Part shown: positions 1 through 64,000 of the stretch, in pieces
How the letters are laid out: each line of letters begins with the position of its first letter
Numbering within the stretch: the first letter of the stretch is position 1
Assembly (NCBI GenBank): GCA_016790285.1
Contig: JAEUPJ010000046.1
Coordinates: forward strand, 1 to 64,000
Length of the DNA: 64,000 bases
Reading direction: 5' to 3'
Source: Roseateles sp.
GTDB lineage: Bacteria > Pseudomonadota > Gammaproteobacteria > Burkholderiales > Burkholderiaceae_C
The notes under the pieces: model-generated
Seen by the model: the letters and a program-made list of their open reading frames with translations, nothing else
Databases searched by the model: none
Told to the model about the DNA's origin: nothing
Position numbers and translations under genes: made by a program

Positions 1-1
1 G

Positions 2-1999
<1,998 letters not shown>

Positions 2000-2064
2000 A
2001 CGGTCGATCAGCGCCCCGGCGCGGTACGCGGGGGAACGGGACAAAAGCGCCCGGACTCCCCCAA

Positions 2065-2093
2065 TTGACAGAAGTTTTCATGCCGAAAACTTC
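2065..2093 (+). promoter_or_regulatory. Consensus -35 hexamer adjoining a perfect 9-bp palindrome, candidate promoter/operator
   Basis: A perfect TTGACA (2065-2070) is followed at once by GAAGTTTTC (2071-2079), a 5-nt loop, and GAAAACTTC (2085-2093), a perfect 9-bp inverted repeat. It lies about 155 bp before the ribonuclease gene, in a locally AT-richer patch. No convincing -10 hexamer stands at 16-18 nt, so promoter use is inference. The palindrome could be an operator or a transcript hairpin after maeB. Confidence 0.35.
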
Positions 2094-2136
2094 GTCATGA
2101 GCGCGTCACACATCTCGTAAAAACAAGCACTTAGAC

Positions 2137-2160
2137 GCATGTGAGCGCAGGCTCACATGC
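2137..2160. terminator. Perfect 10-bp inverted repeat between maeB and the ribonuclease gene
   Basis: GCATGTGAGC (2137-2146), a GCAG loop, and GCTCACATGC (2151-2160) form a perfect 10-bp stem with a 4-nt loop. It lies about 140 bp after the maeB stop and 90 bp before the RNase start. There is no T-run after it, so it may be a weak terminator for maeB, a transcript-end stabiliser, or an operator. Confidence 0.4.
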
Positions 2161-2247
2161 CCACATTCCAGACTTGGCCGCCCGGCTGCGGCTTGAGCTT
2201 TTGGGGCCCCTTCGGTACCATGATGGTTTTCCGTTCAGGGTAAACCC

Positions 2248-2670
2248 GTGTCTTTGCTCTCGTGGCTGGCGCGCTCCGGCGCCAAGGCGGTCACCACCGC
2301 CCTGCTGCTTTCCGGCCTCGCCGGAGGTGCGCAAGCCAAGGAAGCCCCTCCCACCGCAACGCCCGCTCTGGCTGAAATTTCGCTGAGCGAGCTGCCCGCC
2401 CAGGCGCAGGAAACCCACCGGCTCGTGTTCGCTGGCGGCCCGTTTCCATATACCAAGGACGGCGTGGTGTTCGGCAATCGCGAGCGCCTGCTCCCCCGCA
2501 AGGCTCGCGGCTTCTACCGCGAATACACGGTCAAAACCCCTGGCGCGCGCAATCGGGGCGCTCGTCGTCTCGTCTGTGGCGGCACCCCGCCCACGGCGCC
2601 TGAGGTTTGTTATTACACCGACGATCACTATGCCAGCTTCAAGCGCATCCGCGCGGCAGCTGGCCGGTGA
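2248..2670 (+). CDS. Secreted guanyl-specific ribonuclease, RNase Sa/barnase (N1/T1) family
   Basis: Likely cuts single-stranded RNA 3' of guanosine after export. Seen: 140 residues from a GTG start. A signal peptide covers about residues 1-30, with a hydrophobic TALLLSGLAGG core and cleavage after AQA. The C-terminal 80 residues match the RNase Sa layout: FPYTKDG; GFYREYTVKTPGARNRG with the general base Glu92; RRLVC with catalytic Arg107; and TDDHYASF with catalytic His127. Cys110 and Cys121 could form a disulfide. Known: these Glu/Arg/His residues are the catalytic set of the family. The next gene, 47 bp downstream, is a barstar-type inhibitor, so the pair is a secreted enzyme with its cytoplasmic protector. 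Confidence 0.9.
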   Translation: MSLLSWLARSGAKAVTTALLLSGLAGGAQAKEAPPTATPALAEISLSELPAQAQETHRLVFAGGPFPYTKDGVVFGNRERLLPRKARGFYREYTVKTPGARNRGARRLVCGGTPPTAPEVCYYTDDHYASFKRIRAAAGR

Positions 2671-2717
2671 AGGTCGAAGGTTCGGCAGTTTTGTGACTTG
2701 AAAGGAGGAACGCGACC

Positions 2718-3113
2718 ATGCTTTTGCAGACCGTCCGTCCCAATATCGTGCAGGCCATACGGGCCTACCGGGTCGAGGACTTGATGCAGGCCGCCCAAGA
2801 AGCGGGCCAGCATTTCCTGTACGCCAACCTGTCGGAGGCGCAGTCCAAGCAGGACGTGCTCGACGGGATCGCCCAGGCTTTCCTCTTCCCTGCTCACTTC
2901 GGCAAGAACCTGGACGCCCTGCATGACTGCATGACCGACCTCGTCCACAAGGCCGGCAGCCAGCCGGGCTTCGTGGTGGTGCTGGAGCAGCTGCCTGACA
3001 ACGTGCGATTCGATCGAGAGGCTCGCGAGCAGTTGCTCGATGTCTTCCGCGACACGGCCGACTACTGGGCCGACCGGAAGGTGCCTTTCCGGTGTTTCTA
3101 TTCTTTTCAGTAG
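2718..3113 (+). CDS. Barstar-family ribonuclease inhibitor
   Basis: Expected to bind and block the RNase encoded just upstream, protecting the cytoplasm before export. Seen: 131 residues, no signal peptide, and the barstar-type block FGKNLDALHDCMTDLV (about residues 70-85), which resembles the YGxNLDALWD segment that contacts barnase; a C-terminal strand ending in CFYSF follows. A very strong ribosome binding site, AAAGGAGG (2701-2708), sits 9 nt before the ATG, while the RNase has a weaker GTG start. That ordering would favour inhibitor over enzyme (inference). Barstar family members also occur without a cognate RNase, but adjacency here supports a pair. Confidence 0.88.
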   Translation: MLLQTVRPNIVQAIRAYRVEDLMQAAQEAGQHFLYANLSEAQSKQDVLDGIAQAFLFPAHFGKNLDALHDCMTDLVHKAGSQPGFVVVLEQLPDNVRFDREAREQLLDVFRDTADYWADRKVPFRCFYSFQ

Positions 3114-3148
3114 CCCGCTCCCAAGAAAACGGGTCATGGGAGCGGGCT
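3112..3148 (+). terminator. Strong hairpin at the barstar stop codon
   Basis: AGCCCGCTCCCA (3112-3123) and TGGGAGCGGGCT (3137-3148) form a perfect 12-bp stem around a 13-nt loop, starting inside the barstar TAG. No T-run follows, so it may be a Rho-independent-like or transcript-protecting element. It most likely marks the 3' end of the RNase/barstar transcript. Confidence 0.55.
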
Positions 3149-3281
3149 GCTGAGGTGGCCCCGGTGGTTGAAAAGCCTGCGCCGAAAAGCGCGAAGACGA
3201 TTGGCAATCCCAACTTCGGCATGAACATGCCGATGATGTGCAGTGCCTTCGATACGTCCATGTGGCTCAATGCCGCATAAG

Positions 3282-3325
3282 AAGACCCCCCGTACCGGCT
3301 GACGCCGGCCCCCCGAGGGGGCGCA
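3282..3325 (+). repeat. Dispersed hairpin repeat, copy 1 (inverted copy at 58028-58070)
   Basis: This 44-nt stretch contains an internal CCGGC/GCCGG hairpin and a CCCCC/GGGGG hairpin. It matches the reverse complement of 58028-58070, which is 43 nt, with one inserted G as the only difference. The rest of 3149-3413 shows no convincing gene: short open frames on both strands lack starts, signals or recognisable family motifs. Confidence 0.75.
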
Positions 3326-3372
3326 GTCAGTGGCCCGGCGAAGCCGGATCCACGACTGCTGCTGTAGGAAGC

Positions 3373-3395
3373 AAAGCCCGCCTTGTGCGGGCTTT
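3373..3395. terminator. Bidirectional-looking intrinsic terminator downstream of rsmA
   Basis: AAAGCCCGC (3373-3381), a 5-nt loop, and GCGGGCTTT (3387-3395) form a perfect 9-bp stem. A T-rich tail follows on the + strand, and a shorter one on the minus strand. It lies just after the rsmA stop codon (minus strand), so it probably ends the lptD-surA-rsmA transcript. A 16-bp segment covering its right arm (3387-3402) recurs at 3418-3433 inside the 3' end of rsmA. Confidence 0.65.
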
Positions 3396-3413
3396 GTTGT
3401 TTGCGGGAGGCGC

Positions 3414-4199
3414 TCAGGCGGGCTTTGTTGTTTCTGCAGCCTGGACGGCGAGGGCGAGATTCACGAATTCGTGGACGGGCACTTCCTCGGCGCGGCGCTG
3501 CAAATCGAAGTGGCCCGAGAAGCCGCGCTCGGTCAGCCAGTGGCCCAGGCTGTGGCGCAAAAGCTTGCGGCGCTGAGAGAAAGCGCTGGCGACCAGCTCG
3601 CCGAGCAACACGGGGTTCACAGCGGGCGGCGTCTTCAGCGGCAGCATGCGCACGATGGCCGAATCCACCCGCGGCGGCGGGTCGAACGCCTCGGGCGGCA
3701 CGTCCAGCACCGACTCGATGTCGTAGCGCCACTGCAGCATCACGCTCAGCCGGCCGTAGTCCTTGCCGCCGGGGCCGGCGGCCATGCGGTCCACGACTTC
3801 CTTCTGCAGCATGAAGTGCTGGTCGACGACGTCGTCCACCACGGGCAGCAGGTGAAACAGGATGGGCGTGGAGATGTTGTAGGGCAGGTTGCCCACCACG
3901 CGCAGCTTCGCGCCCTTGGCGACAGCCAGCGCGTGGAAGTCGACCTTGAGCACGTCGCTCTCGATGACCTCGACGTCGTCACGCTTGCGCAGGCGCGCCG
4001 CCAGGTCGCGGTCGAGCTCGATGACGGTCAGCGGCTTGTGCCGCTCCAGCAGCGGCAGCGTCATCGCGCCCAGGCCCGGCCCGATCTCCACGAGCGTTTC
4101 ACCCGGCTGCGGGTCGATCAGGTCGACGATGGCCTCGATCAGCACCCTGTCGGTCAGGAAATGCTGCCCGAACCGCTTTCTCGCGATGTGTGGCTTCAT
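3414..4199 (-). CDS. rsmA: 16S rRNA dimethyladenosine transferase RsmA (KsgA)
   Basis: Dimethylates two adjacent adenosines in the 3'-terminal helix of 16S rRNA using SAM, a late step of 30S assembly. Seen: about 261 residues from an ATG giving [15 protein letters not shown], the family's usual N-terminus. The open frame extends 47 codons further upstream but that extension runs into surA and is not family-like. Motifs: [11 protein letters not shown] (SAM motif I), ELD (motif II) and NLPYNIS (the catalytic N-L-P-Y). It is the last gene of the lptD-surA-rsmA operon, 52 bp after surA. The pdxA gene that often stands between surA and rsmA is absent. Confidence 0.96.
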
Positions 4200-4251
4200 G
4201 CGCAACTGCGACCAGGCGAGCGCAGCCCCGCAAGCCGTCGGGGGGAAGCGA

Positions 4252-5562
4252 TCAATCCAGCCATTCGCGGACTTCGACGAAGGCCTTGTTGCGCAGGTCC
4301 TTGACCCACTCCTGGTAAGCCTCGTCGTACTTCTGTTCACGCAGCGCCGCGCGCGCCTGGTCGCGCAGCTGCTTCATCTCGATCTCGACGTTGCGGCGCT
4401 CCAGCACCTGGATCAGGTGCACACCGAAGCGCGACACGACGGGCCCCGAGATGCCCTTGAGCGGCAGCGCGTTCATCGCTTCCTCGAACTCGGGCACGAA
4501 GCCGCCGGCGCCCATCCAACCCAGGTCGCCGCCCTCGGGGGCGCTGCCGTCCTCGGAATACGCCTTCGCGATGTCCTCGAACTTGGCCTGGCCGGTCTCG
4601 ATCTGGCGCTTGTACTCGGCCAAGCGGCGGGCGGCCACTTCGGCCGTAAGCTGAGCCGACGGGCGCAGCAGGATATGACGGGCGTGGGTCTGGACGCTCT
4701 GCGTGAGCGAGGCGCCGCCCTGGCGCTCCACGACCTTCAGGATGTGAAAGCCGGCGCCGGTGCGCAGCATCTCGGGCGCGACCTCACCGCTTTTCAGGCC
4801 CTTGACGGCCTGCACGAACACGTCCGGCAGGCGGTCTGCCGGGCGCATGCCGATCTCGCCGCCGCGGGCCTTGTTGCTGTCTTCGGAGACCTCGCGGGCC
4901 ACCTTCGCGAAGTCCTCGCCGCCCTTGATGCGGGCCAGTGCCGCCTCGGCGCGGGCGCGGCGCTCGGCCACGACGCTTTCCGCCGAGCCATCGGGCACCG
5001 GCACGAGCACCTGGGCCAGGTTGATGGCGCCACCCGCGGCCAGCTCGGCGCGCTTCTTGTCGAGGTAGGCGTCGATCTCGGCGTCGGTGACCCTGATGCG
5101 GCCCTGCACCTCGCGCTCGCGCACGCGCTCGGTCATCATCTGGTCGCGCAGGTTCTCGCGGAAGCTCTTGTAGTCGGTGCCGTCCTGCTTGAGGCGCTCG
5201 CGCAGCTGCTCCATCGTGAGCTTGTTCTGCGCCGCGACGTTGCCCACCACGCGGTCGAGTTCGGCCTCGTCGACGCGGTTGCCGTTCTCACGGGCGTAGG
5301 TGACGAGCACGCGGTCCTCGATGAGGGCCTCCAGCGCCTGCTTGCGCAGGCCGGCCGTCTCGGGCATGACCTCGCCGCGCTGGCGCGCCTCCTGGCGCAG
5401 CCGCTCGGTGCGCTGCACGACCTCGCTGGCGGCCACGACGTCCTGGTTGACGACGGCGGCAATGTAGTCCCCCGGCTGCAGCGTGGGCTTCTGTGCCGAG
5501 GCCTGGAAAGTGGCCAGGGCCAGCATCACGGCAAGAATGGGGGGAGCGAGACGAAGCATCAT
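4252..5562 (-). CDS. surA: Periplasmic chaperone / peptidyl-prolyl isomerase SurA
   Basis: Escorts unfolded outer-membrane proteins, including LptD, across the periplasm. Seen: 436 residues; signal peptide [24 protein letters not shown]; a SurA N-terminal domain ([13 protein letters not shown] onward); and two parvulin domains. The first begins near [12 protein letters not shown]; the second contains [25 protein letters not shown] and [14 protein letters not shown]-terminal helix follows. The start overlaps the lptD stop by 4 bp, so the two are translationally coupled, which fits SurA serving LptD folding. Confidence 0.95.
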
Positions 5563-7955
5563 GGTTGGAAATCTGAACTCGGCGAGCGATCGGAGCTCAG
5601 CCTTCGGTAACCGGGAACATTGTCCTTCAAGACCTTGAGTGCGTTGGAACCGACCTGTGACAGGCCGACCAGCTCCAGCTGCAGCATCAGCTGCGTCTTG
5701 GTTTCAGCGCGGCCGGTGGACAGCCGCTCCACGCCCCAGCGCAGCACCCAGCAGCCCGCGTCGTACTCGAAGCCGAGCACCGAGTCCGTCAGGCGCTTGT
5801 CGCGCAGCGAGTACTGCACGCGGCCGGCGCTGTACCAGGCGCCCCCGCAGGAATTGCTGTTGGCGCCGCGCGAAGTGACGGGCGTGCCGTAGATCGGCCA
5901 CTGCCAGGCGAGCTCCACCTGCTCGCTCTGCGCGCGGGCAAAGCGGTAGGCCACGCTGACCGTCTTGAACGGCCCCGGCGAGTAGCGCGCGCGCATGACC
6001 GAACGCACCGAGCGGTTGGTTTCCGGGTTGAACTCGAGCGTGCCGTCGGCCCACCAGCGTTCGTCCAGGTGCGCGGCCGCCGCCAGCAGCAGGTCGGAGA
6101 AACGCTGGGTCACGGGCTGGCCGTCCGGCGTGATGCGCTGGTCGCGGAACAGGAAGCGCTGCACCACGCCCAGGCGCAGGATCTCCTCGCCCTGGGCGGC
6201 ACTCACCCAGCGGCTCGTGGCCCCCACGCTGAGCGCGTGCAGGTCCGACACCCGGTCGACACCCGAGAACGGGTTGTCGGTGTAGATGGAGTCGAAGTTG
6301 AAGTCCTTGGCCGCGGAGTCGAAGTTCGGCAGGTTGGTCTGGTCGCGAAAGGGCGTGTTCACGTAGAGCAGGCGCGGCTCCAGGCTTTGGCGGTAGTCGC
6401 GGCCGAACAGCGTCGTGTCGCGCTCGAACACCCAGCCATGGTCGATGCTCAGCGTCGGGATGACGCGGCCCATCCGGCGGCGGCCATCGGCCTGCGGCTC
6501 GTCGAGGTCGTAGGCGGCGGCGTTGAACGACGCCCGCGGGATGAACCACCAGGCCTCGCCGCCCAGCGGCGCCGCCACGTGCCCCAGGGCATGCAGGCGC
6601 TGGCCGCCGCGCGGCTGGGCCGGCCGGGCCGAGCCGGGCAGGTCAAAGCGGTTGTATTCGAGCTCCAGCCCGCCCTCCAGACGCGCCTTGCGGCCCCAGG
6701 GGCGGAAGCTGTCCAGCACGGCCTCGTCGGCCGCCGTCGTCACGCGCACGCCGATCTGGGGGCTGCGCTGGTAGGGCGTGTCGAACTGCGACAGCACGTC
6801 AGTGCCCTGCAGGGTCTGCCAGCGCTGGATGCGGGCGTAGGTGTCGATGACGCCCCAGGACAGCTCGCGCTGGCGGTTGAGCGTGAAGTCGCTGGCCAGC
6901 AGGCGAGGCGTCTGGCTCTCGACGCGGCGCGAGAGGTCCTTCCAGTAGTCGTCATCCGACACGCGCTCGCTCTTGAGGCGGTAGCGCCAGTCGCCGAACA
7001 CCTGGCCATCGTTGTTGAACTTCAGGCTCCAGCGCGAGCGGCCGAAGACGCGGTCGCCTGGCAGCAGGTCGACGTTGATGCGGCCGGCGTGGCCCGGCTC
7101 CAGGTAGCGGAACTCGCTGTCCAGGCCCACGCCGCGCTTGGTCATGACGAAGGGCGTGAAGGTGGCGTCGCGCTGCGGGGCGATGTTCCAGTAGTAGGGA
7201 ACGCCGGTTTCGAGGCCGCCCCGGTTGTCCAGGAAGATGTTGGGCGGCAGCCAGCCGGACTTGCGCGCCGAGCTGAGCGGGAAGCTCAGCGACGGCGCCG
7301 CCAGGATGGGCACGCCCAGGAAGTGCAGCACGGCGCCGTCGGCCACGCCCTCGTTGCCGGCCAGGTCCAGCTGCAGCTTGCGGGCCGTCACCTGCCACGC
7401 CGGCTCCTGGCCCTCTACCGCAGGGCAGCTGCTGTAGCTGCCGTCCACGGCGCTCATGTGCTCGCTGTCCTGGAACTTCAGCACCTGGGCCTTGCCCGCG
7501 CCGCCGGTGGCCGCCAGGTAGAAGCTCGGCGTGAGGAACTCGCCCTCGAAGCGGCTCACGTACATCTGCAGCAGCGGCCCGGTGAAGACGTTGCCGTTGT
7601 GGTTGATGCGCACGTTGCCCTCGGCGCGGGCGAAGTCGTCCACGACGCGGTAGCTGAGCTTGTCGGTGTTCAGCAGCAGCTCGCCGTAGCGCAACTCGAC
7701 GCCGTCGCTGCCCTCGGCCAGCTGGTCCATCTGGGCCGACAGCTTGGTGGCGGAGATGACCAGCGCCGGCTTGGCCGCGCCGGGCTTGGCGGGCGCGCCG
7801 AGCACGCGGCTCGTGCGCAGGGGCACGGTGGCGTCCGGCGCGTCGGCCGGGGCTTGCTGGGCAGATGCCTCCCAGGCGCACAGCGCCAGGGCGATCAGCG
7901 TGGTGAGGGGAGCGGGGCGGGGGAGGTGGAACGAGCGCGGCACGGGCGAAGACAA
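5559..7955 (-). CDS. lptD: LPS-assembly outer-membrane protein LptD
   Basis: With LptE, inserts lipopolysaccharide into the outer leaflet of the outer membrane. Seen: 798 residues; signal peptide near residues 15-32 (LTTLIALALCAWEASAQ); an LptA-like OstA domain (about residues 65-200, with ELRYGELLLNTDKLSY and GNVRINHNG); then a long beta-barrel region rich in aromatic strands. It ends with [11 protein letters not shown]. No ATG is available: the frame opens at a TTG (7955), with a GTG 12 nt inside as the alternative, so the exact start is uncertain. First gene of the operon with surA and rsmA. Confidence 0.94.
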   Translation of the reverse strand: MSSPVPRSFHLPRPAPLTTLIALALCAWEASAQQAPADAPDATVPLRTSRVLGAPAKPGAAKPALVISATKLSAQMDQLAEGSDGVELRYGELLLNTDKLSYRVVDDFARAEGNVRINHNGNVFTGPLLQMYVSRFEGEFLTPSFYLAATGGAGKAQVLKFQDSEHMSAVDGSYSSCPAVEGQEPAWQVTARKLQLDLAGNEGVADGAVLHFLGVPILAAPSLSFPLSSARKSGWLPPNIFLDNRGGLETGVPYYWNIAPQRDATFTPFVMTKRGVGLDSEFRYLEPGHAGRINVDLLPGDRVFGRSRWSLKFNNDGQVFGDWRYRLKSERVSDDDYWKDLSRRVESQTPRLLASDFTLNRQRELSWGVIDTYARIQRWQTLQGTDVLSQFDTPYQRSPQIGVRVTTAADEAVLDSFRPWGRKARLEGGLELEYNRFDLPGSARPAQPRGGQRLHALGHVAAPLGGEAWWFIPRASFNAAAYDLDEPQADGRRRMGRVIPTLSIDHGWVFERDTTLFGRDYRQSLEPRLLYVNTPFRDQTNLPNFDSAAKDFNFDSIYTDNPFSGVDRVSDLHALSVGATSRWVSAAQGEEILRLGVVQRFLFRDQRITPDGQPVTQRFSDLLLAAAAHLDERWWADGTLEFNPETNRSVRSVMRARYSPGPFKTVSVAYRFARAQSEQVELAWQWPIYGTPVTSRGANSNSCGGAWYSAGRVQYSLRDKRLTDSVLGFEYDAGCWVLRWGVERLSTGRAETKTQLMLQLELVGLSQVGSNALKVLKDNVPGYRRLSSDRSPSSDFQP

Positions 7956-8027
7956 GGCTCGGAGTCGGTGAGGATGCCGGGGCCGGCGGTTCTTAGAATT
8001 TCATTATCCACGAGGGCCCCTGCCACC

Positions 8028-8588
8028 ATGACCTTGCCGACTCCCGAACTGTTCCAGGCCCTCCTCGCCCAGCCCGCCGACGCCGACCGCCTGATGCGCG
8101 ACGCCTGTGCCGCGCTGCGCCGCAAGCCACCTGCGCCAGCCCCTGTCGATGCCGACGCCCTGCGCGCCGGCCTCGCCTGCATCGCGCCCCTGCCCGACAA
8201 GGGCCTGGACACCGTGCTGCAGCGCCTGCTGGACGACGCCCCGCTTGGCGCCGCGACCGACGGCATCGCCGCCCTGCTGCGCCCGCCCATGCTGGCCTGG
8301 GACGAAGCCCAGGAGCTCGACTGGGCCGTGCGCCACTGGCAGGCGTGCAAGGCCGACGGGCAGCTGGACGACGACCTCGCCGCGGACTTCGGCGAGTACT
8401 GGCGCCGCCTGGAATGGAGCGCGCTGCGCCACCACCTCGTGGTGCTGGGACAGGGCCACGCCGAGTCGCGCCGGCTGCTGGCCTACATCGCCAAGACGGC
8501 GTCGCGCTACGTGGCCCTGGGCCCGCTCAAGCGCGCCATGGAAACGCGGCTGCCCGAGTTCTTCGAGCTGGGCTTCACCTTGAAGTGA
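8028..8588 (+). CDS. Remnant or short homolog of AmgK-type aminoglycoside/sugar phosphotransferase (C-terminal part only)
   Basis: Seen: 186 residues from the ATG at 8028. From about residue 80 the sequence reads like the C-terminal third of AmgK-family kinases (LLRPPMLAWDEAQELDWAV, then EYWRRLEWSALRHHLVVLG and the final YVALGPLKR). Upstream of this there is no phosphate-binding loop and no catalytic HxD...N / DxD block: about 80 residues of low-similarity sequence stand in place of the roughly 230 expected. Known: a full-length amgK, often with murU, commonly stands divergent from lptD in related genomes, and AmgK phosphorylates MurNAc/GlcNAc in wall recycling. Inferred: an internally deleted descendant that cannot act as a kinase. 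It keeps an intact frame, so it may have some other role. Confidence 0.55.
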   Translation: MTLPTPELFQALLAQPADADRLMRDACAALRRKPPAPAPVDADALRAGLACIAPLPDKGLDTVLQRLLDDAPLGAATDGIAALLRPPMLAWDEAQELDWAVRHWQACKADGQLDDDLAADFGEYWRRLEWSALRHHLVVLGQGHAESRRLLAYIAKTASRYVALGPLKRAMETRLPEFFELGFTLK

Positions 8589-8600
8589 CCCGCCGCGCGG

Positions 8601-9547
8601 CTAGGGACAGGTCGCGCAGCCGGCGGCCACGAGCCACGGGTCCTTGTCCTCGCCGCCGAAGATCTCCAGCAGGAAGTCCAGGAAGGCCCGCGTGCGCGCC
8701 GGCACGTACTTGCGCGTGGGCATGCCCGCCCACAGCGTCGTGCCGAAGAGCCGCCACTGCGGCATGACGCGCTCCAGGGCCTGCTCCAGCAGCGCGTCTT
8801 CCACCATGAAGCTCGGCAACCCGGCCACGCCCAGGCCGTGCAGGGCGGCGGCGTAGTTGGTGTCCATGTGTGTCGTGGACAGCGCCGCGCGCGAGGGCAC
8901 GATGGGCAGCGTGATCTCCTCGGAGCCGTCGCCGCGCTGCAGCGTCAGGCCGCGGGCCAGCGCCGGCGTGGGCGGCAGGAGGGCGTCATGCTGCTTGAGG
9001 TCGTGCGGATGCTGCGGCCGGCCGCGCTGGTCCAGGTACTCGGGCGAGGCGCACATGATGAACTCGCTGCGCGCCAGGCGCCGGGCGATGAAGTCGCCGT
9101 CGGGCACCTCGCGGGTCAGGAAGATGGTCAGGTCGTAGCTGTCGTCCACCGTGTCGACCGGGCCGGGCGAGGTGATCTCCAGCGTGACGAGCGGGAATTC
9201 GCGGTGAAAGCGCGGCAGGTGCTTGGCGAGCTGGTGCACGGCAATCGCCGGCGGGCACAGCACCCGCAGCAGGCCGCGCACCTCCTGCGTGGCCGATGCC
9301 GCCAGCGCCGCGGCTTCGTCGACATCGGCCAGGATGCGCCGGGCGCGCTCCAGGTAGGCGTCGCCGATCTCGGTCAGCGACAGCCGCCGCGTCGTGCGGT
9401 TGAGCAGCCGCGTGCCCAGGTGCTCTTCCAGCTCCGCCACCAGACGGGTGACGACCGCGGGCGCCAGGTCCAGCGCCCGCGCGGCACCGGCGAAGCTGCC
9501 TTCGTCGATGACGCGGACGAAGACCTTGATGGCCCGCAGCTGGTCCA

Positions 9548-9548
<1 letters not shown>
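8601..9548 (-). CDS. LysR-family transcriptional regulator
   Basis: Seen: 315 residues. A winged helix-turn-helix occupies the first 60 (MDQLRAIKVFVRVIDEGSF, then AARALDLAPAVVTRLVAELEEHLGTRLLNR). A periplasmic-binding-protein-like effector domain follows, with VRGLLRVLCPPA and the DLTIF segment typical of the CrgA/AaeR-like branch. Its ATG overlaps the stop of the upstream M20 peptidase gene by one base (TGATG), so it is read on the same transcript; this differs from the classic divergent LysR arrangement. The effector is unknown. Confidence 0.9.
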
Positions 9549-11023
<1,475 letters not shown>

Positions 11024-11127
11024 GGCGGCTCCTTGTGCGCTTGTGGCGCATCCGAAGAGTTTAGGACGCCGCTCCGGATAACTACCGGCCTCCGGCGCCA
11101 TCCCCACAACTTAGGCTCGGCGACACC

Positions 11128-12459
11128 ATGATCCGCCTGCTGCTCCTCGCCGCTCTCGCGCTGCTGGCCGGCTGCGCCTCCGGCCCGAAGTTCACCGTCG
11201 ACGACGGCCGCCCGGTCGACGAGCCCCTGCTGGCCGGCATGCGGGCCTATGGCGCCGGCGAGCGGCTCATCCGCCCGGCCATTGCGCGCAGCGCCGCGCT
11301 GAAGGACAAGGACTGCGACAAGCAGTGGGAGCTGCCCTTTGCCGTGGCCACCAGCGCTGGCTGGAGCGAGAACGACCGGGTCGCCTGGGCCCGGGCCCTG
11401 CAGGTGGACGAGCGGCTCACCGTCATCGCCGTGACGCAGGATTCGCCCCTGCCCATGGGCACGCGCATCAACCATGTCGCCGGCCAGGCCAGCGACGACG
11501 GCGAGCGGCTGCTGGAATGGCTGGCCGAAGCCCGCGACAACGGCAAGCCCTTCACCGTGGGCACGCCCGGTGGCAAGGGCGTGCGCGTGGCGCCCTTCGA
11601 AGTCTGCCGCGGCTACACGCGCTTTGCGCCACCCAACACGCCGCAGCTGCAGGACTACCACTGGCTGCTGAGCCTGCACCCGCTGGAGCTGACCCAGGCC
11701 GAACCCACGCCCGACGAGGCGCTGTGGGCGGTGCTGTGGACGCAGGGCCTCTCCGAAGAAGGCGGGGCCCGCATGAAGACCTACCACTACGCGCTCAAGA
11801 TCGGCGGCACGCTCTACAACCTGGCCACGCTGGCCTCGGGCGTCAAGGCCGCAGCGCTGGCCGCGGACGCCGCGCTCAGCGCCGCCAAGAGCGCGGCCGC
11901 CAACGTCGCCAGCGACATCCTCAAGCAGCAGCTCATCGAGCAGGGCAAGGCGCTGGCGGCGCAGAAGATCCGCGAAGGCCTGGCCGACGCCGCCCAGCAG
12001 CTCACGCGCCAGCAGGTCGTGAGCGTGATGCAGGCGGCCGCGGCCAACCGCGGGGCGCTGTCGGGCATCTCGCGCATCGCCGCCACGGCCTTCGAGCGGG
12101 CGGACGCCTGGGCGTTCACGCGCATGGCGGCCCTCGGGGCGCCGCCCCTGGCCGGCTTCACGCTGCACCAGAAGCTGCTGGAGCGGCGGCTCGCGACCAA
12201 CGCCTTCGTCTTCGACGCCGACCGGCTCGCCGCACTGAACAAGGTCGCCGCGGCGCGCGGTTTCGAGGCGGAGGTGGTGGCCATCCTCGGCGGGTTTCGC
12301 GCCGACACGCTGCTCGCGCAGATCGGCGCCATGCCCCTGGCCTCGGCCCAGGACAGCTTCGCCTTCGACAGCCCCGACGACCCCGGCGCCGGCCGCTTCT
12401 CACGCGGCCTGGTGGACGCCCTGCTCGACATGCCGGCGGAGTCGGCCCGCAAGAAATGA
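11128..12459 (+). CDS. Putative lipoprotein of unknown function
   Basis: Seen: 443 residues. The signal peptide MIRLLLLAALALLAGC carries a lipobox LAGC with Cys16. A soluble region follows with two conserved-looking cysteines (KDKDCDKQW and FEVCRGY), then a long Ala-rich helical segment (about residues 225-330; AADAALSAAKSAAANVASD). The region around PMGTRINHVAGQ looks like a small beta domain of the kind seen before some exported peptidases, but no HExxH or other catalytic motif is present. It overlaps the next gene by 4 bp (ATGA), suggesting the two products work together at the cell envelope. Family not recognised. Confidence 0.75.
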   Translation: MIRLLLLAALALLAGCASGPKFTVDDGRPVDEPLLAGMRAYGAGERLIRPAIARSAALKDKDCDKQWELPFAVATSAGWSENDRVAWARALQVDERLTVIAVTQDSPLPMGTRINHVAGQASDDGERLLEWLAEARDNGKPFTVGTPGGKGVRVAPFEVCRGYTRFAPPNTPQLQDYHWLLSLHPLELTQAEPTPDEALWAVLWTQGLSEEGGARMKTYHYALKIGGTLYNLATLASGVKAAALAADAALSAAKSAAANVASDILKQQLIEQGKALAAQKIREGLADAAQQLTRQQVVSVMQAAAANRGALSGISRIAATAFERADAWAFTRMAALGAPPLAGFTLHQKLLERRLATNAFVFDADRLAALNKVAAARGFEAEVVAILGGFRADTLLAQIGAMPLASAQDSFAFDSPDDPGAGRFSRGLVDALLDMPAESARKK

Positions 12460-14195
12460 AATGCCTCGCGCTCCCGCTGCTGTTCGCAGCCACCCTGGCC
12501 GGCGCGCAGACGCCGCCGGAACCCGCCGCGAGTGCGGCTGCCGAGGCGGCTTCCGCCCCAGGCCCCGCCGCCTCGCAGGCAGCGCCCAGCCCGCCGCCGC
12601 CGAGCTGCGCGCAGCTGACGAGCCGCGCCCTCTCGGCCGACCTGCGCGCCGCCACGGCGCAGTCGCAGAACCAGCCGCTGCAGGCGCTCGTGCAGCTGCA
12701 CGATGACGCCGTGGCGCAGTGGGGTGCCGCGCTGGCCACGTGCGACGGCCGTGCCCGCGAACGCGCGCAACGCAACCTCGCCGACAGCCAGAAGTCCCGC
12801 GACGCCCTGGCCGAGAAGCTGCAGGCCGGCAGCCACTGCGAGACCGCCCACCGCGACGCCGCCGCGCTGCAGGAGCTGGCGCGCAGCGCCTTCGGTGATC
12901 GACGCTTTGCCGACGCGGCGAGCCTGTACCGCAAGGCCGAGGGCATGTGGGAGCTGGCCGCCGAGCAGTGCACCGGCAGCCAGCAGCAGACCGCCCAGCG
13001 CCGCCGCGAGCAAAGCGAGATCGACGGCCACAACGCCGAGTTCTGCGCCCCGCCCTTCGAACGGGCGCGTGAGTTCTCCACCCGCTTTCGCAACGGCAGC
13101 GCCGCCCTGCCCCTGGCCGAACGCCAGACGCAGAGCCAGATCGCCGAGACCCTGTGGCGCGACACGGCCAAGGCCTGCAAGGGCAACGCCCAGGAGCTGG
13201 CCCTGAACAACGCGCAAGCCCTGGCCCGCGAACGCGGCACGCCGTGGGTGGCCACCGCGCTGCCCGGCGCGCCCGCCACCGCCACCGCAGCGCCGAAGGC
13301 GGCCGTGGCTGCGGCCCCGAAGCCGGCTGCTGCGACGCCTTCGTCGCCTTCCGCCCCCACCCCGCCCACCCCGCCCGCCGCGCAGGGCACCCGCCCCGCC
13401 GCCGCCGTCACGCTGCCGTCAGCGCCGCCGTCAGCGCCACCTGCGGCTGCACCCGCGCCGGAGCCCAAGCTCTTCGACCGCACGGCGGGCGACACCCGCT
13501 ACGTCGGCCAGTTCGTTCGCAACGATGACGACACGGTCAGCGGCACCGGTCGCGTCGAGTGGAAGAACGGCGACGTGTACGAAGGCCCGCTCACGCGCAG
13601 CCGGCGCGAGGGCGTCGGCGAGATCCGCTGGGCCAACGGCCAGCGCTACAAGGGCGAGTGGGTGGCCGACCGCGCCACGGGCCGCGGCGTCATGACCTTC
13701 ACGAACGGCAATCTCTACGAGGGCACGCTGCTGGACGGCGACCCCGACGGCGAAGGCAAGCTCACCTATGCCTCGGGCGACGTCTACAGCGGCCAGATCC
13801 GCCGCGGCCTGCCCCACGGCCGCGGCAGCTACGTGTGGCTCAGCGGCCAGCGCTACGAGGGCGACTGGGTGGACGACAAGCCCCAGGGCCAGGGCCGCAT
13901 GCGCTTCACCAACGGCAACCAGTACGAGGGCCAGCTCACCGCCGGCCTGCCGCAAGGCCAGGGCCGCATGGTCTTTCCCAACGGCGACACCTATGAGGGC
14001 CAGTTCGAGGCCGGCAAGGCGCACGGCACGGGCAAGTACGCCTGGAAGAGCGGCGAGCGCTACGAGGGCGCCTGGTCGCGTGGCCTCAAGCATGGCCAGG
14101 GCGTCTTCCATTGGCCCACCGGCGACCGCTGGGAAGGCGTGTTCAAGGACGACGAGCGCACGGACGACGGGCACATGGTCCGCAAGGGCCACTGA
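12456..14195 (+). CDS. Exported MORN-repeat protein
   Basis: Seen: 579 residues. The ATG at 12456 lies inside the upstream stop codon (ATGA overlap). Signal peptide MKCLALPLLFAATLAGAQ, then a Cys-containing helical region (about residues 50-260) with six cysteines spaced like disulfide partners. A low-complexity Ala/Pro linker follows (about 265-345). Then come ten 23-residue MORN repeats with the pattern YEGxWxxGxxxGxGxxxxxxG to the C-terminus, the last of them degenerate. Known: MORN repeats fold as a beta-strand sheet and mediate membrane or protein contacts. Inferred: a periplasmic or surface scaffold working with the coupled lipoprotein. Confidence 0.88.
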   Translation: MKCLALPLLFAATLAGAQTPPEPAASAAAEAASAPGPAASQAAPSPPPPSCAQLTSRALSADLRAATAQSQNQPLQALVQLHDDAVAQWGAALATCDGRARERAQRNLADSQKSRDALAEKLQAGSHCETAHRDAAALQELARSAFGDRRFADAASLYRKAEGMWELAAEQCTGSQQQTAQRRREQSEIDGHNAEFCAPPFERAREFSTRFRNGSAALPLAERQTQSQIAETLWRDTAKACKGNAQELALNNAQALARERGTPWVATALPGAPATATAAPKAAVAAAPKPAAATPSSPSAPTPPTPPAAQGTRPAAAVTLPSAPPSAPPAAAPAPEPKLFDRTAGDTRYVGQFVRNDDDTVSGTGRVEWKNGDVYEGPLTRSRREGVGEIRWANGQRYKGEWVADRATGRGVMTFTNGNLYEGTLLDGDPDGEGKLTYASGDVYSGQIRRGLPHGRGSYVWLSGQRYEGDWVDDKPQGQGRMRFTNGNQYEGQLTAGLPQGQGRMVFPNGDTYEGQFEAGKAHGTGKYAWKSGERYEGAWSRGLKHGQGVFHWPTGDRWEGVFKDDERTDDGHMVRKGH

Positions 14196-14257
14196 GTGTC
14201 CGCCTGGCGCAAGCTGGATCCGCTACGCTGTTGACATCTGATCCCGGAGAACCCGCA

Positions 14258-14443
14258 ATGAAGACCCTGCTCACCGCTGCCGCCCTTGCCATCGCCTTCG
14301 CCGCCCCGGCCGCCGAAGCTCGCGTGGCCAAGCACCACACCGCCCACGCCACCAGCGGCGTGCAGGCCAAGACGGCGGTCAAGAAGACGGCCAAGGCCAA
14401 GCACAAGAAGGGCGCCAAGAAGGGCCACAAGAAGACCGCCTGA
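14258..14443 (+). CDS. Small exported Lys/His/Ala-rich basic protein
   Basis: Seen: 61 residues. Signal peptide MKTLLTAAALAIAFAAPAAEA leaves a mature part of about 40 residues that is mostly Lys, Ala, His and Thr (AKHHTAH, then KKTAKAKHKKGAKKGHKKTA), resembling histone H1-like tails. A purine-rich site (CCGGAGAA) precedes the ATG at a usable spacing. The 145-bp tandem repeats begin 9 bp after the stop codon. Function unknown; the mature chain is strongly cationic and could bind nucleic acid, LPS or metal. Confidence 0.7.
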   Translation: MKTLLTAAALAIAFAAPAAEARVAKHHTAHATSGVQAKTAVKKTAKAKHKKGAKKGHKKTA

Positions 14444-14451
14444 GGTTGAGA

Positions 14452-14866
14452 GCCGAGCGCCGGGCCGCCCCAAGCCGGCCCGGTCGGGCGATGTGCAAGC
14501 GGCTCAAAGCCGCGCGCATCGCCACCCCCTCGGGGGGCAGGCCGGGCTGCCCGCGTCCAGCGTGGCAGCCTGGACGACGAGCCCGATTCCCTTCGGGCCG
14601 AGCGCCGGGCCGCCCCAAGCCGGCCCGGTCGGGCGATGTGCCAGCGGCTCAAAGCCGCGCGCATCGCCGCCCCCTCGGGGGGCAGGCCGGGCTGCCCGCG
14701 TCCAGCGCGGCAGCCTGGACGACGAGCCTGATTCCCTTCGGGCCGAGCGCCGGGCCGCCCCAAGCCGGCCCGGTCGGGCGATGTGCAAGCGGCTCAAAGC
14801 CGCGCGCATCGCCGCCCCCTCGGGGGGCAGGCCGGGCTGCCCGCGTCCAGCGCGGCAGCCTGGACG
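14452..14866. repeat. Three tandem copies of a 145-bp hairpin-rich repeat
   Basis: Copies start at 14452, 14597 and 14742, exactly 145 bp apart; the third is cut after about 125 bp. Copies 1 and 2 differ at about four positions, copies 2 and 3 at one. Each contains several hairpins: CCGGGCCG/CGGCCCGG, GCGGCT/AGCCGC, CCCC/GGGG and GGGCAG/CTGCCC. The array fills the gap between the small basic protein gene and the convergent metW gene. Nothing in the whole 14444-14876 gap looks coding; the open frames there simply repeat with the unit. Confidence 0.92.
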
Positions 14867-14876
14867 GGGGCAACAT

Positions 14877-15452
14877 CTACTCCCGTTCGAACTTGAACAC
14901 CGCCACGCTGGCCATCAGGTTGGGCAGGCTGCGCACCACCGAGCCGGCCTGCAGGCCGAAGCTGTCCAGGATCTTGAGCCGGTTCTTGCGTGCCAGCACC
15001 TCGAAGTCGGCGAAGGTGCCCACGCGGATGTTGGGCGTGTCGTACCACTCGTAGGGAAGCGCCCGCGTGACGGGCATGCGGCCGGTCAGCACCTGCAGCC
15101 GGTTGGGCCAGTGGGCGAAGTTCGGAAAGCTCACGATGCCGAGCTTGCCCACGCGCGCCGTCTCCTTGAGCATCTGCTCGGCATTGCGCAGGTGCTGCAG
15201 GGTTTCGAGCTGCAGCACGACGTCGAAGCTCTGGTCCTCGAAGATGGACAGGCCCTCTTCCAGGTTGCGCTGGATGACGTTGACGCCACGCTTCACGCAG
15301 GCCAGCAGGTTGGCGTCGTCCAACTCCACGCCGTAGCCGCTGCAGCCCTTGTGCTTGATGAGGTGCTCCAGCAGCTCGCCCGTGCCGCAGCCGAGGTCGA
15401 GCACGCGAGAGCCAGGCGGCACGAGGGCCGCGATCGCCGGGTCGAAGCTCAT
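14877..15452 (-). CDS. metW: Methionine biosynthesis protein MetW (SAM-dependent methyltransferase fold)
   Basis: Seen: 191 residues with a class I methyltransferase fold: [15 protein letters not shown] (motif I), GVELDD (motif II) and [30 protein letters not shown] is typical of MetW. Known: in proteobacteria MetW pairs with MetX and is needed for full homoserine O-acyltransferase activity. It overlaps metX by 4 bp, so translational coupling is likely. The 145-bp repeat array lies immediately downstream of its stop. Confidence 0.95.
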
Positions 15453-16621
15453 ACCGCCACTCCCTTCAGCGCGAACCCGGTCGGCCGCTGCAGGCCCTCG
15501 GCAATGCGCTCGAAGTAGGCGCGCAGCACGCCGTGGTAGCGCGGGTCGTCGAGCAGGAAGGCATCGTGGCCGTGGGGTGCGTCGATCTCGGCGTAGGAGA
15601 CGTCCAGCCGGTTGTCCAGCAGCGCCTTGACGATCTCGCGCGAGCGCTGCGGCGAGAAGCGCCAGTCGGTCGTGAAGCTGGCGATCAGGAACTTGGCCCG
15701 CGCCGAGGCGAAGGCGCGGGTCAGGTCGCCGCCGTGCTCGGAGGCGGGGTCGAAGTAGTCCAGCGCCCGGGTGATGAGCAGGTAGGTGTTGGCGTCGAAA
15801 TAGTCGCTGAACTTGTCACCCTGGTAGCGCAGGTAGCTTTCGATCTGGAACTCGATCTCCTGTGTGCTGTAGCCCAGCGCCCCGCCCTTGAGCTCGCGGC
15901 CGAACTTCTCGGCCATGACGTCATCGCTCAGGTAGGTGATGTGGCCGATCATGCGCGCCACGCGCAGACCGCGCTTGGGCACCACGCCGTGGTCGTAGAA
16001 GTGGCCGCCGTGGAAGTCCGGGTCGGTCACGATGGCGCGGCGGGCCACCTCGTTGAAGGCGATGTTCTGGGCCGACAGGTTGGGCGCCGTCGCGATGGCG
16101 ATGCAGTGCGACAGCCGCTCGGGGTAGCGCAGTGCCCAGTCCAGCGCCTGCATGCCCCCGAGCGAGCCGCCCAGCACCGCGGCGAGCTTCAGGATGCCGA
16201 AGCGTTCGACGACACGGGCCTGGGCGTCCACCCAGTCCTGCACCGTCACGACCGGAAAGTCAGCCCCCCAGGCGCGGCCGGTGGCCGGGTTCACGTGCAT
16301 GGGGCCGGTCGAGCCGAAGCAGGAGCCCAGGTTGTTGACGCCGATGACGAAGAAGCGGTCGGTGTCCAGCGGCTTGCCCGGGCCGATGAGGTTGTCCCAC
16401 CAGCCTTCGCTCCTGGCCTGGCCCGCGTAGGTGCCGGCCACGTGGTGGCTGGCGTTCAGCGCGTGGCACACCAGCACCGCGTTGCTGCGCTCGGCATTGA
16501 GCTGGCCATAGGTCTCGACCATCAGGTCGTAGGGCCCGAAGCTGGCCCCGCTGCGCAGCGGCAGCGGCTCGTCGAAATGAAAACTCTGCGGCGATACGTC
16601 GCCGATGCTACGGCCCGTCAT
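15449..16621 (-). CDS. metX: Homoserine O-acyltransferase MetX
   Basis: Activates homoserine by O-acylation, the first committed step of methionine synthesis. Seen: 390 residues from the ATG at 16621, chosen because a GGAG site sits 6 nt before it; a TTG four codons earlier is in frame but lacks a site. Alpha/beta-hydrolase features: nucleophile Ser153 in [12 protein letters not shown], with the C-terminal PHGHDAFL histidine. Known: members of this family in related bacteria may use succinyl-CoA (MetXS) rather than acetyl-CoA; sequence inspection alone does not settle the donor. It heads the metX-metW operon behind a hairpin leader. Confidence 0.94.
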
Positions 16622-16626
16622 GGCCC

Positions 16627-16679
16627 ACTCCAAAAAACAAAACCGGCGGCCACTGTTGCGGACGCCGGTTCTACGGAGT
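16627..16679 (-). promoter_or_regulatory. Terminator-like hairpin and possible ribosome-site lock in the metX leader
   Basis: On the minus strand ACCGGCG (16669-16663) and CGCCGGT (16648-16642) form a 7-bp GC-rich stem with a 14-nt loop. It is followed by a TTTTGTTTTTT tract (16642-16632) running straight into the metX GGAG site. ACTCC (16679-16675), just before the hairpin, is complementary to the GGAGT of that site (16631-16627). The hairpin could end the chemoreceptor transcript (stop at 16752). It could also act as an attenuator with a shielded ribosome site for metX. Confidence 0.5.
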
Positions 16680-16751
16680 CCTGTTTAGCGGCATTTGTAG
16701 AGCGCCCGCAATCCGGAACAAATCGGCGCTATGGACGGCATTCTAAAGGCG

Positions 16752-18323
16752 TCAGGACTGAGCCTCCAGCCGGAACTGCGCCACCGCTCCCGACAGCAGC
16801 TGCGACTGCTCGCGCAGGCTCTCGGCTGCCGCAGCGGACTGCTCCACGAGCGCGGCGTTCTGCTGGGTCATGTGATCGAGCTTGCTGACCGAGCCGTTGA
16901 CGGCCTGGATGCGCGCGCTCTGGTCGGCCGCACCGGCGGCGACCTCGCCGATCATGTCGCTCACGCGCTGCACGGCGTCCACGATCTGCTGCATGGTGGC
17001 ACCCGCGTGCTGCACCTGGCGCGCGCCGGCATCGGTGCGGGCGACGCTGGCCTCGATCAGGGTCTTGATCTCGCGGGCCGCACCCGCCGAGCGCTGGGCC
17101 AGCGCCCGCACCTCGCCGGCCACCACGGCAAAGCCGCGGCCCTGCTCGCCCGCGCGCGCCGCCTCGACGGCCGCGTTCAGCGCGAGGATGTTGGTCTGGA
17201 AGGCGATGCTGTCGATCAGGCCCAGGATGTCGCCGATGCGCTTGGAGCTGGTGTTGATGTCGTCCATGGTGCTGACGACCTGGGCCACCTCCTCGCCGCC
17301 GCGGCGGGCCACCTCGGCCGCGCCGAGCGCCAGCTCCTTGGCATTGAGCGCCGCCTCGGCGCCGTGCTGCACGCCGGCCGTGAGGTCTTCCATGGAGGCG
17401 GTGGTCTGCTGCAGGTTGGACGCGGCCTCCTCGGTGCGTTGGCTCAGGTCCAGGTTGCCCGAGGCAACCTCGTTGCTGGCCCCCTCGATGCGGTGTGTGG
17501 AGGCCTTCACCTGGCCCACCAGGTCGCGCAGGCTGGTCTGCATGCTGTCCAGGGCCTGGAGCAACTCCGACGCCTCGTCGCGGCCCACCACGCGGATGAC
17601 GCAGTTCAAGTCGCCCCCGGCGATGGCGCGCGCCACCGTGCAGGCGTAGCGCATGGGGCTGATGATGGTGCTGGAGTTGATCAGCGTGAGCGGCACCACC
17701 ATCACCATGATGAGCCCCAGCACGGCCAGGGACTGGTAGGCGATCAGGCGCATCTGGCCGTCGAACTCTTCCTGCGTCTTGCCCACCTCGCCATTGATGA
17801 TGGCGCTGATCTTTTCCACGCGCTTCTCGATCTCGGCCATGCTGGCCTTGGGCCGGGCGAGCATGCGGTCGGCCACGCGGGCGTTGTCGTAGCTGCCGGC
17901 CTCGATCTGCTTGAGCACGGGGTCGGCCGACTTGCGGTAGTCGGCGAGCAACTGGATGGATTCACGCGCGAGCGGGTTGTCTTCGTCCTCTTCGCCCTCC
18001 AGCAGGCCCTTGAAGGACACCACGAGCCGGTCGGCTGCCGCCTCCCAGCGCTGGCGGTCGGCACGGATCTTCTCGGGCACCTCGTAGGCGATGACCATGT
18101 CCTTCTCGGCCAGGCGCACGTCCGACAGGGCCTGGCGGATGGACGAGACATGACCGACCTCCTTCACGGAGTGGTTCATGAAGTCCTCGTTCAGCGAGGC
18201 CAGGCGCTTGCCGCCCACGAACCCCGTGAGGCCGATGGCCGCGAACATGGTCAGCACCATCGCGATGGCCCCGTGCATGCGGGTTCGGATGGTGAAACTT
18301 CGCATCCAGGTGGCGATATTCAT
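16752..18323 (-). CDS. Methyl-accepting chemotaxis protein
   Basis: Transmembrane chemoreceptor signalling through CheA/CheW. Seen: 523 residues. TM1 is about residues 17-36, followed by a periplasmic four-helix-bundle type sensor region (about 40-190). TM2 is about 194-214, then a HAMP domain and a cytoplasmic coiled-coil. The highly conserved hairpin tip reads [20 protein letters not shown] followed by [15 protein letters not shown]. The start has a good AAGGAG site. There is no C-terminal CheR/CheB tether pentapeptide (ends RLEAQS). The ligand is unknown; no chemotaxis genes adjoin it. Confidence 0.95.
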
Positions 18324-18496
18324 CTAGGTGCTCCTTGCCGGATTGCGCGACGCAGTCTCCCGCCCGCATGCTAATGATTCGATCAGTGATGGCAAGCGCC
18401 GCTCGGCCTTGCCAGCCCTCCTCAGCGCCAATAATGGGCATGCAAGGGCCTGATCTCCATGACGGGGATCAAGCCAGGTCCGCCGCTGGAGGCCCC

Positions 18497-19447
18497 GTGT
18501 CGAGCAAACGAGGATTGCTACCGCTTTTTGCGCTTCTTCTGTCCGGCTGTGGCGACAAGCCCGGCACCGGCTGGACGGGTTATGTGGAGGGCGAGCCTGT
18601 CTACGTCGCACCCGCGGTCGCGGGGCGGCTGACGACGCTGTCGGTGCGCGCGGGGGAGGCCGTGAAGGCCGGCCAGCCGCTCTTCGAGCTCGACGCCACA
18701 CCCGAGCTGGCCGCCGACGCCGAAGCCGAGGCCCGCGTGCGCAGCGCCCAGGCCCAGGCGCGCGACGCCGACAAGGGCCGCCGCCCCGCCGAGGTCGCCG
18801 TGACGCAGTACCAGCTCGACCAGGCCCGCGCCGCCGAACGGCTGGCCGGCCTGGAGCTCGCGCGCCAGCAGCAGCTGCTCGCCCAGGGCTTTGTCGCGCC
18901 GGCGCGCGTGGACGAAGCCGCCACCGCACTGGCCCAGGCCCGCGCCCGCGTGGCCGAGCTGCAGGCCGCCCTGGCCGTGGCGGGCCTGCCCGCGCGCGAG
19001 GACGCCCGCGGCGCCGCCCGTGCCCTGGCCGAGGCCGCGCAGAGCAGCCGCGCGCAGACGGCCTGGCGCGTGGAGCAAAAGCGCCAGAGCGCCCCGATGG
19101 CCGCGCGCGTGCAGGACGTCTTCCTGCGCCCCGGCGAATGGGTACCCGCCGGGCAGCCGGTGCTGGCCCTGCTGCCGCCCACGCACCGCAAGGCGCGCTT
19201 TTACGTGCCGCAATCGGCCGTGGGCGGGCTGCAGCTGGACGCCCCGGTGCAGTTGCACTGCGACGGCTGCGGTGCGGCGATTGCCGCGCGCATCAGCTTC
19301 ATCGCCGCGGGCCCCGAGTACACGCCACCCGTCATCTACTCCAACCAGCAGCGCGACAAGCTCGTCTTCCTCATCGAGGCGCGCCCCGTGAAGCCCGAGG
19401 ACGCCGAACGCCTGCACCCGGGGCAGCCGCTGGACGTCACGCGATGA
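18497..19447 (+). CDS. HlyD/MFP-family periplasmic adaptor lipoprotein of an ABC exporter
   Basis: Seen: 316 residues from a GTG at 18497, preceded by a GGAGG site; the longer open frame upstream has no signal. Signal peptide with lipobox LLSGC. Then a biotinyl-lipoyl-like half (GRLTTLSVRAGEAVKAGQPLFELD), a long coiled-coil hairpin (about residues 70-190, with QQQLLAQGFVAPARVDEA), and the second lipoyl half (VQDVFLRPGEWVPAGQPVLAL). Known: matches the YbhG-type adaptor of YbhGFSR-like exporters. The stop overlaps the ATPase gene by 4 bp. Confidence 0.92.
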   Translation: MSSKRGLLPLFALLLSGCGDKPGTGWTGYVEGEPVYVAPAVAGRLTTLSVRAGEAVKAGQPLFELDATPELAADAEAEARVRSAQAQARDADKGRRPAEVAVTQYQLDQARAAERLAGLELARQQQLLAQGFVAPARVDEAATALAQARARVAELQAALAVAGLPAREDARGAARALAEAAQSSRAQTAWRVEQKRQSAPMAARVQDVFLRPGEWVPAGQPVLALLPPTHRKARFYVPQSAVGGLQLDAPVQLHCDGCGAAIAARISFIAAGPEYTPPVIYSNQQRDKLVFLIEARPVKPEDAERLHPGQPLDVTR

Positions 19448-20190
19448 GCGCGCTGGCCATCGACGTGCGCGGCCTCACCAAGGCCTACGGCGGGCGCCGC
19501 GTCGTGGACGCCGTGGACATGCAGGTGCAGGCCGGGCGCATCGTCGGCTTCCTCGGGCCCAACGGCAGCGGCAAGACGACCTCCCTGCGCATGCTGTGCG
19601 GCCTGCTCACGCCGGACGCGGGCGAGGGCCAGGTGCTGGGCCTGGACTTCCGCCGCCAGGCGGCCGAAGTCAAGCGCCAGGTCGGCTACATGACGCAGAA
19701 GTTCGGGCTGTACGAGGACCTCTCCATCCGCGAGAACCTGGACTTCGTCGCGCGGCTCTTCTCCATGCCGGGCCGCCGCGCCGCGGTGGACGCTGCCCTC
19801 GAGCGCCTGGGCCTGGCCACGCGCCAGAAGCAGCTCGCCGGTGCGCTGTCGGGCGGCTGGAAGCAGCGCCTGGCCCTGGCCGCGTGCCTGCTGCACCGGC
19901 CGCGCCTGCTGCTGCTGGACGAGCCCACGGCGGGCGTGGACCCCAAGGCCCGGCGCGAGTTCTGGGACCAGATCCATGCCCTCGCGGCCGAGGGCATCAC
20001 CGTGCTCGTCTCCACGCACTACATGGACGAAGCCGAGCGCTGCGACGAGCTCGTCTACATCGCCTACGGCCGCGTGCTGGCGCGCGGCACGGCCGCGGCC
20101 ATCGTGGCCGCCGCGGGCGCCTCGGACCTGGAGGACGCCTTCGTGCGCCTCGTGGGCCAGGCCACCGACAACTACTCGCAGGCCGCCTGA
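19444..20190 (+). CDS. ABC exporter ATP-binding protein (YbhF-like)
   Basis: Energises the ABC-2 type exporter encoded with its neighbours. Seen: 248 residues with Walker A GPNGSGKTTS, Q-loop MTQKFGLYEDL, signature LSGGWKQRLALA, Walker B LLLLDEPTAGVD and H-switch STHYMDEAERC. The start ATG overlaps the adaptor stop, and the stop overlaps the permease start (TGATG), so adaptor, ATPase and permease form one coupled operon. It carries a single nucleotide-binding domain, unlike the duplicated YbhF of Escherichia coli. Substrate unknown; related systems export drugs or other hydrophobic compounds. Confidence 0.95.
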   Translation: MSALAIDVRGLTKAYGGRRVVDAVDMQVQAGRIVGFLGPNGSGKTTSLRMLCGLLTPDAGEGQVLGLDFRRQAAEVKRQVGYMTQKFGLYEDLSIRENLDFVARLFSMPGRRAAVDAALERLGLATRQKQLAGALSGGWKQRLALAACLLHRPRLLLLDEPTAGVDPKARREFWDQIHALAAEGITVLVSTHYMDEAERCDELVYIAYGRVLARGTAAAIVAAAGASDLEDAFVRLVGQATDNYSQAA

Positions 20191-21317
20191 TGCAGGCCCT
20201 GGCGCGCATGTTCGCGATCGCGCTGAAGGAAGTGCAGCAGATGCTGCGCGACAAGCTGACGTTCGCGATGGCCGTGGGCGTGCCCATCCTGCAGCTGGTG
20301 CTGTTCGGCTACGCCATCAACACCGACCCCAAGGGGCTGCCGACGGCCGTCGTCGCCCAGGACACGAGCCCCATGGCACGCAGCCTCGTGGCGGCGCTGC
20401 AGACGAGCGGCTACTTCCGCGTCGTGCACACGGGGCTGGCCGAGTCGGCGGGCGACGCGCTGCTGCAGCGCGGCGAGATCCAGTTCCTCGTCGTCGTGCC
20501 CGACGACTTCGGCGCGCGGCTGGTGCGCGGCGAGCGCCCCGCGGTGCTGGTGGCCGTGGACGCGACCGACCCCTCGGCATCGGGCAACGCGATTGCCGCG
20601 CTGAACCAGCTCGGCACCACGGCGCTGGCGCGGGACCTGCGCGGCGCGCTGGCCGCGCAGGCGCCGCGGCCGCTGCCCTTCGAGGTGCGCATCCAGCGCC
20701 GCTACAACCCCGAGGGCCTGACCCGCTACAACATCGTGCCGGGCCTGGTGGGCACCATCCTCACGATGACGATGGTGATGCTCACGGCCCTGGCCATGAC
20801 GCGCGAACGCGAGCGCGGCACGATGGAGAACCTGCTGGCCACGCCGGTGCGCCCCATCGAGGTCATGGTGGGCAAGATCCTGCCTTACGTCGTGCTCGGC
20901 TACGTGCAGCTGGGCGTCATCCTGGGCGCGGCCTTCGTGCTGTTCGACGTGCCCATGGTGGGCAGCGTGCCGCTGCTGCTGGCCATGATCGGCGTGTTCA
21001 TGCTGGCCAACCTGGGCGTGGGGTTCACCTTCTCCACGCTCGCGCGCAACCAGTTGCAGGCGCTGCAGCTGACGTTCTTCTTCTTCCTGCCCTCGATGCT
21101 GCTGTCGGGCTTCATGTTCCCCTTTCGCGGCATGCCGGGCTGGGCGCAGACGCTGGGTGAGGCGCTGCCGCTGACGCACTTCCTGCGCATCGTGCGCGGC
21201 GTCATGCTCAAGGGCTCGGGCGCGGCGGAGCTGGCGCCCGAGCTGTGGCCGATGCTGGCCTTCCTGGCCGTCGCCGGCGGCGTGGCGCTGCTGCGCTACC
21301 GCCAGACGCTGGACTGA
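20190..21317 (+). CDS. ABC-2 type exporter permease (YbhS/YbhR-like)
   Basis: Seen: 375 residues. An N-terminal transmembrane segment (about residues 22-42, FAMAVGVPILQLVLFGYAIN) precedes a large extracytoplasmic domain with DTSPMARSLVAAL and VPDDFGARLVRGERPAVLVAVD. Five C-terminal membrane helices follow, with TRERERGTMENLLATPVRP and PSMLLSGFMFPFRGMP typical of ABC-2 permeases. Only one permease gene is present, so a homodimer is likely (inference). Third gene of the hlyD-ATPase-permease operon; it converges with sppA 7 bp away. Confidence 0.94.
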   Translation: MQALARMFAIALKEVQQMLRDKLTFAMAVGVPILQLVLFGYAINTDPKGLPTAVVAQDTSPMARSLVAALQTSGYFRVVHTGLAESAGDALLQRGEIQFLVVVPDDFGARLVRGERPAVLVAVDATDPSASGNAIAALNQLGTTALARDLRGALAAQAPRPLPFEVRIQRRYNPEGLTRYNIVPGLVGTILTMTMVMLTALAMTRERERGTMENLLATPVRPIEVMVGKILPYVVLGYVQLGVILGAAFVLFDVPMVGSVPLLLAMIGVFMLANLGVGFTFSTLARNQLQALQLTFFFFLPSMLLSGFMFPFRGMPGWAQTLGEALPLTHFLRIVRGVMLKGSGAAELAPELWPMLAFLAVAGGVALLRYRQTLD

Positions 21318-21324
21318 ACGCGCC

Positions 21325-23205
21325 TCACGGCGCCCCGCACAGGCAGTGCACGGCGGCCGCGCGGTCCCACTGGCCGCGGGCGGCGATGCGGGTGATCTCC
21401 TGGATGGCGGCCAGCTCCTCGGCGACCGGCGCGGGCAGCGCGTCCAGGCCCAGCGACTGCCCGACGGCCAAGGCCAGCGGCGGCGCAAGCACGTCGGTCA
21501 GCGAGGCGATCAGACGCTCGCTGCGGCTGAGGTCGCGCTCCACGTAGGCCAGGCGCGGGCGCTCGCCCGCCTTGACCTCGAGCTTGGCGAGCTGCGCGGC
21601 GGTCTGCACGGCGTCGTCGAAGCTGCCCAGGCGGTCGACCAGGCCCCGCTCCTTGGCCTGCGCCCCGGTCCAGATGCGGCCCTGGGCGACGGTGTCGATC
21701 TTCTCCGGCGTGCTCTTGCGCGCCTGGGCGGCCAGGCCGGTGAAGCGGGCGTAGATGTTCTCGACACCCGACTGCACGGCCGCGAGGTAGCGCGGGTCCA
21801 TCGGCCGGCGCGGGTCGTAGGCGCCCGCCAGCCAGCTGGTCGTCACGCCACCAGTGTGCAGCGAGAGCTTGCCCATCAGGCCCTCGGCGGTGGGCAGGAT
21901 GCCGAACACGCCGATGCTGCCGGTGATGGTGCCGGCGTCGGCGATGACGGCGTCGCTGCTCATCGAGATCCAGTAGCCGCCCGAGGCCGCCACGTCGCCC
22001 ATGGACACGACCACCGGCTTGCCGGCCTGGCGCGTGAGCTCCAGCTCGCGGCGCACGATCTCGGAGGCGAAGGCGCTGCCCCCGGGTGAGTTCACGCGCA
22101 GCACGACAGCCTTGATGCCCTCGTCCTCGCGCGCCTTGCGGATCAGCCGCGCGGTGGAGTCGCCGCCGATGCGGCCCGGGCCGGCGTCACCGTCGACGAT
22201 CTCGCCCTCGGCGACGACGATGCCGACGCCCGGCTGCAGCTTGTTGGGCGCACCCGCGTCCTTCACGTAGGCCATGTACTGGCCGAGCGACACCTGGCGA
22301 AAGCTCTTGCTCTCCTCGTCCTTGGCGCCCTTGGCGATGAGCAGCTCACGCATCTGATCGCGCGTCTTGAGGCCGTCCACGAGCTTGGCCTGCAGCGCCA
22401 TCTGCGCGGTGTCGCCCTTGACCGCGGCCAGCAGCTGCGGGATCTGGTCGATGCTGCGGGCGATGCTGCCGGCCTCGAGCTTGCGCGCCGTCTCGACCGT
22501 CGTCGTGAAGCCGCGCCAGAGCTCGCCATAGACCAGGCCCTCGGCCTCCACCGTCGCGGGGCTCGGGCCGGTGGCGGTGTAGGGCTCCGCAAAGCTCTTG
22601 TAGGTGCCGACCTTGGCGACATGGGCCGTCACGCCCAGGCGCTCCATCGCGTCCTTGTAGTAGGTACGCCAGCGGCCGAAGCCCTCCAGCATCACCATGC
22701 CCATCGGGTGGAGGTAGACCTCGTTGGCCTGGGCGGCCAGGAAGTAGCCGCGCTGGCTGTAGCTGTCGGCATAGGCCAGCACCGGCTTGCCGCTCTTCTT
22801 GAAGCGCTGCAGCGCGGCACTGACCTCGTGCAGGCCCGCCAGGCCCGCGCCCTGCAGGTTCTCCACGTCCAGCAGCACGGCGCCGACCTTGTCGTCACGG
22901 GCTGCCTGGTCGAGCGCGGCGAGCACGTCGCGCAGGCGCGTCTGCTTGGGCGTGCCGCGGCCCTGGGCCTGGGCCATGAGCTGCTCGCGCGGGCTGCCCG
23001 AGAACTGCTCGACGAGGCTGCCGTCGAGCTTGAGCACGAGGGTCGTCTTGTCGGCCAGGGGCTTGGGGCCGCGGGTGAACAGCGCCGTCACCAGGATGAT
23101 GAGCAGCACCAGCACGACCAGGTTCATCAACGCGCGGCGTGTGCCGTCCAGCAGCCACCAGGCCTTGGAGAACAACCAGCCAATGGCTGAAAACAGAGAC
23201 TTCAT
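21325..23205 (-). CDS. sppA: Signal peptide peptidase SppA, long (67K) type
   Basis: Membrane-anchored serine protease that degrades cleaved signal peptides. Seen: 626 residues; N-terminal membrane anchor (about residues 27-44, [17 protein letters not shown]); duplicated peptidase S49 halves. The catalytic dyad of the 67K class is visible: Lys203 in [11 protein letters not shown] and Ser408 in [11 protein letters not shown]. Length matches the long proteobacterial form, in which the N-terminal half supplies Lys and the C-terminal half supplies Ser. Monocistronic. Confidence 0.95.
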
Positions 23206-23289
23206 GGGAGGCGACCTTGAGGATTCGTGCCGGACATTGTGGGGGGATTGGGGCTTAGCATCCGCCAGTCACGGTATTGAGGACGCCCC

Positions 23290-24942
23290 ATGCTTGCCTG
23301 GCCCGGCTGGACGAGACGCATCAACGAGCACTTCCCCCTGCGCTACTTCACGTGGATGCTGTGCGGCTTCCTCGCGCTGTTCTTCGCCATCACCTGGACG
23401 GCGGGCCTCACGCACGGGGTGCTCGTCCTGATCTTCCTGGCCCTCACCGTGCAGGGCCTGCTCGACTCCCGCCAGCAACGCCACTCCATCCTGCGCAACT
23501 ACCCCGTCATCGGGCATCTGCGCTTCCTGCTGGAGTTCATCCGCCCGGAGATCCGCCAGTACTTCGTGGAAGGCGACAACGACGCCGCGCCCTTCTCGCG
23601 CGCACAGCGCTCCATCGTCTACCAGCGCGCCAAGGGCGAGCCCGACCAGCGCCCCTTCGGCACGCAGCTGGACACCGGTGCGCGCGGCTACGAGTGGATC
23701 AACCACTCGCTCGCGCCGACTCATCTCACGAGCCACGACTTCCGCATCACCATCGGCGCAGGCCGTGCCCAGCCCTATTCGGCCAGCGTCTTCAACATCT
23801 CGGCCATGAGCTTCGGCGCGCTGAGCGCCAACGCCATCCTGGCGCTGAACAAGGGCGCCAAGACCGGCGGCTTCGCGCATGACACCGGCGAGGGCTCGAT
23901 CAGCGTGCACCACCGCGTGCACGGCGGCGACTTGATCTGGGAGATTGGCTCGGGTTATTTCGGCTGCCGCAACGACGACGGCAGCTTCAGCCCCGAGAAG
24001 TTCGAGGCCGGCGCCCGCGACCCGCAGGTGAAGATGATCGAGCTCAAGCTCAGCCAGGGCGCCAAGCCAGGCCACGGCGGCGTGCTGCCGGGCCCCAAGG
24101 TGACCGAGGAGATCGCGGCCGCGCGCGGCGTGCCGGTCGGCCAGGACTGCATCTCGCCGGCGCGGCACAGCGCCTTCTCCACACCCGTCGAGATGATGCA
24201 GTTCATCGAGCAGCTGCGCACCCTCTCGGGCGGCAAGCCCACAGGCTTCAAGCTCTGCATCGGCCACCCCTGGGAGTGGTTCGCGCTGTGCAAGGCGATG
24301 CTGGAGACGGGCATCACGCCCGACTTCATCGTGGTCGATGGCGCCGAGGGCGGCACGGGAGCCGCGCCGCTGGAGTTCACCAACTACGTCGGCGCCCCGC
24401 TGCAGGAAGGCCTGCTGCTGGTGCACAACACCCTGATCGGCCTGAACCTGCGCGACAAGATCAAGCTCGGCTGCGCCGGCAAGGTGACGACGGCCTTCGA
24501 CATCGTGCGGCTCATGGCCCTGGGTGCCGACTGGTGCAATTCGGCGCGCGGCTTCATGTTCGCGCTCGGCTGCATCCAGGCCCAGGCCTGCCACACCGGG
24601 CACTGCCCCACCGGCGTGACGACGCAGGACCCCAGCCGCCAGCGCGCGCTCTTCGTGCCCGACAAGGCCCAGCGCGTGGCCAACTTCCACCAGAACACGC
24701 TCAAGGCGCTGAAGGAGCTCGTCGAGGCCGCGGGGCTGTGCCACCCGCAGGAGATCACGGCCCAGCACATCGTGCACCGGCTGGACAAGCACGAGGTGCG
24801 GCTGCTGGCCAACCTGCTGCCTTTCGTCGAACCCGGCGCGGTGCTGCGCGGCGAGGTGCCGCACAACACCTTCCGCATCTACTGGCCGCTGGCCAGTGCG
24901 CACAGCTTCGCGCCCCAGGGCAGCATCGAGCGCATGCACTGA
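23290..24942 (+). CDS. FMN-binding glutamate synthase-family protein, membrane-anchored
   Basis: Seen: 550 residues. Two hydrophobic segments lie at the N-terminus (about residues 20-57), then a GltB-like central (FMN/3Fe-4S) domain: FNISAMSFGALS, KPGHGGVLPG, DGAEGGTGAAPLEF, and the cluster-binding LGCIQAQACHTGHCPTGV. Known: stand-alone proteins of this type lack the glutaminase domain of glutamate synthase, and their substrate is unclear. The membrane segments suggest electron exchange with the respiratory chain (inference). Monocistronic. Confidence 0.92.
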   Translation: MLAWPGWTRRINEHFPLRYFTWMLCGFLALFFAITWTAGLTHGVLVLIFLALTVQGLLDSRQQRHSILRNYPVIGHLRFLLEFIRPEIRQYFVEGDNDAAPFSRAQRSIVYQRAKGEPDQRPFGTQLDTGARGYEWINHSLAPTHLTSHDFRITIGAGRAQPYSASVFNISAMSFGALSANAILALNKGAKTGGFAHDTGEGSISVHHRVHGGDLIWEIGSGYFGCRNDDGSFSPEKFEAGARDPQVKMIELKLSQGAKPGHGGVLPGPKVTEEIAAARGVPVGQDCISPARHSAFSTPVEMMQFIEQLRTLSGGKPTGFKLCIGHPWEWFALCKAMLETGITPDFIVVDGAEGGTGAAPLEFTNYVGAPLQEGLLLVHNTLIGLNLRDKIKLGCAGKVTTAFDIVRLMALGADWCNSARGFMFALGCIQAQACHTGHCPTGVTTQDPSRQRALFVPDKAQRVANFHQNTLKALKELVEAAGLCHPQEITAQHIVHRLDKHEVRLLANLLPFVEPGAVLRGEVPHNTFRIYWPLASAHSFAPQGSIERMH

Positions 24943-25096
24943 ACGGTGCCGTTCGCGCGCCTGCCCGAGGGCGCGACCGAAAACCACCCCGGGTCACGGG
25001 GGCCCTGTGAACCGCCCGGCTGCGGGGGGTGAAGGCTGCAAGTTAGGGGGAAGCGGCCTGAAGCGCGCACAATGCGGGCCGTTGTTCGCCGCCGCC

Positions 25097-25744
25097 ATGC
25101 CCACCGTCTACCTCCTCCGTCTCAACGAGACCACGCTCCAGCGCACGCGCTCCCAGCTGCTGCAGGCCAAGGGGGTGGAGCTGGCCGGGAGCAGCCATGT
25201 GCTGGCCGACGGCCTGGCGGAGATCGCCACGCTGGCGCCGGACATCGTCGCGAGCGACCTGCGACTGGTGGACGCGCATGCCATGCGCGTGGCCCATGAA
25301 CTGGGGCGGCTGCCGGTGCGCCCGCAGCTGCTGCTGCTGACCCCCACCGCCGATGACCTGCAGCTGTTCGCCGCGCTGAGCGCCGGGGCCAATGCCTATC
25401 ACGTGGATGACGGCAGCGGAGCCGGCCTCGTGGAGGCGCTCACCCGGCTGCACGATCGCCGCGCCATGCTCAGCCCGCAGCTCGCGCGCCAGGCCCTCGC
25501 GGCCTTCGGCATCGAGCGCAGCCCGATCGCCACGGCGCGCCAGCCCGCAGCACCGCTGGATGCCAGCCCCGCTGGCCGCCAGATCGAGCAGGCGAGCCGC
25601 CATCTGCTGACGCTGCTGGCCCAGGGCCTGCTGCTGCCCGAGATCGCCACGCTCTGGAAGCTCGAGGCCGCCGAGATCGAACGCCGAGTGTGGCGCCTCG
25701 TGCGGCTGCTGCACGTGCGCTCGCGCGAGCTGCTGATCGCCTGA
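25097..25744 (+). CDS. Orphan response-regulator-like protein (receiver-like domain plus C-terminal HTH-like helices)
   Basis: Seen: 215 residues. The N-terminal 115 follow the receiver pattern: VYLLRLNETTLQRTRSQL, and PDIVASDLRLVDAHAM with a candidate phospho-Asp54. LLLLTPTADDLQLFAALSAGANAYHV matches the region of the conserved Thr/Ser and the AGAxGY turn; Lys is absent from the usual alpha5 position. The C-terminal 60 residues (LLTLLAQGLLLPEIATLWKLE) resemble a NarL/LuxR-type helix-turn-helix, but divergent. No sensor kinase adjoins it. The start ATG is preceded by GTTCGCCGCCGCC with no clear ribosome site. Confidence 0.7.
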   Translation: MPTVYLLRLNETTLQRTRSQLLQAKGVELAGSSHVLADGLAEIATLAPDIVASDLRLVDAHAMRVAHELGRLPVRPQLLLLTPTADDLQLFAALSAGANAYHVDDGSGAGLVEALTRLHDRRAMLSPQLARQALAAFGIERSPIATARQPAAPLDASPAGRQIEQASRHLLTLLAQGLLLPEIATLWKLEAAEIERRVWRLVRLLHVRSRELLIA

Positions 25745-25754
25745 AAGGCCGACA

Positions 25755-25770
25755 GCCGCCCCGAGGCGGC
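25755..25770. terminator. Hairpin between convergent genes
   Basis: GCCGCC (25755-25760), a CCGA loop, and GGCGGC (25765-25770) form a perfect 6-bp stem in the 32-bp gap between the response-regulator-like gene and the convergent GST gene. No T-run follows in either direction. Confidence 0.35.
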
Positions 25771-25776
25771 CGCCGC

Positions 25777-26409
25777 TCAGGCGGTGGGCACGGTGTCGAT
25801 GAAGCTCTGGCGCTGCGAGAGCTTGTCCATGTGGCGCGCCAGGTTCGGGTGCGTCTCACGCCAGTTGATCTCGGGGAAGCGGAACTCCAGCCAGCCCAGC
25901 GCACAACCGACCGCGATGTCGGCCAGGGAGAAATGGTTGCCCGAGCACCAGGGCTTGTCGCCCAGGCCCTGGCTCATCGCCGCGAGTGCCGCCGTGACCT
26001 TGGTGAGGTGGCGATCGATCCACGCGGGGCTGCGCTGCTCGGGCGGGCGGTGCGCCCAAGTGCGCTCCAGGCGCACGAGGATGGCCGCATCGACGATGCC
26101 ATCGGCCAGCGCCTCCCAGGTGCGCACCTCGCAGCGCTCACGGCCCCGCTCGGGGATGAGCTTGCCCACGGGCGAGAGCGTGTCCACGTACTCCACGATC
26201 ACGCGGGAGTCGAACACCGCGCCGGTGATGGAGTCCTGGCCTTCCATGACCAGGCAGGGCACCTTGCCCAGCGGGTTCATCTTCAGGATGGCATCACTGC
26301 CCCAGACGTCCTCGAGCACCAGCTGGTAGTCGAGCTTCTTCTCGGCCATCACGATGCGCACCTTGCGCACGTAAGGGCTGGTGAGAGATCCGATCAACTT
26401 CATCGTCAT
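25777..26409 (-). CDS. Glutathione S-transferase family protein
   Basis: Seen: 210 residues. A thioredoxin-like N-terminal domain has MKLIGSLTSPYVRKVRIVM (active-site Ser/Tyr region near residues 9-13), NPLGKVPCLV (cis-Pro) and a FDSRVIVEYVD glutathione-binding SR motif. An all-helical C-terminal domain contains FSLADIAVGCALGWLEFRFP. The start is ATG 26409 (MTMKL) or the second ATG two codons later. Known: this class is close to YfcF/beta-like bacterial GSTs. The substrate is unknown. Upstream, 26410-26616 (207 bp) shows no gene. Confidence 0.9.
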   Translation of the reverse strand: MTMKLIGSLTSPYVRKVRIVMAEKKLDYQLVLEDVWGSDAILKMNPLGKVPCLVMEGQDSITGAVFDSRVIVEYVDTLSPVGKLIPERGRERCEVRTWEALADGIVDAAILVRLERTWAHRPPEQRSPAWIDRHLTKVTAALAAMSQGLGDKPWCSGNHFSLADIAVGCALGWLEFRFPEINWRETHPNLARHMDKLSQRQSFIDTVPTA

Positions 26410-26616
26410 AAAGGCGGCAAGGGGGTCACAGGTCGAAACGATTCTAGCCAGCGCCCCCCTGCCCTCCGGGCGTGAATAGGCCCTGTCGGCTGCGGTACAC
26501 AGCCACCTCAAGCGGGGCTTGCCAGCCATGGCGGCAGCCTGCACAGTCCTTGCGCTCACACACTGGCGCCGTCCCCGGAAGCCGGTACAAGAAGACAGAA
26601 ATCCCAGGGAGAGAAG

Positions 26617-27828
26617 ATGGAGATGGTCGTGGCCGCGGACCCGATGCCCGCGGCGGCGCCCGTGCCGGCGCCGCAAGCGCCGGCCTGGCGCGAGCTGCCG
26701 CTGCGGTTCACCGGCAGCGGCGTGGAATACCTGCGCATCTGGCTGCTGCACCTGCTGCTCATCGTCGTCACGCTGGGCTTGTACCTGCCCTTTGCCAAGG
26801 CGCGCCGGCTTCGCTACCTGCAGGCCAACACCTGGGTCGACGGCGACGCCCTCGGCTTCCACGGCGACCCGCGCACCATGTTCCGCGGCTTCATGGTGCT
26901 CGTGGCCCTGTTCGGCGTGTATGCGGTGGGCGGGCGCTTCGCGCCGCTGGCGGGGTACGTCGCCTTCCTCGGCCTGTGCGTGCTATGGCCGGCGCTGTGG
27001 CGGGCGGGCCAGCAGTTCCGACTGGCCAACACCTCGTGGCGCGGCCTGCGCCTGGCGTTCCGCGGCGACCTCGGGGACGCCTACGCGGCCTTCGGCGTCG
27101 TGATCTGGCCGCTCGTGGTCATGGTCGGCGTGCAACGCGTGGCGGCCGACATCGTCACCGGGCGCGTGGCCGTCAGCGCACGTTGGGTCGAGGGCGTGGC
27201 CACGGCCATCGTGGCGGTCGGCGGCATCGGCACGCTGTTGTACGTGGGGCTGCTGCCGCTGGCACTGGCCAAGGTCAAGCGCTACCAGCACAACCACTAC
27301 CAGATCGCCGGCCAGCGCACGCAGCTGCAAGTCAAGACGCGCCGCTTCTATGCGCTGGCGGCCAGCACGGCGGCGTGGGTCGTCGTGCCGTTGCTGCTGC
27401 TGGGCGCCCTGCTGATGGTGCCCGCGGTTCGCGGCCTGTTCGAGTCGCGCCAGACCCTGGGGCTGGCCATCATGGGCGGCGTGCTGGCGGCCTATCTGCT
27501 GGGCTTCATGCTGGTCGTGCCCTACTTCCACGCCCGGCTGCAGAACCTCGTGTGGAACCACACCGCCTCCGAGCAGCTGCGCTTGTCCAGCGCGCTGCGC
27601 TTTCGCGACCTCGCCTGGATGACCACGAAGAACTGGGTCTTCACCCTTCTGACCCTGGGGCTGTACCGGCCCTTCGCCGTCATCAACACCTGCCGGCTGC
27701 GCGTGCAGGCCCTGCGCATCGAGGTATGCGGCTCGCTGGACGGCTGGGACGGTCGCGACAGCGCCGCCTATGCCGATGCGGCGGGCGAAGCCGCGGGCGA
27801 CTTCTTCGGCATCGACGTCGGCCTATGA
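26617..27828 (+). CDS. DUF898 (YjgN-family) multi-pass membrane protein
   Basis: Seen: 403 residues. About six or more membrane helices are arranged as two similar halves. The family hallmark segments are LPLRFTGSGVEYLRIW, LPFAKARRLRYLQANTW and, near the end, TLGLYRPFAVINTCRLRVQALRIE. Function is not established for the family. A purine-rich site (GGGAGAGAAG) precedes the ATG. It overlaps the M48 metallopeptidase gene by 4 bp, a pairing that suggests a joint inner-membrane role. Confidence 0.9.
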   Translation: MEMVVAADPMPAAAPVPAPQAPAWRELPLRFTGSGVEYLRIWLLHLLLIVVTLGLYLPFAKARRLRYLQANTWVDGDALGFHGDPRTMFRGFMVLVALFGVYAVGGRFAPLAGYVAFLGLCVLWPALWRAGQQFRLANTSWRGLRLAFRGDLGDAYAAFGVVIWPLVVMVGVQRVAADIVTGRVAVSARWVEGVATAIVAVGGIGTLLYVGLLPLALAKVKRYQHNHYQIAGQRTQLQVKTRRFYALAASTAAWVVVPLLLLGALLMVPAVRGLFESRQTLGLAIMGGVLAAYLLGFMLVVPYFHARLQNLVWNHTASEQLRLSSALRFRDLAWMTTKNWVFTLLTLGLYRPFAVINTCRLRVQALRIEVCGSLDGWDGRDSAAYADAAGEAAGDFFGIDVGL

Positions 27829-28880
27829 GCACCCTGAACAACACCGAGCTGGCCGTGCAGTGGTTCGACGGCGTACACCCCGTCGCCCGCGCGGCCACGA
27901 TCCGGCTCGAAGGCCGGCACCTCACCCTGCAGCCGGCGGACGGCACCGCCGCGCAGGACTACCCCGCCACGCGCCTGCGCTGGCCCGAGCCGTTGCGCCA
28001 CGCGCAGCGGCAGCTCCTGCTGCCTGACGGCGGCGTGCTGGCGTGCGGCGATGCCCAGGCCTTCGACGCCTGGCTGACGGGCAGTGGTCGCAGCCATGGC
28101 GTCATCGCGCGCTGGCAACAGAGCACCGCGCTGGCGTTCCTCACGCTCGCGCTGCTGGTGGGCGTGCTGTTCGCGGGCTGGCGCTGGGGCGTGCCCGTCG
28201 CGGCCGACACCACCGTGCGCTTCCTGCCCGAAGCCGTGGACGAGCGCGTGGGACAGCAGGTGCTGCGCGAGCTGGACAGCCACTGGCTGCGGCCGAGCCG
28301 CCTGACCTGGGCGCAGCGTCGGGCCGTGTTCGACCACTTCGCCGACGCCGTCGACACCGCGCTGGACCGCCGCGCGCTGCCGCGCCTGACGCACTTCGAC
28401 CTGCAGTTCCGCCAGGGCGGCGGCCCCTTCGGCGCCAACGCGCTGGCCCTGCCGGGCGGCACCATCATCGTCACCGACGAGCTGGTGGAGCTGCTGCAGG
28501 ACCAGCCCCAGGCCCTTGTCGGCGTGCTCGGTCACGAGCTGGGCCACCTCAAGCACCGCCACGGCATGCGGCTGACCCTGCGCGCCAGCGCCGCGGGCCT
28601 GGCCACCGGCGCGCTGATCGGCGACTTCTCCATCGCCTTGGCCACCGCCCCGGCCATGCTGGCCCAGCGCAGCTACTCGCGCGAGTTCGAGCGCGAGGCC
28701 GACGACTACGCACGCACGCTGCTGCGCGGCGCCGGCATCGACCCGGCGGTGATGGTCGGCTTCTTCGAACGCCTTCAGCAGCAGCGCGGCACCGATGAGC
28801 ACAGTGCCCAGGGGGCCTTCGCGGCTGCTTTTTCGAGCCATCCGGCCGACGAAGAGCGAAAAGCCTTCTTCAAAAAATAG
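27825..28880 (+). CDS. M48-family membrane metallopeptidase
   Basis: Seen: 351 residues. An N-terminal domain of about 90 residues begins with NTELAVQWFDGVHPVARAAT. One membrane helix follows (about residues 100-120), then an M48 protease domain with zinc motif HELGH (His237, Glu238, His241) and the downstream EFEREADDYA supplying the third ligand. It ends with SSHPADEERKAFF, also typical of M48 proteins. Known: M48 family members include membrane-protein quality-control proteases. Coupled to the DUF898 gene. The start codon overlaps that gene's stop. Confidence 0.92.
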   Translation: MSTLNNTELAVQWFDGVHPVARAATIRLEGRHLTLQPADGTAAQDYPATRLRWPEPLRHAQRQLLLPDGGVLACGDAQAFDAWLTGSGRSHGVIARWQQSTALAFLTLALLVGVLFAGWRWGVPVAADTTVRFLPEAVDERVGQQVLRELDSHWLRPSRLTWAQRRAVFDHFADAVDTALDRRALPRLTHFDLQFRQGGGPFGANALALPGGTIIVTDELVELLQDQPQALVGVLGHELGHLKHRHGMRLTLRASAAGLATGALIGDFSIALATAPAMLAQRSYSREFEREADDYARTLLRGAGIDPAVMVGFFERLQQQRGTDEHSAQGAFAAAFSSHPADEERKAFFKK

Positions 28881-30290
<1,410 letters not shown>

Positions 30291-30292
30291 CG

Positions 30293-30802
30293 CTACAGCG
30301 CCAGGCGGAACACGCGCGAGGGCTCGGTGTAGCCCTCCAGCATCTCCTGGCCCTGCTCCACGAAACCCAGCTTGCCCAGCAGCGCCACGCTGGGCGGGTT
30401 GTCCACGGCCGTGATGGCCATCAGCGTGCGCCAGCCGAGCGCGTCACGCGCGTGCGCCACGCAGCCGCGCGCCGCCTCCAGCGCGTAGCCGCGGCCCTCG
30501 TGCTCGGCCAGCAGCGCGTAGCCGAGGTCGGGCTCCGGCAGCGCCGGCCGCTTGAAGAGGCCGCACATGCCGACGAGCTCGCCGTCGTCGCGCCGCTGCA
30601 CGGCCCAGAAGCCGTGACCGAGTTCGCGGTAGGCCTTGAAGAGCCGGCCTTCGGCCCAGGCCAGCGCGTCCTCGACGCTGCGCACGCCGGGGTCGTTGAT
30701 GTTGCGGATCCAGCCGGGCTCGTTGACGAGGCGCAGCAGGAAGGGGGCGTCAAGCGGTGTGAATTCACGCAGCGACAGCCGTTCGGTGCAGAGGATTTGC
30801 AT
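30293..30802 (-). CDS. GNAT-family N-acetyltransferase (RimJ/RimL-like)
   Basis: Seen: 169 residues from an ATG at 30802 (MQILCTERLSLREF, the usual RimJ-like N-terminus). Acetyl-CoA binding region LLAEHEGRGYALEAARG, then ITAVDNPPSVALLGKLGFVEQG. The acceptor is unknown; relatives modify N-terminal or small-molecule amines. It is divergent from the PAS-GGDEF-EAL gene, with a 69-bp shared upstream gap. Confidence 0.9.
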   Translation of the reverse strand: MQILCTERLSLREFTPLDAPFLLRLVNEPGWIRNINDPGVRSVEDALAWAEGRLFKAYRELGHGFWAVQRRDDGELVGMCGLFKRPALPEPDLGYALLAEHEGRGYALEAARGCVAHARDALGWRTLMAITAVDNPPSVALLGKLGFVEQGQEMLEGYTEPSRVFRLAL

Positions 30803-30871
30803 GAGACCAGACAATACCCGGTCACGCTCCGCTCCCTGCCCGACACCCGATTGAACACTGCCTGACCGCCG

Positions 30872-33121
30872 ATGAGCACCGTCCACGACGCCAGCGACAA
30901 CCCCGCGCTCGACCAGGTCGTGCGCGAGCTGGACGTCATCCTGGCCAATGCCGGTGTGGGCGTGGTGTTCGTGAAGTCGCGCACGCTGGTGCGCTGCAAC
31001 CAGCGCTACGCCGACATCTACGGCTTCGCGAGCCCCGAGGCCGCGGTGGGCCGCAGCAGCGTCGACCTCTACCAGAGCGAAGCCGAGGCGCGCGAGCTGG
31101 GCCGGCGCGCCTACCCGGTGCTGGCCGCGGGCGAGACCTTCCGCAGCGAGCAGCTGATGCGGCGCCAGAACGGCGAGCTGTTCTGGACCCACCTGACCGG
31201 CCGCCTCATCAACCCCGACGACCCGTCGGAAGGCTCGATCTGGATCGTCGACGACATCCAGGACCGCAAGCGCGCCGACGCGACGCTGGCCGACCTGCAT
31301 GCCGAGCAGCAGCTCATCCTCGACCACGCCATGGTCGGCATCGTCTTCCTGCGCGGTCGCCGCGTGACGCGCTGCAACCGCGCCTTCGAGCAGCTCTTCG
31401 GCTATGAGCCGGGCGAGCTCGATGGCCAGCTCTCCCGCGCCTGGTACCTCAACGACGAGGACTGGAAGGCCGCTGGCGATCTCTGCTACGAGCCGCTGTC
31501 GCGAGGCGACGCCTTCCACGCCGAGATGCTGCTCGGCAAGAAGGACGGCACGCCCATCTACTGCGAAGTGCGCAGCAAGGCCATCGACCGCAGCGACCTC
31601 TCTCGCGGCTCGATCTGGATCACGCAGGACATCACCGCCCGCAAGCAGGCCGAGCTGGAGCTGGTGCAGGCCAAGGCCCAGCTCGAAGCCCTGGTGGAGC
31701 AGCGCACCCAGCAGCTCAGCCAGACCGTGGAGGCGCTGGAGCTCAAGATCGCCGAGCAGCTGGCCGCCGAGGCGCGCGCCGAGCGGCTGGCCCTGTTCGA
31801 CGGCCTGACCGGCCTGCCCAACCGCCATCTGCTCGCCGACCGCGCCAGCCAGGCCATCGACATCGCCCGACGCAACGACGAGCCACTGGCCGTGCTCTTC
31901 CTGGACCTGGACCACTTCAAGAACGTCAACGACTCCCTGGGCCACCGCGTGGGCGACAGTCTGCTGACCCAGCTCGCGTCGCGCCTGCGCGGCGCCGTGC
32001 GCGAGCAGGACACCGTGGCCCGCACCGGCGGCGACGAGTTCGTGCTGGTGCTGCCGCTGACGGACATCGCCGGCGCGGCCCACCTCGCCACCAAGCTGAT
32101 GGGCCTGGCCAGTGCGCCGTTCCAGGTCGACGGCCAGGAGCTGACCGTGACGCCGTCCATGGGCATCGCGATGTTCCCGACCGACGGCGACGATTTCGAC
32201 ACCCTGTGCAAATGCGCCGACGCGGCCATGTACCGCGCCAAGCGCGACGGCCGCAATGCCTACCGCTTCTTCACGAGCGAGATGCAGGCCCAGTCGGCGC
32301 GCGCGCTTCAGCTGGAGAACGCGCTGCGCCGCGCGCAGGAGCGCCGGCAGCTCAGCCTGCACTACCAGCCGCAATTCGAGCTCGGCGCGGATGGCCAGAC
32401 CCGCATCATCGGCGCGGAGGCCCTGCTGCGCTGGCAACACCCCGAGCTCGGCTGGGTGTCACCGGCGGAGTTCATCCCGGTGGCAGAAGCCTCCGGCCTC
32501 ATCCTGCCGATCGGCGAATGGGTGCTGCGCGAGGCCCTCTCGCAGCTCAAGCGCTGGGACGCTGACGGGCTGCCCGAGCTGACGATGGCGGTCAACCTGT
32601 CGGCCGTGCAGTTCCGCCACGACGACCTGCCGGAACTTGTCGGCCGCGTGCTCGACGAGCTCGGCATGCCGGCCCGGCGCCTGGAGCTGGAGCTGACCGA
32701 GGGCGCGGCCATGGACAACCCGAGCGTGGCCATCACCGTCATGAACGAGCTGTATGCCCGCGGCGTGCAACTATCCATCGATGACTTCGGCACCGGCTAC
32801 TCGTCGCTGTCCTACCTGAAGAAGTTCCGCGTGGGCAAGCTCAAGATCGACCAGTCCTTCGTGCGCGACCTGACCGATGACGCCGAAGACCGCGCCATCG
32901 TCGACGCCGTCATCCGCATGGCCGCGGCCCTGGGCCTGCAGACCCTGGCCGAAGGCGTGGAGACCGAGGGGCAGCTGGCCTTCCTGCGCCACCAAGGCTG
33001 CCAGGCCGTCCAGGGGTTCCTGTTCAGCCGGCCGCTGCCCGCGCAGGCTTTTGCAGAATTCGCCCTTGCGCAAGCGCCCGCCGCCCCGGCCGACGCCCCC
33101 ATCTCCGCCTTCGCCATCTGA
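30872..33121 (+). CDS. PAS-PAS-GGDEF-EAL cyclic-di-GMP signalling protein
   Basis: Seen: 749 residues, no membrane segment. Two PAS domains (about residues 18-130 and 145-260, each ending in an [11 protein letters not shown] / [11 protein letters not shown] type PAC motif) are joined by a coiled-coil (about 260-305) to a GGDEF domain. That domain has [12 protein letters not shown] (386-390 intact) and [14 protein letters not shown]. The EAL domain follows, with AEALLRW (Glu516), the [15 protein letters not shown] loop and [10 protein letters not shown]. Both catalytic signatures are intact, so synthase, phosphodiesterase or both are possible. The PAS ligand is unknown. pyrF starts 5 bp after the stop. 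Confidence 0.95.
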
Positions 33122-33126
33122 CCCCA

Positions 33127-33930
33127 ATGCCCGCTTTCGTCGCCCAGCTCCAAGCCCTCTCCTCCACCCGCCTGTGCGTCGGCCTCGACCCCGAGCCGGC
33201 CAGGCTCCCGGGGGCCTGGGCCGGCGACGCGAGCAAGATCTACGACTTCTGCGCCGCCATCGTCGATGCCACCCACGACCTCGTCTGCGCCTTCAAGCCC
33301 CAGATCGCCTACTTCGCCGCCCACCGCGCCGAAGACCAGCTCGAGCGGCTGATCGCCCACATCCACGAGGTCGCCCCCGGGGTGCCGGTCATCCTGGACG
33401 CCAAGCGCGGCGACATCGGCTCGACCGCCGAGCAGTACGCCCGCGAGGCCTTCGTGCGCTACCAGGCCGATGCGGTGACGCTGTCGCCCTTCATGGGCTT
33501 CGACTCGGTCGAGCCCTACCTTGCCTACGAAGGCAAGGGCGCCATCCTGCTGTGCCGCACGTCCAACAAGGGTGGCGACGACTGGCAGATGCAGCGCCTG
33601 GCCGACGTCCCCGGGCAGCCGCGCCTGTTCGAGCACCTGGCGTTCCTGGCCGAGACGCAATGGAACCGCAATGGCCAGCTCGGCCTCGTCGTGGGGGCCA
33701 CCTACCCCGGCGAAATCGCCCGGGTGCGCGAGCTCGCGCCGACCCTGCCGCTGCTCGTGCCGGGCGTGGGCGCGCAGGGTGGCGATGCGGCAGCCGTCGT
33801 GCAGGCGGCGGGCCGGCATGCGCCGCTCGTGGTGAACTCCTCGCGCGCCATCCTCTACGCGAGCGCCGGGCCGGACTTCGCCGCCCGCGCCCGCGCCGTG
33901 GCCGAAGCCACACGGGCTGCGCTGGCCTGA
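33127..33930 (+). CDS. pyrF: Orotidine 5'-phosphate decarboxylase
   Basis: Last step of UMP synthesis: OMP to UMP plus CO2. Seen: 267 residues with the group 2 (mycobacterial/plant-type) pattern: [22 protein letters not shown], and [13 protein letters not shown] with catalytic Lys93 and Asp96. [16 protein letters not shown] and [11 protein letters not shown] complete it. It lies between two signalling genes with 5-bp and 2-bp gaps, so it is probably co-transcribed with them. Confidence 0.96.
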
Positions 33931-33932
33931 CC

Positions 33933-36900
33933 ATGCCCCGCGGCGGCGACGACCTCAGCAGCCTGGTCGGCCACGCGGCGCCGCCCGAGCAGCAGCGCCT
34001 GCGCCTGGCCGCCAGCATGCGATGGCATGCCGCGCGGGTCTTCCTGCTGGCCTGCGCGCCGATCTTCCTGCCCATCGCGGTGCTGCTGAGCTTCACGCGC
34101 CAGCCCACGGAATGGCTCGACGGCTGGGTGCCCCCCGCGCTGTCAGCGCTGGTGTCGGTGCTGGCGCTGGTGCGGCTGATGTTCCTGTCGCGCAACCCGC
34201 GCGGCGAGGCACGGCCGGGCATGGCGCTGGCGATGATGGCCCTCGTCATCGCCGTGCCCGTGAGCGTGGCCATCTCGCGCGACCTGGGCCTGTGGGCGCT
34301 GAGCCTGGCCATCATCGGCGTCATCGTCACCTTCGCCACCGGCATGCTCGGCCTGCGTTCGGGCGTGTTGCTGGCCCTCATGGCGGGCACGGCGCTGGGA
34401 GGGCTGTCGATCGCCGAGGCCATGGGCTGGGCCACGCACCCGATGGCCATGAACAGCCTGCTGCTGCGCACCATCGTGCAGTTCTGCATGCTGGGCGCGG
34501 GGCTGATCGCCGGCTTCGGCCTGCTGAAGATGGTGCAGCGCTCGCTCGTCGAGGCGGAGGAGCGCACGTCGCGCTTTCGTGGGTTGCTCGGCATGGCGGT
34601 GGACTGGTACTGGGAGATGGACCGCGAGTTCCGGTTCACCCATGTGGCCGAGGAGCGCCCGGGCTCGTCGGGCCTCGACCTGGAAGCCCGCATCGGCAAG
34701 ACGCCGTGGGAACTGGAAGGCATGGGCCTGACCGACGACGAGCTCGACGCCCACCGCGCCGACCTCGAATCGCACCGGCCCTTCCACGGCATGGTGGCAC
34801 GGCGCATGGGCACCGACGGCAGCCCGCGCTGGGTGTCCATCAGCGGCGAGCCGCGCTTTGACAGCCAGGGCAACTTCCGTGGCTACTGGGGCGTGGGCCG
34901 CGACGTGACGCACGAGGTGGCCGCCGAGCAGACGCTGCAGGCCACCGAGACCCGCTACCGCGAGCTGTTTCGCCGCTCGCCCAGCCCGCTCGTGCTGCAC
35001 CGCTGGGGCCGCGTCGTGGACGCCAACCCGGCTGCCATGGCGATGTTCGGTTATGCGCAGCGCTCCAGCATGATCGGGCAGGACCTGTTCAGCCACTACG
35101 AGCCCGGCGACGACGAGGTCGCCCGCCAGCAGGCCGCGCGCCTGGAGGGGCTGGCGCCGGGCGCCATGCAGCCCATGGCCGAGTACCGGCTGCGCACCCT
35201 CTCGCGCCGGCGCCGCCTCGTGCAGGCCACCAGCGTGCGCGTGGAGACCGCGAGCGGCCCGGCCACCCTCACCTTCTTCACCGACCAGACCGAGCAGAGC
35301 CGCGCGCAGGACGCGCTGCGCCGCAGCGAAAGCCTGCTGAGCCATCTCGTGGCGACGAGCCCCGACCTCATCACGCTGACCGAGGCCGACACCGGCCGCT
35401 ACGCCATGGTCAACCAGGCCTTCGAGACGCTCACCGGCTGGAGCAGCGCCGAGGTGGTGGGCCGCACGTCGGCGGAGATCGGCATCTGGCAGAACGCGGC
35501 CGACCGCGACGGCATCCGCGAGGCCGTGCGGCGCGACGGCATCGCCAGCAACCGGGCGGTCGCCTTCCGCCGCAAGGACGGCAGCGTCGTGTCGATGCTG
35601 GTGTCGGTCGCACCGTTCGCGATGGACGGCCAGAACTACCTCGTGCTGTACGCCCGCGACGTGTCCGAGAGCGAGCGCACGCGGCTCGTGCACGGCGCCA
35701 TCCTGGAGAACGCCTCCATCGGCATCACGCTCACCCGCGACCAGCAGTTCGTGCTGGCCAACCCGCGCGTGGAGAAGATGTTCGGCTGGGAGCGCGGCGC
35801 GCTCATCGGCCAGCACGGCAGCGTCGTGTGGCCGAGCGTGGAGGACTGGCAGGCCGTGGGCCGCGAGCTCGGGGCGCAGCTGGCTGCGGGCCAGCAGGTC
35901 GAGACCGAGCGCGTCATGCGCCGCCGCGACGGCAGCACCTTCCTCGCGCGGCTGCTGGCCCAGGCCGTGGACCCGGCCCACCCCAGCCGCGGCGGCACCA
36001 TCTGGATCATCGAGGACGTGACCGAGCGCCGCCGCGTGGAAGACCAGCTCGCCCAGGCCAAGGACGAAGCCCAGGCCGCCAGCCGCGCCAAGAGCGCCTT
36101 CCTGGCCAACACCAGCCACGAGATCCGCACGCCGCTCAACGGCCTGCTGGGCCTGGGTCGCCTGGCCCAGCAGCCCGACATCAGCGACGCCCAGCGGCGC
36201 GACTACCTCAACCAGATGATGGACAGCGCCGAGAGCCTCTCGGGCCTGATCTCCGACATCCTGGACCTCTCCAAGATCGAAGCCGGCCGCCTGACGCTGG
36301 AGACGCAGCCCTTCTCGCTGCGCGAGCTGCTCGCGTCCATCCGCCTGGCCTACCTGACGCTGGCCCAGGCGCGCGGGCTGACGTTTGCCGTGGAGATCGA
36401 CCCGGCCCTGCCGCACTGGGTGTTCGGCGACCCGCTGCGCACGCGCCAGATCCTGTCCAACTACCTCACCAACGCGCTGAAGTTCACCGAGAAGGGCGGC
36501 GTGACCGTCAGCGTGCGGCTGCTCACCGTGAACGCGCGCGGCAGCGCCGGGGAGTGGGTGCACATCGAGGTGCGCGACACGGGCCCCGGCATCGCACCTG
36601 ACCAGCAGTCGCGCCTGTTCCAGCCCTTCACGCAGGCCGACGAGTCCACCACGCGGCGCTTCGGCGGCACGGGCCTGGGCCTGTCCATCTGCCGTGAACT
36701 GGCCTCGCTGATGGGCGGCGACGTGGGCGTGCAGAGCACCCCCGGCGAGGGCTCGGCGTTCTGGGCCGAGCTGCCGCTGCCGGCCGCCCCCGCCCCGATG
36801 GCCCACCAGCCCCGCGAGCCGCGCGCGCAGGGGCCGGCCCATGAGGCCCTGCACGGCCTGCGCGTGCTGATCGCCGAGGATCACCCCGTCAACATGCTCA

Positions 36901-37241
36901 TCGCCGTGGCCCAGCTCGAGCAATGGGGCATGGAAGTCGCCCAGGCCAGCGACGGCCGCCAGGCGATCGAGGCGGTGCACGCCGCGGCCAGCGTGGGCAA
37001 GCCCTTCGACATCGTGCTGATGGACGTGCAGATGCCGGTGATGGGCGGGCACGACGCCACGCGCGAGCTGCGCAAGCACTTCAGCGCCGAGGCGCTGCCC
37101 ATCGTGGCCCTGACCGCCGCCGCCCTCGTGTCCGAGCGCGACGACGCCTTCGCCGCGGGCATGAACGACTTCCTCACCAAGCCCATCGACACGCCCAAGC
37201 TGCACCAGACCCTGCTGCGCCTGACCTCGGCCAAACGTTGA
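33933..37241 (+). CDS. Multi-PAS hybrid sensor histidine kinase with receiver domain
   Basis: Seen: 1102 residues from an ATG 2 bp after pyrF. About six N-terminal membrane helices (residues 35-200). Four PAS domains follow (about 215-330, 340-455, 465-580 and 585-700). The HisKA box is [13 protein letters not shown] with phosphoacceptor His729. The HATPase has [17 protein letters not shown] (N box), [20 protein letters not shown] (G1/F) and GGTGLGLSI (G2). The C-terminal receiver has AEDHPVN and phospho-Asp1031 in [13 protein letters not shown]. No HPt domain or separate output regulator lies nearby, so the downstream partner is elsewhere. Confidence 0.95.
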
Positions 37242-37270
37242 CAATGCCGGCTCCAACCGGAGGGAGCCCC

Positions 37271-37984
37271 ATGAACGACACCGCGCCGCGTCATTTCAAG
37301 TACTACGACTTGATCATGGCGGCCTTCGTCTGCGTGCTGCTGTGCTCCAACCTGATCGGCGCGGCCAAGCAGGCCCAGCTGACGCTGCCCGTCATCGGCA
37401 CCGTCACCTACGGCGCGGACCTGTTCTTCTTCCCCATCAGCTACATCTTTGGCGACATCCTGACCGAGGTCTACGGCTACGGCCGCGACCGGCGCGTGGT
37501 GTGGGCGGGCTTCGGCGCGCTGGCCTTCTCTGCCTTCATGGCCTGGGCCGTGGTGCACCAGACGCCGGCGGACACGCCCTTCATGGCCACCTACCAGCCG
37601 CAGCTCGAGGCCGTGTTCGGCAACACCTGGCGCATTGCGGCGGGCTCGATGATCGCGTTTGCCTGCGGCAGCTTCGCCAACAGCTTCGTGCTGGCCAAGA
37701 TGAAGATCGCCACCCAGGGGCGCTACCTGTGGGCGCGCATCGTCGGCTCGACGGTCGTCGGCCAGCTCGTCGACACGGGCGTGTTCTTCCTGATCGCCTT
37801 CTACGGCATCTGGGCCAACGAGCAGCTGTTTGCCGTCATCCTGGCGCAGTACCTCTTCAAGACGACCTGGGAAGCCGTCATGTACCCGGTCACCGCGCGG
37901 GTCGTGAACTTCCTCAAGCGCGCCGAGGGCGTGGACTTCTACGACCGCGGGACCGACTTCAATCCGTTCAAGCTGAAGGTCTGA
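37271..37984 (+). CDS. Queuosine precursor (preQ0/preQ1) transporter, YhhQ family
   Basis: Inner-membrane transporter that imports deazaguanine precursors for queuosine tRNA modification. Seen: 237 residues with about six membrane helices and the family hallmark segments YDLIMAAFVCVLLCSNLIGAA, FPISYIFGDILTEVYGYGRDR and FKTTWEAVMYPVTARVVNFLKR. A GGAGGGAG ribosome site precedes the ATG. It follows the hybrid kinase by 29 bp and may share its transcript. Confidence 0.93.
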   Translation: MNDTAPRHFKYYDLIMAAFVCVLLCSNLIGAAKQAQLTLPVIGTVTYGADLFFFPISYIFGDILTEVYGYGRDRRVVWAGFGALAFSAFMAWAVVHQTPADTPFMATYQPQLEAVFGNTWRIAAGSMIAFACGSFANSFVLAKMKIATQGRYLWARIVGSTVVGQLVDTGVFFLIAFYGIWANEQLFAVILAQYLFKTTWEAVMYPVTARVVNFLKRAEGVDFYDRGTDFNPFKLKV

Positions 37985-37995
37985 CGCAGGCCCGA

Positions 37996-40332
37996 TCAGG
38001 CCGGCAGCAACGGCAGGGCCCGCCGGCGCTCCCCCGTGAGCGCGAACCAGGCGTTCGCGAGCGCCGGCGCCACCGGCGGCGTACCGGGCTCGCCCACGCC
38101 CGTCGGCGGGCCGTCGCTGGGCACGAAATAGGTTTCGATGACCGGGCACTCGGCCAGTGTCAGCAAGGGCTGGTCAGGGAAGTTCTTCTGCTGCACCTCG
38201 CTGCCGACGACGTCGATGCGCCCGTGCAGCGCCGCGGTGAGCCCGAAGACGATCCCGCTCTCCATCTGCCGCGCCACCACGCCGGGGTTGACGACGGTGC
38301 CACAGTCCAGCGCGCACACCACGCGGCGCACGCGCGGCCGGTCGGCGTGCTTCGTCACCTCCACCACCTGGGCGACGATGCTGCCGAAGCTCTCGTGCAG
38401 GGCCACGCCCCGCGCCACGCCGGCCGGCAGGGGCTGCCCCCAGCCCGCCGCCTCGGCGGCGCGCTTCAGCACGGCCGTATGGCGCGGCAGGCCGTCGAGC
38501 AGCATGAGCCGGTAGGCGACGGGGTCCGCCCCGGCGGCGTGGGCCAGTTCGTCGATGAAGCTCTCGATGAAGAAGGCATGGTGGGAATGCCCCACCGCCC
38601 GCCAGGAGCCCACCGGGATGCCGCTGTGCGTGGGCACATGGGCCACGCGCAGCGCCGGCACGGCATAGGGCAGGTCGAAGAGGCCCTCGGAGGCCGTCTT
38701 GTCGGGCGCGTCGCCCGCGGCCAGCAGCGCAGCGGGCGCGCGGGCGTCGGGGAAGCCGTTGCGCGTGAGCCCCTCGATCAGGTCCGACACGCCCGGCACG
38801 ATGCGCGACAGCCAGCGTGGCACGAGCGCGTCGCCCGCATTCGTGATGGCCAGCGCCAGCGGCTGGCCGGCGGCGTCCAGGCCCGCCTGCAGCACGGCCA
38901 CGCCGGCGGGGCGGTAGAAATCGTGCGTCGTGTCCTCCTCGCGCGACCACACGAGCTGCACCGGCGCGCCACCGCACTCCAGCGCGATGCGGGCGGCCTG
39001 CGCGATGAAGTCCACCTCCAGCCGCCGGCCGAAGCCGCCGCCGAGGTAGGTCACGTGCACCGTCACCGCCTCCAGCGGCAGGCCCAGCACCCGGGCCGCC
39101 GCCTCACGCGCCGCCCCTGGCACCTGCGTGGGCGCCCAGACCGTGGCGGCGCCCTCGCGCAGCTGCACCGTGCAGTTCATCGGCTCCATCGTCACGTGCG
39201 GCAGGTAGGGCGCGCTGTACACAGCCCGCACCTGGCGCGCCGCCGCCTGCAGGCCCGCCTTCACGTCGCCTTCGCGGCGGAAGGCGAAACCGCCCTGCGC
39301 CTGGTGCGCCGCCTGCGCGGTGGCCGTGAGCTGCTGCATGACGGCCGCCGAATCGACGCGCCCGCCCGGCGGCGGCTGCCAGTCCACGTCCAGCGCACGG
39401 GCCGCCTGCTGCGCGTGCCAGGTGGTGCGTGCGACCACGGCGATCGCCGCCGTCGAGCCCGCCATGGGGCCGAGCGTGACCAGGCGCACCACGCCCGGCA
39501 TCGCCATCACCTGCGCGGCGTTGCGCACCGGCCCCGTCCCGCCGCCCAGCATCGGGCAGTGGCGCACGGCCGCAAACAGCTGCCCGGGCTCGCGCACGTC
39601 CAGCCCGAAGCGCGCCTGGCCGTTGACCTTGGCCGCCAGGTCGATGCGCGGCAGGGCCTGGCCGATCTGGCGCCACTGGCCGGGCGGCTTGGGCACGACC
39701 TCCCCCGGCGGCGTGAGGGCCGCCTGGGCCGCGACCTCGCCGTAGTGGCCGAGCGCGCCGCTGGCGTGGTGCACGACGCCGTCCTTCACCGACAGCTCGG
39801 ACACCGGCAGCTTGTGCTTGAGCGCCATGGCGCCCAGCAGCTGCGCACGGGCCGTCGCTGCAGCCCCGCGCAGCGGCTCCCAGGCATCGGCCATGCTGGA
39901 CGAACCACCGGTCAGGTTGATCCCCAGCTCGCGCGCCACGCGCACCGTCGCCCAGCCCGCGATGCGCGCGGGCAGCCCGCCCTCGTCACGCGGCCCGAAG
40001 GGCATGTTGCCCAGCATGGTGGCGACGTTGCCGTAGAGGCTGTCGTGGCCGGCGGCGGTCAGGCGCACGGTGTGCAGGGGAACGTCGAGCTCCTCGGCCA
40101 CGAGCTGCGCCAGCCCGGTGTGCACGCCCTGGCCCATCTCGCTGCGGTTCATGGCCAGCACGACGTGGCCGTCCGCGGCGATCTTGATCCAGCCGTTCAG
40201 CCCCACCTCGCCGTCCACCACGGGCAGCGTGTTCGCATGGCCCAGCCGTGAGCGCGGAGGCATCACGCCCCAGCCCACCACCAGTGCGCCCGCCGCGCCC
40301 AGGCCCGAGAGCAACCAGGTGCGGCGCTTCAC
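37996..40332 (-). CDS. Molybdopterin-binding large subunit, IorB / aldehyde oxidoreductase type
   Basis: Catalytic Mo subunit of a two-subunit hydroxylase that inserts oxygen from water into N-heterocycles or aldehydes. Seen: 778 residues starting at a GTG that overlaps the small-subunit stop (GTGA). An N-terminal Tat-like or anchor segment reads [22 protein letters not shown]. The rest follows the IorB pattern, with [47 protein letters not shown] and the C-terminal [18 protein letters not shown] with the active-site Glu. Electrons pass to the 2Fe-2S partner; IorB-type enzymes lack a FAD subunit and often donate to cytochromes. Substrate not predictable. Confidence 0.92.
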
Positions 40333-40793
40333 TTCTTCATCCCCTTGGCGGCCTGGCGGATGGCGGCCCGCACGCGCGGGTAGGTGCCGCAGCGGCACAG
40401 GTTGGTCATGGCCGCGTCGATGTCGGCGTCGCTCGGGTTGCGGTTCTTCGCGAGCAGCGCAGCGGCCGCCATCAGCATGCCGCTCTGGCAATAGCCGCAC
40501 TGCGGCACCTGCTCGGCCAGCCAGGCGAGCTGCACGGCATGGGGTGCGTCACCTGCGGCCAGGCCCTCGATGGTGGTGACGGCCTTGCCCGCGCAGGCGC
40601 CCAGTGGCGTCACGCAGGCGCGCACGGGCTGGCCGTCCAGGTGCACGGTGCAGGCGCCGCAGGCCGCCACGCCGCAGCCGAACTTGGTGCCGGTGAGGTT
40701 CAGCCCGTCCCGCAGCGCCCACAGCAGCGGCATGGCGGGGTCGCTGGCGATTTCCGGCAGGGCCATGACCTGGCCATTCACTTTCAGGTCCAT
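40329..40793 (-). CDS. 2Fe-2S small subunit of IorAB-type molybdenum hydroxylase
   Basis: Seen: 154 residues with the two-cluster pattern of the family. The plant-type ferredoxin Cys set is [16 protein letters not shown] plus a later RAC. The C-terminal helical cluster set is [10 protein letters not shown] and [13 protein letters not shown]. It starts MDLKVNGQ at 40793. The gene overlaps the large subunit start by 4 bp and diverges from the alpha/beta hydrolase gene, with 61 bp between starts. Confidence 0.94.
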
Positions 40794-40854
40794 CAGCGGG
40801 TCATCTCGGCTGGCAGGGCGCGCCAGAATAGCCGCGCGCGACGAAAATGGCCGT

Positions 40855-41523
40855 ATGAGCCTGCCCCAAGATGCAACAGCGCCTGAACTGCTGTTCGCCC
40901 TCCTGCCCGACAGCGGCATCGCCCCTGACGGCCCCGACACCCTGGCCCCGCTGGCCGCCGCCCTGACGGCCCAATACCCGCAGGCCCTGGTGCTGCACCT
41001 GCACCCGCCGCTGCGCGACGCCGAGGGCCGCTGCCGCTGGTGGGCCGGCGCCGCGCCGGACGAAGACGGCGTGAATGCCGCCCTGCCGCGCCTCATCGAG
41101 CGCCTGCGCCTGGAGGCGCGCAAGCACGACCTCCCCTGGCAGCGCGTGGCCCTGGCCGGCGTGGGCGACGGCGCGCTGCTGGCCCTGGAGGCCGTGCAGG
41201 CCGAACCCGCGCTCGTGGGCCGCGTGCTGGCCTTTGCCGGCGGCTACCTGGCGCGCCCGGAAGCGGCGCCGCAGGACGTGTGCGTGCACCTGCTGCACGG
41301 CATCGCCGACGAGCGCTTCCCGTACCGCCACGTCGTCGACGCCGCGCAGGCCCTCGTCGACCTCGGCGCCGACGTGACGGCCGACCTGCTGCCCCACATC
41401 GACCACAGCCTGCACCCGGCCCTCATCGACAAGGCCATGGAGCAGCTGCGCACCTTCATCCCGGCCCGGCTGTGGCGCGAGGCGCTGATCGCCGCGCAGG
41501 AAAACGAGCGGCCCGTGGGTTAG
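40855..41523 (+). CDS. YpfH-type alpha/beta hydrolase homolog lacking the nucleophilic serine
   Basis: Seen: 222 residues following the phospholipase/carboxylesterase fold of YpfH: opening [26 protein letters not shown] and [15 protein letters not shown] with the catalytic-type Asp152. [11 protein letters not shown] gives the catalytic-type His184. The nucleophile elbow, normally G-x-S-x-G, reads AGVGDGALL: Gly104 stands where Ser should be. Codons there are unambiguous (GTG GGC GAC GGC). Known: without Ser the family reaction cannot proceed as usual. Inferred: a pseudo-enzyme or a binding protein. No other Ser or Cys occupies the elbow. Confidence 0.85.
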
Positions 41524-41756
41524 AGCCCCACCAGCGCCGTCCAACGGCTGATCGACGATTCGCAGACCAGAACGCCCTCGTTGAACTTCTGGCGCTGGGC
41601 GAGCTCGTCACGGCCGGCGCGACCGGCGGTTGCGCGGTGGATGGACTCACGCAGCTCGGCGATGTCCGCGCCGGAGTCGGCGCTGTGGCTGTGGTGAGGG
41701 CGAGCGAGTGGCAGGGCGGGGTGCATGGCGTTGGAGGCGGGTGCAGTGCATGACAT
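41520..41756 (-). CDS. Possible small hypothetical protein
   Basis: Seen: an open frame of 78 residues from MSCTAPAS, or 88 from an ATG at 41786. The C-terminal half (IAELRESIHRATAGRAGRDELAQRQKFNEG) is charged and helix-like, unlike random GC-rich shadow frames. It sits alone in the 358-bp gap between the hydrolase gene and coxM, and its stop overlaps the hydrolase stop by 4 bp. No ribosome site is well placed and no family is recognised. The rest of 41757-41881 holds nothing I can name. Confidence 0.3.
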   Translation of the reverse strand: MSCTAPASNAMHPALPLARPHHSHSADSGADIAELRESIHRATAGRAGRDELAQRQKFNEGVLVCESSISRWTALVGL

Positions 41757-41881
41757 GCCTGTATGGTGCAAGCCCTCCCCCGGCACCGGTCGACCTCTGC
41801 GACGAACGGCGCTGCCGCCGCCCCGAAGGACCTCCCCGGAGTCACGAACTACTCCCGAGCTCTGGGGATGCCGAGCGCGAC

Positions 41882-42652
41882 TTAGGCCCCCGCCACGGCG
41901 CGCGCGGCCAGCTCGGGAATCAGCGCAGCGCGGTAGGCCGCGGTGCCATGCAGGTCGGTGTTCAGGGCGTCGGCGCTCACCTTGACGGCACGCGCCGCCG
42001 CCGGGCTCCAGTCGCGGCTGAGGGCCTGCTCCAGCTCGGTGCAGCGGAACACGCCGGGCCCGGCGCCCGTGACGGCCACCCGCACGCCGCCGTCAAAGCG
42101 CGCCACGAACACCCCCACCAGCGAGAAGCGTGACGCCGGCTGCTTGAACTTCTGCCAGCCCGCGGCCTGCGGGATGGGAAAGCTCACCGCCGTGATCAGC
42201 TCGCCCTCCTGCAGGGCCGTCGTGAAGAGGCCCTGGAAGAAGTCGTCTGCGGCGATCTGCCGGCTGGCGGTGTGGACCGTCGCCCCGAGGCCCAGCACCG
42301 CGGCCGGGTAGCAGGCGGCGGGGTCGTTGTTGGCCAGGCTGCCGCCCAGCGTGCCGACGTTGCGCACCTGGCGGTCGCCGATGCGCCCGGCGAGATCGGC
42401 CAGCGCGGGGATGGCCCGCTGCACGTCGGCCGAGGCGGCCACCACGGCATGCGGCGTGGCCGCGCCGATGCGCACGGCGCCCCCGGCGGCGCTGATGCCC
42501 TGCAGCTCCGGCAGGCGGCGCACGTCGACCAGCCCCTCGGGCGCGGCCAGACCCAGCTTGATGGCGCCCAGCAGGCTCTGCCCGCCGGCCAGGAACTTGT
42601 CGTCGGGCCCGAGGCGGGCGGCGGCGACGGAGGATGCGGCTTGGTAGTTCAT
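41882..42652 (-). CDS. FAD-binding medium subunit of CoxMLS-type molybdenum hydroxylase
   Basis: Carries FAD, passing electrons from the Fe-S subunit to an acceptor. Seen: 256 residues with the CoxM-type FAD motifs KFLAGGQSLL (about residues 19-28) and VGTLGGSLANNDPAA (about 98-112), and the C-terminal CO-deh-flav domain (FSLVGVFVARFDGGVRVAVTGAG). Last of the coxS-coxL-coxM order on the minus strand, 10 bp after coxL. Confidence 0.93.
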   Translation of the reverse strand: MNYQAASSVAAARLGPDDKFLAGGQSLLGAIKLGLAAPEGLVDVRRLPELQGISAAGGAVRIGAATPHAVVAASADVQRAIPALADLAGRIGDRQVRNVGTLGGSLANNDPAACYPAAVLGLGATVHTASRQIAADDFFQGLFTTALQEGELITAVSFPIPQAAGWQKFKQPASRFSLVGVFVARFDGGVRVAVTGAGPGVFRCTELEQALSRDWSPAAARAVKVSADALNTDLHGTAAYRAALIPELAARAVAGA

Positions 42653-42662
42653 CGTCGTCTCC

Positions 42663-45017
42663 TCAGGCCTTGGATTGCAGCGCAGTCCACACCGTGCAGG
42701 GCGTGGCGGGCATGGGCAGGTCCTTGACGCCGATGGCGTCGCAGATTGCGTTGATGACGGCCGCGGGCGAGCCGATGGCGCCGGCCTCGCCGCAGCCCTT
42801 CACGCCCAGCGGGTTGTGCGTGCAGGGCGTGCCGCTGGCCGTCTGCACGTTGAAGCTCGGCAGGTCGTCGGCGCGCGGCATGGCGTAGTCCATGTAGCTG
42901 CCGGTGAGCAGCTGGCCGGAGTCGGCGTCGTACACGCCATGCTCCAGCAGCGCCTGCCCGATGCCCTGGGCCAGCCCGCCGTGCACCTGGCCTTCGACGA
43001 TCATCGGGTTGACGATGTTGCCGAAGTCGTCCACCGCGCTGAAGCGGTCGATGCGCACGACGCCTGTGGCCGGGTCCACCTCCACCTCGCAGACGTAGCT
43101 GCCGGCCGGGTAGGTGAAGTTGGTGGGGTCGTAGAAGGCGTTTTCGTTCAGGCCCGGCTCCAGCTTGTCGAGCGGGTAGTTGTGCGGCACGTAGGCCGTG
43201 AGCGAGACCTGCGCGAAGGGCACCACGCGATCGGTGCCCGCCACGCGGAACTCGCCGTTGCTGAACTCGATGTCGGCCTCGCTGGCCTCCAGCAGGTGGG
43301 CGGCGATCTTGCGGCCCTTGGCGATGACCTTGTCCAGTGCCTTCACGATGGCCGTGCCGCCCACCGACAGCGAGCGGCTGCCGTAGGTGCCCATGCCGAA
43401 GAGCACCTTGCCGGTGTCGCCGTGCTGGATGTCGACGTCCTCCAGCGGGATGCCGAGCCGGTCGGCCACGACCTGCGCGAACGTGGTCTCGTGGCCCTGG
43501 CCGTGCGAGTGGCTGCCGGTGAAGACGGTCACCTTGCCGGTCGGGTGCACGCGCACCTCACCCGCCTCGAACAGGCCCGCGCGGGCGCCCAGGGCGCCGG
43601 CAATGTTGCTCGGCGCCAGGCCGCAGGCCTCGATGTACGTGGAGTAGCCCAGGCCGCGCAGCAGGCCCTTGGAGGCGCTGACGGCCTTGCGCGCCGCAAA
43701 GCCCGCCACGTCCGCAATGCGCTGCACCTGCGTGAGCGTGGCGTCGTAGTCGCCGATGTCGTAGGTCAGCCCCACCGGCGTGGCATAGGGGAAGGTGGTG
43801 ATGAAGTTGCGCCGGCGCAGCTCGGCCGGGTCGATTCCCAACTCGTGCGCGGCGGTTTCCACCAGGCGCTCGACGACGTAGGTCGCCTCCGGCCGCCCCG
43901 CGCCGCGGTAGGCGTCCACCGGCGCGGTGTTGGTGAAGACACCCGTCACCTCGGCGTAGATGCTGGGCGTCGTGTACTGCCCCGCCAGCAGCGTGGCGTA
44001 CAGGATGGTGGGCACGCTGGACGCGAAGGTGGAGAGGTAGGCGCCCAGGTTGGCGGTGGTGTGCACGCGCATGCCGACGAAGCGGCCGGCGGCGTCCAGG
44101 CCCAGCTCGGCGGTGGTGACGTGGTCGCGGCCATGGGCGTCGGAGAGGAAGGCCTCGCTGCGCTCGGCCGTCCACTTGATCGGCCGGCCGAGCTGCTTGG
44201 CTGCCCACACCAGGGCCGTCTCCTCGGCGTACAGGAAGATCTTGGAGCCGAAGCCCCCGCCCACGTCCGGCGCCACCACGCGCAGCTTGTGCTCGGGGAT
44301 GCCCAGCACGAAGGCGCACATCAGCAGCCGCTCGACGTGCGGGTTCTGGTTGGCGACGTAGAGCGTGTAGCTCTCGTCGGCCGGGCTGTAGCTCGCGTTG
44401 GCCGCCCGCGGCTCGATGGCGTTGGGAATGAGCCGGTTGTTGCGGAACTGCAGCCGCGTGACGTGGGCGGCGCGGGCCATCGCGGTGTCAGTTGCAGCCT
44501 TGTCGCCGCAGCCCCAGACGTAGCAGCGGTTGTCCGGCGCCTCGTCGTGCACGGAGCCCGCATGGCCGGCGGCCGTGGCGGTGTCGGCCACCGCCGGCAG
44601 CTCGTCGTAGTCGACCTCCACCAGCGCCGCCGCAGCCTTGGCCTCGGCCAGCGTCTCGGCCACGACCAGCGCCAGCGCGTCGCCCACGTAGCGCACCTTG
44701 CCATGCGCCAGGATGGGGTGCTTGGGCTCCTTCATCGGCGTGCCGTCGGTGCTGGTGATGAGCCAGCCGCAGGGCAGGCCGCCCACGTCCTTGAAGTGCT
44801 CGCCGGTGTAGACGCCCAGCACGCCGGGAGCGGCGGCTGCGGCGGCGGTGTCGACCCGCGCGAGCCGGGCATGGGCATACGCGCTGCGCACGAAGACGCC
44901 GTAAGTCTGGCGCGGCAGCACGATGTCGTCGGTGTACTGGCCGCGGCCGGTGAGAAAGCGCGCGTCTTCGCGCCGCTTGACGCTCTGGCCGATGAAGCCG
45001 TCCTTGGGTGCGTTCAT
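42663..45017 (-). CDS. Molybdopterin large subunit, CoxL form II-like molybdenum hydroxylase
   Basis: Catalytic subunit of a three-part xanthine dehydrogenase/CO dehydrogenase family enzyme. Seen: 784 residues; [22 protein letters not shown] start; [12 protein letters not shown]; active-site loop [30 protein letters not shown]-terminal [14 protein letters not shown] with the catalytic Glu. Known: true form I CO dehydrogenases carry AYxCSFR in this loop, while form II and other hydroxylases have AYRGAGR. So the CO-oxidising label is not supported; the substrate is open. Confidence 0.93.
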
Positions 45018-45018
45018 G

Positions 45019-45486
<468 letters not shown>

Positions 45487-45587
45487 GGCTTGTCTCCGTC
45501 GGTGTTGTGGCGCAAATGCTCTTCCTGACAACCCGGCTTGTGATTGCCGTTTACCCTAGGGGCAATACAAGCTGGGGATAAGCAGAC

Positions 45588-46568
45588 ATGGACAACCTCG
45601 ATCTCGGTGTGCTGCGCACCGCGGCCGGCTGGCGGGCCGAACAACGCAGCGTGGTGCTGGGCACCATCACCCGCACCTGGGGCTCGGCGCCACGGCCGGT
45701 GGGCTCGCTCGTGGCGGTGCGCGACGACGGCCTGATCGCCGGCTCGGTGTCGGGCGGCTGCATCGAGGACGACCTGGTCGCCCAGCTGCGCGCCGGCAGC
45801 CTCACGCTCACCCACCCCGCGCCGCTGCGCTACGGCGTGGGCGCGGAAGAAGCCCGGCGCTTCGGCCTGCCCTGCGGCGGCACGCTGGAGCTGATGCTGG
45901 AGCCGCTGGGCCCGCAGTCGGCGCTGGACGAGCTGCTCGCCCGGCTGCTGCGCGGCGAGCGCGTGCGCCGCACGCTGGACCTCGCCACCGGCACCGTCAC
46001 GTTGGCCCCTGCCGAGCGCGGCGCCGACACGCTGACGCTCACCGACACCCAGCTCGTCAGCCACCACGGCCCGCAGTGGCGGCTGCTCGTCATCGGCGCG
46101 GGTCAGATGACGGACTACCTCGCCCAGATGGCCCAGGCCCTGGGCTACGGCGTGACGGTGTGCGACCCGCGCGAGGAGTACGCCGACGGCTTCGCCCTCG
46201 AGGGCGTGACGCTCACGCGCGAGATGCCCGACGATGTCGTCACCGCTTTCGAGGTGGACGACGCCACCGCCATCGTCGCGCTGACCCACGACCCCAAGCT
46301 CGACGACCTCGCGCTGATGGAAGCGCTCAAGAGCCCGGCCTTCTACGTCGGCGCCATCGGCTCGCGCGTGAACCAGGCCAAGCGCCGCGCGCGGCTGGCC
46401 GAGCACTTCGGCCTCACGGAGCCCGAGCTCGACCGGCTGCATGGCCCCGTCGGCCTGAACATCGGCGCGCGCACGCCGCCCGAGATCGCGCTCTCCATCC
46501 TGGCCGAGATGACGGCCGTGCGCTACCAGGCGGGTGGCCCCCGCGCCGAGGCCGGCTGCGCGCTGTGA
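45588..46568 (+). CDS. XdhC/CoxI-family molybdenum cofactor insertion protein
   Basis: Known: XdhC binds Moco, promotes its sulfuration and inserts it into molybdenum hydroxylases. Seen: 326 residues with an N-terminal XdhC_CoxI domain (TRTWGSAPRPVGS, GSVSGGCIEDDLVAQL, the GGxxE-type Moco-binding region) and a C-terminal Rossmann domain (LLVIGAGQMTDYLAQMA, VTVCDPREEYAD, ALTHDPKLDD, IGSRVNQAKRRARL). It is divergent from coxSLM and close to iorAB, so it probably serves one or both enzymes. Its stop overlaps the next gene (GTGA). Confidence 0.94.
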   Translation: MDNLDLGVLRTAAGWRAEQRSVVLGTITRTWGSAPRPVGSLVAVRDDGLIAGSVSGGCIEDDLVAQLRAGSLTLTHPAPLRYGVGAEEARRFGLPCGGTLELMLEPLGPQSALDELLARLLRGERVRRTLDLATGTVTLAPAERGADTLTLTDTQLVSHHGPQWRLLVIGAGQMTDYLAQMAQALGYGVTVCDPREEYADGFALEGVTLTREMPDDVVTAFEVDDATAIVALTHDPKLDDLALMEALKSPAFYVGAIGSRVNQAKRRARLAEHFGLTEPELDRLHGPVGLNIGARTPPEIALSILAEMTAVRYQAGGPRAEAGCAL

Positions 46569-48829
46569 GGCGCAGGCTGGCTGCGCTGCTGGCCCTGGCG
46601 GCGCCGGCGGCGTTTGCGGCCGCTCTGCCGCGCGACCTGGGGCCTGTCTCGGGCTACCCCGGTGCGCTGGCGTTGTCGCGTGACGGGCGCGTCGCCGCGC
46701 ACGTGGACGCCTCCGGCACCGTCAAGCTCTGGGACGCGACCACCATCCAGCTCCTGGCCGATGCGCCGCGCACCACCGCCGCCGCCAGCGTCGCGCTGAA
46801 CGCCGACGGCAGCCTCGTCGTCACCGGCCACGCCGATGGCCGCGTGCTGCTCTGGGCGCGCGGTGCGGCCACGCCGCTGCGCGAGTTCCGCGGCCACGCC
46901 GGCCGCATCCTGGCCCTGGCGGTGTCGCCGGACGGCGGCCGCCTGGCCAGCGGCAGCGCGGACGGCACGACGCAGGTCTTCGAGCTGGGCACCGGGCGCC
47001 GCCTGCAGGTGCTGGACTCGGTCTACAACGGGCACCCGATGGAGGGTGTCGCCGCGCCGGTGGACGTCGCGTTCGCGGCGGCGGGCCGACTGCTGGTCAC
47101 GCAGGACTGGCAGCGCCGCCAGTACGACGTCGGCCGTGTGGTGACGCTGTGGGACGCCGCCCAGGGCCTGGAGCTGGCGCAGGTGGGCGCCGCACCACCC
47201 GAAGGCGACGAGGCGCTGCAGGCCGGCGCGGCGCTGGGCGGTGGCGGCTGGTTGCTCGCGAGCACGGGGGTGAAGCAGCTGACGGTGCAACGCCTGGACA
47301 GCTGCGCGCCGGCCCGGCCACTCGGCGCCTTGGGCGCGGGGAGGCCCGGCGCCCCCGAGGGCCCCGACAGCGGCACCTTCGCCGAGACCCTCGCCGCCGA
47401 TCCCCTCGGCCGCTGGGTGGCCACGGCCAGCGCGGGCGCGCTGCGCTTCTTCCCCGTGGACGGCGGCCGCCCGACGCCCGCGCTGCAGCTGCCGGGTCGG
47501 GTCCGGGCCCTGACTCCCCTGCCCGACGGCAGCCGCCTGTTGGCCGTCGTCGACACCCGGCCCGCGAGCCAGGGGCCGGCGATGACGCTGCTCGGCGCCG
47601 ATGCCCCCGCGCCCGCGCCGGCCAGGCTGTTCCGCGTGGACGTGCCGGCCACGGCCCTGCAGCCCGCCCCACTGCGCGTGGCCGCCGATGCCCAGCCCTG
47701 CCCACCTGCCGATGCCGTCGTGCGCAGCCAGAGGGTCACGCTGCCGGATGCGCCCGCGACGCTGGCCGTCACCGCCCGCCTGAGCCCGGCCGTGCCGGCG
47801 CCGCCGGGTGCGCCCCCGCTGCCGCTCGGCCCGCTGCAGCAGTTGCGCTTCGATGCCCGCGGGCAGCTGCTCGCGCTGTACGTGGACCGCGGCGGCACCC
47901 GGGCGGCCGTCGCCGCCTGGACCCTGGCCACCGGCCAGCCTCAGCCCGGTCGCGCGCTGGCCTCGCAGGGGGACCTCGCGCCGCCGCTGTGGCTGGGCAT
48001 GGACTGGGCCGTATCGGACGGCCAGGGCGGCTGGCTGCGGGCGCTCACCGGTCAACGCCTGATGGCACCCGCGGCCGAGACCCGCCCGCCGCTGATGGCG
48101 GCCGACGCCCAGGCGGGCCGCCTCTACCGCGTCACGGGTGCCACAGGCGCCACCGTCGAGCAGGTGGCGGCTGACGGGCGGCGCCTGCCGTCGCTGGAGA
48201 CAGGGCGGCCCGTGCAGGCCCTGGCCGCGCGCAACGGCCGGCTGCTGGTGATGGACGACCAGGGCACGCAACGGCTCTTCAGCGGCGCGCCGCTGGCCGC
48301 GCAAACCGTCGGCGCGCGCCCCTCGCCCGGTGGCGACGCGACCTGGGTCAGCCGGCTGATGCTCTCGGCCGACGGCCGCCATGCCCAGGCCACGGTCGAC
48401 CCGGCGAGCTTCGAGACCCCGGGCGTCGACACCGCCTGGGCACTGCGCGGCGGCCCCGTCGGCACGGGCCTCGCGCTGGCCGAGCTGCCCGCTGCGGCCA
48501 ACCGGGTGGTGGCGGCCGACACCCGCGCCCACCGGCTGGCCGTCTGGGACTTCGAGCGCAACGAGGCCGTCGTGCGCCTGCCGCGCCAGCGCAGCCGCGA
48601 CGCCTCGGGCGGGCCAGTGCTCTTGCAGGCGGCGCTCAGCGACGACGGGCGGCGCGTGGCCAGCGCCTCGCCGGACGGCCTGGTGCGCGTCTGGGATGTC
48701 GACGCCCGCCAGCTGATGGGCGAAGCCCGCGTGGGTGCCGCGGTCACGGCCCTGGCCTTCGACGCTGCCGGCCGCCAGCTCGCGGTGGGCCGGGCCGGCG
48801 GGCAGGCCTGGGTGCTGGCCCTGCCCTGA
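46565..48829 (+). CDS. Exported WD40-like beta-propeller protein
   Basis: Seen: 754 residues from a GTG overlapping the xdhC stop. Signal peptide RRRLAALLALAAPAAFAA. WD-type blades are clear at the N-terminus (VAAHVDASGTVKLWDA, VVTGHADGRVLLWA, LASGSADGTTQVFE) and at the C-terminus (VASASPDGLVRVWDVDA, then LAVGRAGGQAWVLAL). A more divergent middle has blades ending in TLWDAAQG and AAWTLATG. About 10-12 blades, possibly two propellers. No enzymatic motif. Coupling to xdhC suggests co-expression, but a link to molybdenum enzymes is not otherwise supported. Confidence 0.85.
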   Translation: MRRRLAALLALAAPAAFAAALPRDLGPVSGYPGALALSRDGRVAAHVDASGTVKLWDATTIQLLADAPRTTAAASVALNADGSLVVTGHADGRVLLWARGAATPLREFRGHAGRILALAVSPDGGRLASGSADGTTQVFELGTGRRLQVLDSVYNGHPMEGVAAPVDVAFAAAGRLLVTQDWQRRQYDVGRVVTLWDAAQGLELAQVGAAPPEGDEALQAGAALGGGGWLLASTGVKQLTVQRLDSCAPARPLGALGAGRPGAPEGPDSGTFAETLAADPLGRWVATASAGALRFFPVDGGRPTPALQLPGRVRALTPLPDGSRLLAVVDTRPASQGPAMTLLGADAPAPAPARLFRVDVPATALQPAPLRVAADAQPCPPADAVVRSQRVTLPDAPATLAVTARLSPAVPAPPGAPPLPLGPLQQLRFDARGQLLALYVDRGGTRAAVAAWTLATGQPQPGRALASQGDLAPPLWLGMDWAVSDGQGGWLRALTGQRLMAPAAETRPPLMAADAQAGRLYRVTGATGATVEQVAADGRRLPSLETGRPVQALAARNGRLLVMDDQGTQRLFSGAPLAAQTVGARPSPGGDATWVSRLMLSADGRHAQATVDPASFETPGVDTAWALRGGPVGTGLALAELPAAANRVVAADTRAHRLAVWDFERNEAVVRLPRQRSRDASGGPVLLQAALSDDGRRVASASPDGLVRVWDVDARQLMGEARVGAAVTALAFDAAGRQLAVGRAGGQAWVLALP

Positions 48830-48853
48830 GCGGCGTCGGCCATCGCCTGACGC

Positions 48854-49483
48854 TCACTTCATCGTGTAGCCCCGGCCATCCATGCAGGCCTCGACGGCGC
48901 GGTTGAACACACTGGCGTCGGCCTGCGCGTTGGGCTGGGTGGTGGCCCAGCGGTTGCACTCGCGGCGGTCGCTTTCCAGCTGCTCGCCCGACTGGCCGTT
49001 GCGCGGGTAGATGATGGGCTCGGCTTTCGGCGCCGGGGGCGGCGGCGCGGGCTGCACTTGCGCCACCGGCTCGGGCGGCGGCGCGACGACGGCATAGCCC
49101 TCGGGCACCGCGCGGTAGTACACGCCGTTGGCGTAGTAGTACGGCAGGCCGCCCACGGTGAGCGTGACGTAGGCCGGCGGCAGCAGCGGGATGACCAGGC
49201 CCGCCGGCGGCAGCACGACGCGGTAGCGCGGGCCATACGGCTGGTACCAGACCCCGCCGTGGAACCAGTAGCGGCCCGGGCCGGCGCCGACGATCACCGC
49301 GCCATGCGGCACCACGGGGGCCACGTAGCCGGGGGCCGGGTAGTAGTGGTCGTGGTGGTAGCGGTTGTCGAACACCATGCCGATGTTCACGCGGGCGCGC
49401 ACCTCGGCATGGGCGGTGGCGGCCGCGCCCAGGGCCCCGAGGGCGAGCAGCGCGGCGGCGGTGGAGCGGAGCAGTGTCTTCAT
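48854..49483 (-). CDS. Exported Tyr/Pro/Gly-rich protein, DUF6515-like
   Basis: Seen: 209 residues; signal peptide MKTLLRSTAAALLALGALGAAATAHA; a His/Tyr/Pro-rich middle (RYHHDHYYPAPGYV, YWFHGGVWYQPYGPRY, PYYYANGVYYRAVPEGYAVVAPP), a Pro-rich spacer, and a C-terminal domain with two Cys (RRECNRWATTQPN and VEACMDGRGYTMK). The GVWYxPxGxxYxVV and YYxxNGVYY blocks are typical of a widespread small proteobacterial exported family of unknown role. His/Tyr richness allows metal or surface binding (inference). Confidence 0.8.
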   Translation of the reverse strand: MKTLLRSTAAALLALGALGAAATAHAEVRARVNIGMVFDNRYHHDHYYPAPGYVAPVVPHGAVIVGAGPGRYWFHGGVWYQPYGPRYRVVLPPAGLVIPLLPPAYVTLTVGGLPYYYANGVYYRAVPEGYAVVAPPPEPVAQVQPAPPPPAPKAEPIIYPRNGQSGEQLESDRRECNRWATTQPNAQADASVFNRAVEACMDGRGYTMK

Positions 49484-49607
49484 GGTCGTCAGCGAAAGAG
49501 CCGGGGTGGTCAGGCAACGGCAGCAGCCTCGCGCAGGTGCACTGCGCCCGCTTTGCGGCCACGTAAAGTTCGCCGCTCCTGCTGTCGCCAGCCTTTCACG
49601 CACCGCC

Positions 49608-50234
49608 ATGATCGAACTGCACTACTTCCCCAGCAACGCCAGCTTCGCGCCCCACCTCCTGCTGGAGGAGATGGGCATCCCGTTCACGCTGCGCACGGTG
49701 GACCGGGCCAACAACGAGCACAAGTCGCCCGCCTACCTCAAGCTCAATCCCAACGGGCTGATCCCGGTGCTCGTCGACGGCGACCTGGTGCTGTACGAGA
49801 CGGCGGCCATCCTGATGCACCTGGCGGACTGCCACCCCGGCTTCGCCCCCGCCCCCGGCACGGCCGAACGCGCCCAGTACTACAAATGGATGGTGTGGCT
49901 CACCAACACGCTGCAGGCCATGCTCATCCACTACTACTACCCTGACCGCATGGCCAGCGACGCGGCCGAGGTGAAGGCCCGCGCCGAGGCGCAGGTGGGC
50001 CCGATGCTCGACCAGATGGACGCCGAGCTCGCCCGCCACGGCGGCCCGTGGTTCCTGGGCGAGGCCTACACCGCGGTGGACCCGCTGGCCTTCATGCTGT
50101 GCCGCTGGACGCGCATGCATGCCCGCCCCGCCAAGACGCGCCCGGCGCTGGGCGCCTACCTGCAGCGCGTGTTCGAGCGCCCGGCCACGCAGCGCGTGGT
50201 GAGCAAGGAGCAGCTGCCCGACCCGGTGTTCTGA
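49608..50234 (+). CDS. Glutathione S-transferase family protein
   Basis: Seen: 208 residues. The N-terminal thioredoxin-like domain has MIELHYFPSNASFAPHLLLEE (Ser11 as candidate catalytic residue), NPNGLIPVLVDGDLVLYETAAI with the cis-Pro and the E-T/S glutathione-binding pair. The C-terminal helical domain contains AYTAVDPLAFMLCRWTRM with the conserved capping Asp. Similar to the beta/theta-like YfcG-GstA group. Convergent with the next GST gene; the two are only distantly alike. Confidence 0.93.
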   Translation: MIELHYFPSNASFAPHLLLEEMGIPFTLRTVDRANNEHKSPAYLKLNPNGLIPVLVDGDLVLYETAAILMHLADCHPGFAPAPGTAERAQYYKWMVWLTNTLQAMLIHYYYPDRMASDAAEVKARAEAQVGPMLDQMDAELARHGGPWFLGEAYTAVDPLAFMLCRWTRMHARPAKTRPALGAYLQRVFERPATQRVVSKEQLPDPVF

Positions 50235-50262
50235 CGGCGCGCTGGCTCGCGCGCTCGTGCGC

Positions 50263-50889
50263 TCAAGGCCAGTGCCGCTGAAACACCGCGGCGACCTCCG
50301 GGTGCTGCTCCACGCGCATCAACTGCGCGTAGAAGCTCGGCCGCTCGGCCTGCAGCATCGGCCGCGAGCCCGACCACTTCGACACCACCGTGGCCAGCAG
50401 CTCCAGCGCGCCGGGGCTGGCCGCGTCAAAGCCGATGGCGAACTGGTCGGCGAACACACGCCAGTGCTCGTGCAGCCGTGCGCGCGTGCCGGCGCGGATG
50501 CGGGCCTTCATGTCGTCGTCGCAGGGCTCGCACCAGCGCTCGGGGTAGTCGATGACGCTGATGGCCGCATAGCAGTTGGCCGCGACGTAGACGAGGCCGC
50601 GCACCGCGCGGGCCCGGTCGCTGGCGTCGGCCGGCAGCAGCAGGCCCGGCGGCGTGGTCAGGCCCAGGTGGATGAGGATGGCGGCACTCTCGGTGAGCAC
50701 CGTGCCGTCGGCGAGCACGAGGGTCGGGATCTGGCCGAGCGGGTTCACCTGCAGCAGCGCGTCCCGCCCCGGTCCGGGGTTCCAGGAGGCGGCATCCACG
50801 CCGGTGAAGGCCAGGCCCGCGCAAGTCAGTGCGGCCTCGATGGCCGCCGAGCCCGAGCCCTTGGTTCCGTACAGGGTCAACATCGCCAT
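50263..50889 (-). CDS. Glutathione S-transferase family protein
   Basis: Seen: 208 residues from MAMLTLYGTKGSGSAAIEAA (candidate Ser12), start preceded by a GGAG site; NPLGQIPTLVLADGTVLTESAAI gives the cis-Pro and ES glutathione motif. WCEPCDDDMKARI lies in the helical domain. Diverges from the paralog-flanked operon with 36 bp between starts. Substrate unknown. Confidence 0.92.
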   Translation of the reverse strand: MAMLTLYGTKGSGSAAIEAALTCAGLAFTGVDAASWNPGPGRDALLQVNPLGQIPTLVLADGTVLTESAAILIHLGLTTPPGLLLPADASDRARAVRGLVYVAANCYAAISVIDYPERWCEPCDDDMKARIRAGTRARLHEHWRVFADQFAIGFDAASPGALELLATVVSKWSGSRPMLQAERPSFYAQLMRVEQHPEVAAVFQRHWP

Positions 50890-50925
50890 GACTCCTTCGT
50901 TGAGCGTGCAAAATCGTCTCACACC

Positions 50926-51429
50926 ATGAGCACCCACGCCCCCGGCCCGCCCCGCCTGCCTGCGCCGCCCGTCATGCAACACCCCGCGCCGCGGTCGAGC
51001 TTCGGCCGCATCAGCGTGGGCGTGGTGGGGCGGGTGATGATGTCGGTGGCCGAGGGCCCGTTCGACGCGGCGCTCATGGCCGCCGCCAAGCGCGCCATTG
51101 CACTGGCCGGCAAGCGACTGCCGGCGGACCGGCGTTTTGGCGACATGATCGAGATCCGCACCAGCCTGCAGATGGACGGCGACGCCCTCGCCCAACTGCG
51201 CGCGAGCATTGACGCCTTCGGCTCGCGCGGCATCGTGGCGGTGTCCACCGTCTTCCTCGTGCCGCCCGGGCTGCCAGGCATCGAGCGGCTGCCGGCGCTC
51301 ATGGACATCTGGCGCGCCAGCCGCCCGGTTCGTCGCGCCGACACGTTCAAGGCGGCCTGGGCGCTCGTCAATGCCGACCTGGTCGCCGCCGGCCTGCCAC
51401 CGCAAGACCCACCCGCGCCGAAGACATGA
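50926..51429 (+). CDS. Unrecognised small protein, paralog of 52948-53430
   Basis: Seen: 167 residues, no signal peptide or membrane helix. A Pro-rich N-terminus precedes a block shared with the gene at 52948: FGRISVGVVGRVM, then AEGPFDAALMAAAKRA and RLPADRRFGDM. The rest aligns more weakly (VSTVFLVPPGLPGIE, then IWRASRPVRRADTF). Length and pattern suggest one alpha/beta domain of about 140 residues. It overlaps the Rossmann-like gene by 4 bp (ATGA). Family not recognised. Confidence 0.75.
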   Translation: MSTHAPGPPRLPAPPVMQHPAPRSSFGRISVGVVGRVMMSVAEGPFDAALMAAAKRAIALAGKRLPADRRFGDMIEIRTSLQMDGDALAQLRASIDAFGSRGIVAVSTVFLVPPGLPGIERLPALMDIWRASRPVRRADTFKAAWALVNADLVAAGLPPQDPPAPKT

Positions 51430-52898
51430 GTGACGCCGCCGGCCTGCAGTGGCCCCTGGACGCCAAGGGCAAGCGCGCCTCCGGCCCGCCGGGCCAGCGC
51501 ATCGTGGCCGCCGCGCTGCAGGGGCTGGCGCCCGAGGCCGCCGACGCGGTGCGGGCCGAGCGCGACTGGCGCCACGCCTACCCGCGCCACTGGCGCGCCC
51601 TGGTGCAGGCACAGGCTGCCCGGCCGGTCAGCGCCGTCGCGTCGGCACGCGCGGGCCTGGCGGCTGCCTGGGCCGAGCTGCCCTTCGTTCGCGCAGGCCA
51701 GCCCCTCGCCCTGGCCGAGGCCATGCGCACGCCGCAACGCCGGCTGCAGACGCTGCAGCTGCGCGGGCAGGGCGAGGCCGCTCCCGCAGCCTGGGCCGTG
51801 CCGCACGAAGGCCGCGAACTCACCGGCGACGCGCTCGCACGCCAGATCGACCGCTGGGAGAAGTCGGGCGTCTGCGAGCCCGCGCATGCCGCCGCGCTGC
51901 ACGACTGCCTGGCCCACCCCGAGTGGTTCGACCTGTCCGACCAGCACCTCGTGCTGCTGGGCGCGGGCAGCGAGGCCGGGCCGCTGGCCTGGCTGGCGAA
52001 GTGGCGGGCGAACCTCGTCGGCATCGACCTCGCGCGGCCGGCGACCTGGAAGCGCATCGCCGGCACCGTCGCAGCCGGCAACGCCACGCTGACCGCGCCC
52101 GTCGCGCCTGGCCAGCCGCTGGACGCCGCGCACGCCGGGGCCGACCTGCTGGGCGACACGCCCGACATCGCCGCCTGGCTGGCCGGCCTGGGCCAGCCGC
52201 TGGCCATCGCCAACCTGGCCTACCTGGACGGCGAGCGGCATGTGCGCGTGTCCCTCGCGATGGACGCCATCAGCGCCACGCTGTGCGCGGCCGACAGCCG
52301 CACCCAGCTCGCCTACATGGCCACGCCGACCGACGTGTTCGCCGTGCCCGAGGCCGTGGCGCGGGCGTCCACGGACGCCTTCGCGCGGCGTGGCCTCGTC
52401 AAGAAGCTCGTGCAGGCCGGCGCACGGCTCACCAGCGGCGGGCGGGGCTTTGCGCCGCACATCGAGGCGCTGGTCGACGCGGGTGACTTCGGCCACTGGG
52501 GCCTGGTGGACGCCCTGGTGGTGGAGCAGGGGCCCAACTACGCGCTGGCCAAGCGGCTGCAGCAGTGGCGGGCACTCGTGGCTCGCGCGGACGGGCACCG
52601 CGTGGCCTTCAACGTGGCACCGAGCACGACGACGGCTTCCGTCGTCTCCAACCCGCTGCTGGCCGCGGGCTTTCGCGGCGCCAAGGCCTTCGGCGTGGAG
52701 GTGTTCGCACCGGCCACGACGAATGCGCTCATGGCCGCGATGTGGGTACACCAGCTGCGCACCGCGCCGCGCGACTTCGCCCACCCGCTCAAGCTCCTCG
52801 TGCACACCGCCAACCACGGTGGCCTGTGGCGCCTGCCCTACCTGCCACGCTCGGTGCTGCCGATGGCGGCATTGCTGGGGTTCGTGAAGCGACGGTAA
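51426..52898 (+). CDS. Unrecognised Rossmann-like protein between two paralogs
   Basis: Seen: 490 residues, no signal peptide. A helical N-terminal half (about residues 22-170) is followed by a nucleotide/SAM-binding-like segment HLVLLGAGSEAGPLAWLAKW, with a Gly-rich loop at 179-185 and an acidic strand end GID 199-201. Then come further alternating segments (GQPLAIANLAYLDGERHV, GRGFAPHIEALVDAGDFGHW), ending VHTANHGGLWRLPYLPRSVL. It might be an NAD(P)- or SAM-dependent enzyme, but no family is certain. Its start is coupled to the upstream paralog gene, and the second paralog follows 49 bp later. Confidence 0.75.
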   Translation: MSDAAGLQWPLDAKGKRASGPPGQRIVAAALQGLAPEAADAVRAERDWRHAYPRHWRALVQAQAARPVSAVASARAGLAAAWAELPFVRAGQPLALAEAMRTPQRRLQTLQLRGQGEAAPAAWAVPHEGRELTGDALARQIDRWEKSGVCEPAHAAALHDCLAHPEWFDLSDQHLVLLGAGSEAGPLAWLAKWRANLVGIDLARPATWKRIAGTVAAGNATLTAPVAPGQPLDAAHAGADLLGDTPDIAAWLAGLGQPLAIANLAYLDGERHVRVSLAMDAISATLCAADSRTQLAYMATPTDVFAVPEAVARASTDAFARRGLVKKLVQAGARLTSGGRGFAPHIEALVDAGDFGHWGLVDALVVEQGPNYALAKRLQQWRALVARADGHRVAFNVAPSTTTASVVSNPLLAAGFRGAKAFGVEVFAPATTNALMAAMWVHQLRTAPRDFAHPLKLLVHTANHGGLWRLPYLPRSVLPMAALLGFVKRR

Positions 52899-52947
52899 GC
52901 TCTGACCCCAGGGTCTGGTGCACCGCATGCGCCGCGGCCCGAACGTC

Positions 52948-53430
52948 ATGAACGCCCCCGGCTCCACGCCCCTGTACGAACAGCCCGACGCCCACGGCTT
53001 CGGCCGCGTCACCGTGGGGTTCATCGGGCGGGTCATGCACTACGTCGCCCAGGGCCCGTTCGACGCCGCACTGATGGCAGCCGCCAAGCGCGGCACCAAC
53101 GTCGCCGCCGAGCGCATCCCGGCCGACCGCCGCTACGTCAGCCTGATGGAGTTCCGCAGGCCGCTCGGGCTGGACGACGACGGCCTGCGCGAGTTCAAGG
53201 AAACCGTCGGCGGGTTCGTGACACGGCAGACGGTGCCTCTGGCGACCGTCCTGCTCGTCGCCCCAGGCGACGACGAAGCGCCCATGGTCGTCGAGATGGC
53301 GGCCATCTACCGGCGCAGCCGGCCATTGCTGCTGTGCACCGACGCCGGCACCGCGTGGGCCGAGGTCAACCGCGTGCTGCGCGAAGCCGGCCTGCCGGAG
53401 CAGCCGCAGCCGGACAGCCTCGGCCGCTGA
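52948..53430 (+). CDS. Unrecognised small protein, paralog of 50926-51429
   Basis: Seen: 160 residues from ATG 52948; an ATG seven codons earlier and a GTG further upstream are alternatives, and none has a clear ribosome site. Shared block with the gene at 50926: FGRVTVGFIGRVM, then AQGPFDAALMAAAKRG and RIPADRRYVSL, followed by LATVLLVAPGDDEAPMV and IYRRSRPLLLCTD. The two proteins are clearly homologous over the first 60 residues of the domain and diverge after. Third gene of the group; function unknown. Confidence 0.72.
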   Translation: MNAPGSTPLYEQPDAHGFGRVTVGFIGRVMHYVAQGPFDAALMAAAKRGTNVAAERIPADRRYVSLMEFRRPLGLDDDGLREFKETVGGFVTRQTVPLATVLLVAPGDDEAPMVVEMAAIYRRSRPLLLCTDAGTAWAEVNRVLREAGLPEQPQPDSLGR

Positions 53431-53442
53431 CCGGCGGCCCCC

Positions 53443-54816
53443 TCACACCGGCCAGGCGCGCTGCGCCGGGCGCATCTGTTCCCACGCCGCGCCAAGCGCC
53501 AGCACGCCCGCGTCGTCGAAGCGGCGGCCGATGATCTGCAGGCCGATGGGCAGCCCCGCGGCCGTGTAGCCGGCGTTGAGGGCCAGCGCCGGCTGCTCGC
53601 TCATGTTGCAGGGCAGCGTGAAGGCGATGTGCTCGAAGGGCCGCGCCGGGTCGTGCAGCGGGCTGGCCTGGTGCGCCGGATAGGCGGGCATGGGCGAGAC
53701 GGGCGACAGCACGAAATCGAACGGCTCGCAGGCCGCGTTGGCCGCCTCCCGCAGGGCCTGCATCTGGCTGTAGCCGCGGAACACGGCGCTGGCGTCGTAG
53801 CCGGCCGCGGGCGCCACCCAGTCGAGGATGTAGGGCAGCACCTTGACGCGCCGCTCGGGCGGCAGGGCCGAGATGTCCAGCCAGGAGCGCATGCGCCAGA
53901 AGCGGTCGATGCCGTCGGCCATCTCGCGCGTCGTGAAGCCGGCCAGCGGCTCGACGACGGCGCCCGCCTGCTCGAAGGCCCGCGCGGCGGCGGTGACGGC
54001 AGCGGCCACCTCGGGCTGCACGGCGTCGCCCCAGCCGGCGTCCAGCATCAGGCCGATGCCCAGGCCGCGCAGGGTCAGGGGCCGCGGCATGACGTCGCCC
54101 GGCGGGAGTTGCGTGGGGTCGCGTGCATCGGGCTGGGCGAGGACTGCCAGCATCGCCGCGGCATCAGCCACGGTGCGCGTGAGCGGCCCGGCCACGCGGC
54201 CGGCGTAGGCCGGCTGGATGGGCACGCGGCCGTGGCTGGGCTTGAGGCCGACGAGGCCACACCAGCCTGCGGGCAAGCGGATGGAGCCGCCGATGTCGGT
54301 GCCCAGGTGCAACGGGCCGTAGCCGGCGGCGGCCGCCGCGGCAGCCCCGGCGCTGGAGCCGCCGGGCGTCATGCGTGCATCCCAGGGGTTGCGCGCCGGC
54401 TCCGGGTAGAGACTGGACAGGCCGGAGCTGAGCATGCCGTAGTCGGGCATGGTGGTGCGCGCCCACGCGATGGCCCCCGCCTCGCGCAGCCGCGCCGCGG
54501 GCGGGGCCTCGAAGCCAGCCACGGCGTCGTCAGGCGTGGCCGCCGTGCCCAGCCGGTAGGCGGCGCCCGGCACGGCGATGTTCTCCTTCAGCGTGACGGG
54601 CACGCCGTCCAGCGCCAGCGGCGTGCCGGCACGCCAGCGGGCTTCGCTGGCGCGGGCGGCAGCCAGCGCGCCGTCGGCATCGAGCGCACACAGGGCGTGC
54701 AGCGCCGGCTCGCGTCGCTCGGCCTGGGCCACCACGTCGCGCAGCACGTCCACGGGCGAGAGCTCGCCCGAGCGGTAGGCCGCCAGCAGTTCGGCGACCG
54801 ACAGCGCGGCGATCAC
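53443..54816 (-). CDS. Amidase signature-family hydrolase
   Basis: Hydrolyses an amide to acid plus ammonia through a Ser-cisSer-Lys triad. Seen: 457 residues; Lys77 in VPVTLKENI, cis-Ser in TPGGSSAGAAAAA (153-154), nucleophile Ser178 in DIGGSIRLPA. No signal peptide, so it is cytosolic. GatA-like in fold, but there is no gatB/gatC nearby, so it is more likely a stand-alone catabolic amidase. Its ATG overlaps the peroxiredoxin stop by 4 bp. Confidence 0.93.
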   Translation of the reverse strand: MIAALSVAELLAAYRSGELSPVDVLRDVVAQAERREPALHALCALDADGALAAARASEARWRAGTPLALDGVPVTLKENIAVPGAAYRLGTAATPDDAVAGFEAPPAARLREAGAIAWARTTMPDYGMLSSGLSSLYPEPARNPWDARMTPGGSSAGAAAAAAAGYGPLHLGTDIGGSIRLPAGWCGLVGLKPSHGRVPIQPAYAGRVAGPLTRTVADAAAMLAVLAQPDARDPTQLPPGDVMPRPLTLRGLGIGLMLDAGWGDAVQPEVAAAVTAAARAFEQAGAVVEPLAGFTTREMADGIDRFWRMRSWLDISALPPERRVKVLPYILDWVAPAAGYDASAVFRGYSQMQALREAANAACEPFDFVLSPVSPMPAYPAHQASPLHDPARPFEHIAFTLPCNMSEQPALALNAGYTAAGLPIGLQIIGRRFDDAGVLALGAAWEQMRPAQRAWPV

Positions 54817-55355
54817 TTCTTGAACTTCTCGGCGGCCTTGAGCATGGCGTCGATGTGCCCGTCGGGGTTCATGCTGGCATGCACCGCGGCGATCTTGCCG
54901 TCGGGGGCGATCAGGTAGGAGATGCGGTCGGCCATGGTGCCCGGCACCATCTTCAGGCCCGCGTCGTAGGACTTGATGACCTTGCCGTCGGCGTCCGCCG
55001 CCACGGCGAACTTGCTGCGGCAGGCCTCGACGCTGAACTTCTTCAGCGTGTCGATGTTGTCGTTGGACAGGCCGATGACGGTGGTGTTGAGTGCCTTGAA
55101 CTTGTCCGTCGCCTCGGCGAACTGGTGGGCCTCGACGGTGCAGCCGCTGGTGAAGGCCTTGGGGTAGAAGTAGACGACGACCGGCCCCTGCTTGAGGGCG
55201 TCGGCCAGCTTGAACTTGAAGGGCTGGCCACCCACGGCGGCGTCGGCGCTGAAGTCGGGCGCCGGCGCGCCCACGGTCAGGGCGGCATGGGCCGGCAGCG
55301 CCAGGCCCAGCAGCAGCGGCAGGGCGGACAGCAGTCGGGAGGGAGACTTCAGCAT
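54813..55355 (-). CDS. Exported peroxiredoxin (AhpC/TSA, PrxQ/BCP-like)
   Basis: Reduces peroxides through a peroxidatic cysteine. Seen: 180 residues; signal peptide MLKSPSRLLSALPLLLGLALPAHA; thioredoxin fold with VVVYFYPKAFTSGCTVEAHQF, peroxidatic Cys72 in the FTSGC motif. A second Cys112 (EACRSKFAV) could act as resolving residue. Periplasmic location is inferred from the signal peptide; family relatives in this branch are often cytosolic. First gene of the coupled pair with the amidase. Confidence 0.92.
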   Translation of the reverse strand: MLKSPSRLLSALPLLLGLALPAHAALTVGAPAPDFSADAAVGGQPFKFKLADALKQGPVVVYFYPKAFTSGCTVEAHQFAEATDKFKALNTTVIGLSNDNIDTLKKFSVEACRSKFAVAADADGKVIKSYDAGLKMVPGTMADRISYLIAPDGKIAAVHASMNPDGHIDAMLKAAEKFKK

Positions 55356-55451
55356 AACGACTCCAAAAGGTGAACAGTCACATTGATCGGTTGCACGGCA
55401 GTCACCGGCGCATGTCTAGTATCTGCGGCTGCGAATCCCGAGGTGAAATGA

Positions 55452-56354
55452 ATGACTACTCCGACTTGCTGCCGCGTGCCGGCGCTTGCGCGCTGGCTTC
55501 CCTTGTACCTGCCCCTGTCTCTGGCCTTGGCGGTGGCCCTGCCAGGCTGCGGCGGCATCGGCAGCGTGGGCGAGGATGTGGCCGGCGCCCTGATCGATGG
55601 CGTCGTGTGCGGCCTGCGCAACTGCACCGAATCCTCCACGCTCAACATTGACGAGATCAGCCCGCGCTTCACGGCCACGCAGGCGGCTGGCGACAACGCC
55701 GTGGTGGTGGAGGGCGGCCTGGGCAAATCGGCCAATGTGTTCACGTCCGTGCTGATGGCGCCCAACGAGCAGCTGGCGGTGAGCGTGGACGGCAGCCCGG
55801 AGGTGGCCATGTCCAACCCCGACGGCAAACGCCTGAGCTACACCACCCGGCTGACGGCGCGCAGCACTCAGCCCGTGGTGCAGGTGGTGTTCACGCGGGG
55901 CGGCGTGCGGCACGTGAGCCAGGTGACGCTGCCCACGGGCTTCACCGTGCTGCAGCCTGCAGGTGCGGCGCAGCTGACGCGCACCGGAGCGGCGCTGCCG
56001 GTGCGCCTGAGCATGGCGACCGTGGGCACGGCCACTGCGTCGGCGAGCGGCACCTGCACACGTACCGATGGCAGCAGCTTCACGACCCAGGCCACGGGCC
56101 TCAATGCCCGCATCGAAGGCAGCACGGCCGGTGCCTACCGCCTGGAGCCGACCGACGTCGACGAGGCCCTGACCGCCACGAGCCGCAGCTTCAACAACAA
56201 CGACACCCGCACGCCGGCCGTGAGCCGCTGCGCACTGACCGTCACCTGGACCCACGCGGTGCAAGGCAGCACGCCGGCCACGATGAACCGCCACGGGGCG
56301 CTCCTGGGCCAGCGCACCGCCACGCACCCGCTGAGCTACGACGCGCAGCTCTGA
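55452..56354 (+). CDS. Putative lipoprotein of unknown function
   Basis: Seen: 300 residues. An N-terminal export signal (about residues 12-32) has the lipobox-like ALPGC. A Gly-rich segment follows, then a beta-rich body with repeated strands (YTTRLTARSTQPVVQVVFTR) and Cys pairs (CGLRNC; later SGTCTR and SRCALTV). No enzyme motif and no family recognised. A GAGGTG site precedes the ATG. Its 3' end overlaps the convergent bufC-like gene by 19 bp. Confidence 0.75.
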   Translation: MTTPTCCRVPALARWLPLYLPLSLALAVALPGCGGIGSVGEDVAGALIDGVVCGLRNCTESSTLNIDEISPRFTATQAAGDNAVVVEGGLGKSANVFTSVLMAPNEQLAVSVDGSPEVAMSNPDGKRLSYTTRLTARSTQPVVQVVFTRGGVRHVSQVTLPTGFTVLQPAGAAQLTRTGAALPVRLSMATVGTATASASGTCTRTDGSSFTTQATGLNARIEGSTAGAYRLEPTDVDEALTATSRSFNNNDTRTPAVSRCALTVTWTHAVQGSTPATMNRHGALLGQRTATHPLSYDAQL

Positions 56355-57121
56355 AGCAGGCCGTCGGCCAGCCAGCGCTGCAGCAGGCTGATGACGGCGG
56401 GCGCCGCGGCCTCGGCATCGCCCAGCTCGCCGGCCGCGGCCTCGCACAGGGCCGCAAAAGTGTCGCCACGGGCCACGGCGGCCAGCAAGGCGGCCTCGAG
56501 CGGCTCCAGCGATCGCCAACGCGTCTCCAGCCCCTGGCGCCAGGCCAGCAGCTCATGAACGTGCGGCACGGGCTCGGGCAGCTCGGGCTGCTCGTCGCCT
56601 GACTCGGGGTCCCATTCGCGCAGCACCCGCCAGGCGGGCTCGATGGCGTGGGCCAGCGTCACGCGCTGCACGCTGGGCTGCAGGTGCAGCACGAGGCCGG
56701 CCCAGTCGTCGGGGCCGAGCGCGGCCAGCGCGGCACCCTCCAGCGGCGGCGCCGCGGCGGCGTCGAAGGCGCCACGCAGGGCCCAGTCCATGCGGGCGAA
56801 GTCCACGAGGCTGGCGTGCGGCACGAGATCGTCACCGGCGCTGGCCATGAACCCGGCCAGGCCGTCGCCGAACCAGCGGATGGAAGGGTGGCGGCTCGGG
56901 TGGGCGGCCAGGTAGGCCTGGCCCAAGGCGTCGAAGGCCTCGTCGCCCAGGGCGCGGGCCAGCGCGGTGAAGTTGTCGGTCAGCGCCGCCACGAGCCGGG
57001 CACGGTAGGCGTGGCGGTAGGCCTGCAGGCCCAGGGCGAAGTCGCCCGCCAGCAGGCCGGTGGCGTCGGCGCCGTCGCGGATGGCCGCGGCCAGGCGCTG
57101 CTGGAGCGCGGCGGTCGTCAT
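56336..57121 (-). CDS. bufC: DUF2063 / HvfC-BufC-type partner protein of the bufferin operon
   Basis: Seen: 261 residues. N-terminal DUF2063 domain with [28 protein letters not shown] and [24 protein letters not shown]. The C-terminal half is winged-helix-like, ending [12 protein letters not shown]. Known: this family accompanies the DUF692 MNIO enzyme and is thought to present the RiPP precursor to it. It is coupled to the enzyme gene by a 4-bp overlap (ATGA). Third gene of the operon; no DoxX-like gene follows. Confidence 0.9.
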
Positions 57122-57948
57122 GCCGAAGCCGCCAGTCGTCGTGCCACGGCCAGCTCGGCCAGCAGGCTGTCCAGCGGCGGGATGTCGTCGTCGCGCTCGA
57201 TCATGGTGGGCACCGCGCCGAACCGCCGCACGGCGTCCTGGTACAGCGCCCAGACCTCGTCGCGCACGGGGTGGTCATGGGTGTCGATGACGATGTCGCC
57301 GCGGTCTTCATGCCCGGCGAGGTGGATCTGCCGCACCGGCTCGACGGGGATGCCGGCCAGGTAGGCCTGCGGGTCGAAGCCGTGGTTGCGGCTGGAGACG
57401 TAGACGTTGTTCACGTCCAGCAGCAGCTGCGCGCCGGTGGCCTTCAGCAGCTGCGCGATGAAGGCCCACTCGGTCATCTCGTCCGCCGCGAAGCGCACGT
57501 AGCTCGACACGTTCTCCAGCACGAGCGGGCGGCCGAGGATGTCCTGCACCTGCGCCACACGGCCGCCGACATGGTCCAGCGCCGCGCGCGTGAGCGGCAC
57601 GGGCAGCAGGTCGTGCAGCTGGCTGTGGGCGTCGGCGCTCCAGCACAGGTGGTCGGACACCCAGCCCGGCTCCAGCCGGTCGGCCAGGGCCTTGAGCTCG
57701 CGCAGGTAGGCCACATCCAGCGGCGCCGGTCCGGCCACCGACAGCGACACGCCGTGCATGACCAGCGGGTAGTCCGCCCGGATGCGGTCCAGGTGCGCCA
57801 GCGGCGGCCCGCCCGGCACCAGGTAGTTCTCGGAAATGATCTCCAGCCAGTCGGGCCGCACGTCAGCACCCACGCCCGCCTCGAAGGCCGCGTAATGCTC
57901 GACGCGCAACCCCAGGCCAAAGCCTTGGATCTTGGTCATGTGTTTCAT
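57118..57948 (-). CDS. bufB: DUF692 multinuclear non-heme iron oxidative enzyme (MNIO), bufferin maturase
   Basis: TIM-barrel iron enzyme that modifies cysteines of a ribosomal peptide. Seen: 276 residues from [15 protein letters not shown]; a second ATG (57939) is the alternative. Metal-site motifs match the DUF692/MbnB pattern: [45 protein letters not shown] and DTHDHPV. Known: BufB-type MNIOs act on Cys-rich bufferin precursors, with BufC. It lies 120 bp after the precursor gene, with a hairpin repeat between, and is coupled to bufC. Confidence 0.93.
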
Positions 57949-58027
57949 CTGAACGGAAGGGCGCGCGCCGCAGGCGCCGCGCCGCATCCAGCAGCACCTG
58001 CGGATCTGGCTCCGCCAGTCCGCACGG

Positions 58028-58070
58028 TGCGCCCCCTCGGGGGGCCGGCGTCAGCCGGTAGGGGGGTCTT
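58028..58070 (-). repeat. Dispersed hairpin repeat, copy 2, between bufA and bufB
   Basis: The reverse complement of this 43-nt stretch matches 3282-3325 except for one base. It begins within the bufA stop codon (TAAGAC...) and contains a CCGGC/GCCGG and a CCCCC/GGGGG hairpin. Placed between precursor and enzyme genes, it could cap the bufA message or reduce read-through to bufB (inference). Confidence 0.75.
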
Positions 58071-58323
58071 ACTTCTCCACCTTGCCACCGGCCTTGGTGC
58101 ACTCGTCAGCCGACTTCTTGCTGACCCAGCCCTGGCCCTTGCAGCCGTTGTGGCCCTTGCACTCGCTCTTGGCGGTCTTGCACTCGGAGGTGCCCTTGCA
58201 GCCGTTGATGCCAGAGCACTTGACCATGCCGTCAGCAGCCATCGCGGTCGTGGGCACGGCGGTGGCGAAGAGGGCAGCAGCGGCGGCAGCGATGCCCAGG
58301 CCGGTCTTGAGGGATGCGTTCAT
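58069..58323 (-). CDS. bufA: Bufferin-type Cys-rich RiPP precursor
   Basis: Seen: 84 residues. An N-terminal export signal runs to about residue 30 (LGIAAAAAALFATAVPTTAMAA). The Cys-rich core carries six Cys: KCSGINGC (36, 42), TSEC (48), KSEC (55), NGC (61) and DEC (75), with Lys/Gly spacers and GWV. Known: bufferins are exported, MNIO-modified peptides that bind copper in the periplasm. Adjacency to DUF692 and DUF2063 genes supports this strongly. A GGAG site precedes the ATG. Which Cys are modified cannot be told here. Confidence 0.92.
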   Translation of the reverse strand: MNASLKTGLGIAAAAAALFATAVPTTAMAADGMVKCSGINGCKGTSECKTAKSECKGHNGCKGQGWVSKKSADECTKAGGKVEK

Positions 58324-58410
58324 GGAGGTCTCCAAACAGAAAAAGGAAGTGGTTGAGATCGGGTTCACCACAGGTCGATCCGAGAAGACCTCGCATCGAC
58401 TTGCCTGCTT

Positions 58411-58439
58411 GCGTCGGCGTGACCTGGCCAGTCCTTACA
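58411..58439 (-). promoter_or_regulatory. Candidate ECF-sigma-type promoter for the bufferin operon
   Basis: On the minus strand TGTAAGG (58439-58433), a 16-nt spacer, and CGACGC (58416-58411) resemble an ECF-type -35/-10 pair (GTAA..., CGAC...), about 90 bp before the bufA ATG. Known: bufferin operons in other bacteria are often under ECF sigma factors responding to copper. No sigma/anti-sigma gene lies in the window. This is pattern-based inference. Confidence 0.4.
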
Positions 58440-58548
58440 GCCGGCGGTCAGATTCTGATGACCTGGCGTTATGACTGCAATGGCGGCCGGCATTCGTCGG
58501 GCCCGGCGCCAGCCGCTAGAGTCCGGCAGCTTGCCGCCACCTGATCCC

Positions 58549-59430
58549 ATGCTGAACACCGAAACCCCGAGCACCCGTCACCCCGACCTGGACACCTACG
58601 CCACGCCGGCGCTGCTGGATGCGTTCGTCGACGACCAGACCGCCGCGGTGGCCGCCGTCAAGGCCGCGCTGCCGCAGCTGGCCGCCGCGGTGGACGCCGC
58701 GCTGCCGCGCATCCGCGCCGGCGGCCGGCTGCTGTACGCCGGCGCGGGCACCTCGGGCCGCCTGGGCGTGCTGGACAGCGTGGAGCTGCACCCGACCTTC
58801 TCCTGGCCGCGCGAGCGCGCCGTGGCCGTGATTGCGGGCGGCGAGGGCGCGATGTTCGTCGCCGTCGAAGGCGCCGAGGACGACCGCGCACAAGGCGCTG
58901 CCGACCTGGCGGCCCTGAACCCCGGCCCCAACGACGTCGCCCTGCTGCTGGCGGCCTCGGGCGGCACGCCCTACGTGCTGGGCGCCATCGAGGCCGCGAA
59001 GGCGGCCGGCGCGCTCACCATCGGCTTCGCCAACAACCCGGGCGCGCCCGTCACGCGCGAAGCCGACATCGGCGTCACGCTGGACACCGGCGCCGAGGTC
59101 ATCTCCGGCAGCACGCGGCTGAAGGCCGGCACCTCGCAGAAGATCGCGCTGAACACCTTCTCGTCGGCCCTGATGGTGAAGCTCAACAAGGTCTACGGCA
59201 ACCTGATGGTGGACCTGAAGGCCACCAACGCCAAGCTCGTGAAGCGCGCGCTGGCGCTCACCGTGCGCGCCAGCGGCGCGAGCGAGGCGCAAGCGCAGGC
59301 CGCGCTCGAACAATGCGGCCACCACGTGAAGACCGCGCTCGTGATGCTCAAGCGCGGCATCGGCGCGGCCGAAGCCCGGGCGCTGCTGGATGCGGCGGAC
59401 GGCAGCGTGAGCCGGGCCCTGTCCGCATGA
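58549..59430 (+). CDS. murQ: N-acetylmuramic acid 6-phosphate etherase
   Basis: Cleaves the lactyl ether of MurNAc-6-phosphate to GlcNAc-6-phosphate and lactate in wall recycling. Seen: 293 residues with the SIS-domain hallmarks AGAGTSGRLGVLDSVELHPTF and ASGGTPYVLGAI, GSTRLKAGTSQKIALN and KVYGNLMVDLKATN. C-terminal UBA-like helices include LKRGIGAAEARALL. First gene of the recycling operon, with a 4-bp overlap with the ampG-like gene. Upstream 58324-58548 is the shared gap with bufA. Confidence 0.95.
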   Translation: MLNTETPSTRHPDLDTYATPALLDAFVDDQTAAVAAVKAALPQLAAAVDAALPRIRAGGRLLYAGAGTSGRLGVLDSVELHPTFSWPRERAVAVIAGGEGAMFVAVEGAEDDRAQGAADLAALNPGPNDVALLLAASGGTPYVLGAIEAAKAAGALTIGFANNPGAPVTREADIGVTLDTGAEVISGSTRLKAGTSQKIALNTFSSALMVKLNKVYGNLMVDLKATNAKLVKRALALTVRASGASEAQAQAALEQCGHHVKTALVMLKRGIGAAEARALLDAADGSVSRALSA

Positions 59431-60722
59431 GCCGGCAGGCGGCCACGCCGGGGCAGTCGTCCCCCTGGGCGTGGATCCCCACGCTCTACTTCGCCCAGGG
59501 CATCCCGTACGTCGTCGTCATGACGCTGTCGGTGGTGCTCTACAAGAACCTGGGCCTGTCCAACACCGACCTCGCCCTCTACACGAGCTGGCTCTACCTG
59601 CCCTGGGTCATCAAGCCGCTGTGGTCCCCGCTGGCTGAACTGTTCGGCACCAAGCGGCAGTGGGTGGCGGTGCTGCAGTTCTTCGTCGGCGCGGCGCTGG
59701 CCGGCGTGGCGCTGACCATCCCGACCGAACACGTCGTGCAGCTTTCGCTCGCGGTGTTCTGGCTGATGGCCTTCGCCTCCGCCTCGCACGACATCGCCGC
59801 CGACGGCTACTACATGCTGGCGCTGCCCCAGCACAGCCAAGCCGCCTTCGTGGGCGTGCGCTCCACCTTCTACCGGCTGGCCAACATCGGCGGCCAGGGC
59901 GGCCTCGTCTACCTCGCCGGCGAGTTGACCGAACGCACCGGCAGCGCCGTGAAGGCCTGGAGCCTCGTGTTCTGGCTGCTGGGCGCGTTGTTCGTGGGGC
60001 TGGCGCTGTGGCATGCCTTCGTGCTGCCGCGGCCGGCGGCCGACGTGAAGGGCCCGGGCCACCGCGCCGCACGTGGCCTGGCGCGCGAGTTCCTCGCCGT
60101 GTTCGCGAGCTTCTTCAGGAAGCCCGGCATCGCGGTCATCCTCGGCTTCCTGCTGCTGTACCGCTTCCCCGAGGCGCAGCTGCTCAAGCTGGCCTCACCC
60201 TTCCTGCTGGACCCGGTCGACAAGGGCGGCCTGGGCCTGTCGACCAAGGCGGTGGGCATCGCCTACGGCACCGTCGGCCTCACCGCGCTGACGCTGGGCG
60301 GGCTGGTGGGCGGCTGGGTCATCTCCCGCGTGGGCCTCAAGCGTGCGCTGTGGCCGCTGGTGCTGGCCATGCACGTGCCCAACGTCGCCTTCCTGGCGCT
60401 GGCGCTCACGCACCCGACGAGCCTGGCCGTCATCAGCGCCGCGCTCGCCGTCGAGCAGTTCGGTTATGGGCTCGGGTTCACGGCCTACCTGATGTACATG
60501 ATCCACGTCGCCGAAGGCCCGCAGAAGACCGCGCACTACGCGATCTGCACCGGCTTCATGGCCCTGGGCATGATGATCCCCGGCATGTGGAGCGGCTGGC
60601 TGCAGGACCACATCGGCTACGTGCCGTTCTTCGTGTGGGTGCTCGTGGCCACGGTGCCCAGCTTCATCATGGCGGCGCTGATCCAGGTGCCCGAGAACTT
60701 CGGCCGCAAGGAGGACGCGTGA
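59427..60722 (+). CDS. AmpG-like muropeptide permease (MFS)
   Basis: Imports anhydro-muropeptides across the inner membrane. Seen: 431 residues with about 12 membrane helices. AmpG-type motifs: YFAQGIPYVVVMTLSVVLYK, LGLSNTDLALYTSWLYLPWV, KPLWSPLAELFGTKRQWV, ASASHDIAADGYYM. Start and stop both overlap neighbours (ATGA with murQ, GTGA with the next gene), so it is tightly coupled. Context with murQ supports a wall-recycling role over other MFS functions. Confidence 0.9.
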   Translation: MSRQAATPGQSSPWAWIPTLYFAQGIPYVVVMTLSVVLYKNLGLSNTDLALYTSWLYLPWVIKPLWSPLAELFGTKRQWVAVLQFFVGAALAGVALTIPTEHVVQLSLAVFWLMAFASASHDIAADGYYMLALPQHSQAAFVGVRSTFYRLANIGGQGGLVYLAGELTERTGSAVKAWSLVFWLLGALFVGLALWHAFVLPRPAADVKGPGHRAARGLAREFLAVFASFFRKPGIAVILGFLLLYRFPEAQLLKLASPFLLDPVDKGGLGLSTKAVGIAYGTVGLTALTLGGLVGGWVISRVGLKRALWPLVLAMHVPNVAFLALALTHPTSLAVISAALAVEQFGYGLGFTAYLMYMIHVAEGPQKTAHYAICTGFMALGMMIPGMWSGWLQDHIGYVPFFVWVLVATVPSFIMAALIQVPENFGRKEDA

Positions 60723-61852
60723 ACCAGCGCCTGCTCAGCCTCGACGCCTTCCGGGGCTTCGCCATCGGCGCCATGCTGCTGGTCAACAACCCCGGCGACT
60801 GGGGCCATGTGTACGGCCCGCTGCTGCACGCCAAGTGGCACGGCTGGACCTTCACCGACTGGGTGTTCCCGTTCTTCGTGTTCATCAGCGGCATGGCCAT
60901 GACCATCAGCCTGGCGCGCCGTGCTCAGGCGGGGGCCGACAAGACCGCCCTGCTGCTCACCACCGCGCGGCGCGCCGCCGTCATCATCGGCATCGGGCTG
61001 CTGCTCAACCTCATCCCGAGTTTCGACTTCAGCACCGTGCGCATCCCCGGCGTGCTGCAGCGCCTGGGGCTGTGCACGCTGGCCGCCGCGCCCATCGTCA
61101 TCTGGTGCCGGCCGCGCGGCGTGGCGCTGTGGGCGCTGGCGCTGATGGCCGTCTATGCCGCGCTGCAGCTGTACCTGCCGGTGCCCGATGCCGACGGCGT
61201 CGTGCACACCGGGCTGCTGGAGCCCGGCAAGGACGTCGGCGCCTGGCTCGACCGCGCGCTGATGGACGGCCACCTCTGGCGCCAGGCCAAGACCTGGGAC
61301 CCGGAAGGGCTGCTGTCCACGCTGCCGGCGGTGTCCTCGCAGCTGCTGGGCGTGCTGGCGGGCTATGTGCTGGCGTCGGCCCGGCAACCCGCCGAGAAGA
61401 CGATGACCTGGGTCCTCGCCGGCCTGGCCGCGCTCTGGCTGGGCCAGGTGCTGGACGCCTGGCTCATGCCCATCAACAAGTCGCTGTGGACGCCGTCCTT
61501 CGTGTTCACGATGGCGGGCTGGGCCTGCGTCGTGTTCGCCGTCTTCTACTGGCTGCTGGACGCGCAGCCGCAGCCCCTGTCGCGGGCGCGCTGGGCGCGT
61601 GCGCTGCACCCGCTGGTGGTGTTCGGCATGAACGCCCTCTTCCTGTTCGCCCTGTCGGGGCTGGTCGCCAAGATGCTCTACACGGTGAAGTTCGCCGATG
61701 GCCGCACGCTGGGTGCCACGCTCTACGCGCCCTTGCGCGACTCGGGCCTCGCCCCCGTGAATGCCTCGCTGCTGCATGCGCTGGCCTTCGTGGCGGTGAT
61801 GTATGCCGTGGCCTGGGTGATGTACCGCAAGCAATGGTTCGTGAAAGTCTGA
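60719..61852 (+). CDS. NagX-like / DUF5009 multi-pass membrane acyltransferase-like protein
   Basis: Seen: 377 residues from a GTG coupled to the permease stop. Opening NQRLLSLDAFRGFAIGAMLLVNNPGDW, then WTFTDWVFPFFVFISGMAMT. About ten membrane helices follow, ending near WVMYRKQWF. Known: this matches the family of NagX and heparan-alpha-glucosaminide N-acetyltransferase relatives, often in GlcNAc utilisation clusters; the bacterial role is unproved. Inferred: handles an amino sugar in the recycling pathway of the operon. Confidence 0.88.
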   Translation: MNQRLLSLDAFRGFAIGAMLLVNNPGDWGHVYGPLLHAKWHGWTFTDWVFPFFVFISGMAMTISLARRAQAGADKTALLLTTARRAAVIIGIGLLLNLIPSFDFSTVRIPGVLQRLGLCTLAAAPIVIWCRPRGVALWALALMAVYAALQLYLPVPDADGVVHTGLLEPGKDVGAWLDRALMDGHLWRQAKTWDPEGLLSTLPAVSSQLLGVLAGYVLASARQPAEKTMTWVLAGLAALWLGQVLDAWLMPINKSLWTPSFVFTMAGWACVVFAVFYWLLDAQPQPLSRARWARALHPLVVFGMNALFLFALSGLVAKMLYTVKFADGRTLGATLYAPLRDSGLAPVNASLLHALAFVAVMYAVAWVMYRKQWFVKV

Positions 61853-61856
61853 TGCC

Positions 61857-63146
61857 GTGAAACGCCGCCACCTCCTGAGCCTGGCCTCCGCCCCGCTGCT
61901 CGCCGCATGCGCCACCCCGCCCACGCCGGCGCCCACGCCTGCCGCCCCGGTTTCCCCGAGCGAGGCTGCGCTCGGTGCGGTGACACCGCCCGCGCCCGGC
62001 CCCGCCGCCTCCGCGCCCCTCGTGACCCCACCGCCGCGCGAGTGGCGCGCGGCCTGGGTGGCCACCGTCGCCAACATTGACTGGCCCAGCAAGCCGGGCC
62101 TGAGCGCCGCCGCCCAGCAGGCCGAGATCCGCGCGCTTTGCGACACGGCGGTGAGCATCGGCCTGAACGCCCTCATCCTGCAGGTGCGCACCGCGACCGA
62201 TGCGCTGTATGAATCGAAGCTGGAGCCCTGGAGCGAATACCTCACCGGCACGCAGGGCCAGCACCCCGGCTACGACCCGCTGGCCGTCTGGATCACGGAG
62301 GCCAAGGCCCGCGGGCTGGAGCTGCATGCCTGGTTCAACCCCTACCGCTCGCGGCACAGCACGGCCAAGTCGCCGGTGGCCGACAGCCACGTGAGCCGCA
62401 CCCACCCCGAGTGGGTCAAGCGTTATGGCGACCAGCTCTGGATGGACCCGGGCGAGCCGCAAGCCGCCGAGCACACGCTGGCCGTGGTGCGCGACTGCCT
62501 GAGCCGTTATGCGGTGGACGGCATCCACATCGACGACTACTTCTACCCCTACCCCGTGCAGGACCCGGCCACCAAGCAGGAGGTCGACTTCCCCGACGAG
62601 CCCAGCTGGCAGCGCTACGTGAGCGGCGGCGGCAGCCTCGCCCGCGCCGACTGGCGCCGCTACAACGTCAACTCGCTGGTGCAGCGCCTGTACGCGCTGG
62701 CCCACGAGGTGCGCCCGGGCACCCGCGTTGGCATCAGCCCCTTCGGCATCCCCAAGCCCAGCGCCCGCCCGGCAGGCATCAGCGGCTTCAGCCAGTACGA
62801 CAAGCTCTATGCGGACGTCGAGCTCTGGCTGCGCGAAGGCTGGCTCGACTACCTCGCGCCCCAGCTCTACTGGCCGCGCGCCCAGACGGCTCAAGCCTTC
62901 GAGCCGCTGCTGCAGGCCTGGCGCGCCGCCAACCCGCTGGGCCGGCCCATCCACCCGGGCCTCTTCACCAGCCGCATCAACGACACGCCGCAGAGCTGGC
63001 AACCCGAGGAGGTGCTGGCGCAGATCGACGTCATCCGGCGCCAGTCCCCGGGCAGCGGCCACATCCACTTCAGCATGGCCGCGCTGTCGCAGAACCGCAA
63101 GGGCATCGCCGACGCGCTGCGCACCGGGGCCTACGCCAAGGCCTGA
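61857..63146 (+). CDS. Glycosyl hydrolase-like 10 (GHL10/DUF187) lipoprotein
   Basis: Seen: 429 residues from a GTG 4 bp after the previous stop. Lipoprotein signal with LLAAC (Cys18) and a Pro/Ala linker, then a TIM-barrel domain: REWRAAWVATVANIDWPS, LNALILQVRTATDALYESK, GLELHAWFNPYRS, YAVDGIHIDDYFYPYP, and WLDYLAPQLYWPRAQ. The DGIHIDDYFYP motif carries candidate catalytic acids. Known: relatives (e.g. DigH) cut peptidoglycan glycan strands lacking stem peptides. Fits as the operon's periplasmic supplier of wall sugars. Its last 16 bp overlap the convergent regulator gene. Confidence 0.9.
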   Translation: MKRRHLLSLASAPLLAACATPPTPAPTPAAPVSPSEAALGAVTPPAPGPAASAPLVTPPPREWRAAWVATVANIDWPSKPGLSAAAQQAEIRALCDTAVSIGLNALILQVRTATDALYESKLEPWSEYLTGTQGQHPGYDPLAVWITEAKARGLELHAWFNPYRSRHSTAKSPVADSHVSRTHPEWVKRYGDQLWMDPGEPQAAEHTLAVVRDCLSRYAVDGIHIDDYFYPYPVQDPATKQEVDFPDEPSWQRYVSGGGSLARADWRRYNVNSLVQRLYALAHEVRPGTRVGISPFGIPKPSARPAGISGFSQYDKLYADVELWLREGWLDYLAPQLYWPRAQTAQAFEPLLQAWRAANPLGRPIHPGLFTSRINDTPQSWQPEEVLAQIDVIRRQSPGSGHIHFSMAALSQNRKGIADALRTGAYAKA

Positions 63147-63913
63147 CCGGCACCCAGCACCCGCTTCACGCCCGCCACGCGGAAGGCCGAGAGCAGGCCA
63201 GGGTCGGCCTGCCGGTCCGTCACGAGCACGTCGACATCGGCCGCGGGGCAGATCTGGATGCGGCTGGCTTCACCCAGCTTGCTCGCATCGGCCAGCACCA
63301 CGCGCTGACGCGCTCGCGCGAGCATCGCGCGCGCCACGGTGGCCTCGTGCCAGAGGTAGTCCATGGCACCGTTGGCCGCGTCGAAACCCACGGGCGATAC
63401 AAACGCCCAGTCCACCTGCAGCCGGCCGATCTCGGCGACGGTCTGCTCGCCGTAGGTCGCGGGCACGTCGGTCTCGAGCCGGCCGCCCAGCAGGCGCACC
63501 TCGTTGCCGGGCGCATGGGCCAGCACCGTGGCTGCTTCGAGCGAGTTGGTGACGATCACCAGCCCCTCCTTGCGAGCCAGCTCCTCGGCCAGGGCCAGCG
63601 TCGTGGAACCGGCATCCAGGAAGCAGGCCTGGCCCGGCTCGATCAGGGCGGCTGCCAGGCGAGCGATCTCGTGCTTTTGCGGCAGATGCAGGCCCGTGCG
63701 TTCGACATAGGCCGGCTCGGGTCGGGCGGCGGCCGCGGGCGGCACTGCGCCGCCGTGCACCCGCGCCAGCTGGCCGCAGCGTTCCAGCTCGATGAGGTCG
63801 CGCCGCACGGTCTCGCGTGACACGCCCAGGCTCTCGGCAAAGTGCTCTGTGGTCAGGCGCTGATGGGTCTGGAGCAGGTCCAGGATGCGGCGGTGTCTCT
63901 CGGCGACCCACAT
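63131..63913 (-). CDS. DeoR/GlpR-family transcriptional regulator
   Basis: Seen: 260 residues from ATG 63913; a TTG 24 nt upstream is the alternative. N-terminal winged helix RHRRILDLLQTHQRLTTEHF and SLGVSRETVRRDLIELE. C-terminal sugar-phosphate sensing domain with LDAGSTTLALAE, IVTNSLEAA, LLGGRLE and LADASKLGE. Known: this family senses phosphorylated sugars. It converges with the murQ operon and is the natural candidate for its regulator. The final 87 bp of the window (63914-64000) hold its upstream region and no further gene. Confidence 0.9.
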   Translation of the reverse strand: MWVAERHRRILDLLQTHQRLTTEHFAESLGVSRETVRRDLIELERCGQLARVHGGAVPPAAAARPEPAYVERTGLHLPQKHEIARLAAALIEPGQACFLDAGSTTLALAEELARKEGLVIVTNSLEAATVLAHAPGNEVRLLGGRLETDVPATYGEQTVAEIGRLQVDWAFVSPVGFDAANGAMDYLWHEATVARAMLARARQRVVLADASKLGEASRIQICPAADVDVLVTDRQADPGLLSAFRVAGVKRVLGAGQALA

Positions 63914-64000
63914 GAGCGGCTGGCGCGGCGATGGCAAAAAGGTGCCGCCAAGTGGGCCAGCATTTCGTGGCGCCTGTGTGAATTCGAGGGTGGTTGTGGA

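Follow-up and report, generated by a model that had tools for sequence, protein, structure and literature searches.

A Buf2-type bufferin operon of Roseateles sp. and a conserved ECF-type promoter upstream of its precursor gene

Gene content and family of the operon

We analysed a 64,000-nt stretch of Roseateles sp. DNA, hereafter called the window. On its minus strand, between positions 56336 and 58439, an ECF-like promoter is followed by the genes bufA2, bufB and bufC, in that order:

58413..58439, minus strand: ECF-type promoter TGTAAGGACT-N13-CGAC; the start codon of bufA2 follows after about 90 nt
58069..58323, minus strand: bufA2, precursor gene (84 aa, six Cys; NCBIfam NF050166)
Residues 1-29 of the bufA2 product: putative signal peptide, MNASLK...TTAMA/AD, assigned by eye
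57949..58068, minus strand: bufA-bufB gap of about 120 nt, strongly folding, with no T-run
57118..57948, minus strand: bufB, MNIO (DUF692) maturase (PF05114), start at 57948 or 57939
56336..57121, minus strand: bufC, DUF2063 partner (PF09836)

A six-Cys exported precursor, a DUF692 MNIO enzyme and a DUF2063 partner had been described on this strand in an earlier note, and all of them are present, with export judged by eye from the n, h and c regions and the AMA/AD site of the precursor N-terminus. When the precursor was compared with the BufA families, as had been suggested, it scored 87.9 bits with the BufA2 model NF050166 (cut-off 60), and all six conserved Cys residues lie in its mature part. 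The bufB product scored 358.9 bits with PF05114 (MbnB_TglH_ChrH; cut-off 25 bits) and 364.1 bits with NF050167, MNIO_BufB (cut-off 310). With the precursor above the cut-off for BufA2 and the enzyme above that for BufB, the operon is a Buf2 (Buf_6/12Cys) bufferin cluster, a described family; the bufferin-type assignment made earlier was right and can now be narrowed to Buf2, not Buf1. The precursor matched no Pfam family at an E-value of 0.01 and has neither the DUF2282 match nor the four Cys residues of Buf1. A Buf1 identity was dropped on the lack of a DUF2282 match, the only one in the genome being on contig C75.

The relatives used for comparison are the best 80 of 575 confirmed BufB matches. 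An alignment of 89 BufA2-like precursors, made up of the window sequence and those of 78 of these loci (some with two copies), showed exactly six Cys in the mature part of 88 sequences. Each Cys column is either fully conserved or lacks the residue in a single sequence, and the CKG motifs hardly vary. The KCSGINGC/GTSEC/KSEC/GHNGC pattern that had been put forward for comparison with described bufferins is therefore the ordinary Buf2 Cys pattern. The operon is an ordinary member of the described family, and the implied novelty falls.

Relatives of BufB with solved structures, as found by sequence, include 3BWW, 8HCI and MbnB. The alignment with 3BWW revealed the common motifs HG, SDHL, EN.S, DVNN, H.AGH, DTH and ERD, which presumably contain the iron ligands. 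The bufC product scored 75.2 bits with PF09836 (cut-off 27.2) and stayed under the HvfC equivalog cut-off (37.7 vs 142); no PDB match to this DUF2063 protein was found by sequence at an E-value of 0.1. We infer that it is a type 1 PME partner, because it is associated with a Sec precursor. The bufB and bufC genes overlap in an ATGA sequence (57121-57118), suggesting that the two are translationally coupled. The gap between bufA and bufB has a median of 92 nt in 76 relatives among the best 80 of 575 loci. In the window, region 57940-58080 folds with a z-score of -2.9, equalled by 2 of 200 shuffles, and the folded gap may lend stability to the bufA end of the mRNA. An intrinsic terminator was considered here and dropped: hairpins are present and a T-run is absent.

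The operon ends at bufC without a DoxX gene, as had been reported; an opposite-strand ORF (55452-56354) comes next and overlaps the end of bufC by 19 nt. In print, doxX is a core bufferin gene, though an optional one. Among the best 80 of 575 loci, 78 gave a bufA2 match and all 80 a bufC match, and a doxX gene lies directly 3' of the Buf2 bufC in one, L062, where DoxX was confirmed with Pfam. For this count, the DoxX profile was grown from one seed, the first ORF after bufC was compared with Pfam in two loci (L062 and L025), and the stretches of L026, L056 and L066 leave just 506, 314 and 504 nt after bufC. DoxX occurs anywhere in the stretch in 11 of these 80 loci. Among the fetched family stretches, DoxX is present in 17 of the 21 with a bufA1 match, and none of the 6 Buf2 operons has it after bufC. 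The genome of the window itself carries a Buf1 locus with doxX on contig C75 and a third locus, MNIO-DUF2063-doxX, on contig C107, whose precursor, if any, would lie beyond the contig end. The absence of doxX is normal for Buf2 operons among the relatives: in 79 of the best 80 of 575 loci, no such gene comes immediately 3' of bufC. The idea that doxX loss is an oddity of this operon was dropped, since Buf2 relatives rarely have the gene after bufC. In 7 of the same 80 loci, a gene for a peroxiredoxin, exported as judged by eye, lies directly 3' of bufC.

The promoter and its candidate sigma factor

The candidate ECF-type promoter named in the earlier note is well supported by its conservation upstream of bufA2 in relatives, and on these sequence grounds we regard it as real. 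The pattern TGTAAGGACT-N13-CGAC has a single exact match within the 64,000-nt window; at 3 mismatches there are four further sites, against about 2 expected by chance. With a spacing of N12-14, two exact sites were found in the 5.88-Mb genome, one at the window bufA2 and the other at bufA1 on contig C75. In 100 family genomes, the same pattern gave 16 sites in 13 genomes, and the reversed pattern gave 5. Of the 16 sites, 13 immediately precede a bufferin precursor gene (11 bufA1, 2 bufA2), two of these 13 being the window genome's own sites, from which the pattern was taken. All 11 bufA1 sites adjoin the anti-sigma gene, and N13 spacing occurs in exactly the 13 bufferin-linked sites, the other 3 having different spacing.

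Promoter scoring took in all 78 loci with a precursor among the best 80 of 575. A perfect TGTAAG-N16/17-CGAC/CGTC box (10/10) was found upstream of bufA2 in 34 of the 37 loci that were scored in the betaproteobacterial group, which was delimited by locus number (L024-L062 minus L060, all betaproteobacteria by title). A 10/10 score was reached by 0 of 3,900 shuffles, made by moving two-base blocks as an approximation, and a 9/10 score by 110 of 3,900; 9/10 boxes are weak cases because 2.8% of shuffles score as high. Adding three betaproteobacteria from outside the main group (L067, 9/10; L079, 8/10 or lower; L093, 10/10) gives 35 of 40 loci at 10/10. None of the 36 loci of the gamma/alpha set has a perfect box, and the sole 9/10 there belongs to the betaproteobacterium L067; the 34 loci that remain when L067 and L079 are set aside have no box at 9/10. 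Four methylotroph gammaproteobacteria yielded one box at 10/10 and one at 9/10 (L066, L092). The Buf1 operons (n=21) have a TGTAAG box of 10/10 in 13 cases and of 9/10 in 5. The short pattern TGTAAGG-N14-18-CGAC shows no enrichment genome-wide (4 sites vs 8 for the reversed pattern); weight is given only to the longer box, to where it lies and to how well it is conserved. One short-pattern site lies inside the sigma gene itself, probably by chance, and another on contig C50. The GACT extension of the box, compared by eye, showed no visible co-variation between the Buf1 and Buf2 operons within a genome.

On contig C75, an ECF sigma gene and a gene for a 64-aa anti-sigma run divergently from bufA1. 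The sigma factor is above the cut-offs of TIGR02943 and PRK12520; the anti-sigma matches NF052368, and its zf-HC2 match is under the cut-off. Promoter identity and co-occurrence point to this sigma factor, which probably drives both the Buf1 operon and, in trans, the Buf2 operon of the window. Among the 100 family genomes, BufA2 is above its cut-off in 20 and the anti-sigma was found in 48. The independent comparison is that of the anti-sigma, found in 18 of the 20 BufA2 genomes vs 30 of the 80 others (Fisher p 2.6e-5, a value that ignores relatedness). A sigma orthologue of 45-100% identity is present in the same 18 BufA2 genomes and adjoins bufA1 in 16 of them, the exceptions being G002 and G033; the control genomes of this sigma search were mostly picked as being without the anti-sigma and therefore provide no independent control.

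Two promoter types were found at bufA2 in the 20 BufA2 genomes, for which one copy was scored per genome, plus a second in G006, with two extra copies of G054 left out. The TGTAAG type scored 10/10 in 13 genomes and 9/10 in 4, and TGTAACC-N16-CGAA scored 11/11 in G027 and G071. In G002, neither type is clear at bufA2, and the sigma gene is present, away from the bufferin genes. NrsF occurs among the BufA2 genomes only in G027, G071 and G000 (p 0.016, again ignoring relatedness). In G027, bufA2 itself and the sigma-NrsF pair are arranged divergently, and bufA1, with a 9/10 TGTAAG box, adjoins the other ECF gene; the sigma-NrsF pair of G071 lies at Buf1, with Buf2 on a different contig. The promoter of both genomes contains the published sigF box, GTAACC-N16-CGAA. 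G000 has NrsF and a TGTAAG-type Buf2 promoter. Exceptions that count against the proposed sigma factor include G047, where both operons carry a TGTAAG box (9/10 and 10/10) but the search gave no anti-sigma match and no close orthologue of the sigma factor (36% at best), and G054, where the sigma gene adjoins bufA1 and no TGTAAG box was found there (7/10). The NrsF pair of the window's own genome, present alongside a TGTAAG promoter, also counts against it.

One reading of this distribution is that a paired regulon, Buf1 with doxX and Buf2 without it, may have come under the control of two distinct ECF systems, with promoters switching along with the regulator and with both systems splitting the operons in G027. 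The small zinc-finger-like anti-sigma system would read TGTAAG...CGAC at both operons in most sampled Buf2-bearing family genomes, and sigma-NrsF, as in Caulobacter, would read TGTAACC...CGAA in a minority. These are parts of a single joint reading, for and against which we see the chances as evenly balanced.

Proposed function and studied bufferin systems

The layout agrees with that of Buf2 as given by Antoine et al. 2025, that is, six Cys residues, MNIO, DUF2063 and, as judged by eye, a Sec signal peptide, and we found no structural difference from the description in the accessible text of that survey (PMC12452194), where 90% of Buf2 precursors are reported to have six Cys. Bufferins have also been placed in a proposed wider class, the captophorins, according to the accessible part of PMC13097082.

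The closest studied counterpart is Caulobacter vibrioides CC2907-CC2906-CC2905 (CCNA_03001-02999), a precursor-DUF692-DUF2063 operon which, like that of the window, has no doxX and no sigma gene of its own in the accessible accounts (PMC3511200, PMC8224329). Its promoter is very similar to that of the second bufferin operon, which includes doxX and adjoins the sigma gene (PMC3511200, as accessible). The BufA2 model did not reach an E-value of 0.001 in the Caulobacter control genome, so this correspondence rests on the papers. According to the available text of PMC3511200, sigF controls both the three-gene operon without doxX and the four-gene operon with doxX; control by one ECF factor of two such operons, one of them unlinked, is thus established for Caulobacter sigF. 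Both are copper-induced in the account of PMC8224329. The Caulobacter sigma factor has NrsF as its partner and recognises GTAACC-N16-CGAA, unlike the TGTAAG/CGAC of the window (PMC3511200).

The Buf1 locus of the window genome has the layout of Cupriavidus metallidurans gigPABT, in which precursor-MNIO-DUF2063-DoxX genes are divergent from rpoQ-rsqA. GigP has four Cys residues whereas the window precursor has six, and the C. metallidurans anti-sigma is predicted to be membrane-bound whereas that of C75 has 64 aa and a weak zinc-finger match (PMC10304878, accessible part). The available evidence on gig conflicts: control by RpoQ is stated in PMC7563307, whereas in PMC10304878 gig expression went up, and was not lost, when rpoQ was deleted, which we count against the trans-sigma model. 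Also similar to the proposed arrangement are Haemophilus influenzae RpoE2-HrsE and Neisseria meningitidis SigE, where an ECF factor with a small (67 aa) cytoplasmic anti-sigma acts in trans on a DUF692-DUF2063-DoxX operon. This likeness is drawn from the description in the available part of PMC7907618, and there, unlike in the window, a doxX gene is part of the operon and the main targets include msrAB.

The explanation that we favour, and hold with good confidence as a whole, is an ECF-driven Buf2 operon that would produce an exported, BufBC-matured, copper-buffering peptide. Envelope or copper stress would free the sigma factor from its anti-sigma, and the freed ECF sigma, most likely that of C75, would transcribe both bufferin operons, Buf2 in trans. 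In the cytoplasm, BufB with its partner BufC would oxidise precursor Cys residues to copper-binding heterocycles; Sec would export the modified peptide, which would then buffer excess copper in the periplasm. The sequence itself shows the gene families, their order, and the identity and conservation of the promoter; the chemistry and the copper role are carried over by analogy from studied relatives.

The operon might instead handle another metal or an envelope oxidant, which we consider rather unlikely. Responses of bufferin relatives to gold, silver, chromate and cadmium appear in the accessible parts of PMC10304878, PMC3511200, PMC8224329 and PMC7563307, and in H. influenzae a hypochlorite-responsive ECF factor with its 67-aa anti-sigma controls the DUF692-DUF2063-DoxX operon (PMC7907618, as available); the peroxiredoxin gene that follows bufC in some relatives would fit as well. 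However, the accessible text of PMC12452194 favours copper, on the strength of Buf1 and early Buf2 results in Caulobacter, and the Caulobacter sigF mutant is copper-sensitive in that of PMC8224329.

Control by an NrsF-paired sigma factor is suggested by Caulobacter, whose bufferin operons are under sigF-NrsF control (PMC3511200, as accessible), and the genome of the window carries one NrsF with an adjoining ECF gene, on contig C1. Yet the window promoter, TGTAAGG...CGAC, is the same as that of the Buf1 operon beside the other ECF gene, and a sigF-type TGTAACC-N16-CGAA box reaches only 8/11 there, a score matched by 14 of 100 shuffles. No bufferin gene was found in the 10 kb around the C1 sigma-NrsF pair, and we judge control of the window operon by this pair very unlikely. 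That the cluster is decayed or silent after doxX loss is barely credible, for although doxX accompanies both other MNIO loci of the genome, the three reading frames here are intact, the families are above their cut-offs, the promoter is conserved, and doxX is as rare after bufC in Buf2 relatives as described above.

Significance

In the accessible text of the 2025 survey, Buf2 modifications had not been identified (PMC12452194). The literature searched, mostly papers available without subscription and including the Caulobacter, Cupriavidus, Haemophilus and Legionella papers, yielded no study of Buf2 regulation outside Caulobacter and no report of a common Buf1/Buf2 promoter of the TGTAAG type. 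The promoter box offers a route to unlinked bufferin genes, given that 13 of its 16 exact sites in 100 genomes are bufferin-linked. The prediction that the C75 sigma factor would act on both operons is modest and testable. Together with its Buf1 sister and the sigma/anti-sigma pair, the window locus would provide a clean test of one small-anti-sigma ECF system, namely of whether copper in the envelope is sensed and both peptides are turned on by one ECF factor.

ECF sigma factor and MNIO loci beyond the window

Three loci lie on other contigs, each numbered in its own stretch:
L212 2992-4985 (family genome G027), ECF sigma and NrsF genes that diverge from the gene of a BufA2-family precursor
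L016 4639-6029 (contig C1 of the window's genome), NrsF gene next to a second ECF sigma gene
L015 4309-6392 (contig C107 of the window's genome), third MNIO-DUF2063-DoxX locus

Buf2 clusters are described as being without ECF sigma and NrsF genes (PMC12452194). The sigma-NrsF pair of G027 is an exception to this published statement: the precursor gene from which it diverges belongs to the BufA2 family, and its TGTAACC-N16-CGAA promoter is perfect. No bufferin gene was found within the 10 kb examined around the C1 pair; a DUF3047 gene lies close to that pair. At the C107 locus, any precursor would fall beyond the contig end.

A shared palindrome and the divergent gene

14452-14866, tandem array of 2.9 copies of a 145-bp unit (98% matches)
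58471-59430, plus strand, SIS-domain gene (Pfam GKRP_SIS_N), divergent from the Buf2 operon

The array bears the palindrome CCCCCCGAGGGGG, which recurs at 3306 of the window and between bufA and bufB. The SIS-domain gene, which resembles N-acetylmuramate-6-phosphate etherase, has a homologue in 17 of the 80 relatives (the best 80 of 575 confirmed BufB matches).

Genes downstream of bufC

55452-56354, plus strand, lipoprotein-like ORF (lipobox LPGC, by eye)
54813-55355, minus strand, AhpC/TSA peroxiredoxin (Pfam match; export judged by eye)

The lipoprotein-like ORF, for which a Pfam search returned no family match, is convergent with bufC, overlaps its end by 19 nt and stands between bufC and the peroxiredoxin gene in the window; homologues were found in 10/80 of the same best-matching relatives. 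In seven of these 80 (L024, L025, L027, L028, L029, L037 and L039), a peroxiredoxin gene immediately follows bufC on the same strand, within about 150 nt, and in a further seven it lies about 1-3.5 kb away. Some members of the clade may therefore have the peroxiredoxin as the fourth gene of the operon.
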